DNA of 64,000 bases from Granulicatella elegans (lineage in GTDB: Bacteria; Bacillota; Bacilli; Lactobacillales; Aerococcaceae), in the NCBI RefSeq assembly GCF_020735385.1, contig NZ_CP085953.1, forward strand, positions 186,001-250,000, in the 5' to 3' direction. The notes beneath the pieces were generated by a model. The model searched no databases and was not told the DNA's origin. It saw only the letters and a program-made list of their open reading frames with translations. Every line of letters starts with the position of its first letter. Within the stretch, counting starts at the first letter, position 1. This document shows positions 1 to 64,000 of this stretch, piece after piece. Both the position numbers and the translations under genes were made by a program.

Positions 1-580
1 CTAGTCCGCTATTTGTCTTAACGACTACTTTTCCTTCTTCATCTCGTGTTAAGGTTACTTTTTCTTGTTGGATATTTGCTCCATTTTGTTTTGCTAAATG
101 TAATTGCTGTTCAACTAAAAGTTTCCCATCGACTCTTCCACCACCAGAACAATGAATCGCTCCGTGAGTTCCGTTCCATCCTGGAACATAAGAGGAGATG
201 CTTTCAACTTCAATTTTCGTTAAGGTTCCAATTCTTTCCTCTTCTTTCCTTCTTTCAGCAGCAATTTTTTCTAGTTTTTCTAATAATTCAGGAGTCTTTT
301 TAAACACTAGCGCTCCTACTTGTTCATACGGCAATTGAGTCACACCATCTGCTTCTAGTTGTGCCATTAATTCTGGATAGTAAGAAGCTCCTCTTGCGGT
401 TAATCGATACCAATCTTTATTTCTTCTTTGAGATAACCACGGGCAAATAATACCTGCTGCAGCTTTCGTAGCTTGCCCAACTCCGTCATCATAGACAACT
501 AATTCTACTTCTAGATTTTTCGATAATTGATAAGCAGCTGTTGCCCCCACAATTCCTGCTCCAATAATTGCAATTCTCAT
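1..580 (-). CDS. FAD-dependent oxidoreductase, D-amino acid oxidase family (partial)
   Basis: This is the N-terminal part, about 193 residues, of a DAO-family flavoprotein; the gene runs off the left edge of the window. The protein opens with MRIAIIGAGIVGATAAYQL, the Rossmann GxGxxG dinucleotide-binding motif for FAD. A later GATKAAAGIICPW-like stretch around residue 45 matches the usual second FAD contact of glycine/D-amino acid oxidases. The ATG at 580 has a GGAGG 7 bases upstream that lies just after the amidase stop at 593, so the two genes are probably co-transcribed. The family oxidises amines or amino acids; the substrate cannot be read from this fragment. Confidence 0.8.
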   Translation of the reverse strand, partial: MRIAIIGAGIVGATAAYQLSKNLEVELVVYDDGVGQATKAAAGIICPWLSQRRNKDWYRLTARGASYYPELMAQLEADGVTQLPYEQVGALVFKKTPELLEKLEKIAAERRKEEERIGTLTKIEVESISSYVPGWNGTHGAIHCSGGGRVDGKLLVEQQLHLAKQNGANIQQEKVTLTRDEEGKVVVKTNSGL

Positions 581-592
581 CCTATTTCCTCC

Positions 593-2047
593 TTAATCTT
601 TTCGATTCCATTGATGTTCTTGTTCAAAAACTTCTGCAATTTGTAATAATAAATCTTCTCGTCCTTTTGCAGCCATCACTTGTACTCCAACAGGCAATCC
701 TTCTCGTGTACAATATATCGGAAGACTAATCGCTGGTTGTCCAGTAATATTCGCTAATTGCGTAAAGGGTGTTAATTCCAATGTTTTTTCAAACATTTTC
801 CAAATAATTTCTTGCTGTTCTGTTACTGAAAATTGTTCGATAGACTCTAACGCCTCTCTAATAGATTCCCTCATTGGATACTGATCATGTTTTGGAGCGA
901 CATCATTCACACATGGTGTTAAGAGTAAATCATATTCTTCATGACACTCTTGCATTATTTTTGTCCAATAATCCCATTGGCTCAATGCTTGACTATACTC
1001 TTTTGCTAATATATGTTGCCCTGATTGATAAATACCCCATGTCATTAATTCCATATCTTCTTTTGTAAGTGGACGTTGTACCATTTTTTCAATTCCGTCC
1101 ATCATCGCAGCTGTTTCCACACTATTCATCACATAGTAATTTTTCATTACTTCGATACCATCTACTGGCCATTGAATTTTTTCAATAGAATGTCCTTTTT
1201 CTTGTAAAAAGTTTACCGTTCGATTTAAAGCATTTTTTGCCGAATCTGCGACCCTATTTCCAATCGGTGAATCTTCTATGACGGCAATTTTTAGTGGTCG
1301 ATCAACGGAGGCATAAAGTTGCTGTTTCGATAATTTTGGTAGTATAAACGGACTTTCCATTTGTTCTACTTGCAACACTTCTAATAAATTTCTTGTATCA
1401 CGAACCGTTTTCGTTAAGGCAAAATTCACCGAAGCTCCTTGCCAGCCACGATAGCCATTTGGACCAACAGGTATTCTACCACGACTTGGCTTCAATCCAA
1501 TCAAACCAGTAAAACTAGCTGGTATTCGAATGGATCCTCCACCATCACTTGCCATCGCAATTGGAACCATCCCACTCGCCACTGCACTTGCAGCACCACC
1601 ACTTGACCCACCGGCATTACGACTAACATCATAAGGGTTTGAAGTGACACCACATAAACTAGGTTCTGTCATATTTTTAAATCCAAATTCTGGTGTGTTT
1701 GTTCGACCAATAATAACAAAGCCTGCTTCTTCTAATTTAGTGACTAATATATCTTGATGTGTTTGAAGGATATTTTTAAATAAATGTGAACCAGCAGTAG
1801 AAGGTTCTCCCTTTTGACATTGCCCTAAATCTTTCAACAACAAAGGAACTCCTGCAAATGGCTGATTACTAAAATTGCGTGTTCGAGCTTCTTTTAATGC
1901 TCTTTCTTCTTGCAAATGCACAACTGCATTAAGTGTTGGATTCAATTGTTTTACTTTATACAAGGCATCTTGAACTAATTCTACAGAAGAAACTTCACCA
2001 TTTCGAACTGCTTGCGCCATCGCTGTTGCATCTTTAAAATCTTGCAT
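593..2047 (-). CDS. Amidase signature family protein
   Basis: The product of about 484 residues is an amidase of the GatA/AS family, which hydrolyses carboxamides with a Ser-cisSer-Lys triad. The signature [14 protein letters not shown] followed by [12 protein letters not shown] is present near residues 145-180, and the catalytic Lys lies in LLLKDLGQ near residue 75. There is no signal peptide, so it is cytoplasmic. An in-frame ATG at 2065 exists, but a strong AAGGGGG sits just before the ATG at 2047, which I take as the start. There are no gatC or gatB neighbours, so a stand-alone amidase is more likely than the tRNA amidotransferase subunit. It is followed after 12 bases by the FAD oxidoreductase. 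The substrate is unknown. Confidence 0.85.
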
Positions 2048-2129
2048 GTTTATTCCCCCTTCCATTCACTCTTCTTTATTGTACACGCCCGTTTTCTATT
2101 CGTAAACTATTTGTCAGACAAACACAAAA

Positions 2130-2157
2130 AATAAGCTAGGCTTTCGCCTAGCTTATT
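2130..2157 (-). terminator. Rho-independent terminator after the distal PTS genes
   Basis: A perfect stem AATAAGCTAGGC with a short TTC-type loop is followed on the minus strand by a run of T. It ends the EIIB-EIIC-EIID operon just after the EIID stop. Confidence 0.85.
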
Positions 2158-2165
2158 ACAAAGAA

Positions 2166-3011
2166 CTAACCCCAGAATTTAACTCCTAGAACATGTCCTA
2201 CAAATGCTAATCCAATACCTAAAACTAATAATAGTCCGATACAGAATAATGGAGTACGTTTTTTCTTAGCTAATAAATAGTATAAGAATAAAGTAATTGC
2301 TAATGGAATTAATTTTGGTAATACACCATCTAAGATTGTTTGAATTACGATTGGTTTTTCACCATTTGCAATTTCAATACCTAATTTAGTTCCACCGTAT
2401 AAGCTTGTTAATGCCCCTACTACGAATACCCCTAAAATAGAAGCTGCACGTGTAAATTCTTTGGCATTTGCTGTAAAGATACCAATGGCATCAGTTCCTA
2501 AATCATAAGACCAGTGCATTAACCAATAACGAATAATAAATTGTGCTGCATTAAATACCGCTAGGAATAATAATGGTCCTGCAACACTACCTTTTAATGC
2601 AAAGTCAGAAGAAATACCTGCAACGATTGGTACTAAAGTGAACCAGAACAATGCATCCCCGATACCACCTAAAGGTCCCATCGCAGCAACACGTACTGCA
2701 CGAATCGTTTGAATATCTGCTTTATTTTGTTCTAGTGATAATACAATCCCCATAACAAATGTTACTAAGAATGGGTGAGTATTAAAGAATTCTAAGTTGT
2801 GTGACATAGATGCTGCTAAGTCATCTTTATCAGTATGGATTTTTTCTAATCCTGGTAAAATACCATATAACCAACCCGCTGCTTGCATACGTTCATAGTT
2901 GAAAGAAGATTGTAAAAAGATTGAACGCCATGCCATTTTATTTAATGTTGCTTTATCTAATTTAGGAGCAGGTGTTTGAACTTTATAAGAATCTGGAATA
3001 TTATATGCCAT
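2166..3011 (-). CDS. PTS mannose/GAG-family EIID component
   Basis: This 281-residue protein is the IID subunit of a mannose-family phosphotransferase permease; together with IIC it forms the membrane channel. The N-terminal region with WRSIFLQSSFNYERMQAAG and the GPLGGIGDALFW segment near residue 125 are typical of ManZ/AgaD proteins, and the C-terminus holds several membrane segments. The ATG at 3011 is preferred because GGAGGTGAAG precedes it; the longer form from 3029 would have no ribosome site. It overlaps the end of the EIIC gene by 11 bases. The substrate is probably a GAG-derived or amino sugar, inferred from the locus. Confidence 0.88.
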   Translation of the reverse strand: MAYNIPDSYKVQTPAPKLDKATLNKMAWRSIFLQSSFNYERMQAAGWLYGILPGLEKIHTDKDDLAASMSHNLEFFNTHPFLVTFVMGIVLSLEQNKADIQTIRAVRVAAMGPLGGIGDALFWFTLVPIVAGISSDFALKGSVAGPLLFLAVFNAAQFIIRYWLMHWSYDLGTDAIGIFTANAKEFTRAASILGVFVVGALTSLYGGTKLGIEIANGEKPIVIQTILDGVLPKLIPLAITLFLYYLLAKKKRTPLFCIGLLLVLGIGLAFVGHVLGVKFWG

Positions 3012-3810
3012 CTTCTTCACCTCCATCATAATTTACAACTGTTGCACCAGCAGATTTGAATTTTGTTTGGATTTGGAAATCCCAGTACGCAATTGCAAAA
3101 CCGATGAATGCTAATAATACTAATGCAGAACCTGCTAAGCTTGCACTTGCAGAAACGATGTTAGCTAACGCAAAACCTAAGAAATAGAATCCCCATAGTT
3201 CTTTAGAAACCATTACTTTAAGTAAAATAGCAAACCCTACAAAACGCATCATTCCACCTGCAGCACTTAAACCGCCCATGAACCATTCAGGAATTGATTT
3301 TGTAACAGCATCCCCAATACTTTGTCCACCGATAAAGAATAATACAACTACAAGACCAAACACAGCCCCTAAAGCTGCCATTGCTAAATAATTTAATCTT
3401 TCAATCCCTTTTGGATTTGCTTCATGTGCATAACCATCTGCAACAGCCATCATAGGTGACATTAATGCAAAGATTAAAGTAACTCCATATTGACCTAATA
3501 AAGCAAATGGTACTGCAGCCGCCACTGCAGCTGTTGGTTCTAATTTAAGGCTAATTGCTAAAACAGTAGCCATGATTCCCCCGATAACAGCATTAGGTGG
3601 TTGAGCTCCCCCAACTGGCATGTTACCGATTGTCATTAATTGATAAGTACCCCCAACGATCAAACCAGTTTGCAAGTCACCTAAAATAGCTCCGATAACA
3701 GGTCCCATTACGATTGGTTGGTAAAGAGATTCTAAGAAGCTAAATTGGTCAATTGCAGCTACAAACGTTACTAGGAATACTAATAAAATTTGAATAAAAC
3801 TTGCTTGCAT
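3001..3810 (-). CDS. PTS mannose/GAG-family EIIC component
   Basis: The product (about 269 residues) is a polytopic IIC permease subunit of the mannose-sorbose class. The GGTYQLMTIGNMPVGGAQPPN region near residue 60 is the conserved substrate-channel part of AgaC/ManY-type proteins. ATG codons at 3816 and 3810 are both in frame; AAGGAG lies only 3 bases before the first and 9 before the second, so I prefer 3810. It sits between EIIB (24 bases upstream) and EIID (overlapping), a normal IIB-IIC-IID order. The cognate IIA is not adjacent; the nearest is at 5324-5764. Confidence 0.87.
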   Translation of the reverse strand: MQASFIQILLVFLVTFVAAIDQFSFLESLYQPIVMGPVIGAILGDLQTGLIVGGTYQLMTIGNMPVGGAQPPNAVIGGIMATVLAISLKLEPTAAVAAAVPFALLGQYGVTLIFALMSPMMAVADGYAHEANPKGIERLNYLAMAALGAVFGLVVVLFFIGGQSIGDAVTKSIPEWFMGGLSAAGGMMRFVGFAILLKVMVSKELWGFYFLGFALANIVSASASLAGSALVLLAFIGFAIAYWDFQIQTKFKSAGATVVNYDGGEEDGI

Positions 3811-3834
3811 GTTCATTGACTCCTTTTTAATAAA

Positions 3835-4311
3835 TTATTGAAATAATTTCGAAACGTCTTCTTTTCCTTCGGTTGGAACTTTTTGAATTTCAAGTTCAAC
3901 TCCCAGTTCTTGCAATTTCTTAAATGCAGCTACATCTGCATCATCCACCGCAACCACACCAGCAACTTGACGTTTACCTTCCGCCATATGCATATTGCCG
4001 ATGTTCACTTTTTTAATCGGTACTCCTCCTTCCACTAATTTTAATACGTCTTGAGGATTTTCACAAATAATGAAAATCAACTGACGATCAGCCGCTTTTC
4101 CAATGACATTAATCGTTTTTTCAATTGTAAAATAACGAGTTTGTACACCAGATGGAGCAGCCATATCCATTAGCCCTTGACGCATCGGATCTGCTGCAAC
4201 TTTATCATTAGCAACTAATAATAAATTTGCCCCAATAAACGATGTCCATTGTGTTGCCACTTGGCCATGAATCATCCGATTGTCAATTCTAGTTAATAAA
4301 ATATTTGGCAT
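3835..4311 (-). CDS. PTS mannose/GAG-family EIIB component
   Basis: This cytoplasmic IIB subunit of 158 residues passes phosphate from IIA to the incoming sugar. The phosphorylatable His is His15 in RIDNRMIHGQVATQW, the family signature. The start at 4311 has AAAGGAGAAAG just upstream; the longer form from 4329 overlaps that ribosome site. The gene is first in an EIIB-EIIC-EIID unit and is separated from the upstream membrane-protein gene by 234 bases, which probably hold its own promoter. It is clearly diverged from the EIIB at 11106-11606. Confidence 0.88.
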   Translation of the reverse strand: MPNILLTRIDNRMIHGQVATQWTSFIGANLLLVANDKVAADPMRQGLMDMAAPSGVQTRYFTIEKTINVIGKAADRQLIFIICENPQDVLKLVEGGVPIKKVNIGNMHMAEGKRQVAGVVAVDDADVAAFKKLQELGVELEIQKVPTEGKEDVSKLFQ

Positions 4312-4545
4312 TCTTCTTTCTCCTTTCATTTTAGTACAGTGTCATTATAATCGATATCAGCACCTATTGGAAGAGCTTTCTTCGCTAATTTAAAAGAATT
4401 TTGATGTTTTATGAAAAAATATCTTATTTTTTATCATTTATCTGTTTTCCTCCGAAGAAATATATATTTTATGTTACAATTTTCCTAAAAACAAAAAATC
4501 CAAGCAGAATTTTTTCTTACTTGAATTTTTTATCTTCATTTATGA

Positions 4546-5031
4546 TTAAGATTTATTTCTGAATAAAGAATATGTTCCGCTAATAGTTACAACAATGCCA
4601 AATAAAATAACAATCATTCGATTTAAACTATCCTGCCCAATGAAAAAACTACAAATAATAATTCCAATCCCAATGGTACTAATTGATAAAAACTTTTCAA
4701 TTGAAACTGTCGTTGACACGGAAACTTTCCCTTCAAATCCCTCTATCGAAACTTGTTTTTTTACAAGATATTTTGGTAAAACACTTTTGAAATAGGCAAT
4801 CGTAGATAATGCATAAAATAAAATTGCTGATAAGCAACTTAACAAAATATTTTCTGGGAAAAAGCTATAAATCATAGCACCTATTGCAACAGCAATCACT
4901 ATGCGTTGTCTAAATGCATTGAAACGAGCTAAATCCTGCTTTGGAATATGATAAATAGATTTTAACATCGGAAGATAAAAATATTCTTTATCATCTAAAC
5001 CTTTATAAAATTCTCCTAAAAACTTTTTCAT
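4546..5031 (-). CDS. Small membrane protein of unknown function in the GAG locus
   Basis: I do not recognise this 161-residue protein. It has a polar N-terminus (MKKFLGEFYKGLDDKEYFY), then two hydrophobic hairpins: segments near residues 47-85 and 115-155. This suggests four membrane helices with a polar central loop rich in Val, Ser and Lys. Its ATG lies 11 bases after the YajC-like gene, so it is co-transcribed with EIIA and YajC. It may be an accessory part of the GAG permease, but this is only inference from position. Confidence 0.7.
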   Translation of the reverse strand: MKKFLGEFYKGLDDKEYFYLPMLKSIYHIPKQDLARFNAFRQRIVIAVAIGAMIYSFFPENILLSCLSAILFYALSTIAYFKSVLPKYLVKKQVSIEGFEGKVSVSTTVSIEKFLSISTIGIGIIICSFFIGQDSLNRMIVILFGIVVTISGTYSLFRNKS

Positions 5032-5042
5032 CTTCTCACCGC

Positions 5043-5321
5043 TTATAAAATCTCAGAAACACTATATCTAGAAACCGTAATCACTAATCCTTTAGCAATT
5101 TCTAATTCGATTTGATCATTCTCAATTTTTTTCACTGTGCCATAAATTCCATTTGCTGCCAATACACGTTTTCCAACTTTTAATTCTGAATGTAGTTTTT
5201 CAAAATATTGTTGCTGATGTTTCATATTTTTTCTCGAAAAGAAATAATAAATACCTAAAATAACTGCTATAAAAACAAGAAATGTTATTGAACTTCCAAA
5301 AATAATTTGTACTGTTTGCAT
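5043..5321 (-). CDS. yajC: YajC-family protein linked to the GAG PTS
   Basis: This 92-residue protein has one N-terminal membrane helix (residues 6-28) followed by a small beta domain with ELKVGKRVLAANGIYGTVKKI, the YajC signature. YajC is normally an accessory of the SecDF translocase. Here it is two bases after the EIIA gene and in the same operon as a membrane protein. YajC-like genes are known beside hyaluronate PTS genes in streptococci, so this may be a specialised paralogue and not the housekeeping copy. Confidence 0.8.
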   Translation of the reverse strand: MQTVQIIFGSSITFLVFIAVILGIYYFFSRKNMKHQQQYFEKLHSELKVGKRVLAANGIYGTVKKIENDQIELEIAKGLVITVSRYSVSEIL

Positions 5322-5323
5322 CC

Positions 5324-5764
5324 TTAAATCCCATCCTCATCTTCATCAATTATTTGTTCTTCTTTTGTTGATAATACTACATGTTGAATTCCTTCTTTAC
5401 CAGCACTTAAGCTTTGTGTTACTACCGCTTTTGCATCACTCGCAAATTCACGGAACATTGCAATTTCAATTAACATTGGTAAATTAGTCCCTACTACTAC
5501 TTCAACATTTTCGAGTGCTACTGAAGCCATCATAGCTGCTTTAAAAGGACTTCCTCCTAATAAATCTGCATAAACCACAATTCCATCTGTTGTTTCTTGT
5601 AATTCTTCCATTGCAGTTCGCATATTTTGTTCTAATGTTTCCATCGGTTCACTTTCACGAAATGGAACTACTTTAAACGCCTCTTGCTTCCCTGCAATCA
5701 TTTCTAATGCATGAGCTACACCAACTGCATACTCCCCATGTCCTGTTAAAATTAATCCAATCAT
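5324..5764 (-). CDS. PTS mannose/GAG-family EIIA component
   Basis: This 146-residue cytoplasmic protein is a IIA subunit of the mannose family. The active His is His9 in GLILTGHGEYAVG, and the YADLLGGSPFKAAMM segment near residue 67 is the conserved second loop. It is the only IIA in the window although two IIB-IIC-IID sets are present, so it may serve both. The start is well defined by GGGGGATACA upstream. The acidic C-terminal tail (EEQIIDEDEDG) is common in this class. Confidence 0.9.
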   Translation of the reverse strand: MIGLILTGHGEYAVGVAHALEMIAGKQEAFKVVPFRESEPMETLEQNMRTAMEELQETTDGIVVYADLLGGSPFKAAMMASVALENVEVVVGTNLPMLIEIAMFREFASDAKAVVTQSLSAGKEGIQHVVLSTKEEQIIDEDEDGI

Positions 5765-5828
5765 TGTATCCCCCCTAATATATTATACTTATATACTAGT
5801 CTAGGTTTTAATAAAATACAAGAAGAAA

Positions 5829-5842
5829 TTCAAACGTTTTCA
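5829..5842. promoter_or_regulatory. Candidate CcpA cre site before the EIIA operon
   Basis: TTCAAACGTTTTCA is a near-palindrome that fits the 3' half of the catabolite-response consensus well and the 5' half poorly. It lies 65 bases upstream of the EIIA start, where carbon catabolite control of a sugar permease would be expected. Confidence 0.35.
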
Positions 5843-5864
5843 ACCATCCACAATAATATAAAAA

Positions 5865-5897
5865 TGTGGATGAAAAACCTAATGTTCTTCATCCACA
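5865..5897 (-). terminator. Terminator after kdgK
   Basis: The arms TGTGGATGAA and TTCATCCACA flank a 13-base loop, with a T-rich run on both sides. It ends the PL8-to-KdgK gene series and separates it from the EIIA unit. Confidence 0.8.
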
Positions 5898-5931
5898 AAA
5901 AATAATTTCAAATATATTTATTTTGCTATCA

Positions 5932-6936
5932 TCAACGTAAAATACGGCCTGTTTTATTTTTCATAAAATTAAAAATTTCTTCCTCATCAAACTGATTCCA
6001 ATCACCAAAAACTGTATGTTTTAGAACTGAACTAGCAGTGCCAAAATCAACAATTTTTTGGCTATCCCACCCTTTTAATATTCCGTTTAAAATTCCTGCT
6101 GAAAAAGCATCTCCCCCTCCAACACGATCAATTACAGGGTTTATATCGTATAATTTAGACTCTACAAATTTTCCTTCCTCTCCCATAAAGAAACCTTGCA
6201 ACTCATGATGATTCGTAGAATTTATATTTCTTTTTGTTGAGTAAAGTACTTTAATATTTGGATATTTTACCTGAATACGTTTATAAATTTCTTTTAACGA
6301 AACAATTTCGCCTTCACTTGTAACCTTTAAAAAATGAATAGCATCTAATTTAGCTGCTGAAAGAATGTCTACATATGGAAAAATTTTTTGTAAAAAATTA
6401 TATGCTCTTTCATATCCCCACAAGCTACTTCTATAATTTATATCAAAACTGACTAAACAGCCGTATTTTTTTGCTTTTTCAACAATTTCTAGTGTCCAAA
6501 TTTCCCATTTTTTAGAAAGTGTTGGTAGTATACCAGAAATATGTACTAAATCAACATTTTGGAAAATCTTATCAAAATCCCAACAAAGTTCTTCAAGCAT
6601 TGCAATACTAGAAAAAGTACGATCATATAACACCTTAGAACCTCTAACTGAATTTCCTTGTTCTAAAAAATACGTGCCTAATCTTCCATTTCTTTGAAAA
6701 ATTTCTTTTATATTTACACCATACGAATTCAACCTAGAAATCACTGCATCACTAAGTGGATTTTGTGAAGGGAGAACAGATGCTACTGAAACAGTATGTC
6801 CAAATTGAGACAAAGAAATTCCAACATTTGTTTCAGCTCCACCATAACAAACTCTAAAATTATCTGAATGTTTAATTCTAACATCCTCATAAGTTGATAA
6901 TCGTAACAAAATTTCACCTAAAGTGACTACTCTCAT
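5932..6936 (-). CDS. kdgK: 2-keto-3-deoxygluconate kinase (PfkB family)
   Basis: The 334-residue protein is a PfkB/ribokinase-family sugar kinase that phosphorylates 2-keto-3-deoxygluconate to KDPG in the uronate branch of GAG breakdown. The N-terminal GGAETNVGISLSQFG motif near residue 31 and the C-terminal GGGDAFSAGIL with the catalytic Asp near residue 275 are intact. It follows the KDPG aldolase gene by 43 bases and is followed by a strong terminator. The function is assigned from family plus context; other PfkB substrates cannot be excluded by sequence alone. Confidence 0.87.
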   Translation of the reverse strand: MRVVTLGEILLRLSTYEDVRIKHSDNFRVCYGGAETNVGISLSQFGHTVSVASVLPSQNPLSDAVISRLNSYGVNIKEIFQRNGRLGTYFLEQGNSVRGSKVLYDRTFSSIAMLEELCWDFDKIFQNVDLVHISGILPTLSKKWEIWTLEIVEKAKKYGCLVSFDINYRSSLWGYERAYNFLQKIFPYVDILSAAKLDAIHFLKVTSEGEIVSLKEIYKRIQVKYPNIKVLYSTKRNINSTNHHELQGFFMGEEGKFVESKLYDINPVIDRVGGGDAFSAGILNGILKGWDSQKIVDFGTASSVLKHTVFGDWNQFDEEEIFNFMKNKTGRILR

Positions 6937-6979
6937 TCTTAAACCTCTTTTACTATTTATTATTTATAAATGAATCTTA

Positions 6980-7606
6980 TCAATTCAAAGCTTGTACAAA
7001 TTCTTTTGCAATATTTGTTACACTTTCATAACCTTCAGAAGCAACTTTTGCACTTAAAGCACTACCTACACCTACTGCAACTGCTCCTTTATTCTTCCAT
7101 TCTTTAATATTCGATAAAGAAACTCCTCCTGAAGGCATTAACTCAACATTTGGAATTGGTCCATGAATATCTTTAATAAATGAAGGACCCAACACACCTC
7201 CAGGAAACAATTTAATAATCTTTGCTCCCCCATTCATCGCTCGAACGATTTCAGTTGTTGTTGCACACCCAGGAAAATAGTAAACATGTGCATCTTCTGC
7301 TAACTCTTGAATTGAAGGATCATAATGAGGACTTACTAAAAATTCTGCACCTGATGAAATAGCCTCTTTTGCTAATTCTACATTCATAATCGTCCCTGCT
7401 CCAATAACAATTCCTGTGTTATTTGAATATATTTTTTTCAATTCACCAATTGCTTTAGAAGCATCCGGTGTTGTATACGTGACTTCAATATTTTTAATAC
7501 CACCTAAAATAGAATGTTTTGAAATTTCTATTGCATCTTCCGCTGAAGCTCCACGGATAACTGCAAAAATATAGTTATCTTTTAACTGTTCTAATACATT
7601 TACCAT
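6980..7606 (-). CDS. kdgA: KDPG/KHG aldolase
   Basis: This 208-residue cytoplasmic enzyme splits 2-keto-3-deoxy-6-phosphogluconate into pyruvate and glyceraldehyde 3-phosphate. The Schiff-base Lys lies in AKIIKLFPGG near residue 133, and the catalytic Glu in IEVTYTTPDA near residue 40. GAGTIMN and SGGVSLSN are the other class I aldolase signatures. The length is normal. It lies between the heparinase-family gene and kdgK in one transcription unit. Confidence 0.92.
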   Translation of the reverse strand: MVNVLEQLKDNYIFAVIRGASAEDAIEISKHSILGGIKNIEVTYTTPDASKAIGELKKIYSNNTGIVIGAGTIMNVELAKEAISSGAEFLVSPHYDPSIQELAEDAHVYYFPGCATTTEIVRAMNGGAKIIKLFPGGVLGPSFIKDIHGPIPNVELMPSGGVSLSNIKEWKNKGAVAVGVGSALSAKVASEGYESVTNIAKEFVQALN

Positions 7607-7624
7607 AACTTTCTCCTTTAAAAT

Positions 7625-9478
7625 TTACATCAAACGAAATATCTTTCCATCTTTCCTAACATTTAATTTTCCATATAAGATTTCTCCATCTGCGTCTTTT
7701 ATATACTTTAGACCATTACTAATATCTTCTGGTGAATAATAAACCATTAACTCTCCATTTCCTTTCGTACATTGAATCTTTATACCTTGCAATTCTTCCT
7801 GAACATCTTGTCGTCTAATTTCTTCTTGTTTTACGGAATACGTTTCTGCCGAAATACAAGTAACTAATGGAGTAATTGAACTTTTTATTTTCAAACGTGT
7901 TCCTTTTTCTAAAGTATTATACCTTCTAGAATAAGAAATAGTATCTACACCCATTTCACCATTTGTCCAAAAGTTAAAATCTAAGTTCTTTATTGTTGGA
8001 ACGATAAATGTCTGATATATCAAATCTTCTTTCTTCGTTTCATCAATGATAACCATAACTTTTTTATTGCTATCGATTATAATTTTACGAATAATTATTC
8101 TTTTATCTATATCACTTGAAATATTAGTTGGAACTTCCCATTGACATTCAAAACAATATAGAGAATCTTCTTTTACTGCAGTCATTGAGAGTATTTTTGG
8201 GACCCAATTATAACTCCAAGAACTCTTAATTGATGGATAGGTTCCTCCTTCTATTTGCACTGAATTTTGCATCATTTCAGATTTTAAAATATTTCGTAAC
8301 TCACACTCCTTATAAGTATAGCGCCCCGCGAATGTCATCATTTGAACACCATCAAATTCTAAACTGAATGCCCCTTGAGATGAATGACCGTGAGAGCTTC
8401 CATGAAGCCCACCAAAAAAACTAAAATAAATATCCTCACGTTTAATCACAGCTAATCCTGCTACATTATCAAAAAAGAATTCATCAAAGTACACTTTGTG
8501 TGATTTCAAAAATCTTTTTCCAGAAAACAGTATTCCTATTTCATAACTTGTACAATCACTATCAAAACCTAGTAGATTATAATAAGAATATATCCATGAA
8601 AAATCCACTGTATCACTATCATTCAATGCTAATAAATATTGATTATCATTTGATAAATAATGAGCAGCATGTATCGGTTTTATTAGTATATCTTTCCAAA
8701 TTTTTACTTCCTCATTCTCTAAATAAGATGTGAGCTGATATAAATATGCATAACACATCGTAACTTGATGATGGTACAACGGACTTTGTTCCCAGTGAAT
8801 TCCCTTTTTAGTAAATTGAATGTTTGCTTGTTTTAATAGAATTTCCTTCGCCCATTTAAAACTTTCAGAATCTTCAGCATCTAAATATAAAAAAGACAAT
8901 ATTCCACTAACAGCTAATACACCCCAATTACTAAGAATATGCTTTTCTAAAAAATGAGATTGAATATACTCAACATGTTTTTTCATAGAATTATAAATAC
9001 GTTTTTTTTCAATTTCATTCAATTTATCTATAGGAAGATATGTTAAACTTTTTATCCAATTCATTAAACGAATACCTGCATCCAAAATTCTCCATGAAGA
9101 TTCTTGGTGAACATACTCTTCTTCATTTATAGAAATAAAATCAAAAATAATATCTTTCCATTTTTCAAAATATTTCAATTCATGTGTAATATAATAAGCC
9201 ATCGCTAAATCAACTAAATAACCTTGACGATTTAACATAAAAATCCATTCCATATCATCGTTTGGAGTTTTATTCCATTTATATTCATGAAATGAATATT
9301 TTTCGAAACAAGTTTCCATATCCATTGCATTGTCATAATAAACTAGATCACGGTCTGTTAAATCATTAACTTTAGAAAAAAGTTCAAGTAGAAAACTACT
9401 TGAACTTTCCCTTATTGTTTTAATTGTATTTTTTTCTAACCAGAATCTAGTTTGATAAAGTTTTATTTTATCAAACAT
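7625..9478 (-). CDS. Heparinase II/III-family polysaccharide lyase, cytoplasmic
   Basis: The 617-residue protein has an alpha/alpha-toroid N-terminal half and a beta-rich C-terminal half of the heparinase II/III type. The motif GGLHGSSHGHSSQGAFSLEF near residue 360 carries the conserved His residues. There is no signal peptide, so it acts inside the cell, probably on unsaturated GAG oligosaccharides brought in by the PTS. Similar genes sit in streptococcal hyaluronate loci. It lies 10 bases after EIID and 18 before kdgA, so it is within the operon. The exact substrate (hyaluronate, chondroitin or heparan fragments) is not readable. Confidence 0.85.
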   Translation of the reverse strand: MFDKIKLYQTRFWLEKNTIKTIRESSSSFLLELFSKVNDLTDRDLVYYDNAMDMETCFEKYSFHEYKWNKTPNDDMEWIFMLNRQGYLVDLAMAYYITHELKYFEKWKDIIFDFISINEEEYVHQESSWRILDAGIRLMNWIKSLTYLPIDKLNEIEKKRIYNSMKKHVEYIQSHFLEKHILSNWGVLAVSGILSFLYLDAEDSESFKWAKEILLKQANIQFTKKGIHWEQSPLYHHQVTMCYAYLYQLTSYLENEEVKIWKDILIKPIHAAHYLSNDNQYLLALNDSDTVDFSWIYSYYNLLGFDSDCTSYEIGILFSGKRFLKSHKVYFDEFFFDNVAGLAVIKREDIYFSFFGGLHGSSHGHSSQGAFSLEFDGVQMMTFAGRYTYKECELRNILKSEMMQNSVQIEGGTYPSIKSSWSYNWVPKILSMTAVKEDSLYCFECQWEVPTNISSDIDKRIIIRKIIIDSNKKVMVIIDETKKEDLIYQTFIVPTIKNLDFNFWTNGEMGVDTISYSRRYNTLEKGTRLKIKSSITPLVTCISAETYSVKQEEIRRQDVQEELQGIKIQCTKGNGELMVYYSPEDISNGLKYIKDADGEILYGKLNVRKDGKIFRLM

Positions 9479-9488
9479 ATTTTCACCT

Positions 9489-10304
9489 CTATGCTAAAAT
9501 ACCTAAAACAGAAGCTAGAATACCAATTACAAATAATAAGATTAAGATTTGATAAGTATTCCATTTTTTCTTTTTCAATAAGTAATATACTAATATTGTA
9601 ATTAAAACTGGTAAAAGTCTTGGCATCATTTTATCTAAGATTTTTTGAATTGAAACAATTTGTTCTTCACCAGAACTTACTGTCGTTGCATATTGAATTG
9701 CAAGTTTAGCTTTTACAAATGATGCAGCTAGTGCAGAAATAACTGTTACCCCTACAATATTTGCAGCTTCTGAAATTTTGCTAATTTTATCACTTAAAGA
9801 TTTAATAGCATTTGTACCCAATTGATATCCTAAGTAACCCATAAATACTTTAATAGCAAACATACTTAAAAGCATTGATAACCAATATCCCATTGGAGCA
9901 AAACCTAAACCATCCAAAGCTAGACCAGCAAAGATTGTAGAAAATAGTGGTGCTAACCCAAATTGAGCAATAGAATCTCCAATCCCTGCTAAAGGACCCA
10001 TAAGAGCCATTTTAATACTACGAACTGAATCAATACTTTGACCATCTTCATACATTGCTAATTGCAAGTTTGAAATAAATGGAACCAAATGCGGACTTGT
10101 GTTATAAAACTCTAAATTAGCTTTCGCTGTTTCTTTTAGTTTTTCTGGATTATCTTTATAAATCTTCTTTAATCCAGGTAAAATTACATTTAGGTAACTT
10201 ACACCTTGATAAGTGTTATAGTTAAAACCATTTTGTAAAATATATGATCTTAATGCTGTTTTAAAATAATCACGTTTAGTTAATTTATTTTGATTAGATT
10301 CCAT
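9489..10304 (-). CDS. PTS EIID component of the GAG permease
   Basis: This 271-residue IID subunit has the family segment LRSYILQNGFNYNTYQGVSYLN at the N-terminus and ALMGPLAGIGDSIAQFG near residue 105. Membrane segments fill the C-terminal half. The ATG at 10304 has GGAGG 9 bases upstream; the longer form from 10325 covers that site. It overlaps the EIIC gene by 11 bases, the same arrangement as in the second PTS set at 2166-4311. With EIIB and EIIC directly upstream and UGL before them, it most likely imports unsaturated GAG disaccharides. Confidence 0.9.
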   Translation of the reverse strand: MESNQNKLTKRDYFKTALRSYILQNGFNYNTYQGVSYLNVILPGLKKIYKDNPEKLKETAKANLEFYNTSPHLVPFISNLQLAMYEDGQSIDSVRSIKMALMGPLAGIGDSIAQFGLAPLFSTIFAGLALDGLGFAPMGYWLSMLLSMFAIKVFMGYLGYQLGTNAIKSLSDKISKISEAANIVGVTVISALAASFVKAKLAIQYATTVSSGEEQIVSIQKILDKMMPRLLPVLITILVYYLLKKKKWNTYQILILLFVIGILASVLGILA

Positions 10305-11091
10305 TGCTAAAATCCTCCATTTCACTAGTTTGAACTGTTTCTACTACGGCTGGTTTATTAGCATTTTGATAATATGCAATCAATCCAAATACTGTACCAA
10401 TTAACGCTACAGCCATTGTTGGTAATTCTAAATAAGCTACACAGACATATCCTAAAATTACATATGGAGTTAATTCTTTCTTCAACATTACTGATAAAAT
10501 CATTGCAAAACCGATTGCTGGAATTAATCCACCTGCTACACCAAAACCACTAATCAACCATTTTGGTAATGCATTAACAAAAGCTTCTAAAGCTGGACGA
10601 CTTAAAGCAGATAAAATACCAATTACAAATCCTGATACAGCTAAACCTAAATAAGTTGAATGTGCAATTAATTTAAATTTACCATAGTGACCATTTTCAA
10701 TTGCTTTCTCAGCCATTTTTGGATTACCAGCAAAGAATGTATACAAGAATGTTGTTACAAATTGGAATAATACCGCAAATGGGAACGAAAGTGCTAAAGC
10801 ATTTTCTGGGGTAATCCCTTGATCTTTTAATGTAATTACCATAATCGTCCCTACAATACCAGGACCAACTGGGTTAGGTGGAACGGTACCACCAGCACCT
10901 ACTCCAAATCCCATGTATGCTAATTCCGCTAAGGCACCAAACGTTAACGCTGTTGGAATATCTCCTAAAATCAAACCTACAAAAAATGCCATTACAATTG
11001 CTCTATTTGTATAAATCCCTAATAACATTCCTGAATAACAGAAAGCTGTTACTAAACCAATTAAAATACCTTGAAATACTGTTATTTCCAT
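10294..11091 (-). CDS. PTS EIIC component of the GAG permease
   Basis: This 265-residue protein is a polytopic IIC subunit. The GALAELAYMGFGVGAGGTVPPN segment near residue 55 marks the mannose-sorbose family channel region. It starts 15 bases after EIIB with GGGGG before the ATG, and overlaps EIID. Several membrane helices are visible along the whole length. Confidence 0.9.
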   Translation of the reverse strand: MEITVFQGILIGLVTAFCYSGMLLGIYTNRAIVMAFFVGLILGDIPTALTFGALAELAYMGFGVGAGGTVPPNPVGPGIVGTIMVITLKDQGITPENALALSFPFAVLFQFVTTFLYTFFAGNPKMAEKAIENGHYGKFKLIAHSTYLGLAVSGFVIGILSALSRPALEAFVNALPKWLISGFGVAGGLIPAIGFAMILSVMLKKELTPYVILGYVCVAYLELPTMAVALIGTVFGLIAYYQNANKPAVVETVQTSEMEDFSNGI

Positions 11092-11105
11092 TGTTATCCC
11101 CCATT

Positions 11106-11606
11106 TCAGCTAATAGCTTCTAATAATTTTTCTAATGTTTGCGCTCCATCATTTGTTACTGGAGAAGTTTTTGTATTGAATTGAATATTATATTTATTCT
11201 TCAATGTTCGCAAAGCTTCTTTATCTTCTTTACCAAGATATATGAATTGAGAAACTTTGTCTTTTCCTGGAGCTGAATGAATATTACCAACGTTAATGGT
11301 ATCTAGTGGAAAACCTAGTTCCGCTAATCTCAATGCATCCGTTGGATTTGAAACTAGCACGAAAATGGTTTGGTGAGGTGCTGCTTTCCAAATAATTTCA
11401 GCAGTTCTCTCTACCGTCCAAAATCGTACATTTATTTCTTTTGGTAAAACAGTCTTCATCAATGTTTGTTGTAAGTCATCAGTCGATACTGCATCATTTG
11501 CACAGATAACTAAATTTACTCCTAAACTCTTAATCCATAATTGCCCCTGACCATGGATCAATCGTTCATCGATTCTAACCATTTTAATATTTGGTTTATT
11601 TTCCAT
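11106..11606 (-). CDS. PTS EIIB component of the GAG permease
   Basis: The 166-residue IIB subunit has its phospho-accepting His18 in VRIDERLIHGQGQLW. The usual VATQW after HGQ is replaced by GQLW, which is seen in GAG-type members. DTINVGNIHSAPGK near residue 100 is the second conserved loop. The gene follows UGL by 16 bases and starts the EIIB-EIIC-EIID set. Its IIA partner is probably the protein at 5324-5764. Confidence 0.9.
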   Translation of the reverse strand: MENKPNIKMVRIDERLIHGQGQLWIKSLGVNLVICANDAVSTDDLQQTLMKTVLPKEINVRFWTVERTAEIIWKAAPHQTIFVLVSNPTDALRLAELGFPLDTINVGNIHSAPGKDKVSQFIYLGKEDKEALRTLKNKYNIQFNTKTSPVTNDGAQTLEKLLEAIS

Positions 11607-11622
11607 ATTACCCTTCCTTTCT

Positions 11623-12804
11623 TTACCAATACATTTTCCATTTTTTCTTTTTACGCATTAAAGCTTCCAAGTAGAAGTAATCTCCCCAAATGTTTCCTTC
11701 ATTGACCCCTTTACCAGAATGCCATGAATATACTCCTTCATTTAGAAGAGCTACAATACCATCTGTTTTTTTCTCTGTGTAATGACTAATGAGATTGAAC
11801 AGAATACGATCCGCCCAGTTTTCATACTCTTCAAGAATTTTGTTGTTTTCATATTCTTTCCTCATTTGGTTAATTCCACATACCGCAATAGCCGCAGCTG
11901 AAGTATCACGAGGTTGCCCAGAAGTATCATCAAAGATTAAATCCCAATAACACACAAAATCTTCTGGCAATCTATTTAAAAAGTAATTTGTCACAGCTTG
12001 AAAATATTCCAAATTAGTTTCTCTAGGGAAATAAGCATTACATAAGGCTATTCCATAGATTAACCAAGATTGTCCTCTAGCCCATGCAGAATCATCAGAA
12101 AATCCTTGTCTAGTTTTGCCATATGCTGGTTCTCCTGTTTCTGGATTAAAATAAAAAGTATGAAAAGCTGAAGCGTCTTTACGAATAGCATTTTTGACCG
12201 TTGTCTTAAAATGTTCTTTTGCTATTTCAGCATATTCTTCATTACCAGTTTCTTCACTCGCCCAGAAAAGTAGAGGAATATTCAACAAACAGTCAACAAT
12301 TAACCTATAGTTATCACGTGCTCCAAGTTCTCCCCAAGCTTGAATGAATTTGCCTTTTTGTTGATATCTCGAAGCTAATTGTTTTGCAGCTTTTATGGCA
12401 GCATCCCTTGCTTCAAGATTGCCAGTTAACTTATAAGCACTAACACAAGATGGAGTGTACAAAAATCCTAAATCATGATGGTTAACCTCGATTAAATGAT
12501 CAATTCGATAAATAAATGAAAGAACATTTTTTTCAGCAGCTTTTTTATACTTTTCTTCTCCTGTTAGTTCATAAGCTAACCATAACAACCCTGTCCAAAA
12601 ACCATTCGTCCACTCCGTATTGTCCATGATTTTATACTCATTATTAAATGTAGCTGGTGTTGGATACGCTTCACCAAGAATATCTAAATTATGATCTATT
12701 TTTATTAGACAATCTTTAATTGCTTTTTCAAGTATTTCAGGAGTTAATCTTTCCTCATCACTTGGTTGATACGATTTTAATATTTCAATATTTTTATCAA
12801 TCAT
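11623..12804 (-). CDS. ugl: Unsaturated glucuronyl hydrolase (GH88)
   Basis: This 393-residue cytoplasmic glycosidase hydrates the double bond of unsaturated uronic acid at the non-reducing end of GAG disaccharides, freeing the amino sugar. The two key Asp residues are visible in NHHDLGFLY near residue 110 and RLIVDCLLNIPLLFWA near residue 170, and GFSDDSAWARGQSW is a further family block. The start has AAAGAGGTG upstream. Its promoter region holds the palindrome TTAACGCGTTAA at 12830-12841. It is the first gene of the PTS/lyase/KDPG unit, so it links surface depolymerisation to sugar catabolism. Confidence 0.93.
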   Translation of the reverse strand: MIDKNIEILKSYQPSDEERLTPEILEKAIKDCLIKIDHNLDILGEAYPTPATFNNEYKIMDNTEWTNGFWTGLLWLAYELTGEEKYKKAAEKNVLSFIYRIDHLIEVNHHDLGFLYTPSCVSAYKLTGNLEARDAAIKAAKQLASRYQQKGKFIQAWGELGARDNYRLIVDCLLNIPLLFWASEETGNEEYAEIAKEHFKTTVKNAIRKDASAFHTFYFNPETGEPAYGKTRQGFSDDSAWARGQSWLIYGIALCNAYFPRETNLEYFQAVTNYFLNRLPEDFVCYWDLIFDDTSGQPRDTSAAAIAVCGINQMRKEYENNKILEEYENWADRILFNLISHYTEKKTDGIVALLNEGVYSWHSGKGVNEGNIWGDYFYLEALMRKKKKWKMYW

Positions 12805-12829
12805 TTTTTCACCTCTTTCTATAAATAAC

Positions 12830-12841
12830 TTAACGCGTTAA
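12830..12841. promoter_or_regulatory. LacI-type (RegR-like) operator before ugl
   Basis: TTAACGCGTTAA is a perfect 12-bp palindrome with a central CpG, typical of LacI-family operators. The same sequence occurs before the PL8 lyase at 16200-16211. RegR, a LacI-family protein, represses hyaluronate genes in streptococci; no regulator gene of this kind is in the window. Confidence 0.75.
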
Positions 12842-12874
12842 CTTTAAATTCATTTTACACCATAACTTTGTTTT

Positions 12875-12888
12875 TGTAAACGTTTTTT
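12875..12888. promoter_or_regulatory. Weak candidate cre site at the 3' end of the PL8 gene
   Basis: TGTAAACG followed by a T run matches only the first half of the cre consensus. It overlaps the PL8 stop and precedes ugl, so it could act on ugl transcription. Confidence 0.25.
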
Positions 12889-15800
12889 TAACAAAAAATC
12901 GAAATTATGGCTAAAAACAAGAGTGAAATTTCGGCTAATTTTATTTTTTGGGTACCTGTATTAGGTAAAACTTTATTTCTGTTAGGTTCGGTTAAAGCGT
13001 TAACCAACTCCCTATTTTTCTCTGATGAAATTTTTTGTTCTTCTAACTCATTATTTTTCTTTAATTGATTTTCTGTACCATTTTCTATTTTTTCACTCTT
13101 ATCATTGCTTTCAACTGTTGATTCATAAATCAAGTATCTTACTCTATCTTCTACAGAAGGTTCAATAACTTGTTTTAACACGTATCGATTTATCTTTAAT
13201 TCATTTAATTGTGCATTAATATTTGTAGGATTAAAAAATGCCACTTTAATCTTGTTTAATTCTTTTTTTATTGTATATATTCCTTTTTCTTTTAAAACAA
13301 GATCATCCTCCAACTTCAACTCAGAGTCGTCATATTTAACAACGCCATAAATATTATTTGATTTATCATAAACAACTTGATTATTTTCTGAATTCTCAAT
13401 TACTACAATATCTTCTTTGATTACTTCTTCTGCAAATTCCTTATCATTTCTATTAGGATAAAGAATATATGCATAACTGTTTCTAAGCATATCGTGTGGT
13501 TGTTCAATTGTTAAAAATGTATTTTCTACACTCTCATCACTTTGAGTGTTATTGATATCTTTCCAAGCACCCTTCCTTGTTTCTTTTTTCACATTTAATG
13601 AAGTAGTGTTTATAAATTTGTATCCAATATTCATTTCTTTATTTGAAGATTTTAGGAAAATATTATTTACTTGTAATTCCATTTCAGTGCTATCTACTGT
13701 TTTCTCTTTGCCATCCACAATCACCTTGTAATCATCTTGATCCATACTGCGATTTCTAGAACTTCGCTTGATTTTTCTATTTTCAACAACAGTATATCCA
13801 TTTGTGCCACTTGTATCCTTCACACCTGCACCTAAGAATACTACTCTGTCTCCTAAGATAAACCAAGATTTTTTAGCACTCATTGTATTATCTAAGTTGG
13901 AAAAATCCATTGCTACAGTTCCGAATTGTTGATTTAAAGAAGTAGAACCAACAAATGAATTTTTCATTGTTGTCATTCCTTTACCTTTTTCTCTCTTTTT
14001 ATTATTTTCTGTTATCCCAGGCAACTTATACGGATCAACTGTAGCCCAGTAATCATCACTAAAATGACTCAAGTCATCATTATATAGATAAGAAACGCCA
14101 TCACTTGTATACCAACCTTTGGCATTTTCACCATTCATAAACTCATAGTTTTGAATCTTATCAGAATGCATACTAATCCCAAAAGCAAAACCACGTTCTT
14201 TATTGTAGTAGGCAACTTTATTCATATCATTATATAATTTCAAATAAGTATTTCTTGCAATTTCTCCCACTATATTATTGGATAAGAGATTTTCAAAAAG
14301 ATACACATCATAGAATGATTTTAATGATAAAAATGTATCATAATAATGATCCGATTTAACAATATCTTTTACAATCCCTTGTAATTTATTCTTTTCAGAT
14401 TGTTCACTTGCTTCAGCAATTCTCAAAATACCTCTTAATACTTCTACAGCGGCATAATGATCATTTTGAACTTTTCTACTAAGTGATCTTCCTCTTGTCA
14501 TATCCATCAATTCGCCTCTATAAATTAGCGGAAGAAAACCTTCATAAATCCAGTTATATAAAATTTTCAATTTATTTTGTTCAATTTTATAAGGGCTAGC
14601 TTGAATAACTGGAAGTAATTGAGAGAATCCATCAATAAGAACATTTCCATAAGCTCCTGTATAAGCAATATTCGTATGGTCAATATAAGAACCATCATAA
14701 TGGAAGCCTTCTCCTTCAGATACAAGTTCTAACACATTACTTACAGCACTGATTGCACTTTCTAATTTCTTATCATCTTCTAGTAAAATACCTTCAATAA
14801 TTTTTACCTTTCCTAAATCTGAAAGATTTCCTCCTACAGCTGTTTTTCCTCTATTTTGACTTACCATTATTTTTGATGGATCTGGAACCATTTTTGAAAC
14901 AGGTGATAAATATTTAGCAATCTCTTCTTTACTAAAATATTTATTCATAATCGTTAAAATATTATTGATTGCCCTAGGAGTACCAATTTCATAGTCCCAC
15001 CAATTCCCTTTAGACTCAGTTGTTACATTATAATAATACTCATTCATCAATTCCATACTATGTTTAACAATATTAATCACTTTTTTATCGTTATAGTACT
15101 TAGATTGAGAATTCGTTACAGCTTTGGCAATTTGTTCAAGCCGTCTATAAGTCTTCGTTAAATTAGTTGACTTGGAATAATCAGATACATCATCCCAAAT
15201 TTTTTTATCATCATTTTGAACTTTTGCAAGATAACTTTCTACATCTTTTTCATTACTTTTAAAAATTTCATTCATATAACTACTTTGACTAGAAAAAAAT
15301 TCATTTCCTGAAATCATCGTGTCCCATTTTTTTAAGAGAGAATCAAAAGTTTTATTAGATTCTTCAACAACTAAAGATACCACCTTATCTTTTTTTCCAA
15401 GTTCACTTACCATTAATTCTGTCGTTCCTATTTTTTTAGGAACAATAAATCCATCTTCCACTGAAGCAATACTATTATCTTTCACTTCATATTTGTAATT
15501 ACCAGGTAATAACCAACGTTTGTTCATACTTAATGTTATAGATTTATCAAACTCTTTTTCTTTTATCCCTTCAACTTCATTAGAAGTTGTCTTTTCCGAT
15601 TTTATAAGGCTCACATCATCAAAGTATGCTGTGCCAGTTCCTGTTTCATAAAACAACTCTAATCGAATCTTTACAATATCTTCACCGGAAACGAACTCTT
15701 CTGTAATTGTTGTCCAATCATGATCCCCATTTAGATTTTTAGAATACCATAAAGATGACTTTTGTTTATTATTGATATCGAAGGAAAGTATTCGAACACG

Positions 15801-16175
15801 AGCTCCTATATTAGACTTTAAATCCTCTGTTTTTATTCTTGCTGATAGAATATATTTTTGATTAGATTCTACAGTAATATCTTGTCCAACAACAGCTCTC
15901 ATTTCTGCTTCTGCTGACATTTGTAAAATACCATCATCTGTTACTTCGATATGATATTTATCTTTTTCACTTTTTGGAACCCAAGGATCTTTCCAATCTA
16001 TCGCAGCTTTTCCAGTCCACTTATTTTGCTTATCTTTTTTTAAATTAAAATCCCCGTTCTTAACAAGATTCTGATGAATAGTATCTTCTGCAAATATAGG
16101 ATAATTTCCTCTAAAAGCAACTACAGAACTCATTAAAAATAACAATACTAAGCCATACAGCCATCTCTTTTTCAT
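12888..16175 (-). CDS. Cell-surface polysaccharide lyase family 8 (hyaluronate lyase-like)
   Basis: This 1,095-residue secreted enzyme cleaves hyaluronate or chondroitin by beta-elimination. A signal peptide (MKKRWLYGLVLLFLMSSVVA) ends near residue 32. A carbohydrate-binding-like domain with NLVKNGDFNLKKD follows, then the PL8 alpha/alpha toroid with catalytic Asn in GNWWDYEIG near 390, His and Tyr in DGSYIDHTNIAYTGAYGN near 498-507 and Arg in RGRSLSRK near 563. The C-terminus has LPNTG near 1072 for sortase, but the tail ends after ISIFC without basic residues. One extra T in the T6 tract at 12893-12898 would restore a basic KKR tail ending at 12850. The GTG at 16178 is out-competed by the ATG at 16175. 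Confidence 0.93.
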   Translation of the reverse strand: MKKRWLYGLVLLFLMSSVVAFRGNYPIFAEDTIHQNLVKNGDFNLKKDKQNKWTGKAAIDWKDPWVPKSEKDKYHIEVTDDGILQMSAEAEMRAVVGQDITVESNQKYILSARIKTEDLKSNIGARVRILSFDINNKQKSSLWYSKNLNGDHDWTTITEEFVSGEDIVKIRLELFYETGTGTAYFDDVSLIKSEKTTSNEVEGIKEKEFDKSITLSMNKRWLLPGNYKYEVKDNSIASVEDGFIVPKKIGTTELMVSELGKKDKVVSLVVEESNKTFDSLLKKWDTMISGNEFFSSQSSYMNEIFKSNEKDVESYLAKVQNDDKKIWDDVSDYSKSTNLTKTYRRLEQIAKAVTNSQSKYYNDKKVINIVKHSMELMNEYYYNVTTESKGNWWDYEIGTPRAINNILTIMNKYFSKEEIAKYLSPVSKMVPDPSKIMVSQNRGKTAVGGNLSDLGKVKIIEGILLEDDKKLESAISAVSNVLELVSEGEGFHYDGSYIDHTNIAYTGAYGNVLIDGFSQLLPVIQASPYKIEQNKLKILYNWIYEGFLPLIYRGELMDMTRGRSLSRKVQNDHYAAVEVLRGILRIAEASEQSEKNKLQGIVKDIVKSDHYYDTFLSLKSFYDVYLFENLLSNNIVGEIARNTYLKLYNDMNKVAYYNKERGFAFGISMHSDKIQNYEFMNGENAKGWYTSDGVSYLYNDDLSHFSDDYWATVDPYKLPGITENNKKREKGKGMTTMKNSFVGSTSLNQQFGTVAMDFSNLDNTMSAKKSWFILGDRVVFLGAGVKDTSGTNGYTVVENRKIKRSSRNRSMDQDDYKVIVDGKEKTVDSTEMELQVNNIFLKSSNKEMNIGYKFINTTSLNVKKETRKGAWKDINNTQSDESVENTFLTIEQPHDMLRNSYAYILYPNRNDKEFAEEVIKEDIVVIENSENNQVVYDKSNNIYGVVKYDDSELKLEDDLVLKEKGIYTIKKELNKIKVAFFNPTNINAQLNELKINRYVLKQVIEPSVEDRVRYLIYESTVESNDKSEKIENGTENQLKKNNELEEQKISSEKNRELVNALTEPNRNKVLPNTGTQKIKLAEISLLFLAIISIFC

Positions 16176-16199
16176 CACACTCTTCCTTCCTCTTTAAAC

Positions 16200-16211
16200 T
16201 TAACGCGTTAA
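16200..16211. promoter_or_regulatory. LacI-type (RegR-like) operator before the PL8 lyase
   Basis: This is a second perfect copy of TTAACGCGTTAA, 25 bases upstream of the lyase start. Its placement between promoter and ribosome site suggests repression when no GAG inducer is present. Confidence 0.75.
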
Positions 16212-16244
16212 CCCTATGAGTATATTACCAAAAGCTTTACAATT

Positions 16245-16258
16245 TGTAAACGGTTTAT
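16245..16258. promoter_or_regulatory. Candidate CcpA cre site before the PL8 lyase
   Basis: TGTAAACGGTTTAT matches the cre consensus except near positions 9 and 13. It lies 34 bases upstream of the operator, in the promoter area of the lyase. Confidence 0.4.
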
Positions 16259-16318
16259 TTTAAAAAACACAAAAAAACTCTCAAAATTTGAAGTGACCCC
16301 AAAAAGTTAGACTTTTTT

Positions 16319-16338
16319 GAGACGACTTAAGTCGTCTC
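16319..16338. terminator. Perfect 20-bp palindrome inside the IS left end
   Basis: GAGACGACTTAAGTCGTCTC is flanked by T runs on the plus strand. It can stop transcription that enters the element from the left. Confidence 0.6.
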
Positions 16339-16368
16339 TTTTTGATTAATAAAACAAAATGTATGAAT

Positions 16369-16411
16369 AACCCCCTAGGGGGTTCGCGCCAAAATTTTTG
16401 GCGCGTTTTTT
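16369..16411 (+). terminator. Double palindrome with T run, plus-strand terminator in the IS
   Basis: AACCCCCTAGGGGGTT is directly followed by a second stem CGCGCCAAAA/TTTTGGCGCG and then TTTTTT on the plus strand. It faces the transposase genes and would block antisense read-in. Confidence 0.7.
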
Positions 16412-16449
16412 CTTGGAAATATTATTAAACTTTCAATTAGATTTACTAG

Positions 16450-17283
16450 TTAAGCAATACGAGCAGAGTTTGAATGAGTTATTCTGTAATTTACAGGACT
16501 TAGTCCATCCAGTTTAATTTTTATACGTTTGTTGTTGTAATAATCAATATAATCGATAATAGCTTTCTCTAATTCCTCAAGAGACTTAAATTCTTTTTCA
16601 AATCCATAAAACATTTCTGATTTCAAAATACCAAAGAAAGATTCCATCATACCATTATCTGCACTGTTCCCCTTACGTGACATAGACGGCTTTATATCTT
16701 TACTTTCTAAAAATCGATGATAAGAATCATGCTGGTATTGCCAACCTTGGTCACTGTGGAGAATAGTATTTTTGTATTTTTCATCTGTAAATGCCTCGTT
16801 TAACATTGCCTTTAGTTGATGTAAGTTAGGTGAACGAGAAAGATTGAACGCAATAATTTCACTGTTAAATCCATCTAAGACTGGTGATAAATATAGTTTC
16901 TGTTCACTACTTGGAATGGCAAACTCCGTTACATCTGTGTAACATTTTTCCATTGGTTTAGATCCTTCAAAATCACGTTGAATCAGATTATCTGATTTCT
17001 TTCCAACATCTCCTTGGTATGAATAATATTTGCGTTTACGACGAATACGGGCAATTAAACCAAGTGCTTTCATTAAGCGTTGTACCTTCTTATGATTCAC
17101 TTTAAAGCCACGATTTCTTAATTCTAAATGAATTCTACGGTAACCATAGTTTTCCTTATGTTCTGTAAAAATATCTTGTATTTCATCTTTAAGCTGTTGA
17201 TCCTTATCCGGTTGGTTCATTTGTTTTAAATGGTAATAGTACGTTGAACGAGCTAAATTAATTACTTTAAGAAGAATATCCAA
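16450..17283 (-). CDS. IS150-like transposase OrfB (DDE integrase domain)
   Basis: This 277-residue ORF is the catalytic part of an IS3-family transposase with an rve-type integrase core. HTH_21-like HKENYGYRRIHLELRNRG is near residue 40; the DDE residues lie in CYTDVTEF, HSDQGWQYQ and NSADNGMMESFFG. The TTG at 17283 is the first in-frame start, but its frame stays open upstream (reading [15 protein letters not shown]), so the protein is probably made as an OrfAB fusion by -1 slippage in the A-rich end of orfA. Confidence 0.92.
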   Translation of the reverse strand: MDILLKVINLARSTYYYHLKQMNQPDKDQQLKDEIQDIFTEHKENYGYRRIHLELRNRGFKVNHKKVQRLMKALGLIARIRRKRKYYSYQGDVGKKSDNLIQRDFEGSKPMEKCYTDVTEFAIPSSEQKLYLSPVLDGFNSEIIAFNLSRSPNLHQLKAMLNEAFTDEKYKNTILHSDQGWQYQHDSYHRFLESKDIKPSMSRKGNSADNGMMESFFGILKSEMFYGFEKEFKSLEELEKAIIDYIDYYNNKRIKIKLDGLSPVNYRITHSNSARIA

Positions 17284-17297
17284 TGGAAATTCATTGA

Positions 17298-17813
17298 TTA
17301 ATTCTTGAACAATTTCAGTTTTTCTTCTTTCTCTTTTTCCTCCTTCAATCGTAGTTCCCTCAACTTTTTTAGAACAGCAATTTCCGCCTTTAAGTATAGA
17401 TTTTCTAATTCAAGATGTTCTAATTCTGTCATTTCTTCTAATTTTTTCTTTGGCTTACGTCCCATTGAATTTGGTCTCCCTCTTGTTTTCTCAACAATAG
17501 TATACCCATTTTTCTTATATTGTGCTAGCCAATTTGAAAGTAGGGAACGATTAGGAAGTGCATAATCAATAGCCACACTTGTTTGTGAACGACCTTCTAA
17601 AAGAACTTTATTCATTATTTCCTGCTTTAGTTTTGGTGAATAGTAACGATTTTTTTCTTTTTTAACAATTTCTATTCCATATTGATCAATCAATCGAACT
17701 AAGTATTTAATATTAGAATCGGCAATATCGTATTTCTTTGAAAGATTCTTTAAACTTTCACCTTGTTTTCTTAGTTGATAAATTTCTATTTTATCTTCAT
17801 AAGTTAATTTCAT
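17298..17813 (-). CDS. IS150-like transposase OrfA (helix-turn-helix)
   Basis: OrfA of 171 residues holds two helix-turn-helix segments ([20 protein letters not shown] and the [20 protein letters not shown] region) that bind the IS ends, and a leucine-zipper-like C-terminus ([21 protein letters not shown]). The last codons are a run of Glu and Lys encoded by A-rich sequence where -1 frameshifting to OrfB is expected. The start at 17813 is preferred over 17828 because GGGGTG precedes it. That ribosome site lies in a 16-bp stem (17821-17862). Confidence 0.88.
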
Positions 17814-17820
17814 TAAAAAA

Positions 17821-17862
17821 CACCCCAAAAGTTAGATTTTTCATGTCTAACTTTTGGGGTGC
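17821..17862 (-). promoter_or_regulatory. Hairpin that can mask the OrfA ribosome site
   Basis: CACCCCAAAAGTTAGA and its exact complement TCTAACTTTTGGGGTG form a 16-bp stem around a 10-base loop. The outer arm is the IS terminal repeat, and the inner arm carries the OrfA ribosome site. Transcripts entering from outside would fold this hairpin and not be translated. Confidence 0.65.
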
Positions 17863-17894
17863 AGTACACACTTCATGATGACAGGAGTTTTATT

Positions 17895-19076
17895 TTAGGA
17901 AATTTCACCATTTCTTAATTTATGAATAAAACTTTCTAAACGTTCAATGGCTTTTTTCAAACTATCTAATGAGTATGCATAAGAAATACGAACAAATCCT
18001 TCTCCACTTTCACCAAAGGCAGATCCTGGAACAACGGCTACTCGTTCTTCTTGCACTAATTTTGTTGCAAATTCTTCAGAAGTCATTCCAAATTGAGAAA
18101 TATTTGGGAAGATGTAGAAAGCTCCAAATGGTTCAAAACATGGAATGCCTAATTCTTCCATTTTCTTCAATAAGTAGCGTCTACGTTGATTATAACTATC
18201 TCTCATTTCAATGACATCATCATCACAATTTTTCAATGCATCAATTCCTGCATATTGACTTGTTGTTGGTGCTGCCATAATCGTGAATTGATGAATTTTA
18301 ATCATTTGTTTCATCAACACTTCAGGAGCTAGAGCGTACCCCATTCTCCATCCTGTCATTGCAAAAGCTTTCGAGAATCCATTGATTAAAATCGTTCTTT
18401 CTTTCATGCCTTCAATTTCTACAATACTTACATGGCGCTCTCCCGTATACGTTAATTCAGAATAAATTTCGTCTGAAATTACGACAACATTATGTTTACG
18501 AATCACTGCAGCAATCGCTTCTAAGTCTTCACGACTCATCACCGCTCCTGTCGGGTTATTTGGGAAAGAAAGAACGATTGCTTTTGTTTTTGGCGTAATC
18601 GCTGCTTCTAGTTCTTCCGGTGTTAAGCGAAATTGGTTTTCCTCTTTTAAAGGAATTCTTACAGGTACACCATTCGATAGTACAATACATGGTAAATATG
18701 ACACATAACAAGGTTCACAGAAAATCACTTCATCTCCTGGATTCAATAAAGCACGCATGGCTAAATCAATTGCTTCACTTCCTCCAATCGTTACAAGAGT
18801 CTCCGTCATTGGATTATAAGTAACGCCTTGTTTACGTTCGATATAACGACAAATTTCTTGACGTAATTCTTTCAACCCGGCATTAGCGGTATAAAAAGTT
18901 CTTCCTTTTTGAAGAGAATAAATCCCTTCATCACGCACATGCCACGGAGTATCAAAATCAGGTTCCCCTACCCCTAAACTAATGACATCTTCTAATTCGT
19001 TCGCAATATCAAAAAATCTACGAATACCTGAAGGTTTAATTCCTGTTACTTTATGACTTAATAATGATTCAATCAT
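17895..19076 (-). CDS. PLP-dependent aminotransferase (class I/II, aromatic/aspartate type)
   Basis: The 393-residue cytoplasmic enzyme belongs to fold-type I aminotransferases of the PatA/AraT kind. GVGEPDFDTP near residue 36 binds substrate; the PLP Lys lies in LINGFSKAFAMTGWRMGY near residue 233, and FPNNPTGAV is the Asn motif. It probably transaminates aromatic amino acids or aspartate with 2-oxoglutarate. Its ATG overlaps the stop of the Lrp gene by four bases (ATGA), so the regulator and enzyme are translationally coupled and the regulator probably controls this gene. Its downstream flank meets the IS150-like element. Confidence 0.9.
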   Translation of the reverse strand: MIESLLSHKVTGIKPSGIRRFFDIANELEDVISLGVGEPDFDTPWHVRDEGIYSLQKGRTFYTANAGLKELRQEICRYIERKQGVTYNPMTETLVTIGGSEAIDLAMRALLNPGDEVIFCEPCYVSYLPCIVLSNGVPVRIPLKEENQFRLTPEELEAAITPKTKAIVLSFPNNPTGAVMSREDLEAIAAVIRKHNVVVISDEIYSELTYTGERHVSIVEIEGMKERTILINGFSKAFAMTGWRMGYALAPEVLMKQMIKIHQFTIMAAPTTSQYAGIDALKNCDDDVIEMRDSYNQRRRYLLKKMEELGIPCFEPFGAFYIFPNISQFGMTSEEFATKLVQEERVAVVPGSAFGESGEGFVRISYAYSLDSLKKAIERLESFIHKLRNGEIS

Positions 19077-19567
19077 GGAGTAACCACCATCCGTTTATCT
19101 CCACTCTTACCAACAAACATTGTGCCATGATCTTTATATTGTTTTAATACAACATGGGTTGTCGTAGATTGTACTTCATCAATAACTGATAAGCGACTAG
19201 ATACAAACGCAGCAATATCTCTCATTGGTGCTTTTTTCAATTTCACCATAAAATCATATCCACCAGACATTAAATATAAATCTTCTACTTCAGGGAAGTG
19301 ATAAATTTTTTCTGCAATGCGATCAAATCCCATTCCTCGTTGAGGATTTACTTTTAATTCGATAACAGCAGATACATTCACATCATCTGTTTTTTCCCAG
19401 TTAATTAATGTATGGTAACCACAAATGACCTTTTGTTCTTCTAATTCTTTAATTCTACGTTGAACTTCTTCAGGTTCAATGGCTAATAAAGTCGCAATTT
19501 CTTCTGTTGTTAAGCGACTATTTTTTTCGATTAATTTTAAAATTTGTTCATTCACATCTTTAAACAT
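19073..19567 (-). CDS. Lrp/AsnC-family transcriptional regulator
   Basis: This 164-residue protein has an N-terminal winged helix (LIEKNSRLTTEEIATLLAIEPEEVQRRIKELE) and a C-terminal RAM ligand-binding domain (VNVSAVIELKV, then VEDLYLMSGGYDFMVKLK). Lrp-family proteins sense amino acids and control their metabolism. Coupling with the aminotransferase gene suggests local control of amino-acid breakdown. Confidence 0.92.
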   Translation of the reverse strand: MFKDVNEQILKLIEKNSRLTTEEIATLLAIEPEEVQRRIKELEEQKVICGYHTLINWEKTDDVNVSAVIELKVNPQRGMGFDRIAEKIYHFPEVEDLYLMSGGYDFMVKLKKAPMRDIAAFVSSRLSVIDEVQSTTTHVVLKQYKDHGTMFVGKSGDKRMVVTP

Positions 19568-19648
19568 ATTTCTTCCTCCTATTCAAATTCAGTCATATCC
19601 TCTATATTGTATCCTACTTTTCTTAAAAACACTATTGCTTTATAAATT

Positions 19649-20725
19649 TTATTTTCTCGCCCATTTACTAAACGTATCTAGCGAGCGATGCACAAACTGA
19701 CGAGAGTGTTTTTTCATTTGTTGGAATATATTTTTCTTCTTCATCGGCACATGAACGACTGGTTTTTGGGCGGTCTGTTCTTCAAGTTCTAATCTATTTT
19801 TTGCGATAAACGCTTGAACTTCAGCATTTTGTTTTCCTTGCTTCATCCGACTTGCGATTTTTGTTTCTAATAACATACTACTTTCCTGAATCGTAAAGGA
19901 ATGATCTTTTTTCGATAATAATGCCATCATTTCAATTCCACTATAACAACAAGCACTTAGCATCATTACTAAATAATACGATTGTTGATGAACAAAACAT
20001 AATTCTTGATACGATTGAAATTTTCGTTGATAAAGATTTTCCAGCACTTCCATCACTCGAGTTGCTTCAGTTTGATTTCCAAAATACGCATAAGCTTGCC
20101 CTAAAATTCCAACGATTTGTCTGAACACTTGACGTGCATCAGTAGAAGCTTGAAAAATCGTATTCATTTCACGTTCCACTGTCTGTTTCGCCAATTGAAG
20201 TTTTTTCTTACCATCAATCCTTTGCAAACTCACTAGTGTTTCTGCTTTTGTCCCTGTTGCACATTCTAATAATAAATCCAACAATTCTTCTAATCCAAAC
20301 GAAGGAAGGTGTACCGATTCATAAATTGGATAAGCCTTTGCCATGACATTAATGATTCCTTTTACAGGAAGAGATAAATCGACTAATTGACTTTGAAATT
20401 GTTCAGCTTTTGTTCCAATAGACTGCGTTAAAGCAACAATCGTTGGAAGTTGATTTGTAATTTTCAATAATATTTCTTTAGTCTCAAGTGAAAACTGATT
20501 GCTAGAACCATTCAGGCAAAAAATACAAACATCATAATCGAATGACGTTTGCAGTTTCTCTAATAGCGAATACTCATCCACTTGGAATTGTGGAATACTT
20601 TCATTTTTATTTAAATCAAATAAAGATTGAATTAACGTTGTTTTTCCAACTTTAGATTCTCCTATGACTAACAAACGATACGTTGGTAATTTCTGCCATT
20701 GACTTTCTAACGCTGTTTGAAACAT
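19649..20725 (-). CDS. P-loop NTPase-like protein of unknown function
   Basis: I do not recognise a named family. The 358-residue product has a clear Walker A motif, GESKVGKTTLIQSL, near residue 24 and a hydrophobic strand DVCIFCLNG near residue 70, where small GTPases have their switch region. A usual NKxD motif is not evident; VALTQS near residue 107 is in its place. The rest is helical, and the C-terminus is very basic (MKKKNIFQQMKKHSRQFVHR). Starts at 20773, GTG 20737 and ATG 20725 are possible; GGAAGTG before 20725 favours that one. A GTPase/dynamin-like stress protein is possible but unproven. Confidence 0.6.
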   Translation of the reverse strand: MFQTALESQWQKLPTYRLLVIGESKVGKTTLIQSLFDLNKNESIPQFQVDEYSLLEKLQTSFDYDVCIFCLNGSSNQFSLETKEILLKITNQLPTIVALTQSIGTKAEQFQSQLVDLSLPVKGIINVMAKAYPIYESVHLPSFGLEELLDLLLECATGTKAETLVSLQRIDGKKKLQLAKQTVEREMNTIFQASTDARQVFRQIVGILGQAYAYFGNQTEATRVMEVLENLYQRKFQSYQELCFVHQQSYYLVMMLSACCYSGIEMMALLSKKDHSFTIQESSMLLETKIASRMKQGKQNAEVQAFIAKNRLELEEQTAQKPVVHVPMKKKNIFQQMKKHSRQFVHRSLDTFSKWARK

Positions 20726-20849
20726 ATTTATCACTTCCACAATCTTCTCTCCCTTCCATAACGCATTTATCATACCATATTCTCCCTAAAAACTCTTGTA
20801 TCTAAATGGTTAAATTTTTATTAGGATTTTTGGTGCATTAAAGAAAAAA

Positions 20850-20875
20850 GGCAGAAGTCAAAATACTTCTACCTT
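20850..20875 (-). terminator. Terminator after the IS-split ORF
   Basis: The stem GGTAGAAGT/ACTTCTGCC (one mismatch) with a T6 run on the minus strand lies 12 bases after the stop of the interrupted small ORF. It was probably the terminator of the pepC transcript before the insertion. Confidence 0.75.
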
Positions 20876-20917
20876 TCTACGCATCTTACCTAAAAAAGAA
20901 ATAATATACAAAAGCTA

Positions 20918-20925
20918 CAATTACA
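20918..20925. repeat. Target-site duplication, left copy
   Basis: CAATTACA directly precedes the left GG end of the ISL3-family element and is identical to 22611-22618. Confidence 0.9.
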
Positions 20926-21064
20926 GGCTCATCGACAAATTCTGTTGGTGGATCAAATTTAACACCAAATTAAGTCTTTCATTTTAAATGAACAAGGTGG
21001 AAGAAAAGTAACGATTTAATCGATTTAACAATCAACCACAAACATAACTATGAACGAAATCTAG

Positions 21065-21190
21065 TTTTAACTTTATAATGAGCAGGGGCATGTTATCCGC
21101 GATTAGCGGTTTGGGGGCTGTGAAATTTGATATTATTTTTCGCTTCCCCCAATTCAACATGCCCATGGAGGCTCATTGTCAAGTTAAAAC
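21065..21190. repeat. Large nested hairpin inside the ISL3 element
   Basis: The outer arms (21065-21084 and 21171-21190) match at 18 of 20 positions. A second stem pairs GGGCATGTT with AACATGCCC, and an inner stem pairs TTGGGGG with CCCCCAA; a small CCGC/GCGG hairpin sits between them. It lies directly after the transposase stop, in the non-coding end of the element. It could be a terminator, a transposase-binding structure or a small RNA. Confidence 0.65.
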
Positions 21191-21213
21191 GACTCTATAC
21201 ATACTTTTTTAAC

Positions 21214-22494
21214 TCATAATGACTTTCTATTGACCGGGGTAAAGAAACAACCTTTAATAATCTTGATTCTTAATTTCATATTCTCAAAATTTCGATATCC
21301 ATATGCAACACGTTTAATTACTTTAATGAGATTATTCGTTCCTTCAATAGCTCCATTGGAATATCCTGTCGTAAAAGCTTGATAAATCCCATTCTTAAAA
21401 CGTTTAAACACTTCAAACTTCTTCTTAAATTCATAAGGTAATTGTTTTGGAATTTCCTTTATACATGTCATAAATGCCTCGTAATTTTTCTTTTTATAGG
21501 CTTTTCTAAGTTCTTGAATGAAATCATATGCATCTGATAACACTTCGTCAAAACTCAATAATTTTTCTACCAATTGAGCTTGAGTAAGATAGGTTTTGAA
21601 GTGATAATTGTACCTTAATTTTTCTTCATCTAATTCATCACTAGGCTTTAAGAGTACTTTCCAGTATCGCTTTAATGTCTTCTGTTGTGTTGATTTAGGA
21701 GAGAATTGCTTCATAATCACAATGCGCAGTTGATTAAAATTACGATTCATATGTTGAACGATATGGAATCGATCTACTACGATAACAGCATTTGGAAATA
21801 CTGTTTTAATAAGGTTTTGATAAGAAGCATTCATATCCATCACTAAATATCTTACTTTTAAACGTTGTTTACGAGAAAACTTCATAAAGAATGAAATCAT
21901 TTCATGAAGTGTTCTACCAGGCAAAATATCAATTAATTGGCGATTTTCTCCATCTAAACAAATGAAATTCATTTTCCCTTGTTGCGTTTTAACGCCTCTA
22001 AATTCATCTAAACAAAGCACTTTAGGTAAATAATGATACTGCTGCATTGTTTTTATTTTAAACTTTTTCATCACTCTTTCAACAGTCTTATCAGAAATTG
22101 AAAGGAGTTTAGCGATTGCTTTTCTAGAGAAGTTTTCTTTTAAATACAACATAATTTGACACTCTAAATCATAAGAAATATTACTATTTTTTGGAACAAG
22201 AGGGCAATCTGCAACCCATGTTTTATGACAATCTTTACAGATGAATCGTTGTACTTTAAGGTCTAAAATAGTCTTATGTCCAAATAGGTGTGGAATTCTA
22301 ATTTTATGTTCCATAGGAGAATGTTTCATCACATTTTCGCTAGAACAATATAGACAAGAAGTACAAGTATTTGTCCAAGTTCCATTAATTTTATGAACTA
22401 TTTCATTATTTTCTGTCACGATTTCTAACCAATTTTCATCCGTAATAAAATTTTCTTCTGTTAATCTTAGTAATTTTCGTATACAATAGTCCAT
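21214..22494 (-). CDS. ISL3-family transposase
   Basis: This 426-residue DDE transposase has an N-terminal zinc-ribbon pattern (CTSCLYCSS and later CKDCHKTW), a helix-turn-helix (NFSRKAIAKLLSISDKTVERVMKK near residue 140) and the catalytic core with CLDEFRG, VMDMNASYQ and GAIEGTNNLIK for the DDE residues. AAAGGAGG lies 9 bases before the ATG at 22494; a longer in-frame start at 22560 is less likely. The ribosome site is inside a 10-bp stem (22496-22551). The gene appears intact. Confidence 0.93.
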   Translation of the reverse strand: MDYCIRKLLRLTEENFITDENWLEIVTENNEIVHKINGTWTNTCTSCLYCSSENVMKHSPMEHKIRIPHLFGHKTILDLKVQRFICKDCHKTWVADCPLVPKNSNISYDLECQIMLYLKENFSRKAIAKLLSISDKTVERVMKKFKIKTMQQYHYLPKVLCLDEFRGVKTQQGKMNFICLDGENRQLIDILPGRTLHEMISFFMKFSRKQRLKVRYLVMDMNASYQNLIKTVFPNAVIVVDRFHIVQHMNRNFNQLRIVIMKQFSPKSTQQKTLKRYWKVLLKPSDELDEEKLRYNYHFKTYLTQAQLVEKLLSFDEVLSDAYDFIQELRKAYKKKNYEAFMTCIKEIPKQLPYEFKKKFEVFKRFKNGIYQAFTTGYSNGAIEGTNNLIKVIKRVAYGYRNFENMKLRIKIIKGCFFTPVNRKSL

Positions 22495-22495
22495 G

Positions 22496-22551
22496 AGAGA
22501 AATCCTCCTTTGATTTGTTTTAGTCGACTTAATCATAACTCGGATTTCTCT
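22496..22551 (-). promoter_or_regulatory. Hairpin masking the ISL3 transposase ribosome site
   Basis: In the transcript AGAGAAATCC (22542-22551) pairs exactly with GGATTTCTCT (22496-22505), which holds part of the GGAGG site and the bases up to the start codon. This would keep translation low. Confidence 0.6.
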
Positions 22552-22565
22552 TTTTTGCATGTAAA

Positions 22566-22599
22566 AAATCCTGTCGGTAATTTCTCACCAACAGGATTT
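22566..22599. repeat. Subterminal hairpin at the right ISL3 end
   Basis: AAATCCTGT and ACAGGATTT flank a loop with CGGTAATTTCTCACCA. It lies within the right terminal repeat and has a T run on the minus strand, so it could stop transcription entering the transposase. Confidence 0.6.
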
Positions 22600-22610
22600 G
22601 TCGAACAACC

Positions 22611-22618
22611 CAATTACA
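22611..22618. repeat. Target-site duplication, right copy
   Basis: CAATTACA directly follows the right end of the ISL3-family element and equals 20918-20925. Confidence 0.9.
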
Positions 22619-22792
22619 ACAGAGCCAAAAAATCTTAATTTGTCTTCCAATGTGGTTCTTTCAATCATAAGAGTAATCTCTGTTGTTCTTCCATCTTTTG
22701 ATTTCCATACTTTTTCATCAAATCCCCCAGTTACTACTTCACTTTTTACGCACTCTCATCCTTACACGCAAAAAGTCATTTCCGCCTTCATA

Positions 22793-24118
22793 TTAGGCTA
22801 ACGAACCCATCGGATCCCATGGTGCTAATACGATTGGTTCAGAATCAAATGCAGCTAACTGCTCAGCTGTTAAGAACTCCTTACGAACCACAATTTGGTA
22901 CGTAAACTCATCCATCCATTCATCTGACATCATCCAGAATCCATCGACCCCAGATTTTTCTCCCCAACTATTTTCTACTTTCCAACGAGTTGGTTTTCCA
23001 TTTACTAAATCGACCCCAGTTAATACCATGGCATGAGTCATTAAACTTTCTCCATATTCTAAGCGATCTGCTTTAGAAAGTTTGAAATCTAACCCCAATA
23101 AACCTTTCAAATCAAAATGATCCATTGCCATTAATCCAGTATCACGCCCTGAGAATTGTCCCACATCACAACCAAACCAAATCGATTCGCCTTGTTCTAA
23201 TTGTTGAATCGCAAGTTTCTTGAAAGTATCCATCTCTACATTTAAGTATTTTACAGGAGTTCCTCCAACAACGTTTCCTAACATTTCAACAGTATAAGAA
23301 CGGTTGTATGGTTTGTCTGCTGTTGGTGCATTAATAATCGATACATATTGATCTAAATCTAACCCTACAAACTGTTTATAAAATGTTTGTGGTGTTAAAT
23401 TTTCATAGTGATGGTATTCTTTATCTTTATCACGATAAGAAAAATCAAACACTTCTGGTGGAGTTCCTAAACTGATGGCTAGTAAATCATAGACTTCCTT
23501 CATCAATTGTTTACGAACTTCCAAGACTTTCTCTTCAGTAGCTCCCCCTGCTACTAAATCTCTTAAAACCTTCGCATCTTCACGAAGTTTTTTATTTAAG
23601 TATTTATTCAACTCTCCAGAAGCTGAACTACTAAAACTTTCTGGCATTACTGCCTTTGGTACGACACCATACTTATTAAAGATGGAAACAATCATATCCC
23701 ATTGTCCGCCATCTTGTTGTGGTGTTTGAAGTAAGAAGGCAACATTACGACTTGTAATAGCTTCATGAGCCGTTTTTAAAATATTCTCATGGAAGAAATT
23801 CGCCTTCTCATATTTATCCCAGAAAAAAGTGTAACTTTGAGAAAGTTCAAATTCCTCTAGCTTAAACTCATTAAAGATTTTATGACGGAACGTGTTTAGT
23901 GCAGCAAACATCCAACATCTCCCAGATTGTTTTTGGTTTGCCACCTTTCCATGTTCCAAATCAATGGAATAAACGGGCGGGTTTTTCACGATTGCTTCTA
24001 CATTTTGGCTAGAAGCGTGAATCCCATTTTTTACAGTTGCATGTTGTGCAACTTTCTTTTGTCCGTCAGATTGAAATTTTTGACGGAACTCATCAGTCAT
24101 GTCTTTTGTTAAAAACAT
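22793..24118 (-). CDS. pepC: Aminopeptidase C (peptidase family C1)
   Basis: This 441-residue cytoplasmic cysteine peptidase removes N-terminal residues from peptides; it is the bleomycin hydrolase-type PepC of lactic bacteria. The catalytic Cys68 lies in QKQSGRCWMFAALN, the His in LMTHAMVLTGV near residue 362 and the Asn in VENSWGEKSG near residue 384. The C-terminal tail (DPMGSLA) can reach the active site in this family and limits it to aminopeptidase action. The ATG has GGAGATGAG upstream. The length is normal. Confidence 0.97.
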   Translation of the reverse strand: MFLTKDMTDEFRQKFQSDGQKKVAQHATVKNGIHASSQNVEAIVKNPPVYSIDLEHGKVANQKQSGRCWMFAALNTFRHKIFNEFKLEEFELSQSYTFFWDKYEKANFFHENILKTAHEAITSRNVAFLLQTPQQDGGQWDMIVSIFNKYGVVPKAVMPESFSSSASGELNKYLNKKLREDAKVLRDLVAGGATEEKVLEVRKQLMKEVYDLLAISLGTPPEVFDFSYRDKDKEYHHYENLTPQTFYKQFVGLDLDQYVSIINAPTADKPYNRSYTVEMLGNVVGGTPVKYLNVEMDTFKKLAIQQLEQGESIWFGCDVGQFSGRDTGLMAMDHFDLKGLLGLDFKLSKADRLEYGESLMTHAMVLTGVDLVNGKPTRWKVENSWGEKSGVDGFWMMSDEWMDEFTYQIVVRKEFLTAEQLAAFDSEPIVLAPWDPMGSLA

Positions 24119-24211
24119 ATACTCATCTCCTTTTCCTTTTGTATTCTACATCATACTACTCTTATGCTATTTTTTTCAAGCAAAAAGGGGGGTTTTTATA
24201 AAATAAAAAAA

Positions 24212-24233
24212 CACTGTAGAAATTTCTACAGTG
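24212..24233 (-). terminator. Terminator after spxA
   Basis: CACTGTAGAAATTTCTACAGTG is a perfect 22-bp palindrome followed by T7 on the minus strand, 10 bases after the Spx stop. It can also work for plus-strand transcripts. Confidence 0.88.
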
Positions 24234-24242
24234 CCTTTATCA

Positions 24243-24641
24243 TTAAAAATTTACTAATCTTTGTGCTTGTTCTAATTCAAAAGCTCTTACTTCACGAGGT
24301 AAGAAACGGCGAATTTCATCTTCGTTATATCCTACTTGGAATCTCTTTTCATCCAACATAATTGGACGGCGTAATAAGCCTGGGTTTTCTTGAATTAAAA
24401 CGAATAATTGATTCAAAGGAACTTCATCTAAATTTAAATTTAATTCTTGGAATGCCTTTGAACGTGTTGAAATAATTTCTTCTGTACCATCTTCCGTCAT
24501 GCGTAAAATGTTTTTAATTTCGTCAATTGTTAATGGTTCTGAGAAAATATTTCTTTCAGTATATGCGATAGTGTGTTCTTCTAACCATGCGCGTGCTTTA
24601 CGGCATGAAGTACAACTTGGTGATGTGTATAATGTAACCAT
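24243..24641 (-). CDS. spxA: Spx-family redox-sensing RNA polymerase-binding regulator
   Basis: The 132-residue protein binds the alpha subunit of RNA polymerase and switches on thiol-stress genes. The redox CxxC pair is Cys10-Thr-Ser-Cys13 in [15 protein letters not shown]. The RPIM segment near residue 92 and the [12 protein letters not shown] helix are Spx hallmarks that separate it from arsenate reductases. It is transcribed away from trpS, with a TATAAT box near 24695 on the minus strand in the shared 346-bp spacer. Confidence 0.95.
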
Positions 24642-25983
<1,342 letters not shown>

Positions 25984-25996
25984 TCATTCAAAATCA

Positions 25997-26031
25997 AAAA
26001 TCCTGTCGGTAACATTACTGACAGGATTTTT
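25997..26031. terminator. Bidirectional terminator between trpS and ilvE
   Basis: The stem AAATCCTGTC/GACAGGATTT is flanked by A and T runs, so it can end both convergent genes. Confidence 0.88.
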
Positions 26032-26048
26032 ATTTCGTTAATTTTTTA

Positions 26049-27071
26049 TTATACTTTTTGAATCCAACCTTCTGGAGCTTCTACATCTCCATATTGAATT
26101 CCTACTAATTCGTCATATAAACGACGAGTCACTGGTCCTACTTCTGTTTCTGAATAGAATACATGGAAGTCATCTCCATTTTGGATTCCAGCAATTGGTG
26201 AAATAACCGCTGCTGTACCACAAGCTCCAGCTTCTGTAAATTCATCTAAACGATCTACATAAATATCTGCTTCTTTTACAACCATTCCTAAACGGTGTTC
26301 CGCTAACCATAATAATGAGTATTTTGTAATACTTGGTAAAATAGATGGAGAATATGGAGTAATGAATTGATTATCTTTCGTAATTCCAAAGAAATTCGCA
26401 GCTCCAACTTCTTCAATTTTAGTATGTGTTAATGGATCTAAATAAATACAGTCACTAAATTGACGTTTTTTAGCTTCTTTACCAGGTAATAAGCTAGCTG
26501 CATAGTTTCCTCCAACTTTTGCAGCACCCGTTCCTACAGGAGCGGCACGGTCATATTCACTCACTACAAAGCTCGTTGGTGTTAAGCCACCTTTGAAATA
26601 AGCTCCAACTGGCATCACGAAAATAGTGAAAATATATTCTGGAGCTGGGCCTACTCCCATTGTATCGCCTACCCCAATCATTAATGGACGAATATATAAA
26701 CTTCCACCTGTTCCATATGGTGGAATCCAATGTTCATTTGCACGAACAACTTCCTTAATCGCTTCAACAAACCGTTCTTGAGGAAATTCTGGCATTAATA
26801 ACCGAGTACAAGAACGTGCAAAACGTGCCGCATTTTGGTCTGGACGGAATAAATTAATGCTACCATCTTTACAACGATAAGCTTTCAATCCTTCAAAAGC
26901 TTGTTGTCCATAATGAAGTGCTGTTGATGCTTCACTAATATGAAGTACATTATCTTCTACTAAAGCTCCATTATCCCACTGTTCATCTTTATAATAGCTA
27001 ATATAACGATAGTCTGTTTTAATATAGCCGAAGCCTAAATTTTTCCAATCTAAGTCTACTTTTTTTGTCAT
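26049..27071 (-). CDS. ilvE: Branched-chain amino acid aminotransferase
   Basis: The 340-residue fold-type IV enzyme transaminates Leu, Ile and Val. The PLP Lys lies in AKVGGNYAASLL near residue 197 and the phosphate loop in EAGACGTAAVISP near residue 260. YIRPLMIG and GPAPEYIFTIFV are BCAT II family blocks. GGGAAG lies before the ATG. The length is normal. It is followed by the trpS terminator on the opposite strand. Confidence 0.96.
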   Translation of the reverse strand: MTKKVDLDWKNLGFGYIKTDYRYISYYKDEQWDNGALVEDNVLHISEASTALHYGQQAFEGLKAYRCKDGSINLFRPDQNAARFARSCTRLLMPEFPQERFVEAIKEVVRANEHWIPPYGTGGSLYIRPLMIGVGDTMGVGPAPEYIFTIFVMPVGAYFKGGLTPTSFVVSEYDRAAPVGTGAAKVGGNYAASLLPGKEAKKRQFSDCIYLDPLTHTKIEEVGAANFFGITKDNQFITPYSPSILPSITKYSLLWLAEHRLGMVVKEADIYVDRLDEFTEAGACGTAAVISPIAGIQNGDDFHVFYSETEVGPVTRRLYDELVGIQYGDVEAPEGWIQKV

Positions 27072-27090
27072 AACAACACTTCCCTAAAAA

Positions 27091-27516
27091 TTATTTTACT
27101 GGTTTATAATCTCCCGTTACTGGGTCCATCTCTTCTAAAACTTTCGTTGATTGTGTAAATCGGAAAAATCCGAAACTACTTGTTCCACCTTGTTGTTGAT
27201 GGCGAATATGAATATCAATCGAATCTTTTGTCTGAGCTTGAACTAATATTGTGTAGTGATTATCCAGTAAGACTTGTTTCTTCGTTTCAATCTCTTTAAT
27301 CGCTTCTTTTGCTAATGCATTGAGTTCGGTAGTAGTGCTTCCTTCTTTAGTTGCGGAAACCGTTGTCGTTGTTTCTTCAACTTTTGATGTCACAGCTGAT
27401 TCACCATTTTTAGAAACATTGACCATATCAGCTTGGTTAAAAGTTTCTGTACGCCCAGCACAGCCCATGAATCCCACTGCTAATACACTGACTACTAATT
27501 TCCATGAAAGTCTCAT
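27091..27516 (-). CDS. Putative lipoprotein of unknown function
   Basis: The 141-residue protein has a lipoprotein signal with lipobox VGFMGC, cleaved before Cys19. A Thr/Ser/Val-rich linker (SKVEETTTTVSATKEGSTTT) follows, then a compact domain with AIKEIETKKQVLLDNHYTILVQAQ and a Gly-rich RHQQQGGTSSFGFFRF. I do not recognise the fold. It lies 19 bases before ilvE and may be co-transcribed with it. The ribosome site is GGAAAGGAAG. Confidence 0.75.
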   Translation of the reverse strand: MRLSWKLVVSVLAVGFMGCAGRTETFNQADMVNVSKNGESAVTSKVEETTTTVSATKEGSTTTELNALAKEAIKEIETKKQVLLDNHYTILVQAQTKDSIDIHIRHQQQGGTSSFGFFRFTQSTKVLEEMDPVTGDYKPVK

Positions 27517-27563
27517 GGTATCCTTCCTTTCCAGTTGTTGTCAAGATGAATTGTATAAAAAAG

Positions 27564-27604
27564 AGTAGGAAAAATCAAATACTTTTTTTGATTTTTCCCT
27601 ACTC
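27564..27604 (-). terminator. Terminator after prsA
   Basis: Long arms AGTAGGAAAAATCAAA and TTTGATTTTTCCCTACT (one bulge) form a strong stem just after the PrsA stop. Confidence 0.8.
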
Positions 27605-27616
27605 CTAATAGAATTT

Positions 27617-28567
27617 CTAATTCTCTGTTGTTTGCGATTGTTCTGTTACATTTGGTGTGTTATCAGAAAAATCTTTCAAAGCATTTTTCAATGTATCATC
27701 TGTAATTTTCACATCTGCATCTTTCACTAATGAAGAAACTACTGAATGAATGGTAGCTTTATCTTTTAATTTCTCAGCTAATAATTCCTCTTCTAATGTA
27801 GAACGTACATCGTTTAATGAACCTTTTTCAGGTTTGTCGACTAATTTAATCACATGGTAACCATATTGAGTTAATACTGGTTCTTCTGTGATTGATCCTA
27901 CTTTTAGGCCATAAGCTGCATCAGCAAATTCTTTTACCATGTCAGAACGTTTAAATGGTCCAACTTTCCCACCATTTTCTGCCGTACTTTTATCTGTTGA
28001 ATTTTCTTTTGCTAAAGTATCAAAATCAGCGCCATCTTTTAATTGTTTAATGATATCTTCAGCTTTTTTCTTCGCTTCAGCTTTATCTTCATCAGATGCA
28101 TTTTGAGCGACACCAATTAAAATATGTTGAGCTGTTGCTTTTGGCTCCCATGAATCATAATATTTTTGAACTTCTTCATCACTAAATTTATTCGCTTTTT
28201 TAACAGCTGCTGTAATTAATTTGTTTAAGTAAACTGTATCACGGTAAGCATCCACTGAAGTAAATCCACTACGAGCTAATACTGCTTTTAAAGCATCTTC
28301 TCCACCATATTGTTTTACTTGATTTGCAACTTCTGTTTTTGCTTCTTCTTCTAAAGCTTTTTTATCTTTTGCATCATTTTCTAAAACTTTTTGTAACACT
28401 AATCGTTGTAATGTTTGTTCTCCTGCCGTCGCTTTTAATGCTTTATACAACTCTTCTTGGGTAACATTCCCTGCTTTTGAAGTCGCTACAGCTGATTGAT
28501 TATTCGAACACGCTGCTAACGCTAAAGTTGATGCTACCGCTAACATCCCCATCATAGTTTTTTTCAT
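27617..28567 (-). CDS. prsA: PrsA-like peptidyl-prolyl isomerase lipoprotein
   Basis: This 316-residue lipoprotein folds secreted proteins outside the membrane. The signal peptide ends in the lipobox ALAACS. A SurA-like N-terminal chaperone region follows, and a parvulin domain spans about residues 140-235 (TAQHILIGVAQNASDEDKAE, then NGGKVGPFKRSDMVKEFADAAY and YGYHVIKLVD). The start at 28567 has AGGAG 9 bases upstream; the longer form from 28630 has no site. It may help fold the surface PL8 lyase and other exported proteins. Confidence 0.94.
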   Translation of the reverse strand: MKKTMMGMLAVASTLALAACSNNQSAVATSKAGNVTQEELYKALKATAGEQTLQRLVLQKVLENDAKDKKALEEEAKTEVANQVKQYGGEDALKAVLARSGFTSVDAYRDTVYLNKLITAAVKKANKFSDEEVQKYYDSWEPKATAQHILIGVAQNASDEDKAEAKKKAEDIIKQLKDGADFDTLAKENSTDKSTAENGGKVGPFKRSDMVKEFADAAYGLKVGSITEEPVLTQYGYHVIKLVDKPEKGSLNDVRSTLEEELLAEKLKDKATIHSVVSSLVKDADVKITDDTLKNALKDFSDNTPNVTEQSQTTEN

Positions 28568-28718
28568 TCTTTCCACTCCTGTCATACTACTAAATATTAC
28601 ATTTCCAACAATATACCATATTTTCAACATATTTCCTAGCTTTTAAAAAAAAGACAATAGTTTTTTCTATTTTTTTTCATAATTTCTTATTCTTATTATT
28701 TTTTCCATAAAAGAAAAA

Positions 28719-28739
28719 GACTGGATTTTCATCCAATCT
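28719..28739 (-). terminator. Terminator after the LysM-3D gene
   Basis: AGACTGGAT and ATCCAATCTT form a stem with loop TTTC, followed by T-rich sequence on the minus strand. It lies just after the restored-frame stop at 28753, which supports the longer original gene. Confidence 0.75.
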
Positions 28740-28752
28740 TCTTTATACATGC

Positions 28753-29486
28753 TTATTTTAAAATACGAATCGTAATTGTACGACGTCCAAAATTATTTGC
28801 TTCTGCTAGTGTTGTAAAGTGAACATCAATTTTATTTCCAACAATTGCCCACCTGTATCAGCTGCACGAAATACTCCGTATCCTGGAATTTCAACCATAG
28901 TTCCTAAAGGAATTACTCGAGGATCTACTGCAATTACCATTGGGTCATTCACTAAATTTGTTCCATCTGCTGTATAATTTGATAATCCCGGCTCTGCGTA
29001 TGAATACGCTGTTGCTTCAACCGTTAATGTGTAACCTTCTGTTGATGAAGCTGTAGTAGTTTGTACTTCTTGTGAAGTGACTGTTTGCGGAGTTGGCTCT
29101 ACTGCTTTCATTTCTACAACTTCTGTATTATCTTCTGCTTTATAAGTATGCTCTTCTTCTTCCGTTTTCACGACTACTTCTTGTTTATCTGCAGAAAACT
29201 TAATCGTTGTTCCTGCATAAATTAAGTTAGCGTTTTGAATATCATTGACACGAATTAAATCTTCTAATGATACATCCATTGCTTCAGCAATAACAGATAA
29301 TGTATCACCATATTTAACTGTATACTCTTGTACTCCTTCATCATTATGAATAATTTCATCTTTTACTTCGTCTGTAGTACGTGCTACCCATCCATCAGCC
29401 TTAGCTGTTGAAGTTGTCATTCCTGAAATTCCTAGAAAAGCTACTGCGATTGTTGCCAACACCGTCTTCTTTAGTGTAAATTTCAT
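28753..29486 (-). pseudogene. LysM and 3D-domain cell-wall protein with a 1-base frameshift
   Basis: The secreted protein has a signal peptide (to about residue 30), a LysM peptidoglycan-binding domain (YTVKYGDTLSVIAEAMDVS, residues 57-100) and a C-terminal 3D domain like YocH/Rpf-type hydrolases. The 3D domain runs normally to AADTGG, then changes frame and ends at 28806 as QLLEIKLMFTLQH. One added base near 28848-28851 restores GGAIVGNKIDVHFTTLAEA and NNFGRRTITIRILK, with a stop at 28753. The original protein would be about 244 residues. As it stands the conserved end of the 3D domain is lost. Confidence 0.88.
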
Positions 29487-29565
29487 AAATATCCTTTCCG
29501 ACTCTCTACTAAAAATTTCGTTTCGAGAATCTACCGCTAAAAATTCCCAAATGCGGTTTTATTTG

Positions 29566-29768
29566 ATGTAACTACTGTAACATGAAAAAACAGCAAAATG
29601 TTGATTTCACGTGTTTTGTTAAGGCTCTTTAAATAAATTGACTTTTTTTGATATTTAGATTACAGAAAACTGATGCGAACATACGTTTTTCGTTACATTT
29701 GACATCTTTTTGTAACATTACCTTAAATTTCTCTTTAACTTTTGTTCGTATAAAATTGAAATGTTACA
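29566..29768 (-). promoter_or_regulatory. Upstream region with repeated TGTWAY half-sites
   Basis: On the minus strand TGTWAY-type hexamers occur at 29577-29582, 29659-29664, 29692-29697, 29712-29717 and 29763-29768. WalR (YycF) binds pairs of such hexamers before cell-wall hydrolase genes. The spacing is not the strict 5 bases in every case. Confidence 0.35.
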
Positions 29769-29822
29769 ACTTTGAAACCGGTTCACTTTCTAAAAGTGGC
29801 GTTTTTTGGTCGGAAAACAAAA

Positions 29823-30041
29823 AAAGCACCCTAAAAGGTGCCTTTAAAACTATATTCATTCTACAATTTTTAATGCTCTCCAAAAGCAAAAAATAAGCAC
29901 GGTTGGAAACTCTCCAACAGGAGCAAACGATTAGTTGTATTTTCACGACTAACTCCTCATTGTGCTTCTTAGGCTTATCTCTGAGGAACAGTTCTTAAAT
30001 TCTGCCAAGCAGTGTAATGTGCTTCAATTACACTTCTATAT
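29823..30041 (-). ncRNA. Candidate structured RNA, about 219 nt
   Basis: A promoter-like pair TTGTAT (30071-30076) and TATTCT (30048-30053) with a 17-base spacer faces the minus strand. About 219 bases later a strong terminator GCACC/GGTGC with T7 occurs (29824-29845). Between them a stem AAGCAC/GTGCTT encloses two hairpins, one with TTAGT/ACTAA arms and one GTTGGA/TCCAAC. No ORF with a ribosome site fits. I could not match it to tmRNA, RNase P, 6S RNA or a known riboswitch. It could be a free small RNA or a terminated leader of the LysM-3D gene. Confidence 0.5.
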
Positions 30042-30188
30042 CACTATAGAATATTTTTAACTAGGTGAACATACAAAACAGCCCCATTTAACTGGTCTTG
30101 TTGTTCGTACTCATATTAATACGTTTTTCTCCTAATTTCAATCAGAAGATAGTATGAATCAATACACAGAAAGTCACCCCCACCGCCA

Positions 30189-30210
30189 CTAGAAAGATGA
30201 GGGTGATTGA
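30189..30210. repeat. Direct repeat, left boundary of the PTS-peptidase operon
   Basis: This 22-base stretch (CTAGAAAGATGAGGGTGA...) equals 37522-37543 at 20 of 22 positions. The bases before it also match the second copy, so both derive from one terminator-like sequence. Confidence 0.6.
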
Positions 30211-30212
30211 GA

Positions 30213-31400
30213 CTATTTATAAAAATCATACATTGTTTTTATTCTATTAAATGCTTCTTCCAGCTTATATCTTTGCATCCCTATGTTTAATCGTACAAAT
30301 CCTTCAGCATTAGACACAAAATAGCTACCTAATACTACTGTAAGGTTTGCATATTGAAAAAAAGTACTAATTTCTTCTTCTGTCTTCAAAAAATCCCCTA
30401 CATAAATCCACACTAAGAAGGAAGATTCTGCCTTCATCAATTTAAATTTAGGTAAGTTCTTTTGAATAAAATCTTCAACATAATTATGATTTTCTTCAAT
30501 GTAAGTTACCATTTCTTCTAACCATTCATGTTCATATCTATATGCAGCTTCTATTGCTGGAACTGCAAAAACATGAGGGGAAGTGACATAATTTGCAGAT
30601 AACCTAGCATAAATTTTCTCCCGCAAACTTTCATTTGGGATAACTATATAGGATGTCTTCAACCCACCTAAATTAAACCCTTTATTTGGAGACACACATA
30701 AAACACTTGAATCCATTACCTTATCATTTGCATTCCATAAACTAATAAATTTACTATTTGAAAAAACAACGTCTCGATGAATTTCATCAGAAATCAAATA
30801 TACTTGATTTCTTTTACATATGTTCCCCAATTGATTCAACTCTTGAGCTGTCCAGACTCTCCCAGACGGATTTTGTGGATTACACAGTATAAACAACTTT
30901 ACATTATACTTTATTATGTCAGATTCCATTTTAGCGAAATCTATATAATAACGATTTTCTGCCAAAATCAAATCGTTACAGATTAATTTTCTTCCGTTAT
31001 TAATTACAGATTCGGCAAAGGGAGCATAAGCAGGTGTATGAATCATTACATAATCACCTACATCAGTTAATGCTTGGACAATATTATGCAACGCTGATAT
31101 CGTCCCAAAAGTTAGACGCACCCATTCTTTCTTTATATCTAAGTTAAAATATTTTTTGTTCCAATTTATAACAGCATCATAGAAACTATCTGGGACAAAA
31201 GTATAGCTATAATCTGGCATTAAGGCTCTGTTTACTAACGCCTCCTTAATAGAAGGAGCGCATTCAAAATCAATATCAGCTAAATCCATAGCAATAATAT
31301 TATTACCTCTTGGATTTTTTTCTTTAAGTAAATCAGGATTCCACTTTCTAGTTCCTGTTATGCTCCTATCAAATTCCTTATCAAACTGATTCATTTTCAT
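30213..31400 (-). CDS. MalY/PatB-family C-S lyase or aminotransferase
   Basis: This 395-residue PLP enzyme of fold type I resembles MalY/PatB beta-C-S lyases, which split cystathionine or cysteine S-conjugates into thiol, pyruvate and ammonia. DLADIDFECAPSIKEAL near residue 40 replaces the aminotransferase N-terminus, the PLP Lys lies in VSPNKGFNLGGLKTSY near residue 235, and NPQNPSGRVW is the Asn motif. It starts at the ATGA overlap with the M24 peptidase gene and is last in the operon. Next to two peptidases it may process a cysteine conjugate released from a peptide. Confidence 0.85.
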   Translation of the reverse strand: MKMNQFDKEFDRSITGTRKWNPDLLKEKNPRGNNIIAMDLADIDFECAPSIKEALVNRALMPDYSYTFVPDSFYDAVINWNKKYFNLDIKKEWVRLTFGTISALHNIVQALTDVGDYVMIHTPAYAPFAESVINNGRKLICNDLILAENRYYIDFAKMESDIIKYNVKLFILCNPQNPSGRVWTAQELNQLGNICKRNQVYLISDEIHRDVVFSNSKFISLWNANDKVMDSSVLCVSPNKGFNLGGLKTSYIVIPNESLREKIYARLSANYVTSPHVFAVPAIEAAYRYEHEWLEEMVTYIEENHNYVEDFIQKNLPKFKLMKAESSFLVWIYVGDFLKTEEEISTFFQYANLTVVLGSYFVSNAEGFVRLNIGMQRYKLEEAFNRIKTMYDFYK

Positions 31401-32452
31401 CCCACCATTATTAATGATTTATCACTTTTCGTAAGCGCCTCTCCTCTATCCGATAATACGCAAACAACATCTTCAATTCTTACTCCACCTAATTTTGGAA
31501 TATAAATTCCTGGTTCACAAGTCAAAACCATATTTTCACGTAAAACAGTATTACTAGTAGCATTCATCATCGGATAATCTCCACCGATTCCTATTCCATG
31601 ACCTAATCCATGTGTGAAAAACTCTCCATATCCAGCTTCAGTTATAATATTTCTTGCTATTTCATCTACTTTATTTGCGATTACTTCGGGTTGAACAAAA
31701 TCAACAGAAGCTTGTTGAGCTTTTTGTACAACATTATAGATATTTTCTAATTCTTTCTCTACAAATTCTATTCCTACGGTTCTAGTCATATCAGATTGAT
31801 AATGATCTAAGACTATACCAAAATCAATAGTTACAAGCTCACCTTTTTGAATAACTTTATCTGTAGGTCTTCCGTGTGGCAGAGAACCTCTCCAACCACT
31901 CGCTACAATAGGTTCAAATGATAATCTATCAGCACCCATTTTAAAACATTCATTGTAAATAATCCCTACTAATTCTTTTTCTGTCATCCCCACTCTAATC
32001 TGAGGTAAAACACGCAATAAAATTTGATCTGTTAATTCACAAGAAATTCGAATTTTACGAATTTCCTCTTCGTCTTTAATCATTCTGATTTTTACAATTT
32101 CTTCTCCTATTTGGTGAATTTCAAATTTTTCAGAAAGTAATAAATATTTTTGAATAGAAATCCCTTCATTTTCAACTCCTATTTTTATGAAGTTATTCTT
32201 TTTAAAAAACTCAATAATAGGTGTATAGTAATCTCTATTAGGTAAAACCTTATTAACAACATTTTCGATTCTACAAATTTCATTTTGGTATCGTCCATCC
32301 ATGAATTGAATACATTCATCTAACGTAATTACCAAAATCGAGCCACTTCCTGTTACAGCTCCCAAATATTGTTTAGTAGTTTTATTCGTAATTACTATTG
32401 CATCTAACTCTTTGGTTTTTATTAACTTTCTAATATTGTCAATTTTATTCAT
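31397..32452 (-). CDS. Xaa-Pro peptidase-like M24 metallopeptidase
   Basis: The 351-residue protein has a creatinase-like N-terminal domain and the pita-bread M24 catalytic domain. The five metal ligands are visible: Asp in TIDFGIVLD, Asp in SDMTRTVG, His in THGLGHGIG, Glu in LTCEPGIYI and Glu in GGVRIEDVV. It probably cleaves X-Pro dipeptides or short peptides in the cytoplasm. A GTG at 32461 is possible, but AGGTG lies 6 bases before the ATG at 32452. The ribosome site overlaps the EIIC stop, so translation is coupled to the permease. Confidence 0.9.
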   Translation of the reverse strand: MNKIDNIRKLIKTKELDAIVITNKTTKQYLGAVTGSGSILVITLDECIQFMDGRYQNEICRIENVVNKVLPNRDYYTPIIEFFKKNNFIKIGVENEGISIQKYLLLSEKFEIHQIGEEIVKIRMIKDEEEIRKIRISCELTDQILLRVLPQIRVGMTEKELVGIIYNECFKMGADRLSFEPIVASGWRGSLPHGRPTDKVIQKGELVTIDFGIVLDHYQSDMTRTVGIEFVEKELENIYNVVQKAQQASVDFVQPEVIANKVDEIARNIITEAGYGEFFTHGLGHGIGIGGDYPMMNATSNTVLRENMVLTCEPGIYIPKLGGVRIEDVVCVLSDRGEALTKSDKSLIMVG

Positions 32453-32461
32453 ATTACTCAC

Positions 32462-33784
32462 CTAAAAATCTAAATCTAAATCATCTAAAAGATTTTCTTC
32501 TTCTTTTGTAAATATTTCTTTGTTATTTTGTGTTAACGCTGCAATTTCATCTTGTTTTTCCATAATTTTAAAGAATGGCCAATAAATAGCAACTGATGCC
32601 ACTAATTGAATTGCGCATACAATAATTGTTCGCCAATCTCCATTTGTTAAAAATCCTTCTAAGAAAATACCTACATAAGGAGGGTCAAAAATTGGTTTAT
32701 TTAAAAGTCCCCAGTGCATCAAAAACATTGGAAACGTACCAATAATAGCACCACCAAAAACGTGAGGAATAAACATAATTGGATTCAAAATAATTGGTGC
32801 ACCAAATAAAATAGGTTCATTAATACCAAATAAAGCTGGGAAAAGAGAAACTTTTCCGATTTGTTGATATCTCTTATTTTTTGATAGCATACAAGCTACA
32901 ATACATCCAATACTAATACCACATCCTGTAAATCCAAAGAATGCACTTGAAGTTCCTGCAGTAAAAAAGTGAGGAAGAGGTTCACCTGCTTGCATTGCTG
33001 CTATGTTTTCAGCAATAAAAGCTACCATTATCGGACGAGTAATTGGGCTAAATACTGATGAATGAATACCAAAGAAGAAAATTGTACAAATCGCAAAATT
33101 TAACAATAAAACTGCCCAAGGATTATCCATACTACCGACTAACGGAGTTAAAAATCGTGTTAAAATTGTTGGAGGTAATTCTCCAATAACATTTAAAAAT
33201 ACAAAACGTAAAGCAATGAATGTGCCACCTACAATTAAAGTTACTGGAATTAGTTCAAAAGATTGAGATACAAAATCAGGAACACCTTCAGGCATTCGAA
33301 TCGTTAAATTACGTTTTTTACAGAAATTATATAACTCCACTGTAGCTAAGGCTACTAACATGGCTGTAAATAAACCTCTAGCTCCCAAATTTTTCAACAT
33401 CAAATGACCTTGTTCGTTAAACGTTGCAACCATAAATAAAAATGCAAATGTAGCTAAAGTCATACAACCTGGAATATATAATTTATAGTATTTACCTAAG
33501 TTATAAGAAATAGCTAAACACGCATACAATCCAATCAATCCTATTGAAAGAGTTACTGGCAAATCAAATAATTCTGCGTTACTAGTAATAAATTGACTAA
33601 TTGCATTTTCTTCACCTAACATGTTAGGTAAAGCTGGTAATATTGCAAAAAAACTTCCTAGAATTGTAAATGGTGTCATCGCAACCATTCCCGCTTTAAT
33701 AGCGCTAAGATGTGGTTGATTATCAACTTTTCTTGCAAGAGGCAAGAAAAAACGATTCATGAATTCTGAAAATTTATCAAACAT
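32462..33784 (-). CDS. PTS EIIC, lactose/cellobiose family
   Basis: This 440-residue polytopic permease has the EIIC fold of cellobiose/chitobiose transporters, with about ten membrane segments. KAGMVAMTPFTILGSFFAI near residue 30 and the LFGINEPILFGAPIILNPIMFIP loop near residue 288 are signatures of the family. The start at 33784 follows AAAGGAG by 8-9 bases. The gene lies between EIIB and the M24 peptidase. There is no 6-phospho-beta-glucosidase in the operon, so the usual sugar assignment is doubtful. Confidence 0.93.
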   Translation of the reverse strand: MFDKFSEFMNRFFLPLARKVDNQPHLSAIKAGMVAMTPFTILGSFFAILPALPNMLGEENAISQFITSNAELFDLPVTLSIGLIGLYACLAISYNLGKYYKLYIPGCMTLATFAFLFMVATFNEQGHLMLKNLGARGLFTAMLVALATVELYNFCKKRNLTIRMPEGVPDFVSQSFELIPVTLIVGGTFIALRFVFLNVIGELPPTILTRFLTPLVGSMDNPWAVLLLNFAICTIFFFGIHSSVFSPITRPIMVAFIAENIAAMQAGEPLPHFFTAGTSSAFFGFTGCGISIGCIVACMLSKNKRYQQIGKVSLFPALFGINEPILFGAPIILNPIMFIPHVFGGAIIGTFPMFLMHWGLLNKPIFDPPYVGIFLEGFLTNGDWRTIIVCAIQLVASVAIYWPFFKIMEKQDEIAALTQNNKEIFTKEEENLLDDLDLDF

Positions 33785-33799
33785 CACAGTCACTCCTTT

Positions 33800-34138
33800 T
33801 TATTTTTGTTTCGATAATTGATGTTTTTTATACGTTACTAAAGCTAATTTCATTACTGTCGCTCCATCCATTTGACCATATACATCTTTATCAATTACAG
33901 CACATGGAATATCTAATGGATCAATAACTGAATGAATAAAATCTATTTTATGGGCAATTTGTGGTCCTATTAACACAATATCCCAATTTTCTACAATACC
34001 TTCTAAAGAATCTGCAGGAATTGCTGTAAAATCAAAGTCTTCTTCATTTAATTTTTCACTTTGTTTAACAACCTTCTTCATATTTTGCATTAACATATTA
34101 GTTGAAAATCCACCTGCACAACATAATAAAATTTTCAT
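33800..34138 (-). CDS. PTS EIIB, lactose/cellobiose family
   Basis: The 112-residue cytoplasmic protein carries the phospho-Cys in MKILLCCAGGFSTNMLM; a P-loop-like CxxGxST motif follows it directly. Length and fold match CelA/ChbB. It is 15 bases upstream of EIIC and 15 after EIIA. Confidence 0.93.
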   Translation of the reverse strand: MKILLCCAGGFSTNMLMQNMKKVVKQSEKLNEEDFDFTAIPADSLEGIVENWDIVLIGPQIAHKIDFIHSVIDPLDIPCAVIDKDVYGQMDGATVMKLALVTYKKHQLSKQK

Positions 34139-34153
34139 AAAATCAAATCCTTT

Positions 34154-34462
34154 CTATTTATTATCATCTTCAAAAACATCTATTAAAGCTTCTATTAAGT
34201 CTCTCGCAAGTTGACTAGTCATATAATGGTCTTGTGCATGAACCATTAATAACGTAACTGCATCTTTAGCTTCTGGGTCTAATGCCTGAGCAATAATTTT
34301 AGTTTGTGCATTATGAGCCTCTAAATCAATCAATCTAGATTCTTTAAGAAGCTCCTTTGCTTTTTTAAAATCTTTATTTTTCACACATTTTAATGCTTCA
34401 AATGATTTCATTTTACTTTCACCAGAGTTTGCTATAATTTGTATAATTTCCTGTTCATTCAT
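34154..34462 (-). CDS. PTS EIIA, lactose/cellobiose family
   Basis: This 102-residue helical IIA protein forms trimers that pass phosphate from HPr to EIIB. The active His is in LLMVHAQDHYMTS near residue 80. LEAHNAQTKIIAQAL is the other conserved helix. It is placed between the M42 peptidase and EIIB in the operon. Confidence 0.93.
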   Translation of the reverse strand: MNEQEIIQIIANSGESKMKSFEALKCVKNKDFKKAKELLKESRLIDLEAHNAQTKIIAQALDPEAKDAVTLLMVHAQDHYMTSQLARDLIEALIDVFEDDNK

Positions 34463-34479
34463 TTATTTCAAATCCTTTC

Positions 34480-35520
34480 TTAAAAGTTTTCAAACTCAAA
34501 AATATTTTTTTCCGTTAAATCTTTCAACAGCCTATAATATAGCTCTTCCATTAAATCTACATCACTTGAACTAACCAAAGATGTTGTAGAATGTCCGTAT
34601 CTCACTGGAACAATCGTTACCAAAGTCGGTTTCCCTTGATTCACTTTATGAGCTTCTCCACCATCCGTTCCACCCATATTAAACATATCTTCTTGAAGTG
34701 GAATTTTATGATTTGATGCAAAATCTCTGAAATGATTTGCCATTTTTCGATTTGGCGAAAGAGTTCTATCAAATAAAGTAATCATAGGCCCCTTTCCAAC
34801 TTGTCGTTTATTAGAATGGTCTCGTTTTAATTGGTTTGAAGCGGTAGCGACATCAATTACATACACAATATCTGGATTTATTAATTGAGTAGCCGTTTTA
34901 GCACCTCTAATTCCCACTTCTTCGCTACTTGTAAATGCAAAATACAAATTATATGGTAAAGAAACATTTTCTAATTTTTCAGCTAAAGAGCATAAAATAT
35001 AGCAAGCTAATCGATTATCCATTGCTTTTCCAGAATATATATTTTCCACTGAATATTTTTGGAAGTTCGTTGAAAATGTAACCATATCTCCTATACTAAT
35101 CCCGATTTTTTCAACTTCTTCTTGACTATTAGCACCTACATCTGCAAATACATAATCAACAATATTATCTTTATACTCTGCAAATGTAATCCCTGGTATT
35201 TTTTTTCTATCCCTCGTTGTCACTCTAACATGTTGATAAGATTGACCATAATTTTGTACTCCCCCTACCTTCATTAGATGAAGTAAACCAAAAGGATCTA
35301 CACTTCTCACCAAAAATCCAACCTCATCCATATGAGCACACAACATAACACTTTTTGTGTTTTTTGCATTGACTTTCCCAAAAATAATACTTCCTAATCC
35401 ATCTACTTGCTCGCTTAATTCTAAATGAGCTAATCTTTTCCTGATAAGTTCTCTCACTTCCTCTTCATCACCAGCCAAGGCATCTGCATTTGAAAGTTTA
35501 CCCAAAAATTGTTCATCCAT
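34480..35520 (-). CDS. M42-family metallo-aminopeptidase
   Basis: This 346-residue enzyme has the M42 glutamyl aminopeptidase/deblocking fold. Metal ligands are visible: His in CAHMDEVGFL, Asp in GKAMDNRLACY, Glu-Glu in TSSEEVGIRGA, Asp in YVIDVA and His in YGHSTTSLVS. It would form a cytoplasmic dodecameric aminopeptidase. The E. coli frv operon also pairs a PTS with an M42-type protein (FrvX) of unknown role. The ATG at 35520 with AAAGGAG 8 bases upstream is better than the GTG at 35529. Confidence 0.9.
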   Translation of the reverse strand: MDEQFLGKLSNADALAGDEEEVRELIRKRLAHLELSEQVDGLGSIIFGKVNAKNTKSVMLCAHMDEVGFLVRSVDPFGLLHLMKVGGVQNYGQSYQHVRVTTRDRKKIPGITFAEYKDNIVDYVFADVGANSQEEVEKIGISIGDMVTFSTNFQKYSVENIYSGKAMDNRLACYILCSLAEKLENVSLPYNLYFAFTSSEEVGIRGAKTATQLINPDIVYVIDVATASNQLKRDHSNKRQVGKGPMITLFDRTLSPNRKMANHFRDFASNHKIPLQEDMFNMGGTDGGEAHKVNQGKPTLVTIVPVRYGHSTTSLVSSSDVDLMEELYYRLLKDLTEKNIFEFENF

Positions 35521-35533
35521 TAAACTCACTCCT

Positions 35534-37384
35534 TTAAAGATATATTTTTATTAATTTTATAAACTCTTGAAAATTTTGACATTTTGACAACTCACTCACC
35601 AATGATCTATGTTGCATTAGCCCATACAATTTTTTTGATAAATATTGATGCAACTCTACTTGCCCTGATTTTAAAGCTAACATGAACACTACTTTAATTT
35701 TCTTTTGCTTATAAAATATAGGTTTTGGCAACAATGTTACACTGATAATATTTTCTGAACTATTCATATTCATTGGGTGAGGGATAGCAATTCCATTTTC
35801 ATAGACTGTGGATACATAATTTTCTCTTTCTAAAATAGAATTTTCATACCCTCGAATATTCATGCTACTTTCTATTTTTCCAGCCACATGATGCAATAAT
35901 TTTTCATAATCTTCAAAATTATTAATTGAAAAATACTCTGAAGATATCATATCTATAAACTTTTCGTTACTATCTACTAACGTTCCTAGTTCCGTTAATA
36001 ATTCAAGATTATTTTGAATGCTAAAATAATCTAATTCTCCTAATATTTCTCCAATTTGGATGACTGGACAATTAATATTTAAATCTAATGGTGTAATAGA
36101 AAACAATAATGTTGGATTAAACTCCGTGATTTCTTCTTTTTGGTAAATTGTGAAACTTTTTATTTCAGAATTTGGAAAAATTCTAGTGAATTTTAAAGAC
36201 ATTAATTGTGCAATTCCTCCTCCTGAACTACAAACCAATCCTATTCTGTAATATTTTCTATTTCTTCTTTCGTTTTGTTTTTCATAAGAAACCGCCATAT
36301 GAGAAGTTAAGTAGCCTATTTCTTCCTGATTAATAACAACCTGATACTTACTTTCAATTCTTTTAACAACAAAAATCGCAGCATTCATTATTGCCGGAAA
36401 TTCTCTTTCCATAGTTTTGATAATAAAATTTTCCTGGAAATCATTGACTTGTTTTCTCTCTAACATAAACGCTATATGTAACTGAATCATTCGCATAAAA
36501 TCAATATCATTCACAAAATTTGTATTAAACTTATCATCCACTTCTTTATACAATATGTATAAAAACGTTTTTAACTCTGTTTGTTGAAATAACCGATTAG
36601 ATTGATAGTCTAATAACAATTGATACAAAAGATAAGAATATGAATCACAGTGTTTAATCAATTCAAATTTATTTAAAATATTCCTTATAACAATAATTTC
36701 TTCCATGTCCAACTTCTCTAGAGATAAACCATTTTCTTGATAATAAATTAATATTATCTCTAACCATCTTTGAATTAACTTAGCTATTTCTCCATCTATT
36801 TTCAATTGATATGCTTGACAAATCAGCACAGTACACTGCGTTATTTCTGATTCAATTTTTGGAGTAATAATTCCCTGTATTTTTTCAACAATATAAGATT
36901 GCAAACCTTTAGAATATTTTTCCAAAAGCTTAAATTTGTCATATAAATTTCCAGTAATTTTTACCCCATAATGTGATTTTCTTTCTAAGAACAATCCTTC
37001 ACTTTCTAATCGCTCTGCTATTTTTATAGTATCTTTTTTTACCTGTCCAATACTAATCGAGAAAATTTCTGCTAATTGTTTATTAGTTACAAAATTATTA
37101 TGTAATAATAGAAAAACAATAATCGAATGTATCCTATTATTTTTACCTTCAAAACGTTCCTTCGACCATTCCTCTAGTGTCATTCTATATTGATCCATAT
37201 CTTCAATTACTAAGTAATAACCTCTAGTTTTTGAACGATTAATATTAAAAGATAAAGATTCTTGATTGATAGATTTGATATCTTCTCGAATGGTTCTCGT
37301 AGAAACTGTTAATTTACTAGCTAATTGCTCTAATGAAACAAAATTTTCTTTTTCTAAAATTTTTACTAATTCTCTTTTCCTCAT
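35534..37384 (-). CDS. BglG/MtlR-type transcriptional regulator with PRD and PTS domains
   Basis: The 616-residue protein starts with a DeoR/Mga-like winged helix (KILEKENFVSLEQLASKLTV) and a second HTH near residue 90. Two PTS regulation domains follow (residues about 165-390), then an EIIB-like domain (YRIGLVCSSGGGIAQL near 383) and an EIIA-like domain with phospho-His in GIAIPHPMNMN near 553. It is phosphorylated by the PTS and probably activates this operon when the substrate is being imported. It lies 13 bases upstream of the M42 gene and is the first gene of the unit. Confidence 0.92.
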   Translation of the reverse strand: MRKRELVKILEKENFVSLEQLASKLTVSTRTIREDIKSINQESLSFNINRSKTRGYYLVIEDMDQYRMTLEEWSKERFEGKNNRIHSIIVFLLLHNNFVTNKQLAEIFSISIGQVKKDTIKIAERLESEGLFLERKSHYGVKITGNLYDKFKLLEKYSKGLQSYIVEKIQGIITPKIESEITQCTVLICQAYQLKIDGEIAKLIQRWLEIILIYYQENGLSLEKLDMEEIIVIRNILNKFELIKHCDSYSYLLYQLLLDYQSNRLFQQTELKTFLYILYKEVDDKFNTNFVNDIDFMRMIQLHIAFMLERKQVNDFQENFIIKTMEREFPAIMNAAIFVVKRIESKYQVVINQEEIGYLTSHMAVSYEKQNERRNRKYYRIGLVCSSGGGIAQLMSLKFTRIFPNSEIKSFTIYQKEEITEFNPTLLFSITPLDLNINCPVIQIGEILGELDYFSIQNNLELLTELGTLVDSNEKFIDMISSEYFSINNFEDYEKLLHHVAGKIESSMNIRGYENSILERENYVSTVYENGIAIPHPMNMNSSENIISVTLLPKPIFYKQKKIKVVFMLALKSGQVELHQYLSKKLYGLMQHRSLVSELSKCQNFQEFIKLIKIYL

Positions 37385-37510
37385 CGTTCCCTCCTAACTC
37401 CAGTTATTCTCATCAGATGGTATCTTTATTATACGACAGCGTTTTCTAATCAAACAGTTAATTTTTTTCTATATGATATGGAAAAAAGTAGACGAATTCA
37501 TAAAAAATAC

Positions 37511-37537
37511 CCTCATCTCTACTTGAAAGATGAGGGT
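37511..37537. terminator. Terminator-like hairpin between the regulator and rlmN
   Basis: CCCTCATCT and AGATGAGGG form a 9-bp stem with loop CTACTTGAA. On the minus strand it is followed by TATTTTTTA, so it can end the rlmN transcript. Confidence 0.75.
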
Positions 37538-37543
37538 GAATGA
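37522..37543. repeat. Direct repeat, right boundary of the PTS-peptidase operon
   Basis: This is the second copy of the repeat at 30189-30210 (20 of 22 bases the same). It forms the 3' arm and flank of the hairpin at 37511-37537. Confidence 0.6.
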
Positions 37544-37593
37544 ATTTATTTTAGTGATTTATTCGTCAAAACATAAACGAAATCTTATTTGTC

Positions 37594-38721
37594 TTATTTA
37601 TCTTCTTCGCTCTTACGTTTTCTGTCACGGTCACGTTTCATTTGGCTTGAACGTAATTGACCACACGCTGCTTCAATATCATGACCAAATTCTTTACGAA
37701 CCACACAGTTAATATGATTTTTCTTCAATACATCATAGAAAGCCACTACACGATCCTTACTACTACGTTCATATTGATCATGCTCACGAACTTTATTATA
37801 CGGAATCAAGTTTACATACGATAAACGTTTCTTATCCGCTAATAAATCCGCCAATTGTTGCGCTTGCTCTACAGAATCATTGACATGATCCAACATAATA
37901 TATTCAAATGTCACACGACGATTTGTTGTACGAATATATTCATTAATGGCTTCCATTACCACTTCAATTGGGTATTTACGGTTAATACGCATAATTTTAG
38001 AACGAGTATCATTATCAGGAGCATGTAACGATAACGCTAAGTTTACTTGTAAGCCTTCTTTAGCAAAATCTAAAATTTTCGGAGCAAGTCCACTAGTAGA
38101 AACTGTAATATGACGTGCACCAATCGCTAAACCTGTATCTGAATTTACTACTTTTAAGAACTTAATGACATTATCATAGTTATCAAATGGTTCTCCAATT
38201 CCCATGACAACAATATGACTCACACGGTCTCCAGGAGCTACTTCATCTAATGTACGTTGCACGTGCATTACTTGCGCTACAATTTCTCCAGCAACTAAGT
38301 CACGTTGTTTGGCAATAATACCACTGGCACAGAAAGTACAACCAATATTACACCCTACTTGTGTTGTTACACAAATCGATAAACCATATTCTTGTGGCAT
38401 CAATACTGTTTCAATCAATAATCCATCTGCTAATTCAAACAAGAACTTACGAGTACCGTCAGCTGATTGTTGCTTAATTTTTTCATTTAATACTGGGAAT
38501 GTAAAAGTTTCATTTAATTTTGCAATTAAATCTTTTGATAAGTTTGTCATTTCTTCAAAACTCGTCACACGTTTGCGATATAACCAATCCCATAATTGTC
38601 CTGCTCTGAATTTTTTCTCTCCATTTTCTTCAAACCATGCGACTAAATCTTCATAGGGATATCCGTAAATAATTGGTTTCCCTTCATATTCACGAACACG
38701 TCTTCCGATTTTTGTTACCAT
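37594..38721 (-). CDS. rlmN: Dual-specificity 23S rRNA/tRNA methyltransferase RlmN
   Basis: This 375-residue radical SAM enzyme methylates C2 of A2503 in 23S rRNA and A37 in some tRNAs. The iron-sulfur Cys triplet is in [14 protein letters not shown] near residue 125, with [11 protein letters not shown] and VNLIPYNKV as further blocks. The second catalytic Cys is in CGQLRSS near the C-terminus. AAGGATT lies before the ATG. The very basic tail ([13 protein letters not shown]) is common in Lactobacillales. Confidence 0.97.
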
Positions 38722-38736
38722 TTCTAATCCTTCTTT

Positions 38737-39705
38737 CTAGCATGCAAATGCTTTTTCAATTTCTTCTAATGATTTCCCTGAACTTAGTAAAACACTTAGT
38801 TTCATACGAGCTTTTTGTCCACTCAATCCTGTTGTAAAAATCACACCAGACTGTCTTAATTGCTTTCCTCCACCTAAATAGTCATACACATCATACGTGA
38901 CACCATTGAAAGCTCTTGAGACTAATACAATTGGAATACCTGCCTCTATACATCTTTGTAAGGCTGGCAATGTTGCTGGCGGTAAATTTCCTGCTCCTAG
39001 TGCTTCAATAACGACCCCTTTTGCTTGGTTCTCGTAAATCGCATCGAATAAGAGTCCATCCATTCCCGCATATGCTTTTAATAAATATACTCCCGTTTGA
39101 ACTTCTTCAATAGGATAGTATTCTTGTTTTAATAAGCGTTGGAAATAAATTACTTCACTTTTGGAGACTAATCCAAGAGGACCAAAAGTTGGTGTTTGGA
39201 AAGTTGCGACATTTGTAGTATGAGTTTTTGTCACATAAGTAGCTGTATGAACTTCATCATTCATCACAACTACAACTCCTTTATCCTTCGATTCTGGAGA
39301 AGCCGCTACAATTAAGGAACTCCGTAAATTTGCTAAACCATCCGAACCGATTTCATTACTTGATCTCATTGCCCCAGTCACCACAATTGGGATAGATAAA
39401 TTCGTTGTTAATTCTAGAAAATACGCCGTTTCTTCTAAAGTATCTGTTCCATGAGTGACTACAACTCCTGTATACCCCTCATCAACAGCTGTTAAAATTC
39501 TTTGTCTTAATTGCATCATATGAGATTCTTGTATATGAGGAGAAGGTAAATTAAATAAATCTTCTGTATGAATATCTCCGATTAAATGAAACAAATGCGA
39601 ACTGGATAATAAAGGATTTTCTCCGTTAGGAGATACTTTCCCAGTAGAATGGTCTTCGCTCATTGCGATTGTTCCACCCGTATTAATCATCAAAATTTTT
39701 GCCAT
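38737..39705 (-). CDS. ansA: L-asparaginase type I
   Basis: The 322-residue cytoplasmic enzyme hydrolyses asparagine to aspartate and ammonia. The two catalytic Thr blocks are KILMINTGGTIAMS at the N-terminus and VVTHGTDTLEETA near residue 85. The start at 39705 is supported by GGAGGG; the longer ORF from 39732 covers this site. It lies 15 bases upstream of rlmN and may be co-transcribed. Confidence 0.95.
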   Translation of the reverse strand: MAKILMINTGGTIAMSEDHSTGKVSPNGENPLLSSSHLFHLIGDIHTEDLFNLPSPHIQESHMMQLRQRILTAVDEGYTGVVVTHGTDTLEETAYFLELTTNLSIPIVVTGAMRSSNEIGSDGLANLRSSLIVAASPESKDKGVVVVMNDEVHTATYVTKTHTTNVATFQTPTFGPLGLVSKSEVIYFQRLLKQEYYPIEEVQTGVYLLKAYAGMDGLLFDAIYENQAKGVVIEALGAGNLPPATLPALQRCIEAGIPIVLVSRAFNGVTYDVYDYLGGGKQLRQSGVIFTTGLSGQKARMKLSVLLSSGKSLEEIEKAFAC

Positions 39706-39792
39706 CCTTTTCCCTCCTTCTCTTTCGTGCAAAATCTCTTATTACATTTTTCATATAAGTTTAGTCTACCATAATCTAGACCGTAAAAAAAG

Positions 39793-39820
39793 AAAAGACT
39801 TGATGGAAGCCAAGTCTTTT
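39793..39820. terminator. Terminator after mvaS
   Basis: AAAAGACTTG and CAAGTCTTTT pair perfectly around the loop ATGGAAGC. It lies just after the mvaS stop and has T-rich flanks on both strands. Confidence 0.85.
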
Positions 39821-39830
39821 CATGTACAAT

Positions 39831-40991
39831 TTATTGTTTTCTATACTGTCTTTGATGTTGGTGAACTCCTGATAAAATAAATGGACTTGCATCTTCCACT
39901 TGGAAAGTTTGTTCGCCACTTTCATCCACCATTTGACTAAATAATGTTTCATATTCTGCTACAGTTACTTGCTTACGAGCCTCTAATAATTGTTGATAAG
40001 CTTCTACTCGTAATTGTTTTTCAAAGCCTTCTACTAATTCTCCAACAAAGAATTCTCCAACTGCTCCAGATCCATAACTAAAGAATCCAATACGGTCTCC
40101 TGCAACTAATACAGGACTTGTTTCAATTAAAGAAATAAAACTTAAAAATAATGATCCGGTATAAATATTTCCAACATGACGATTATAAGCTGTACTTTCT
40201 TGATAACGAGTCGTTAATCGTTCTTGTTCTTCTTCTGGTAATGCTTCTAAAAATGGTTTAAATGCTTTCAATCCCATTTTCGTATATGGTAAGTGGAAGC
40301 AAATTGCTTCTAAATCTGCCAAGCTAGCTCCGGTTTGTGCTGCATAATCCGTCCAAACTTCTGCAAAAAAACGCATGTATTGTTCATTTGAGAATTTTCC
40401 ATCTACCATTGGATAGGCTTCATAATTTGGACGCCAAAAATCCATGACATCGTCTGTAAATAAGCTGGTTTCATCTTCTAAACGAAGTAAACGAGGTTCA
40501 GCAGAAACAATCATTGCTACTGCCCCTGCTCCTTGTGTTGGTTCCCCACCACTTTTCAAGCCATATTTTGCAATATCACTTGCAATGACTAACACTTTTG
40601 ATTCTGGATTCAAAGCGATATGACCTTTTGCTAATTGTAATGCTGCTGTTGCTCCATAGCACGCATGTTTTAATTCCACACTACGAACTCGATTCGATAA
40701 TCCTAATAATTTTTGAATATAGACTGCTGCAGATTTTGATTGATCAATCCCAGTTTCTGTTCCTACAAGAATCATGTCAATAGCTTCTTTATCTACTTCA
40801 TCTAAAATTCCAATTGCTGCATTTGCGCCCATTGTGACAATATCTTGAGTCACAGGAGCTACTGCCATGGTACTTTGTCCAATTCCTACTGTATATTTTG
40901 CTGGCTCTACACCACGCTCTACTGCTAAATCCTCCATAGATAAGGCAAATGGTGGTGTATAAAATCCAATTTTATCAATTCCGATATTCAT
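39831..40991 (-). CDS. mvaS: Hydroxymethylglutaryl-CoA synthase
   Basis: This 386-residue thiolase-fold enzyme makes HMG-CoA from acetyl-CoA and acetoacetyl-CoA, the second step of the mevalonate route to isoprenoids. The nucleophile is Cys111 in ELKHACYGATAAL, with Glu in GTETGIDQS near residue 79 and His in CFHLPYTKM near 233. The length is normal. Its promoter faces the acetyl-CoA acetyltransferase gene across a 3.5-kb islet, suggesting that the two genes were once close neighbours. Confidence 0.97.
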   Translation of the reverse strand: MNIGIDKIGFYTPPFALSMEDLAVERGVEPAKYTVGIGQSTMAVAPVTQDIVTMGANAAIGILDEVDKEAIDMILVGTETGIDQSKSAAVYIQKLLGLSNRVRSVELKHACYGATAALQLAKGHIALNPESKVLVIASDIAKYGLKSGGEPTQGAGAVAMIVSAEPRLLRLEDETSLFTDDVMDFWRPNYEAYPMVDGKFSNEQYMRFFAEVWTDYAAQTGASLADLEAICFHLPYTKMGLKAFKPFLEALPEEEQERLTTRYQESTAYNRHVGNIYTGSLFLSFISLIETSPVLVAGDRIGFFSYGSGAVGEFFVGELVEGFEKQLRVEAYQQLLEARKQVTVAEYETLFSQMVDESGEQTFQVEDASPFILSGVHQHQRQYRKQ

Positions 40992-41042
40992 TTCTAACTC
41001 CCTTAATCTAATAAGTATCTATCCTAATAGTCTGCACGTACC

Positions 41043-41071
41043 ATAGTAGCAAAAAATGGAGAAAGCTACAA
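41043..41071 (-). promoter_or_regulatory. mvaS promoter
   Basis: TTGTAG (41066-41071) and TACTAT (41043-41048) on the minus strand are separated by 17 bases and lie 52 bases before the mvaS start. Confidence 0.6.
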
Positions 41072-41097
41072 CGATTATCCCTGTTAAAAGCGATAAA

Positions 41098-41117
41098 TTT
41101 AACAAATCTTTAACTTT
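41098..41117. repeat. Perfect 20-bp direct repeat, left copy
   Basis: TTTAACAAATCTTTAACTTT occurs here and again at 44609-44628, 3,511 bases apart, with the dimethylargininase module between the copies. The 232 bases from 41118 to the transporter stop hold only a terminator. Confidence 0.8.
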
Positions 41118-41250
41118 CGTGAGTTGTTAAATTTATAAACACTACTCTATTCTATCTTTAGACTTCATTAGAAAATAATATATCTCACTTAATATTGGAA
41201 TTTACAGAACCATTGGAGTTTACACACACTAACTACCTCATCAAGAAAAA

Positions 41251-41290
41251 AACATCCAAAATCCTTAATTCATATAGGTTTCTGGATGTT
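41251..41290. terminator. Terminator after the amino-acid transporter gene
   Basis: AACATCCA and TGGATGTT arms are followed by T runs on both strands, 60 bases after the transporter stop. Confidence 0.75.
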
Positions 41291-41349
41291 TTTAATTTTC
41301 AGAACGAACAAACTTAACAACGAACTGTTTTTCATGTATATCTTTAAAT

Positions 41350-42762
41350 TCAACCTACTAATAGCGTAGATAAATTACATATACCATATATAAATAATAT
41401 CCCTACTATAGTTAAAATAACATACTCTGGAGCTGTAAACATTTTCTCTTTGTAATATTTTTTTACATATATATAAATTAATGTTCCTGGACATAAAGCT
41501 AAGATAGTCAAAACCACATACACATAGCCTGATGAAATAATTAACCACAGCATATATATCGATGAAATCAAACCTAAAGCGATTGTAGTTATTTGAGCCT
41601 TTATTTTCTTTCTCACTATTTCTTTCATCAAGAAAAAAGCAACGCACGCGTATGGTAATAAAATAGTTGCAGAAGATAATCTTGATAAAACACTATAAGC
41701 TTCACTAGTAAATAAAAATGAGATTAAAAGTAATTGAACTAAAAAGTTTGTAATAAACGTTGATACAGCAGGCATACCATTTTTATTTTCAATTGTAAAA
41801 CATTTTGGAAACAATTGCTGCACACCTGCTTGATAAGCAATCTCTTCAGCTAATAATGTATTCGCAATCCAAGCACCAAAAATTGATATAATCACTCCAA
41901 CATTTACTATTATTGCTCCTGTTTTTCCAATGATACTTTCTAATACATATCCCATAGCAGGATTTGGTAAAGATGCAATATCTGCCCTTGTCAAAATACC
42001 AAACGATAAAACTGTTATCATTGCATATATGATTGTAATAGCAATAAATGCTAAAACTGTTGCTCTTCCTACATCGGATCTATTTCTTGCTCGACCAGAG
42101 AACACGACAGCACCCTCTATCCCAATAAACACCCACACAGTAACTAACATACTTCCTTTTACTTGTTCAACAACACTACCCAAATCCGCATCTAACACAT
42201 TATTTCCCCAAAAATCTGCAGCAAACAAATTGATTTTAAACGCAGTAACGATACAAATTAAAAAAATAACTAATGGAATAAGTTTTGCCAACATCACAAT
42301 TGCGTTAAGTAATGCGGCTTTGTCCAAACCCTTCAATAACATATAATGAATAATCCAAAGTAAAACAGAAGCGCCAATAATGGATGCAATATTTTGTCCA
42401 TCCCCAAAAACTGGGAAAAAATATCCAAGTGCACTAAATAATAATGTCCCAAACGCTACATTACCAATAATAACGGATATCCAATATCCCCATACTGAAT
42501 TAAATCCTATATAATCTCCAAACCCTTCCCTAGCATAACTAAAAATTCCTGCATCTAAATCAGGTCTAGCAGTATTTAATTTTAGCATACAAAGCGCTAA
42601 ACTACCCATCCCTACTCCTGTAACAATCCAACCAATCATCGTTGCGCCAACTGACGCCACACTCGCCATCTCCTTCATGAGATTAAATATCCCTGCTCCA
42701 ATAATAGCACTCATGATAATCCCAATAAGAGATATTAATGACAACTTACCATCTTGTTTCAT
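41350..42762 (-). CDS. APC-family basic amino acid antiporter (ArcD-like)
   Basis: The 470-residue protein is a polytopic transporter with about 12-13 helices. SLIGIIMSAIIGAGIFNL near residue 10 is the APC-superfamily substrate motif. The pattern matches basic amino acid/polyamine antiporters such as arginine:ornithine exchangers. Located after the dimethylargininase gene, it may take up methylated arginine or export citrulline. The ATG at 42762 is favoured over the GTG at 42771 by GGAGG. A terminator-like hairpin lies between it and the upstream gene. Confidence 0.85.
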   Translation of the reverse strand: MKQDGKLSLISLIGIIMSAIIGAGIFNLMKEMASVASVGATMIGWIVTGVGMGSLALCMLKLNTARPDLDAGIFSYAREGFGDYIGFNSVWGYWISVIIGNVAFGTLLFSALGYFFPVFGDGQNIASIIGASVLLWIIHYMLLKGLDKAALLNAIVMLAKLIPLVIFLICIVTAFKINLFAADFWGNNVLDADLGSVVEQVKGSMLVTVWVFIGIEGAVVFSGRARNRSDVGRATVLAFIAITIIYAMITVLSFGILTRADIASLPNPAMGYVLESIIGKTGAIIVNVGVIISIFGAWIANTLLAEEIAYQAGVQQLFPKCFTIENKNGMPAVSTFITNFLVQLLLISFLFTSEAYSVLSRLSSATILLPYACVAFFLMKEIVRKKIKAQITTIALGLISSIYMLWLIISSGYVYVVLTILALCPGTLIYIYVKKYYKEKMFTAPEYVILTIVGILFIYGICNLSTLLVG

Positions 42763-42788
42763 TACCTCCACCTCCTGTTATTAAAAAA

Positions 42789-42815
42789 GGCAACCAACTT
42801 TAACAGTTGATTGCC
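42789..42815 (-). terminator. Intercistronic terminator before the transporter
   Basis: GGCAATCAACT and GTTGGTTGCC pair (with one G-T) and are followed by T6 on the minus strand, just before the transporter ribosome site. It probably reduces transporter mRNA relative to the hydrolase. Confidence 0.75.
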
Positions 42816-42848
42816 TATCACACATTTTACCAAATTACCATCTAAATG

Positions 42849-43616
42849 TTAGAATCGCAATGATAAACAACTAAGTCCACCGTCAATTTTTCTAAATTCG
42901 GAAGTATCAACTACTAACACTTTATAACCCAAATTTTCAATTGCTTTTTGTACTTTTGGATATCCTTCTGGCACAATCACATAATCATTAACCCAAATAC
43001 AATTTGCACCATATGCTTCATTCATGTCAATCTCAATCTTATTATATTTTTCAAATTCAGGAGCTGTTTTAAACTCTCCTGCAACTAATAAATTATTGTT
43101 TTCAAGATACGCTAGTCCTGTTTTAAGATGAAGCATTTCACTCATATGTACCATTTGTCCACTTAAACCATACTTTTCAAGGATAGAAATCATTTGTTTC
43201 GCTCCTTCTTCATTAGTACGAGCGGATAACCCAATATAAAAATGATTACCTACCATCATAATATCTCCAGCTTCTACAGTTCCAGGCTCTTCAATATATT
43301 CAATATTGTCATAGAATTTTTTCAATGTTTCTAACATATCCGGTAGTACAGCCTCTTTACGACGGCTTAATGCACCTGGACGAGTAATAATCACACACTT
43401 ACTTGTACAGAGTGCCACATCTTCTACAAAACATGAATCTGGAAACTCATCTTTAGGTTCCAACACTGTAACATTAACTCCCGTTTTAGTCAAAGCGCTA
43501 ACATAATTTTCGTGTTGTACTAGTGCTTTTTCATAAATAGGTTTACCTTCACTTGCACTAGTTAAACCATCACAAACCGTTCTAGACGGTACTCTGACAA
43601 TAACATTTTTAAACAT
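42849..43616 (-). CDS. Dimethylarginine dimethylaminohydrolase-like amidinotransferase-fold enzyme
   Basis: This 255-residue protein has the beta/alpha propeller fold of the arginine deiminase superfamily. FPDSCFVEDVALC near residue 60 holds the acidic guanidino-binding residues, HLKTGLAYL near residue 160 the catalytic His, and GGLSCLSLRF at the C-terminus the nucleophile Cys250. Length and motifs match DDAH, which turns Nw-methylated arginines into citrulline and methylamines. It starts at 43616 with AAGGAAG upstream; the longer ORF from 43673 has none. The specificity for methylarginine against other guanidines is not proved. Confidence 0.87.
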   Translation of the reverse strand: MFKNVIVRVPSRTVCDGLTSASEGKPIYEKALVQHENYVSALTKTGVNVTVLEPKDEFPDSCFVEDVALCTSKCVIITRPGALSRRKEAVLPDMLETLKKFYDNIEYIEEPGTVEAGDIMMVGNHFYIGLSARTNEEGAKQMISILEKYGLSGQMVHMSEMLHLKTGLAYLENNNLLVAGEFKTAPEFEKYNKIEIDMNEAYGANCIWVNDYVIVPEGYPKVQKAIENLGYKVLVVDTSEFRKIDGGLSCLSLRF

Positions 43617-43657
43617 ATTACTTCCTTCTTCCTTTATTATATTTTTTCTACACAGAT

Positions 43658-43686
43658 AGTATACAATATACAATTTGTTTTTTCAA
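43658..43686 (-). promoter_or_regulatory. Dimethylargininase promoter with overlapping palindrome
   Basis: TTGAAA (43681-43686) and TATACT (43658-43663) are 17 bases apart on the minus strand. The -10 box overlaps GTATACAATATAC (43659-43671), a likely operator for the divergent GntR-family regulator. Confidence 0.65.
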
Positions 43687-43746
43687 TCTTTTTTATTGTT
43701 TTTTTTATTTTTTTTTGCAATACTTATAGTAGAAAGGAATGAAAAT

Positions 43747-44382
43747 ATGGAACCTAAAGAAAAAGTATACAATTTTATTTCAGAACAAGTAACCCTTGGC
43801 AATTTAACACCTACTGATAAAATAACTGAACAATTTTTATCCGATAATGTCGGTCTAAGCCGCACACCAATCCGGGAAGCTTTACTACAACTTGCTTCTG
43901 AAAATATATTAGAAAGAGAACCTCGAAAAGGATTTAAATTAAAACAATATTCTCAAGAAGAAGTAGAAAATATTTACGAAATTATTGGAACCTTAGATGG
44001 AAAAATAGCATACGAAACCTGTGAGAAATTAACTCAAGAAGATTATTCTGTTATGCAATTTTTAATAGATAGTATGTATTCTTCCATCAAAAATGGATTG
44101 TATACAAAATACAATGAGTTACAAGAAAGTTTTCATAATGTATATATATCACTAAGCACAAACTCAATGATGGTACAAGAACTTAAAAATAAGAAAAAAA
44201 TATTCGTTGGAAAAAACTACAAAAGAATAACTCCTGAAACGATACAAAACTTGTTGAAAACGACAAATGATGAACATCAAACAATCCTAAATCTTTTTAA
44301 AAATCATCAAAAAAATGAAGTCAGAAAATACTTAGAAGAAATACACTGGAATAAATCCAATGCTCGCTATGACATTTGGTAA
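43747..44382 (+). CDS. GntR/FadR-family transcriptional regulator
   Basis: This 211-residue regulator has a winged helix (KEKVYNFISEQVTLGNLTPTDKI to VGLSRTPIREALLQLASENIL, the GntR signature) and an all-helical FCD ligand domain. The start at 43747 is set by AAAGGA; the longer ORF from 43675 is not supported. It is transcribed away from the dimethylargininase gene and probably controls it through the palindrome in the shared 130-bp region. Confidence 0.92.
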   Translation: MEPKEKVYNFISEQVTLGNLTPTDKITEQFLSDNVGLSRTPIREALLQLASENILEREPRKGFKLKQYSQEEVENIYEIIGTLDGKIAYETCEKLTQEDYSVMQFLIDSMYSSIKNGLYTKYNELQESFHNVYISLSTNSMMVQELKNKKKIFVGKNYKRITPETIQNLLKTTNDEHQTILNLFKNHQKNEVRKYLEEIHWNKSNARYDIW

Positions 44383-44705
44383 TCTGAACAGTTTATAGAA
44401 AAATTTACGTGAAGTGCAACAAGCAATAATCTATCCCTTCTATCATGTTTTAATTTAGTATTTCTGTGCTATAGAAGGAAATGAATTCTATATCAAGTTG
44501 TAGATTCTTTATAATAAATTAGGCTACTTATCGCTACACAAAAAAGATAAATGATAGAATTTACAATCATCAATACTAAACTAAATAGGAATACAAAAGT
44601 ACGATTCTTTTAACAAATCTTTAACTTTTTATGTAGTATTTTAATAGGTTTCTGTACAACTTTCGATTACAATAGTAAAGGAAATGAAATTTTAAGGAGA
44701 ATGAT
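44383..44705. other. Intergenic stretch before the acetyl-CoA acetyltransferase gene
   Basis: The 323 bases are very AT-rich and hold no ORF with a ribosome site. They contain the right copy of the 20-bp direct repeat (44609-44628). A TACAAT box near 44666-44671 may be part of the promoter of the acetyltransferase gene. Nothing else is evident. Confidence 0.6.
44609..44628. repeat. Perfect 20-bp direct repeat, right copy
   Basis: The sequence is identical to 41098-41117. It lies 77 bases before the acetyltransferase start. Confidence 0.8.
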
Positions 44706-45899
44706 ATGAATTCAAACGATATTGTTATTATTAGTGCTACTAGAACAGCCATTGGAAAATTTGGAGGACAATTCGCTTCTATTAGTGCTGTTGACCTAGG
44801 TACAGCCGTTGTAAAATCTGCGATTGAAAAAGGAAATATAGATCCAACTTTAATCGACACAGTCATTTTTGGACAAGTATTACAAGCAGGTCTTGGTCAA
44901 AACCCTGCCCGTCAAGTTGCGCTAAATTCAGGATTACTGCATACGAGTACAGCTTTAACCGTAAACGAAGTTTGTGGTTCTGGATTAAAATCTATTTTAT
45001 TAGCAGCTCAAGCCATTCGCCTAGGAGATGCAAAAATTGTATTAGCCGGCGGAATGGAAAATATGTCTTTAGCACCACATTTATTACAAAATCGATTTGC
45101 TACAAAAAATGGAAATTACACCATGATTGATGCTTTATTCCACGATGGCTTAACCGATGCCTTTTCAAATGAAGCCATGGGAATAACTGCTGAAAATCTA
45201 GTTAAAAAATATGGATTGACTCGTCAACAATTAGATGAATTTGCAGCACACTCTCAAGACAAAACATACCAAGCACAACAAAATGGTGCTTTTGATAAAG
45301 AAATTACACCAATTGAAATCACGAATAAAAAAACAAAACAAGTTATAAGCATCGATAAGGATGAATTTATTCGCCCAGAAACAACCGTAGAATCTCTCAG
45401 TTCTCTAAGACCCGCCTTTAAAACAGAAGGAGTCGTAACAGCTGGAAATTCTTCAGGAATTAACGATGGAGCTGCAGCTTTAATCTTAACAACACGAGAA
45501 GTTGCCGATACTTTAAACTTGCCAATCTTAGCTACTTTAACAGGATATGCTGAAGCAGGAGTCGACCCTTCTATGATGGGAATCGGACCAGTCCCTGCCA
45601 TTGAAAAACTCATTCAAAGAACTCATATCCCATTAGATAAAGTTGATTTATTTGAATTGAACGAAGCTTTTGCTGCTCAAAGTTTGGCAGTCATCAAAGA
45701 CTTAAACATTAACCCTGAAAAAGTGAATGTTAACGGTGGTGCCATTGCCTTAGGGCATCCAATTGGAGCTTCAGGTGCTCGGATTGTGGTGACTTTAATT
45801 CATGCTTTACAACAACGTCAATTACAAACCGGAATTGCCTCTCTATGTGTTGGAGGGGGAATGGGTGTAGCCTTAAGTTTAAAAGTTGAGGTTCTATAA
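44706..45899 (+). CDS. Acetyl-CoA C-acetyltransferase (thiolase)
   Basis: This 397-residue biosynthetic thiolase joins two acetyl-CoA molecules, the first step of the mevalonate route. Cys90 in [13 protein letters not shown] is the acyl acceptor, His lies in [16 protein letters not shown] near residue 352 and the second Cys in SLCVGGGMG near 382. In enterococci this domain is fused to HMG-CoA reductase (MvaE); here the protein ends after the thiolase, so the reductase must be encoded elsewhere. AAGGAG precedes the ATG. Confidence 0.96.
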
Positions 45900-45953
45900 T
45901 TTATAGCGTTGATGGAGAAAATCCACCAACCCTATTTGACAAAGAGCCAATAT

Positions 45954-45991
45954 AACCAAGCCAAGCATTATTCAGACTGCTTGGCTTGGTT
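45954..45991. terminator. Bidirectional terminator overlapping a gene end
   Basis: AACCAAGCCAAGCA and TGCTTGGCTTGGTT form a perfect 14-bp stem with a 10-base loop. The right arm codes for the last residues of the DUF2974 protein. Confidence 0.88.
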
Positions 45992-47257
45992 TGTTTCTAA
46001 ATTCTTTTGTTTTTGTCGGTGTTGATAATAGTGACGAATTTCTTCGTTTTCTTCTGTAGACTGATAAGTCACAGCAATGCGATGTTCTTCCGTCCAACTT
46101 TCTACTAATTCTTCTACACTCGGCAATGTTAAAGGTGGAAGTTCTACTGGAATGGACAACGTATCTTTCCATATTTCATAACGAATTTGGAATAATAATC
46201 GTCCCACTCTTAATAAGATTTCTCGTTTTTCTGTATCCATTTGATAGGCTTTTTTGAAAAATTCTTGCATATACATCCTAAAATGATGATAAACTTCATT
46301 AACCGTCTCTACGCCCATTTCAAAAAATAATTCAAAAAATGTATCAAAAAATAGTTTTAAATCTTCATCCGTAACGGTCTCGGTCCATTGTTTAAACGTT
46401 TGATCCGTTAATTGGCTATTTTTCGTCAATTCGGTTCGTTCAACAAAACAATCCTCTTCTATATTCCACATTAAAGCACTATGTTGAACAATGCCACTTC
46501 CTTGACTTTCAATAATATGATAAGGAACTTGAGATTCTAACATCAACCCTACTATCGAATCTTGCGGAATATATCTTTTTGCTTTTGATACTACTCTTTG
46601 ATATCCTTCTGTCATTAAAATCGAACGATGTACCCCTGGAGAATCCCAACAATAAATCTGCTGTATTCGCTGTTGAATGGATTCTTCTTGCATTGCACTT
46701 GCATATAAGGACAGATTTCCTCCTTTAGAATGTCCGGATACATTTAAACTTCCTGCGAATAACTCTGCTTGTTTTCTTAAATACTCTATCGCATCTGTTT
46801 GTGCAGGAATCAAGTCAGAATAAGTCATCATAAAGTCTTCTTTCCAACCTATTAAACTTTCATCTGTTCCTCTAAAAATAATCCATCGACTTTCTTCTTC
46901 CCATTGATAACAAACTGCAGCAAATTGTTTTGTAAGTTCATCATCAATATCGTTCAAAAATCCAAACACTTTAATATCTTTGAAACGTTGACTTTTAGAC
47001 ACAACATCTAGTAATTTCATTCTTTCTTTTGTAATCATAAAGGGATTATTTTCGTGTTCTTTTTCTTTGATTGTTGCAAATTCTTTACCTAATTGGTTAA
47101 GTGAAATGGCAGCTTTTACCTCAAAAGATGAAGGTACAATTCCATCAAATGGTAAATAGGCGATTTCTGTTAAAACTAAAATATCAATATCCGTTACTGA
47201 TTTTTCTTGAAATGTTTGAGCTTCGTATTGCTGTACATAAGTAATTAAATTTCCCAT
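45968..47257 (-). CDS. DUF2974 (Mbeg1-like) alpha/beta hydrolase
   Basis: The 429-residue protein has a lipase class 3-like alpha/beta hydrolase core. The nucleophile Ser lies in LNVSGHSKGGNLSLY near residue 175, and RGTDESLIGWKEDF near residue 128 is the oxyanion-side block typical of Mbeg1 proteins. There is no signal peptide. The substrate is unknown; an esterase or lipase role is likely by fold. The C-terminal 150 residues are helical and charged. Confidence 0.83.
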   Translation of the reverse strand: MGNLITYVQQYEAQTFQEKSVTDIDILVLTEIAYLPFDGIVPSSFEVKAAISLNQLGKEFATIKEKEHENNPFMITKERMKLLDVVSKSQRFKDIKVFGFLNDIDDELTKQFAAVCYQWEEESRWIIFRGTDESLIGWKEDFMMTYSDLIPAQTDAIEYLRKQAELFAGSLNVSGHSKGGNLSLYASAMQEESIQQRIQQIYCWDSPGVHRSILMTEGYQRVVSKAKRYIPQDSIVGLMLESQVPYHIIESQGSGIVQHSALMWNIEEDCFVERTELTKNSQLTDQTFKQWTETVTDEDLKLFFDTFFELFFEMGVETVNEVYHHFRMYMQEFFKKAYQMDTEKREILLRVGRLLFQIRYEIWKDTLSIPVELPPLTLPSVEELVESWTEEHRIAVTYQSTEENEEIRHYYQHRQKQKNLETNQAKQSE

Positions 47258-47423
47258 AAAAAGCTCCTTTCGGACTCGGTTTTATTAAGTAAGTTTACCA
47301 CCTCATCTAAACAAATGCAAAAGTAGACAACTAAAAATATGCAAAAGTGAAAATTTTTCTTTCTTTTTTGATAAGAGAATGCTATACTTTGGACTTGAAA
47401 ATAATGAAACGGGGGCGTTAAAA

Positions 47424-48911
47424 ATGCAATTAGGATTTGATAGCGAAAAATACCTGGAAGAACAAAGTCAATATATTTTAGAGCGCGTGAATAGTTATGA
47501 CAAACTCTATTTAGAATTTGGTGGTAAACTCATTGGAGATTTTCACGCAATGAGAGTATTACCTGGATTTGATCCAGATGGAAAAGTCAAACTACTCTAT
47601 CGTTTGAGAAACCAAGCAGAAATTATCATCTGTGTTTACGCTGGGGATATCGAACAAAATAAAATACGTGGAGACTTAGGCATTACTTATGACCGAGATG
47701 TCTTACGAATGATTGATGATTTACACCACTGGGATTTGAAAATTAATAGCGTACTCATTACAAGATACACTGGTCAACCAGCTGCCACACAATTCAAAAA
47801 TATGTTAGAACGCAGAGGAATGACCGTTTATACTCACGGTCACACAGAAGGCTATCCAATGGATGTGGATACCATTGTCAGTGATGCAGGCTACGGAGCC
47901 AATGCATACATTGAAACCACTCGCCCATTAGTCGTTGTAACAGCACCTGGTGCCAATAGCGGAAAACTAGCGACTTGTTTAAGTCAGCTCTATCATGAAA
48001 CCAAAAGAGGACGTTCCGCAGGTTATGCAAAATTTGAAACATTCCCTGTATGGAATTTACCATTAAACCATCCTGTTAACATTGCCTATGAAGCTGCAAC
48101 AGCTGATTTAGAAGATGTCAATATGATTGATCCATATCATTTGGAAAAATATGGCATTACAACGGTTAACTATAATCGAGATATTGAAGCATTCCCACTT
48201 TTAAGAAGAATTTTAAGAAAAATATACAAAGACCAAGAAATTCCTTATTACTCACCAACCGATATGGGAGTAAACCGCGTTGGATTTGCCATAACAGACG
48301 ATGCAGTCGTACAAGAAGCTTCTAAACAAGAAATTATTCGCAGATACTACCACTTACAATGTGATTACAAACGTGGCATTGGCACATTAGAAACTGCTCA
48401 ACGTGGAAAATATATTATGGATGAAATGGGACTAACCCCTCAAGATCGTCCAGTTGTCGAAAAAGCATTGAGTAAAGCCAAAGAATCCAACAGCGAAATC
48501 GTTGCTATTGAGTTACCAAATGGTAAAATGATTACTGGAAAACAAAGCGAAACAATGACAGCAGGAGCTGCTTGCTTATTAAATGCGATTAAAGAATTAG
48601 CAGGTATTCAAAAAGATTTACACTTATTACCGCCCGTTATTCTTGAATCCATTACAAAATTGAGTCAAGATGTCTTTCGTCAGCAAAGACGATCCCTCGA
48701 TAGTAAGGAAGTACTCATTGCTTTAAGTATGTCTGCCGTTACAAATCCATCTGCAGAAGCCGCTAAAAATCAATTAGTCTTTTTAAGAAATTTACAAGCA
48801 CATAGTACCGTTATTTTACAAAAAGCCGATGAAGAAATTTATCGTGATTTAGGCATTACCATTACGAGTGAACCATCCTTTGCAGGAAATAGTTTTTATT
48901 ATAGTCACTAA
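47424..48911 (+). CDS. DUF1846 family protein
   Basis: This 495-residue protein belongs to the DUF1846 family, conserved in Firmicutes but with no settled function. It starts [18 protein letters not shown]; a Gly-rich [20 protein letters not shown] near residue 175 looks like a P-loop-type nucleotide site. GGGGGCG lies before the ATG at 47424; the longer ORF from 47379 is not supported. It is a single-gene unit with a strong terminator. Confidence 0.88.
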
Positions 48912-48916
48912 ACACA

Positions 48917-48953
48917 AAACAGGATTGACGGACTCTCCCATCAATCCTGTTTT
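48917..48953. terminator. Bidirectional terminator between DUF1846 gene and pcp
   Basis: AACAGGATTGA and TCAATCCTGTT arms are flanked by A and T runs. Confidence 0.85.
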
Positions 48954-48958
48954 TTATA

Positions 48959-49606
48959 TTAATGAATTGCTCCACCAATGGTTTTTAAATCCTCTTTATC
49001 TTGATAATCAATAACTGTTTCAACACAAAGCGTTAGAGCTTGAACCATTTCTTCTAATTCCATAGAAGGATATTGATTTTTTTCTTTTACTTGTTCAGGT
49101 AAGAAAGGTACATGAATAAAGCCAGCTTTTAATAATGGATGATTTTTAGAAGCATAATAAAGTACTTGATACATAATATGATTACATACAAAAGTACCTG
49201 CAGTATTTGAAACAGAAGCAGAAAAACCTGACGCAATCATTTTATCCACCATAGCTTTAATAGGTAATGTTGAAAAATAAGCACTTTCTCCATCCTTTTG
49301 AATTGGGAAATCAATGGGTTGATTGTCTTCATTATCTGGAATACGTGCATCATCAATATTTATCGCAATACGTTCTGGAGTAATTCCCTGTCTTCCTCCT
49401 GCTTGTCCTACACAAATGACAACATCAGGATTGAAACTTTCCATTTCTTTCTTTAATACCTCAAAGGATTTCTGAAATACCGTAGGAATTTGAATTCCTT
49501 TTATTTCTGCATTTTTTATTTTTTCTGGAATATGACGAACAACTTCCCAAGAAGGATTAATATTTTCTCCACCAAATGGATCAAAACCTGTTAATAAAAT
49601 TTTCAT
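48959..49606 (-). CDS. pcp: Pyrrolidone-carboxylate peptidase
   Basis: This 215-residue C15 peptidase removes N-terminal pyroglutamate. The triad is visible: Glu78 in GITPERIAIN, Cys141 in NTAGTFVCNHIMYQ and His165 in AGFIHVPFLP. LLTGFDPFGGENINPSW at the N-terminus is the family start. The ATG has AAGGAGAATG upstream. Confidence 0.97.
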   Translation of the reverse strand: MKILLTGFDPFGGENINPSWEVVRHIPEKIKNAEIKGIQIPTVFQKSFEVLKKEMESFNPDVVICVGQAGGRQGITPERIAINIDDARIPDNEDNQPIDFPIQKDGESAYFSTLPIKAMVDKMIASGFSASVSNTAGTFVCNHIMYQVLYYASKNHPLLKAGFIHVPFLPEQVKEKNQYPSMELEEMVQALTLCVETVIDYQDKEDLKTIGGAIH

Positions 49607-49641
49607 TTAACATTCTCCTTTATTTCTATAGATACAAAAAA

Positions 49642-49659
49642 AGCACTCGTAAGAGTGCT
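49642..49659 (-). terminator. Terminator of the rRNA-tRNA operon
   Basis: AGCACTC/GAGTGCT with loop TTAC is followed by T7 on the minus strand, just after the last tRNA-Glu. Confidence 0.88.
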
Positions 49660-49664
49660 AATGA

Positions 49665-49736
49665 TGACCCGTACGGGACTCGAACCCGTGTTACCGCCGT
49701 GAAAGGGCGGTGTCTTAACCGCTTGACCAACGGGCC
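49665..49736 (-). tRNA. tRNA-Glu (UUC), distal copy
   Basis: The cloverleaf starts GGCCCGTTGG; the anticodon loop is CTTTCAC. It is the last gene of the array and is identical to 49996-50067. CCA is not encoded. Confidence 0.95.
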
Positions 49737-49750
49737 AAGAAAAAATTTAA

Positions 49751-49821
49751 AGCGGGTGACGAGAATCGAACTCGCGACAACAGCTTGGAAGGCTGTAGTT
49801 TTACCACTAAACTACACCCGC
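49751..49821 (-). tRNA. tRNA-Gly (UCC), distal copy
   Basis: GCGGGTGTAG acceptor start and anticodon loop CTTCCAA. It is identical to 50293-50363. Confidence 0.95.
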
Positions 49822-49831
49822 ATTCTATAAA

Positions 49832-49904
49832 CGGTCCCGACGGGAATCGAACCCGCGATCTCCTGCGTGACAGGCAGGCATGTTAACCCCTACACCACGG
49901 AACC
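49832..49904 (-). tRNA. tRNA-Asp (GUC), distal copy
   Basis: GGTTCCGTGG start, anticodon loop CTGTCAC. It is identical to 50454-50526. Confidence 0.95.
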
Positions 49905-49917
49905 ATATTTTAGGGAA

Positions 49918-49990
49918 TGGAGGTTAACGGGATCGAACCGCTGACCCCCTGCTTGTAAGGCAGGTGCTCTCCCAGCTGAGCTAAACCTCC
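49918..49990 (-). tRNA. tRNA-Val (UAC), distal copy
   Basis: GGAGGTTTAGC start, anticodon loop CTTACAA. It is identical to 51520-51592. Confidence 0.95.
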
Positions 49991-49995
49991 ATCTA

Positions 49996-50067
49996 TGACC
50001 CGTACGGGACTCGAACCCGTGTTACCGCCGTGAAAGGGCGGTGTCTTAACCGCTTGACCAACGGGCC
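49996..50067 (-). tRNA. tRNA-Glu (UUC), proximal copy
   Basis: Anticodon loop CTTTCAC in a normal cloverleaf. It has the same sequence as the copy at 49665-49736. Confidence 0.95.
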
Positions 50068-50082
50068 AGAATTTTAAAAGAA

Positions 50083-50170
50083 CGGAGAAGGAGGGATTTG
50101 AACCCTCGCGCCGGTTTCCCGACCTACACCCTTAGCAGGGGCGCCTCTTCAGCCTCTTGAGTACTTCCCC
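50083..50170 (-). tRNA. tRNA-Ser (GCU)
   Basis: A class II tRNA with a long variable arm. The anticodon loop is TGCTAAG. Confidence 0.93.
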
Positions 50171-50205
50171 AATATCCAATGCAATATTTCGATAAAAAAT
50201 ATCTA

Positions 50206-50279
<74 letters not shown>

Positions 50280-50292
50280 TTAACTTCCAAAA

Positions 50293-50363
50293 AGCGGGTG
50301 ACGAGAATCGAACTCGCGACAACAGCTTGGAAGGCTGTAGTTTTACCACTAAACTACACCCGC
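50293..50363 (-). tRNA. tRNA-Gly (UCC), proximal copy
   Basis: Anticodon loop CTTCCAA. It is the same as 49751-49821. Confidence 0.95.
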
Positions 50364-50372
50364 ATTATATAA

Positions 50373-50445
50373 TGGCTCGGGACAGAATCGAACTGCCGAC
50401 ACTTTGAGCTTCAATCAAATGCTCTACCAACTGAGCTACCGAGCC
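50373..50445 (-). tRNA. tRNA-Phe (GAA)
   Basis: GGCTCGGTAGC start, anticodon loop TTGAAGC. Confidence 0.95.
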
Positions 50446-50453
50446 TAGAATTA

Positions 50454-50526
50454 CGGTCCCGACGGGAATCGAACCCGCGATCTCCTGCGTGACAGGCAGG
50501 CATGTTAACCCCTACACCACGGAACC
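50454..50526 (-). tRNA. tRNA-Asp (GUC), proximal copy
   Basis: Anticodon loop CTGTCAC. It is the same as 49832-49904. Confidence 0.95.
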
Positions 50527-50536
50527 TTGGTAGAAA

Positions 50537-50609
<73 letters not shown>

Positions 50610-50621
50610 ATAACATTAGTA

Positions 50622-50711
50622 AGGAGGATAAGGGATTCGAACCCTTGCACGCTTTTACACGCCTGACGGTTTTCAAGACCGTTCCCTTCAGCCGGACTTG
50701 GGTAATCCTCC
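50622..50711 (-). tRNA. tRNA-Ser (UGA)
   Basis: A class II tRNA of 90 bases with a long variable arm and anticodon loop CTTGAAA. The discriminator appears to be T, while serine tRNAs usually have G. Confidence 0.92.
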
Positions 50712-50726
50712 GTGAATATAGGTCAA

Positions 50727-50800
50727 TGGACCTTGTAGGACTCGAACCTACGACCGGACGGTTATGAGCCGTCTGCTCTAACCACCTGAGCTAAAGGTCC
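50727..50800 (-). tRNA. tRNA with CAU anticodon, probably tRNA-Ile2 (lysidine)
   Basis: GGACCTTTAGC start and loop CTCATAA. The body resembles Bacillus tRNA-Ile2, whose C34 is changed to lysidine by TilS, and not the elongator Met beside it. Confidence 0.85.
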
Positions 50801-50812
50801 AAGCTCAATTAA

Positions 50813-50886
50813 TAGCGGCGAAGGGGATCGAACCCCCGACCTCCCGGGTATGAACCGGACGCTCTAGCCAGCTGAGCTACACCGCC
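50813..50886 (-). tRNA. Elongator tRNA-Met (CAU)
   Basis: GGCGGTGTAGC start with loop TTCATAC, which matches the Bacillus elongator type. Confidence 0.88.
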
Positions 50887-50904
50887 ATAATTATATAATC
50901 TTAA

Positions 50905-50977
50905 TGGAGACTAGCGGGATCGAACCGCTGACCTCCTGCGTGCAAAGCAGGCGCTCTCCCAGCTGAGCTAAGCCCCC
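50905..50977 (-). tRNA. tRNA-Ala (UGC)
   Basis: Anticodon loop TTTGCAC. The acceptor has the G3-T70 wobble pair that identifies alanine tRNAs. Confidence 0.95.
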
Positions 50978-50986
50978 ATAAAAAAA

Positions 50987-51060
50987 TCGGGAATACAGGA
51001 TTCGAACCTACGACCCCTTGGTCCCAAACCAAGTGCTCTACCAAGCTGAGCTAATTCCCG
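50987..51060 (-). tRNA. tRNA-Pro (UGG)
   Basis: CGGGAATTAGC start, anticodon loop TTTGGGA. Confidence 0.95.
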
Positions 51061-51065
51061 ATATA

Positions 51066-51139
51066 TGCACCCAACAGGAGTCGAACCTGTAACCGCTTGA
51101 TTCGTAGTCAAGTACTCTATCCAATTGAGCTATGGGTGC
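51066..51139 (-). tRNA. tRNA-Arg (ACG)
   Basis: GCACCCATAGC start, anticodon loop CTACGAA. A34 would be read as inosine after TadA action. Confidence 0.95.
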
Positions 51140-51164
51140 AAATTTTATTCAATTATATTGAAAA

Positions 51165-51250
51165 TGCCGAGGGCCGGGGTCGAACCGGCACGGTCATCAC
51201 TGACCGCAGGATTTTAAGTCCTGTGCGTCTGCCAATTCCGCCACCCCGGC
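51165..51250 (-). tRNA. tRNA-Leu (UAA)
   Basis: Class II, 86 bases, anticodon loop CTTAAAA. Confidence 0.95.
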
Positions 51251-51275
51251 ATAGGCCATGGTTTATCATTGGCAA

Positions 51276-51347
51276 AGCGGAAGACGGGGTTCGAACCCGC
51301 GACCCCCACCTTGGCAAGGTGGTGTTCTACCACTGAACTACTTCCGC
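51276..51347 (-). tRNA. tRNA-Gly (GCC)
   Basis: GCGGAAGTAG start, anticodon loop TTGCCAA. Confidence 0.95.
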
Positions 51348-51363
51348 AATTTATTCGTTTAAA

Positions 51364-51436
51364 TGCCGGCTAAAGGACTTGAACCCTCGACCCTCTGATT
51401 ACAAATCAGATGCTCTACCAACTGAGCTAAGCCGGC
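51364..51436 (-). tRNA. tRNA-Thr (UGU)
   Basis: GCCGGCTTAGC start, anticodon loop TTTGTAA. Confidence 0.95.
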
Positions 51437-51438
51437 TA

Positions 51439-51511
51439 TGAGTGATACAGGGCTCGAACCTGTGACCCTCTGATTAAAAGTCAGATGCTCTACCAACTGA
51501 GCTAATCACTC
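51439..51511 (-). tRNA. tRNA-Lys (UUU)
   Basis: GAGTGATTAGC start, anticodon loop CTTTTAA. Only two bases separate it from tRNA-Thr. Confidence 0.95.
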
Positions 51512-51519
51512 ATGATTCA

Positions 51520-51592
51520 TGGAGGTTAACGGGATCGAACCGCTGACCCCCTGCTTGTAAGGCAGGTGCTCTCCCAGCTGAGCTAAACCTCC
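51520..51592 (-). tRNA. tRNA-Val (UAC), proximal copy
   Basis: First tRNA after 5S rRNA; anticodon loop CTTACAA. It is the same as 49918-49990. Confidence 0.95.
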
Positions 51593-51606
51593 ATAATATT
51601 TGAAAA

Positions 51607-51722
51607 GCGTGGCAACGTCCTATCCTCACAGGGGGAAACCCCCAACTACTATCGGCGCTAAGAAGCTTAACTTCTGTGTTCGAGATGGGAACAGGTGTAT
51701 CCTTCTTGCCATCGTCACCACA
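51607..51722 (-). rRNA. rrf: 5S ribosomal RNA
   Basis: On the minus strand it reads GTGGTGACGATGGCAAGAAG and ends in TTGCCACGC; the conserved CCATCTCGAACACAGAAG block is present. Ends are accurate to a few bases. Confidence 0.95.
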
Positions 51723-51796
51723 CTTCTCTCTTGAAAAAGCTCTCGCTCTCTCAAAACTGAATCTATATCCAAATTCTTCCTCTTTTACCTTCAACC

Positions 51797-54713
<2,917 letters not shown>

Positions 54714-54909
54714 ATTATGGTCGCGTTGCTTCTTGTTAAAAAACTCTTTTTCGTTAGATTTCTCTAACTCTCGGTAAATTTTTGGTTTTCATTTGTGATA
54801 TAGTATTCAGTTTTCAAAGGTCGAGTTGAGAGTTAACCTCTCAAAACTAAACAAAGATTTCAACCTGTAGGGTTCCGTGTTCATCTAACGTCGAAACATT
54901 AGATGTTAT

Positions 54910-56464
<1,555 letters not shown>

Positions 56465-56633
56465 AATATATTCATGAGCTTTTGAAAGCTCATTTTAATT
56501 ACTGACTTATTGTTTTTCTCCTTAGAGAAAAGAAATTGTTGTTTCTTCACTTTTGTGAAGTCCCTACACATTTGGTTTGTCTTCTTTGTTTAGTTTTCAA
56601 AGGTCAACGTCGCTTTATCGCGACAACTCCTAT

Positions 56634-56662
56634 ATATTATCACAGGTGTTTTTTTCTGTCAA
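56634..56662 (-). promoter_or_regulatory. rRNA operon promoter
   Basis: TTGACA (56657-56662) and TAATAT (56634-56639) are separated by 17 bases and face the 16S gene. A TTGAAAACTAAACAAAG-type leader element lies downstream near 56590. The rest of the 56465-56888 spacer is AT-rich, with no gene seen. Confidence 0.8.
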
Positions 56663-56848
56663 CTACTTTTTAAAATTTATTTTAAATTTATTTTTCGCAA
56701 TCGTTTCAAAGGCGAACGTTCGTTAACAGTGTTTATAATTTACCATAGCTTTTTATTCTTTGCAAGGCTTTTTTGTAACTTTTTTTATATTTTTTGAATA
56801 TTTTAGTTTTATTCTGCTTAAAACTTTATGTTAACGGTTTTTTACTTA

Positions 56849-56877
56849 TTTACTTCTTTCTTTTAGTGGAGTATACT
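56849..56877 (+). promoter_or_regulatory. Promoter of the single tRNA-Thr gene
   Basis: TTTACT and TATACT are 17 bases apart; the -10 box ends 11 bases before the tRNA. Confidence 0.6.
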
Positions 56878-56886
56878 ATATTTGTA

Positions 56887-56961
<75 letters not shown>

Positions 56962-57020
56962 CTAGATAGAGTTTTTGTTAATTTTTATCAATTCTCAAAC
57001 CATCTCTATTTCATATTTAA

Positions 57021-57048
57021 AGCCCTCAGACTTTTTGACCTGAGGGCT
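57021..57048. terminator. Bidirectional terminator between tRNA-Thr and pepT
   Basis: AGCCCTCA and TGAGGGCT pair around GACTTTTTGACC, with a T run on the plus side and AAA/TTT flanks on the other. Confidence 0.85.
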
Positions 57049-57053
57049 ATTTT

Positions 57054-58286
57054 TTATTTGATTACGTTTTGAATAATCGTTAATACAACTTCTTTTGCTT
57101 TTTCCATGCTTTCTAATGTAACAAATTCATATTGCCCATGTAAATTTTCTGCACCTGTAAACAAGTTAGGTGTTGGAATTCCTTTAAAGGTAATAATACA
57201 ACCATCTGTACCTCCTCTAAAAGGTTGGATATCTGGTTCGATTCCACATTGGCGGTATGCTTCTTTTGCTACTTCAACTGAAGTCATATCTTCTTTTAAT
57301 ACTTCATACATATTAAAGTATTCATCATAAATATGGCATTCAATTCTTGGAACATCATAAGTTTTATTTTGTTTTTCTACAATTTTTGCGAAATTTTTCT
57401 TACGTTCTTGGAACTTCTCCATAGAATGATCTCGAATAATATATTCCGCTTCTACCATTCCAATATTGCCTGATTGTTTAGTAAGCATATAAAAGCCTTC
57501 ATACCCACTCGTTCTTTCAGGCACTTCTTGCTCTGGTAATTTTGAAAACAGTTTAGCTGCTTCTGCTAGTGCATTTACCATGACATTTTTTGCTTGACCA
57601 GGGTGTACACTTGTACCATTAATTTTCACTACCGCTCTTGCAGCATTAAAAGTTTCATATTCTAATTTTCCGACTATACCACTATCTAATGTATAAGCAA
57701 ATTGAACCGGCATTCTTTCTGCTTTAAATCGATGGGCGCCTTTCCCAATTTCCTCATCTGGTCCAAAAGCTACCCAAATGTCTCCATGTGGAATTTCTGG
57801 GTTATCTAACAAATCGATAGCTGCTTCTACTATTGAAACTAATCCAGCTTTATCATCTGCTCCTAACAATGTTGTCCCATCTGTTGTAATCAGAGTTTGC
57901 CCAATATAATTTTTCAAGTTAGGAAATTCTTCTACTCGCATCATCAGCCCTAATTCAGAATTTAACAGAACATCTTCCCCATCATAATTCGAATGAATTT
58001 GTGGTTGAATATTTTCCGCATTAAAATCTGCAGTATCGACATGTGCTACAAATCCGATTGCAGGAGCCGTTTTACCTTCTGGTAAATTACTTGGAATACA
58101 AGCTACTAAATAAGCATCTTCTAAATCTAAAGAAATATATGAAAATCCTAATTCCTTCAATTCCTGTTTCAACATTTGTAAAAAATCTAACTGACTTTTT
58201 GTTGTTGGGACTGCAGATGAGTTTAAATCACTTCTTGTATTAATCTTCGCATATCGTACAAAACGATCTAACAGTCTTTCTCGCAT
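57054..58286 (-). CDS. pepT: Peptidase T (tripeptidase, M20B)
   Basis: This 410-residue zinc aminotripeptidase has the metal ligands in GFVAHVDTADF near residue 80, TLLGADDKAGL near 142, GPDEEIGKGAHRF near 176 and the C-terminal GGTDGCIITFKG near 378. Its start overlaps the NusG stop by one base (TAATG), which suggests coupled translation. Its presence adds to PepC, Pcp and the M24/M42 enzymes as a strong peptide-use profile. Confidence 0.97.
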   Translation of the reverse strand: MRERLLDRFVRYAKINTRSDLNSSAVPTTKSQLDFLQMLKQELKELGFSYISLDLEDAYLVACIPSNLPEGKTAPAIGFVAHVDTADFNAENIQPQIHSNYDGEDVLLNSELGLMMRVEEFPNLKNYIGQTLITTDGTTLLGADDKAGLVSIVEAAIDLLDNPEIPHGDIWVAFGPDEEIGKGAHRFKAERMPVQFAYTLDSGIVGKLEYETFNAARAVVKINGTSVHPGQAKNVMVNALAEAAKLFSKLPEQEVPERTSGYEGFYMLTKQSGNIGMVEAEYIIRDHSMEKFQERKKNFAKIVEKQNKTYDVPRIECHIYDEYFNMYEVLKEDMTSVEVAKEAYRQCGIEPDIQPFRGGTDGCIITFKGIPTPNLFTGAENLHGQYEFVTLESMEKAKEVVLTIIQNVIK

Positions 58287-58840
58287 TAGTAAGAGTCATC
58301 TTCTTTCACTTGATAGAATTCTAATTCTACAACAGTTTCACGACCAAACATTTCAATTGTTACTTTAACTTTTTGTTTTTCGTCATCGATTTCTGTTACT
58401 TTACCGCTCATACCATCAAAGGCACCTTCAGTGATAATAACATAATCTCCAACTTTAACATGCAAATCTACTGGCGCATGAGTTGGCACTCCTAAGCGAC
58501 CTAATAATGTTTCTACTTCTTCTGGCAATAATGGAGATGGTTTAGAACCCGCTCCGTGAGATCCTACAAATCCTGTAACACCTGGAGTATTTCGTACAAC
58601 ATACCACGCTTGGTCTGACATAATCATTTCAACTAATACATAACCTGGGAAAGTTTTACTTACTATAACTTTTTCCTTTCCATCTTTCACTTCCACTTCT
58701 TCATCCTCTGGAACAATTACTCGAAAAATATTTTCTTCCATTCCCATTGAACTAATACGTAATTCAATATTTGATTTCACTTTATTTTCATATCCTGAAT
58801 AAGTATGTAATACATACCATTCTTTTGCTGCATTACTCAT
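58286..58840 (-). CDS. nusG: Transcription termination/antitermination factor NusG
   Basis: The 184-residue factor binds RNA polymerase. The N-terminal NGN domain has KEWYVLHTYSGYENKVK, and the C-terminal KOW domain has VKVGDYVIITEGAFDGMSGKV. ATG codons at 58843 and 58840 are both possible after GGAGG; spacing favours 58840. A terminator-like hairpin lies between secE and this gene, so it is partly uncoupled from secE. Confidence 0.96.
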   Translation of the reverse strand: MSNAAKEWYVLHTYSGYENKVKSNIELRISSMGMEENIFRVIVPEDEEVEVKDGKEKVIVSKTFPGYVLVEMIMSDQAWYVVRNTPGVTGFVGSHGAGSKPSPLLPEEVETLLGRLGVPTHAPVDLHVKVGDYVIITEGAFDGMSGKVTEIDDEKQKVKVTIEMFGRETVVELEFYQVKEDDSY

Positions 58841-58870
58841 CATAATTCCTCCTAATATTTTTTCATACAA

Positions 58871-58896
58871 AAAAACCTTCTCACTTGAAGGTTTTT
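58871..58896 (-). terminator. Hairpin with T run between secE and nusG
   Basis: AAAAACCTTC and GAAGGTTTTT arms with loop AAGTGA, followed by T7 on the minus strand, 30 bases before the nusG start. It could act as a terminator or attenuator. Confidence 0.75.
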
Positions 58897-58936
58897 GCTT
58901 GTTTTTATTATACCACTATTTTATAACTCTTGCGAA

Positions 58937-59107
58937 TTATTTAATAATTAATTTAAATGCATTTGAAATAGCGAAATCCACCACAGTGAAAAAGCCTAAT
59001 GCAAGTAATACTGCCATCACAACTGTTAATGTATATTTATTGACTTCTTTACCAGTTGGCCATGTTACTCTCTTCATTTCTTTAACAATATTTACTAAAA
59101 AACGCAT
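58937..59107 (-). CDS. secE: Preprotein translocase subunit SecE
   Basis: This 56-residue single-span membrane protein reads MRFLVNIVKEMKRVTWPTGK, with the conserved TWPT motif, followed by one helix (residues 25-50). SecE joins SecY in the Sec channel. It lies between rpmG and nusG, the usual order in Firmicutes. Confidence 0.95.
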   Translation of the reverse strand: MRFLVNIVKEMKRVTWPTGKEVNKYTLTVVMAVLLALGFFTVVDFAISNAFKLIIK

Positions 59108-59126
59108 TCGAAACTGCTCCTCTCGA

Positions 59127-59279
59127 TTATTTAGTTTCTCGATGTAGTGTTTGTTTATTGCAAAACTTACAGAATTTTTTTAATTCTAAACGTTCGACAC
59201 GTTTATTTTGTCCTAAAGTAAGTGTATAGTTTCTTGAACCACATACACTACATGCCAACGCTGCTTTCTTTTGTGCCAT
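59127..59279 (-). CDS. rpmG: Ribosomal protein L33
   Basis: The 50-residue protein [20 protein letters not shown] carries two CxxC pairs (C10/C13 and C37/C40), so it is a zinc-binding C+ type. It lies 19 bases upstream of secE. Confidence 0.95.
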
Positions 59280-59353
59280 ATTTTCACTACTCTCTTTCTT
59301 CTACTATATCATATCTATTCAATCATAAAATTCTCAGTGCCAATTGTCAAGCA

Positions 59354-60292
59354 TTAGCGAAAAAATATCACACTAATGACTAATAATAATATTTGCATGA
59401 CATGAATCATCAATATGTTTTTAATCGCTAATGCAAAAGTTGTTCGTTTCTCTTGTTTTTGAAGGAAGAGTTGAATATTTTTATACACTGGAATTGCAAC
59501 TACTAAAGTCCCTAGCATTAACATTGGTGCTATTTGTAATACGACTGCTAACAGCATTGCTACAAAACTAATGAAATAGAGGACTTGGTATAATGTTAAC
59601 GCCGTTGGTTTCCCGATATAATACACTAATGTATAGCGATGATTCGTAATATCTGTCTCTAAATCACATAAATTATTACTTAACATAATATTCGCAATCG
59701 TACATACTAATGGCAATGAGAGCAGTGCTACTTTGAAGTGATCTAACAACGATAATCGGACAACTAACATTCCTTGTTCGAATCCCATCCACGCAAAACT
59801 TGCTTCTGGAGAGTTTAGGAAAATCACAATCCAAAAAATTCCAAATCCCATAGTCACTCCTGACAACACTTCTCCTAACGGCATCCTCGAAATTGGAATC
59901 GGACCAAAAGTATAAAAAATACCAATCACAAAACAAAGTGCGCCCACAAATAATAAAATCACATTCGTTCTCATCACTAAAATGATTCCAATAATCGTTG
60001 CAATACCGACTAGAGCAGTAAATATAATGGTTGCCTGTTTCACCGTTAAAGATGATGTTCCAATAATATTTTCTTCTTGGCGGTACGTTTTATTTTTCGC
60101 TTTGACATAGTCCATCAAATTATTCATAACGGTCGTTGCCATATCAAAACATAACATTCCAACAAAGAACAACATCATATTCACAGCGTTGCAATTTCCG
60201 AATGTCCAAATGGAAAAGAGTAATCCGACCACAAAAGGAATGACACTCGCAATTTTCGTTCTTAACTCTACTAATTCTATAATATCTTTCAT
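59354..60292 (-). CDS. dmkA: Prenyltransferase of the UbiA/MenA family for extracellular electron transfer (DmkA-like)
   Basis: This 312-residue membrane prenyltransferase joins a polyprenyl chain to a naphthoate acceptor. The Asp-rich motifs are in MNNLMDYVKAKN near residue 66 and LSNNLCDLETDITNHRY near 210, and eight or nine helices are visible. Position beside FmnB, PplA, DmkB and Ndh2 identifies it as the EET-type demethylmenaquinone enzyme and not the respiratory MenA. The start at 60292 overlaps the FmnB stop region and has GGAGGGG upstream. Confidence 0.88.
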   Translation of the reverse strand: MKDIIELVELRTKIASVIPFVVGLLFSIWTFGNCNAVNMMLFFVGMLCFDMATTVMNNLMDYVKAKNKTYRQEENIIGTSSLTVKQATIIFTALVGIATIIGIILVMRTNVILLFVGALCFVIGIFYTFGPIPISRMPLGEVLSGVTMGFGIFWIVIFLNSPEASFAWMGFEQGMLVVRLSLLDHFKVALLSLPLVCTIANIMLSNNLCDLETDITNHRYTLVYYIGKPTALTLYQVLYFISFVAMLLAVVLQIAPMLMLGTLVVAIPVYKNIQLFLQKQEKRTTFALAIKNILMIHVMQILLLVISVIFFR

Positions 60293-60293
60293 A

Positions 60294-61394
60294 TTAATGC
60301 GTCCCCTCCCATGTATATTGATCATTCGTTAGTTTAAACGCATTTTTAATAGAATTTGAAACATAGACTTTCTTATCTCGAGTCATGAAGACTGCATCCA
60401 CATCATCTTTTTGATTGACATATTTCAACCCTTCTTCTACACCGATTGAAAACATTGAAGTTGATAATGCATCTCCTCGTGTAGAACTTGAGACAATAAT
60501 TGAAACTCCTGCAATGTCATTTTCATATGGATATCCTGTTTTTGGATTTAAAATATGATGATAAGTCTTACCATCTACTTCTAAATAACGTTCATATATC
60601 CCAGAAGTTACAATTGTCTTTTCTTTTTCTAAAATCGTTCCTAAAGTTGTACCGCGACTTTCTAGCGGATCTTGCAACCCAACATTCCAAGCTACCCCAT
60701 CTCGCGCAGGAGAACCACCCATTACAACAATATTTCCTCCTAAATCAAGAACCGCTGTTGTCACACCTTCTTTTTTAAAGAAATTCCATAATTGATCTGC
60801 AATGAACCCTTTCGCAATTCCACCTAAATCTAGTAACATTCCTTTTTGAGTTAGAAAGACACTTTTTTCTTCATCATTTAAAACGACATTTTTATAATTC
60901 ACTAAAGGTAGTGCATCATCAATTTCTTTTTGGGATGGTTTTCTAGCATCTGGGAATCCAATTCTCCATAAGCTTGTTAGAGGACCTACTGTAATATCAA
61001 AACTACCATCAAATTCCTCACTATAAGCTAGACCTTGTTTAATGACATCATATACTTCATCGCTGACTACAACCGCATGATCTCCTGCCGCCTCATTAAT
61101 CACATCTACTTCAGAACCACTCGCATTCACTGTAATTCGAGCTTCCAAATCTTTCACCATTGTAAATGCGCGCGTTAATAATTCTTCAGTATTTGGATGA
61201 TAAACAGATAACGCTACTGCAGTCCCTAGTAAAAAATCTGTTTTCTTAACAGGAGACTTAATAATTTCTCTAGGTGTTTTCACGGAAGCTGATGAAACAA
61301 CTTCTACTTTTTGAACTTTCTTTTGTTGGCAACTCACTAATCCAATTGAACTTAAAGCAAGAGTTGTTACCAACAACCATTTATTGATTTTCAT
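60294..61394 (-). CDS. fmnB: FMN transferase FmnB (ApbE family lipoprotein)
   Basis: The 366-residue extracellular lipoprotein attaches FMN to target proteins through Thr. A lipobox SIGLVSC anchors it. The ApbE domain has GSEVDVINEAAG near residue 100, LDLGGIAKGFIAD near 185, LDLGGNIVVMGG near 215 and the TRGDALSTSMFSIG metal/flavin motif near 320. Its likely substrates here are PplA and perhaps other surface flavoproteins. The start at 61394 has AAGGAGAG upstream. Confidence 0.93.
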   Translation of the reverse strand: MKINKWLLVTTLALSSIGLVSCQQKKVQKVEVVSSASVKTPREIIKSPVKKTDFLLGTAVALSVYHPNTEELLTRAFTMVKDLEARITVNASGSEVDVINEAAGDHAVVVSDEVYDVIKQGLAYSEEFDGSFDITVGPLTSLWRIGFPDARKPSQKEIDDALPLVNYKNVVLNDEEKSVFLTQKGMLLDLGGIAKGFIADQLWNFFKKEGVTTAVLDLGGNIVVMGGSPARDGVAWNVGLQDPLESRGTTLGTILEKEKTIVTSGIYERYLEVDGKTYHHILNPKTGYPYENDIAGVSIIVSSSTRGDALSTSMFSIGVEEGLKYVNQKDDVDAVFMTRDKKVYVSNSIKNAFKLTNDQYTWEGTH

Positions 61395-61486
61395 ATTTCT
61401 CTCCTTAAATGTATAAATTCCATTCAAATAGTCTACTAAATTTTTCACAATAACTCAAGCCAAACTCCTGTTTCCCAAAAACAAAA

Positions 61487-61506
61487 AACCGAGCCTAAGC
61501 CCGGTT
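61487..61506 (-). terminator. Terminator after pplA
   Basis: AACCGGGC/GCTCGGTT arms with TTAG loop are followed by T6 on the minus strand. Confidence 0.85.
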
Positions 61507-61522
61507 CATCGTCAAATTGAAA

Positions 61523-62047
61523 TTAGCCTTGAGGTGCTGCCACCTTAATTTCTTTAGTGTCACCTTTTTGAGCTGCTTCAATTAATTTATTTGCATATTC
61601 TACAAATGAAGTGTGTGCATGTGTTGCTCCTGCAACTACTTCAACATCTGATGGAGTTTGTTTTTGTACTAAACCAACATTGTATGCTTTGAAGTATTCA
61701 GCTGGTCCAACTTTAACTTTATCTTTCATTTGTTTTTCATAAGCTTCATCTTCTGATTTACGTTTGCCATCTTTATTTAAGTTGTCATAATCTGAAGAAG
61801 TGATTTTGCCACCTTCAACTACGATTGTAAATTCTACATGCCAACCACGTTTGTCAGTTTCAGATACTAATTTGTAAGTACCATCTTTTAATTCTCCTGA
61901 AGCAGTAGATTTTGCTGCTTGAGTAGTTGCTGCTGTTGTAGTTGCAGTAGATGAAGTTGTTGATTTAGAACCTCCACCACATGCAGTTAATACAACTACT
62001 GATGATAATAAAACAGCTGCTGTTGCTAATGATTTTTTGATTGTCAT
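61523..62047 (-). CDS. pplA: FMN-binding surface lipoprotein PplA-like
   Basis: This 174-residue lipoprotein has the lipobox VVLTAC and a Ser/Thr/Ala-rich linker, then one FMN-binding domain: LKDGTYKLVSETDKRGWHVEF, then EVVAGATHAHTSFVEYANKL near residue 140. The Thr of GAT is the likely site of FMN attachment by FmnB. Listeria PplA has two such domains; this protein has only one. It should pass electrons from the quinone pool to outside acceptors. The start at 62047 (AGGA 8 bases upstream) is preferred over 62056. Confidence 0.88.
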   Translation of the reverse strand: MTIKKSLATAAVLLSSVVVLTACGGGSKSTTSSTATTTAATTQAAKSTASGELKDGTYKLVSETDKRGWHVEFTIVVEGGKITSSDYDNLNKDGKRKSEDEAYEKQMKDKVKVGPAEYFKAYNVGLVQKQTPSDVEVVAGATHAHTSFVEYANKLIEAAQKGDTKEIKVAAPQG

Positions 62048-62230
62048 TTGATTCATCCTTTTCTATTTAATTTTAGAATTTAGTAAATCCTTTTGGTATT
62101 ATTATACCATGTTCCATTTTCTTTGCAAACTTAAACTGAAAGAACCATTTATCAGGCCCTATCTTCTACATCTCCCCAAAATTTCTATACGATCGACATC
62201 TTCTATTTTCAAGATGCCTCTTATACAATA

Positions 62231-62271
62231 AAACTCCAATCAACAGTCTATGCCACTATCAATTGGAGTTT
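62231..62271. terminator. Terminator after dmkB
   Basis: AAACTCCAAT and ATTGGAGTTT arms (21-base loop) lie 10 bases after the dmkB stop and are followed by T-rich sequence. Confidence 0.75.
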
Positions 62272-62280
62272 ATTTTACGA

Positions 62281-63258
62281 TTACATCGTGCGTTCTAATA
62301 ATTGTTTCGTTAATTGCGTTACTGTTGCCTTCATATCACTTTCAGGCAAACGTTCAATTTGAGACAACGCTTGTTTCGTATATTGCATTGCTAATTGTTG
62401 TGCTTTTTGCAGCCCACCAGAATCATGCACTAATTTCCTTAGTACCAATCTTTCTTCTTCAGAAATTTCTTGTTTTTTTTCTAGCAAAGGAATAATCTTT
62501 TGAGAGTTATTTTCCATTGCATAAATTAGCGGCGCTGTATAAATCCCTTGCGCAACATCTTCTAGAACAGGTTTTCCAAATTCTTGAGGAGTTACTTGAT
62601 AATCTAAGATGTCATCTAAAATTTGAAACGCCATGCCAATTTGCTGACCAATTTTCTTTGCTCTGAGTGCATCATCCATTTCTCCTAATGTTGCGCCCAT
62701 ATAACAACTAATCATGAATAACTGGGCTGTCTTTCCCTCAATTCGTTTCAAATATTCTTGAAGTCCTAAATCATAGCGATAACAATTTCTCATTTGAGCT
62801 AATTCGCCTTCTAGAACTCGAGCCATACCATTTGTTGGAAGGACAATCCCTTCTAAATCTTTCACATATTCTGATAAGAGTTTATAACAACTCGTTAAAA
62901 TAAAATCTCCTGCATAAATTGCTACACGATTTCCATAACGAGAGTTAATCGTTTTTTGACCTCTTCTCATATCCGCTTCATCAATCACATCATCATGGAG
63001 TAATGTTGCAACATGTAACAGTTCTAACGCCGCTGCAACGGCTCTTACTTGTTGCTGTTTCCCATTGTTACTCCAATTAGCAAATAATGTTAGATACGCT
63101 GGACGAATCATTTTCCCACCTTGTTGTAGCATCGTTACAATTGCTTGATGAATAGCTTGATCTTCCATTTCAACACTGTCTAACATTAACTGACGAATAG
63201 CTGATAATTCTTGTTTTAAAAACGGGTATTCATTCCACATTGAATGAATCATTTCCAT
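62281..63258 (-). CDS. dmkB: Polyprenyl diphosphate synthase (DmkB-like)
   Basis: This 325-residue trans-prenyltransferase builds the isoprenoid tail for demethylmenaquinone. The first Asp-rich motif is LLHDDVIDEADMRRG near residue 83, the second QILDDILDYQ near 207. GGKMIRPAYLTLF and GKTAQLFMISCYMGA are the other family blocks. The start at 63258 has GGAGAAA upstream. It is placed in the EET locus between Ndh2 and PplA; a role in general isoprenoid synthesis is possible but less likely. Confidence 0.9.
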   Translation of the reverse strand: MEMIHSMWNEYPFLKQELSAIRQLMLDSVEMEDQAIHQAIVTMLQQGGKMIRPAYLTLFANWSNNGKQQQVRAVAAALELLHVATLLHDDVIDEADMRRGQKTINSRYGNRVAIYAGDFILTSCYKLLSEYVKDLEGIVLPTNGMARVLEGELAQMRNCYRYDLGLQEYLKRIEGKTAQLFMISCYMGATLGEMDDALRAKKIGQQIGMAFQILDDILDYQVTPQEFGKPVLEDVAQGIYTAPLIYAMENNSQKIIPLLEKKQEISEEERLVLRKLVHDSGGLQKAQQLAMQYTKQALSQIERLPESDMKATVTQLTKQLLERTM

Positions 63259-63286
63259 AATTTTTTCTCCAATCACTATAGACAAA

Positions 63287-63305
63287 AAGCCGGCAAAGCC
63301 GACTT
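63287..63305 (-). terminator. Terminator after ndh2
   Basis: AAGTCGGC/GCCGGCTT arms with TTT loop and a T5 run on the minus strand lie 9 bases after the ndh2 stop. Confidence 0.82.
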
Positions 63306-63314
63306 TTATCTTAT

Positions 63315-64000
63315 TTAACGTTCTTGTTTATCTGCACCGAAACCATAAATATGTTTCGAAGTTCCATACCACCATTTACCAGCAGTTTTTTGGAACCATG
63401 GAATGAAGTAGTAATCTAAACCAAATGCACGTCCTGATCCGTTCATTAAAGCAATAGCTGCTGGGATAAACCACATATTTACCCAGTAGAACATACCTGA
63501 CAATACAAATGTTGTGACTAATCCAACGGTTACTGCATTGACAATCCACGTTAAGAATCCAGCCATAATTGCTAAACCGATGGCTAATTCTACAAATGAC
63601 ATAATTGTTTGCATAACATGAGCTACTTCAACGTTTGGAATCATGATTTGCATAATTGAAGCAAACCAGTCTGGCATTTTATCTAATACCATCATTGGCT
63701 GTTCCCCATATGAATAGTTAAATCCAAATGAAGTTGCTACTTCCGCTACTGTTTGAGTTGCTGCTCCACTTGCTGCTGCTACTGTTTCAGCTGCTCCACT
63801 TGCTGCACTTGTTGGTTCAACTAACCAAGGGAATGGGAATGCTAAATGCGTTCCATCAATCCAACTATGTGCACCCCAAAGACCAAAGATTTTCTTCAAT
63901 CCCTCGATTGTCCACATTCCACCATAGAATAAGCGTAATGGTAATGCCCAAAGAACATTCCCGTAACGAGATAAATGTCCACGGAAGATATTACGACGAT
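63315..64000 (-). CDS. ndh2: C-terminal part of EET type II NADH dehydrogenase (Ndh2), 5' end outside the window
   Basis: The frame is open from the window edge: RRNIFRGHLSRYGNVLW precedes the internal Met at 63917, so the gene extends beyond 64000. The visible 228 residues form a membrane module with at least three helices (near HVMQTIMSFVELAIG and NAVTVGLVTTFVLSG) and an Ala/Ser-rich insert. This is the C-terminal extension that marks the Ndh2 of EET loci, absent from ordinary Ndh. The flavin domains lie upstream, outside the window. It would oxidise NADH and reduce demethylmenaquinone. Confidence 0.82.
   Translation of the reverse strand, partial: RRNIFRGHLSRYGNVLWALPLRLFYGGMWTIEGLKKIFGLWGAHSWIDGTHLAFPFPWLVEPTSAASGAAETVAAASGAATQTVAEVATSFGFNYSYGEQPMMVLDKMPDWFASIMQIMIPNVEVAHVMQTIMSFVELAIGLAIMAGFLTWIVNAVTVGLVTTFVLSGMFYWVNMWFIPAAIALMNGSGRAFGLDYYFIPWFQKTAGKWWYGTSKHIYGFGADKQER

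Follow-up and report, generated by a model that had tools for sequence, protein, structure and literature searches.

The fryBC-ypdFE-fryA operon of Escherichia coli places a phosphotransferase system (PTS) beside the M24 peptidase YpdF and the M42 peptidase YpdE but lacks a lyase, malXY joins a PTS to a PatB/MalY-type beta-lyase but lacks peptidases, and the uncharacterised frvABXR operon combines a PTS with an M42 protein and its own regulator, without an M24 peptidase or a lyase. A fuller set is present in Lactobacillus sakei LT-13, where the malY cluster (LACBS_00568-00576) encodes, in order, a PRD regulator, an aminopeptidase, EIIA, EIIB, EIIC, a second aminopeptidase, and MalY, together with an RDD-family membrane protein (PMC5845896). 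The purified MalY of this cluster (Ls-MalY) is a PLP-dependent beta-lyase acting on L-cysteine, cystine, and cystathionine, and also a broad amino-acid racemase, most active on alanine, whose racemase activity, assayed with 50 mM substrate for 60 min, depends on a conserved lysine and a conserved tyrosine (PMC5845896). The cluster has been published, but not as a recurring, conserved system, and the paper proposes no substrate for it (PMC5845896). Two further routes are comparable in their logic. The L. casei alf-2 operon for fucosyl-GlcNAc-Asn likewise serves the catabolism of a glyco-amino acid, includes a peptidase gene, and splits sugar from amino acid by an enzyme other than a glycosidase; its asnA2 gene, encoding a glycosylasparaginase, adjoins pepV and serves a GlcNAc-Asn compound (PMC6960285). 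In Staphylococcus hominis, Cys-Gly-3M3SH is transported, then cleaved by a peptidase, and then by a PatB-type lyase to yield pyruvate and ammonia, although the transporter is the peptide transporter DtpT and no sugar is involved; PatB genes are stated there to lie outside amino-acid gene clusters or operons (PMC7385124).

The window analyzed here, a 64,000-nucleotide stretch of the Granulicatella elegans contig NZ_CP085953.1, contains a seven-gene run on the minus strand (positions 30213-37384; Table 1), which reproduces the gene content and order of the L. sakei cluster except for the RDD-family gene. The original prediction had read these genes as one tightly packed set without a glycosidase, and this description holds in each respect: ORF calls, Pfam, and NCBIfam confirmed the family of every member, the gaps in transcription order are 4, 17, 15, 6, and 0 bases, with the last pair overlapping by 4 bases, and the only GH1 and GH4 genes of the genome are hundreds of kilobases distant. 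Upstream of the first gene lie the rlmN terminator (37537-37509) and a presumed promoter with a TATAAT near 37430, which was read by eye and was not picked by the scan.

Table 1. Features of the operon, with genes in order of transcription (ORF calls) followed by the upstream region
Feature	Coordinates	Strand	Basis
Transcriptional regulator, HTH + PRD + C-terminal EIIA (fructose/mannitol type)	35534..37384	-	Pfam HTH_11, PRD, PTS_EIIA_2; first gene of the operon
M42 metallo-aminopeptidase, YpdE-like	34480..35529	-	Pfam M42; NCBIfam PRK09961
PTS EIIA, lactose/cellobiose family; active-site motif His75 + His79	34154..34462	-	Pfam PTS_IIA
PTS EIIB, lactose/cellobiose family; phospho-acceptor Cys7	33800..34138	-	Pfam PTS_IIB
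PTS EIIC, discrete clade in lactose/cellobiose family	32462..33793	-	TIGR00410; clade tree; alignment
M24 peptidase, X-Pro dipeptidase/aminopeptidase type, YpdF-like	31397..32461	-	Pfam M24; nearest solved structure YpdF
PLP-dependent PatB/MalY-type C-S beta-lyase, type I of operon lyases	30213..31400	-	TIGR04350; tree
Intergenic region: rlmN terminator and presumed operon promoter	37385..37593	-	

The permease belongs to the lactose/cellobiose subfamily (252.8 bits against the TIGR00410 cut-off of 236), within which it falls into a discrete clade. It scores below the equivalog cut-offs for cellobiose (TIGR00359, 252.8 bits against 434.45), lactose (TIGR00394, 182.8 against 614.4), and N,N'-diacetylchitobiose permeases (PRK10297, 115.1 against 760), so that a plain cellobiose, lactose, or chitobiose permease was rejected and, of the predicted "cellobiose-type PTS," the family stands while the specificity does not. 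The only relative of this EIIC in the PDB is 3QNQ. In the alignment, His244 and Glu326 fall on the positions of Bacillus cereus ChbC His250 and Glu334, and an FDPPY motif occupies the site of PWT in ChbC-type proteins, its PPY being almost invariant across the clade. The EIIA His75 is kept in 79 of 79 rows of the clade-locus alignment and the EIIB Cys7 in 80 of 80.

Both peptidases have their nearest solved relatives in the products of the E. coli fry-ypd operon. The M42 protein exceeds the YpdE equivalog cut-off (PRK09961, 418.7 bits against 412) and is nearest to structure 1YLO (SF2450), and the M24 protein, nearest to YpdF (5CNX), remains below the YpdF equivalog cut-off (PRK09795, 243.1 bits against 393); the metal ligands of both (77 of 77 rows for M24) and the catalytic glutamate of M42 are invariant across the clade loci. 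FryC, however, belongs to another EIIC family and has no BLAST match to the window EIIC, so the locus, with related peptidases and an unrelated EIIC, is not an operon of the fry-ypd type, which is defined by a fructose-family EIIC with YpdE and YpdF. MalX likewise represents a different EII family without a BLAST match to the window EIIC, and the sequence resemblance to malXY, defined by a MalX-type EII next to MalY, is limited to the lyase. The frv operon, which had been cited as the precedent, does pair a PTS with an M42 protein, but its EII is of a different family and the window M42 is closer to YpdE (270 bits) than to FrvX (205 bits); the closer E. coli precedents, fryBC-ypdFE and malXY, had been missed.

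To place the locus among related ones, we surveyed 82 loci of the same EIIC clade, 80 of them named, and 40 other lactose-family EIIC loci as controls. The clade loci span Lactobacillales, Clostridia, Erysipelotrichia, Coriobacteriia, and Vibrionaceae, that is, at least three phyla, in a patchy distribution that apparently arose by horizontal spread. M42 is present at 82 of 82 loci, the lyase at 79, and M24 at 77, compared with 0/40, 0/40, and 1/40 at the control loci. Since the gene set is complete or nearly so at all 82 loci and each partner occurs at no more than 1 of 40 controls, chance linkage of the PTS with the peptidases and lyase was rejected. The neighborhood search suggested by the original prediction therefore bears it out, with the PTS, M42, M24, and lyase set recurring across three phyla; the adverse outcome, recurrence with phospho-glycosidases and chance linkage to the peptidases, was not what the clade and control loci revealed. 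One lyase gap and one M24 gap fall at a contig end, but the lyase is also missing at two Photobacterium loci and M24 at four loci with the neighboring genes in place, so neither enzyme is strictly indispensable unless supplied elsewhere. At the Photobacterium loci without a lyase, an adjoining 418-aa gene was considered as a substitute but rejected, since it encodes adenylosuccinate synthetase. In the Bacillota and Actinomycetota loci the PRD regulator leads the operon, an RDD-family membrane gene is added at 17 of the 80 named loci, and two main gene orders occur, one of which is the IIB-IIC-M24-M42 order of the E. coli fry-ypd operon. A literature search for the gene set by annotation names returned nothing specific.

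GH1 and GH4, the glycosidase families searched systematically, were found within 6 kb at 0 of the 80 named clade loci, compared with 16 of the 40 control loci; as all matches lay beyond 6 kb, a phospho-glycosidase close by was rejected. An ordinary disaccharide PTS could still draw on a phospho-glycosidase encoded elsewhere, with the peptidases and lyase serving nitrogen and sulfur supply and sharing only regulation, and such an arrangement would suit the plain lactose/cellobiose-family EIIA, EIIB, and EIIC, the retention of the ChbC catalytic residues, and the presence in the genome of one GH1 and one GH4 gene. Yet each of these two genes adjoins a different EIIC, the peptidase and lyase association is near-perfect in three phyla and absent at control EIIC loci, and the ChbC-type PWT is replaced by the almost invariant PPY, which together make this explanation improbable. 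Upstream of the first gene, exact cre-like sites number 8 where 0.2 would be expected (66 loci, related genomes included), an enrichment that would fit control as for a carbon-source operon; the region upstream of the window operon has only a weak cre-like match with two mismatches.

Against the PatB subfamily model TIGR04350, the window lyase scores 339.3 bits and just misses the cut-off of 340, which is exceeded by the homologues L030, L031, and L033, among its closest operon relatives. The lyase slot of the operon is occupied now by one, now by the other of two deeply divergent types; mapped on the EIIC tree, each type requires two changes, and trees with one change were recovered in 0 of 200 bootstraps. 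The lyase has been swapped between the two types while holding its place in the operon. The nearest RDD-bearing relatives of the L. sakei cluster (e.g., L. fuchuensis L096) carry type II, whereas the window lyase is of type I. E. coli MalY lies inside type II as a sister of the Vibrio operon lyases (51-54% identity) and is 28.6% identical to the window enzyme. According to quick trees, M42 and M24 probably changed partners as well, which means that the set is not as a rule inherited as one unit. A residue signature common to both lyase types, which would have hinted at a phosphate-binding pocket, was too weak to use: only Ser237, Leu247, and Ser274 are shared by both types yet unlike most non-operon PatB proteins.

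The PLP lysine and catalytic tyrosine of Ls-MalY (Lys233 and Tyr123) have their counterparts in Lys240 and Tyr125 of the window lyase, both invariant in 79 of 79 rows. Ls-MalY is also a broad racemase, best on alanine, that relies on these two residues, so beta-elimination need not be its relevant activity, a point that weighs against any reading built on lyase cleavage. In one alternative, the PLP enzyme would chiefly act as a racemase or transaminase-like enzyme on residues released from an imported glycopeptide, for example a piece of cell wall, that contains D- or otherwise unusual residues, the sugar being removed by a general enzyme encoded elsewhere. We regard this alternative as quite unlikely, since racemization measured at 50 mM substrate over 60 min could be incidental, M42 and M24 enzymes are generally specific for L-residues, and the operon has no murein-specific gene. 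Somewhat less doubtful, although still unlikely, is the import of a cysteine S-conjugate whose sugar is only a handle, for instance a mycothiol- or bacillithiol-type thiol or its S-adduct, from which the peptidases would cut the amides around cysteine and the lyase free the thiol, for a gain in sulfur and nitrogen instead of sugar. PatB-family enzymes are cysteine S-conjugate lyases, the operon's Ls-MalY acts on L-cysteine, cystine, and cystathionine, and amide bonds plus glucosamine would account for both peptidases and PTS; against this, the cre enrichment speaks for regulation by carbon and not by sulfur, and the amide bonds in known thiol pathways are cut by special amidases, not by M42 or M24 peptidases.

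The recurrence of a near-identical gene set in at least three phyla without GH1 or GH4 nearby indicates that the operon is probably an overlooked pathway by which sugar-linked peptides or amino acids are consumed. For the imported compound, a peptide linked to a sugar or a cysteine conjugate is a good reading; that the operon is a catabolic module which has spread horizontally and degrades a peptide or amino acid joined to a sugar is, in our estimate, as likely right as wrong. We count in its favor the constancy of the partners and of their catalytic residues, the lack of GH1 and GH4 nearby, the exchange of lyase types in place, the beta-lyase activity of Ls-MalY, the cre enrichment, and the peptidase-then-PatB order of the S. 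hominis route. The window genome also has a second operon of parallel design, comprising a lactose-family PTS, two M42 proteins, an M20 PepV-like peptidase, and an enzyme of Asparaginase_2, the family of glycosylasparaginases; with L. casei asnA2/pepV, where permease and cleaving enzyme are an MFS protein and a glycosylasparaginase instead of a PTS and a PLP lyase, it likewise counts for the module.

In such a module, the compound would enter through EIIA, EIIB, and EIIC and be phosphorylated on its sugar. The M42 aminopeptidase would trim it from the N-terminus, with the M24 X-Pro peptidase handling the proline bonds at which M42 stalls, until what remains is a phospho-glycosyl amino acid whose amino group is free. 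The PLP lyase, whose activity is known from one homologue, could then beta-eliminate the side chain of cysteine or serine; the products would be pyruvate, ammonia, and either a sugar phosphate or a thio-sugar phosphate, and the lyase would fill the place that a 6-phospho-glycosidase has in ordinary PTS operons; expression would be set by the PRD regulator, plus CcpA in many hosts. That glycosylated serine or cysteine peptides are imported and a sugar phosphate (or 1-thio-sugar phosphate) is freed by beta-elimination in place of glycosidic cleavage is a tentative proposal, less likely true than not, and the literature searched yielded no PatB-family enzyme that beta-eliminates glycosylated serine or cysteine. 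The thiol and pyruvate originally predicted are one of several possible outcomes, alongside a serine O-linked sugar and a racemase role.

If true, the pathway adds an overlooked nutrient route to the PTS repertoire, in bacteria from a wide range of genera and habitats, and, should the lyase free the sugar, a new way of breaking a sugar-amino acid bond within a PTS pathway. Relatives of the products of E. coli malXY, ypdEF with fryBC, and frvABX, none of which has an agreed substrate, are united in one conserved operon, whereby their function becomes directly testable. The substitution of a lyase for a glycosidase, if true, might explain the orphan malXY, fry-ypd, and frv operons of E. coli.

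The seven genes of the original prediction (PRD regulator, M42 peptidase, EIIA, EIIB, EIIC, M24 peptidase, and lyase) lie at the predicted positions, all on the minus strand, and are spaced in transcription order by 4, 17, 15, 6, 0, and −4 bases. Pfam and NCBIfam models identify a regulator with HTH, PRD, and EIIA2 domains, the M42 and M24 peptidases, and EIIA, EIIB, and EIIC of the lactose family; the seventh product is a fold-type I PLP enzyme, which among the NCBIfam models matches that of the PatB C-S lyase best. Upstream lies rlmN, with a clear terminator at its end, and a TATAAT box, read by eye, precedes the regulator. All catalytic residues are present, namely the M42 and M24 ligands, the PLP lysine and catalytic tyrosine, the EIIA His, and the EIIB Cys, and His244 and Glu326 of EIIC align with His250 and Glu334 of the Bacillus cereus ChbC structure 3QNQ, both of them catalytic in that protein. 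The window also contains 22 clustered tRNA genes.

Coordinates of the features discussed (window positions unless a locus is named; G000:C1 is the single 1.89-Mb contig of the window genome)
Feature	Coordinates	Strand
PTS-peptidase-lyase operon	30213-37384	minus
rlmN terminator	37537-37509	
rlmN-LysM/3D slot	29487-37593	
LysM/3D-domain gene	28806-29486	
Region of the LysM/3D gene end and probable frameshift	28755-28866	
tRNA gene cluster	49663-51593	minus
Second PTS-peptidase operon, outside the window	L186:2573-11079 (G000:C1 about 491.6-500.1 kb)	
RDD-family gene, examples	L096:3149-3790; L088:13210-13866	
M17 leucyl aminopeptidase gene	L114:14581-16041	

The EIIC was detected in 21 of 395 Lactobacillales genomes, representing 13 of 80 genera (E < 1e-90), and at all 20 loci other than the window it is adjoined by the partner genes (45% to 86% identity), with M24 absent from one. 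A profile search of genome contigs with a 16-EIIC alignment yielded at least 80 named loci, and the real spread of the clade is wider. Among the matches listed, the hosts include Enterococcus, Streptococcus, Lactococcus, several lactobacilli, Listeria grayi, Bacillus, Clostridium, Clostridioides difficile, Peptacetobacter, Romboutsia, Terrisporobacter, Erysipelotrichia, the actinomycetotal Olsenella/Olegusella, and the pseudomonadotal Vibrio and Photobacterium. Across 82 loci (80 named among the matches listed, the window, and locus L030), EIIC and M42 are present in 82, EIIB in 80, EIIA and the lyase in 79 each, M24 in 77, and the regulator model in 74; several missing genes reflect contig ends (L102, L129, and L096), and a different Mga/PRD-type regulator adjoins the Vibrionaceae loci (Pfam check in two). 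Most loci follow one of two gene orders, PRD-M42-A-B-C-M24-lyase or PRD-A-B-C-M24-M42-lyase, and in Vibrio the lyase and EIIA are divergent from B-C-M24-M42. In 17 loci, an eighth operon gene encodes an RDD-family membrane protein of approximately 200 aa and is located between EIIC and M24 in lactobacilli and 3′ of the lyase in Erysipelotrichia, Olsenella, and some Clostridium. In a Clostridium MAG (L114) with no M24 gene in its operon, a gene for an M17 leucyl aminopeptidase, possibly a stand-in, lies downstream. Over 66 loci, related genomes included, cre-like sites upstream of the first gene are enriched, as expected of carbon-source genes (8 exact sites versus 0.2 expected; 31 versus 7.5 with at most 1 mismatch); the window's own upstream region has a poor match.

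Forty other lactose-family EIIC loci, drawn from the same taxonomic order, one per genome, and treated identically, contained M42 in 0, the lyase in 0, M24 in 1, and GH1/GH4 in 16 cases, and scored 186 to 288 bits against the clade profile versus more than 600 for complete clade EIICs of the named loci. These contrasts show a discrete clade with specific partners. At none of the 80 named loci does a relative of GH1 or GH4, the families searched, lie within 6 kb of the EIIC, and the single GH1 and GH4 genes of the window genome each adjoin another EIIC.

The nearest solved relatives of the M24 and M42 peptidases are YpdF (5CNX) and a YpdE homologue (1YLO), respectively. In Escherichia coli, ypdE and ypdF are located between fryC and fryA, MalY adjoins MalX, and FrvX adjoins FrvAB, whereas the window operon brings elements of these kinds together with a lactose-family PTS. 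Going by the published gene list, LACBS_00568-00576 of L. sakei LT-13 is the same operon (PMC5845896). The gene set is therefore less novel, having been drawn in one paper, but the novelty of its recurrence, of which we found no description in the open-access papers searched, is unaffected. Direct biochemistry covers one operon lyase, the purified L. sakei LT-13 MalY, a PLP enzyme that acts as a β-lyase on Cys, cystine, and cystathionine and also as a broad racemase (PMC5845896).

The simplest account of a PTS with two peptidases and a lyase but no glycosidase is a substrate bearing a sugar, a peptide part, and Cys or Ser. The PTS would phosphorylate the sugar, and the two peptidases would expose the amino acid, whose side chain would be broken by the lyase; peptidase action likewise precedes PatB in the Cys-Gly-3M3SH route (PMC7385124). 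Were the sugar carried on that side chain, elimination would free it too, which would explain the lack of a glycosidase; the literature searched yielded no report of sugar release by lyase elimination. In ChbC, the Trp of the PWT motif stacks on the sugar. This motif is replaced by an almost invariant PPY in clade EIICs, and the loss of Trp, at a position where the alignment is uncertain, would fit a non-sugar second half of the substrate. A second operon in the window genome (L186) encodes lactose-family EIIA, EIIB, and EIIC, a GrdB-like protein, two M42 peptidases, an Asparaginase_2 family enzyme, a PepV-like M20 peptidase, CutC, and DUF7916. A glycosylasparaginase-PepV gene pair is found in the L. 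casei fucosyl-GlcNAc-Asn cluster, in which asnA2 is required and pepV dispensable (PMC6960285). The L186 operon may be a route for glycosylated Asn or a similar compound.

Operon lyases fall into 2 deep types, type I with 30 loci, including the window, and type II with 49, within which E. coli MalY and the Vibrio operon lyases are sisters (quick tree; outgroups all Lactobacillales). The EIIC tree requires 2 changes for each type, with 1 change in 0 of 200 bootstrap trees; the lyase was therefore swapped for the other type at least once, with its slot kept. Quick trees were used for 3 of the 4 proteins, and those of M42 and M24 (FastTree, few outgroups) suggest that these partners were exchanged as well. 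In Granulicatella, EIIC is present in 2 of 7 genomes, at 52% identity and in separate parts of the EIIC tree. The content of the slot flanked by rlmN and the LysM/3D gene varies in the genus: the operon in the window and, by eye, ABC-transporter-like genes in one further locus (L198) and a metal P-type ATPase together with an ArsR-like regulator in another (L199). The LysM/3D protein ends abruptly after AADTGG in the window, and because the domain end, ANNFGRRTITIRILK, is legible in another frame just beyond the stop, this sequence probably carries a frameshifted form of the gene. Collectively, the lyase replacement, the suggested partner exchange, patchy presence in the genus, and variable slot point to horizontal spread of the operon and selection for the whole set.
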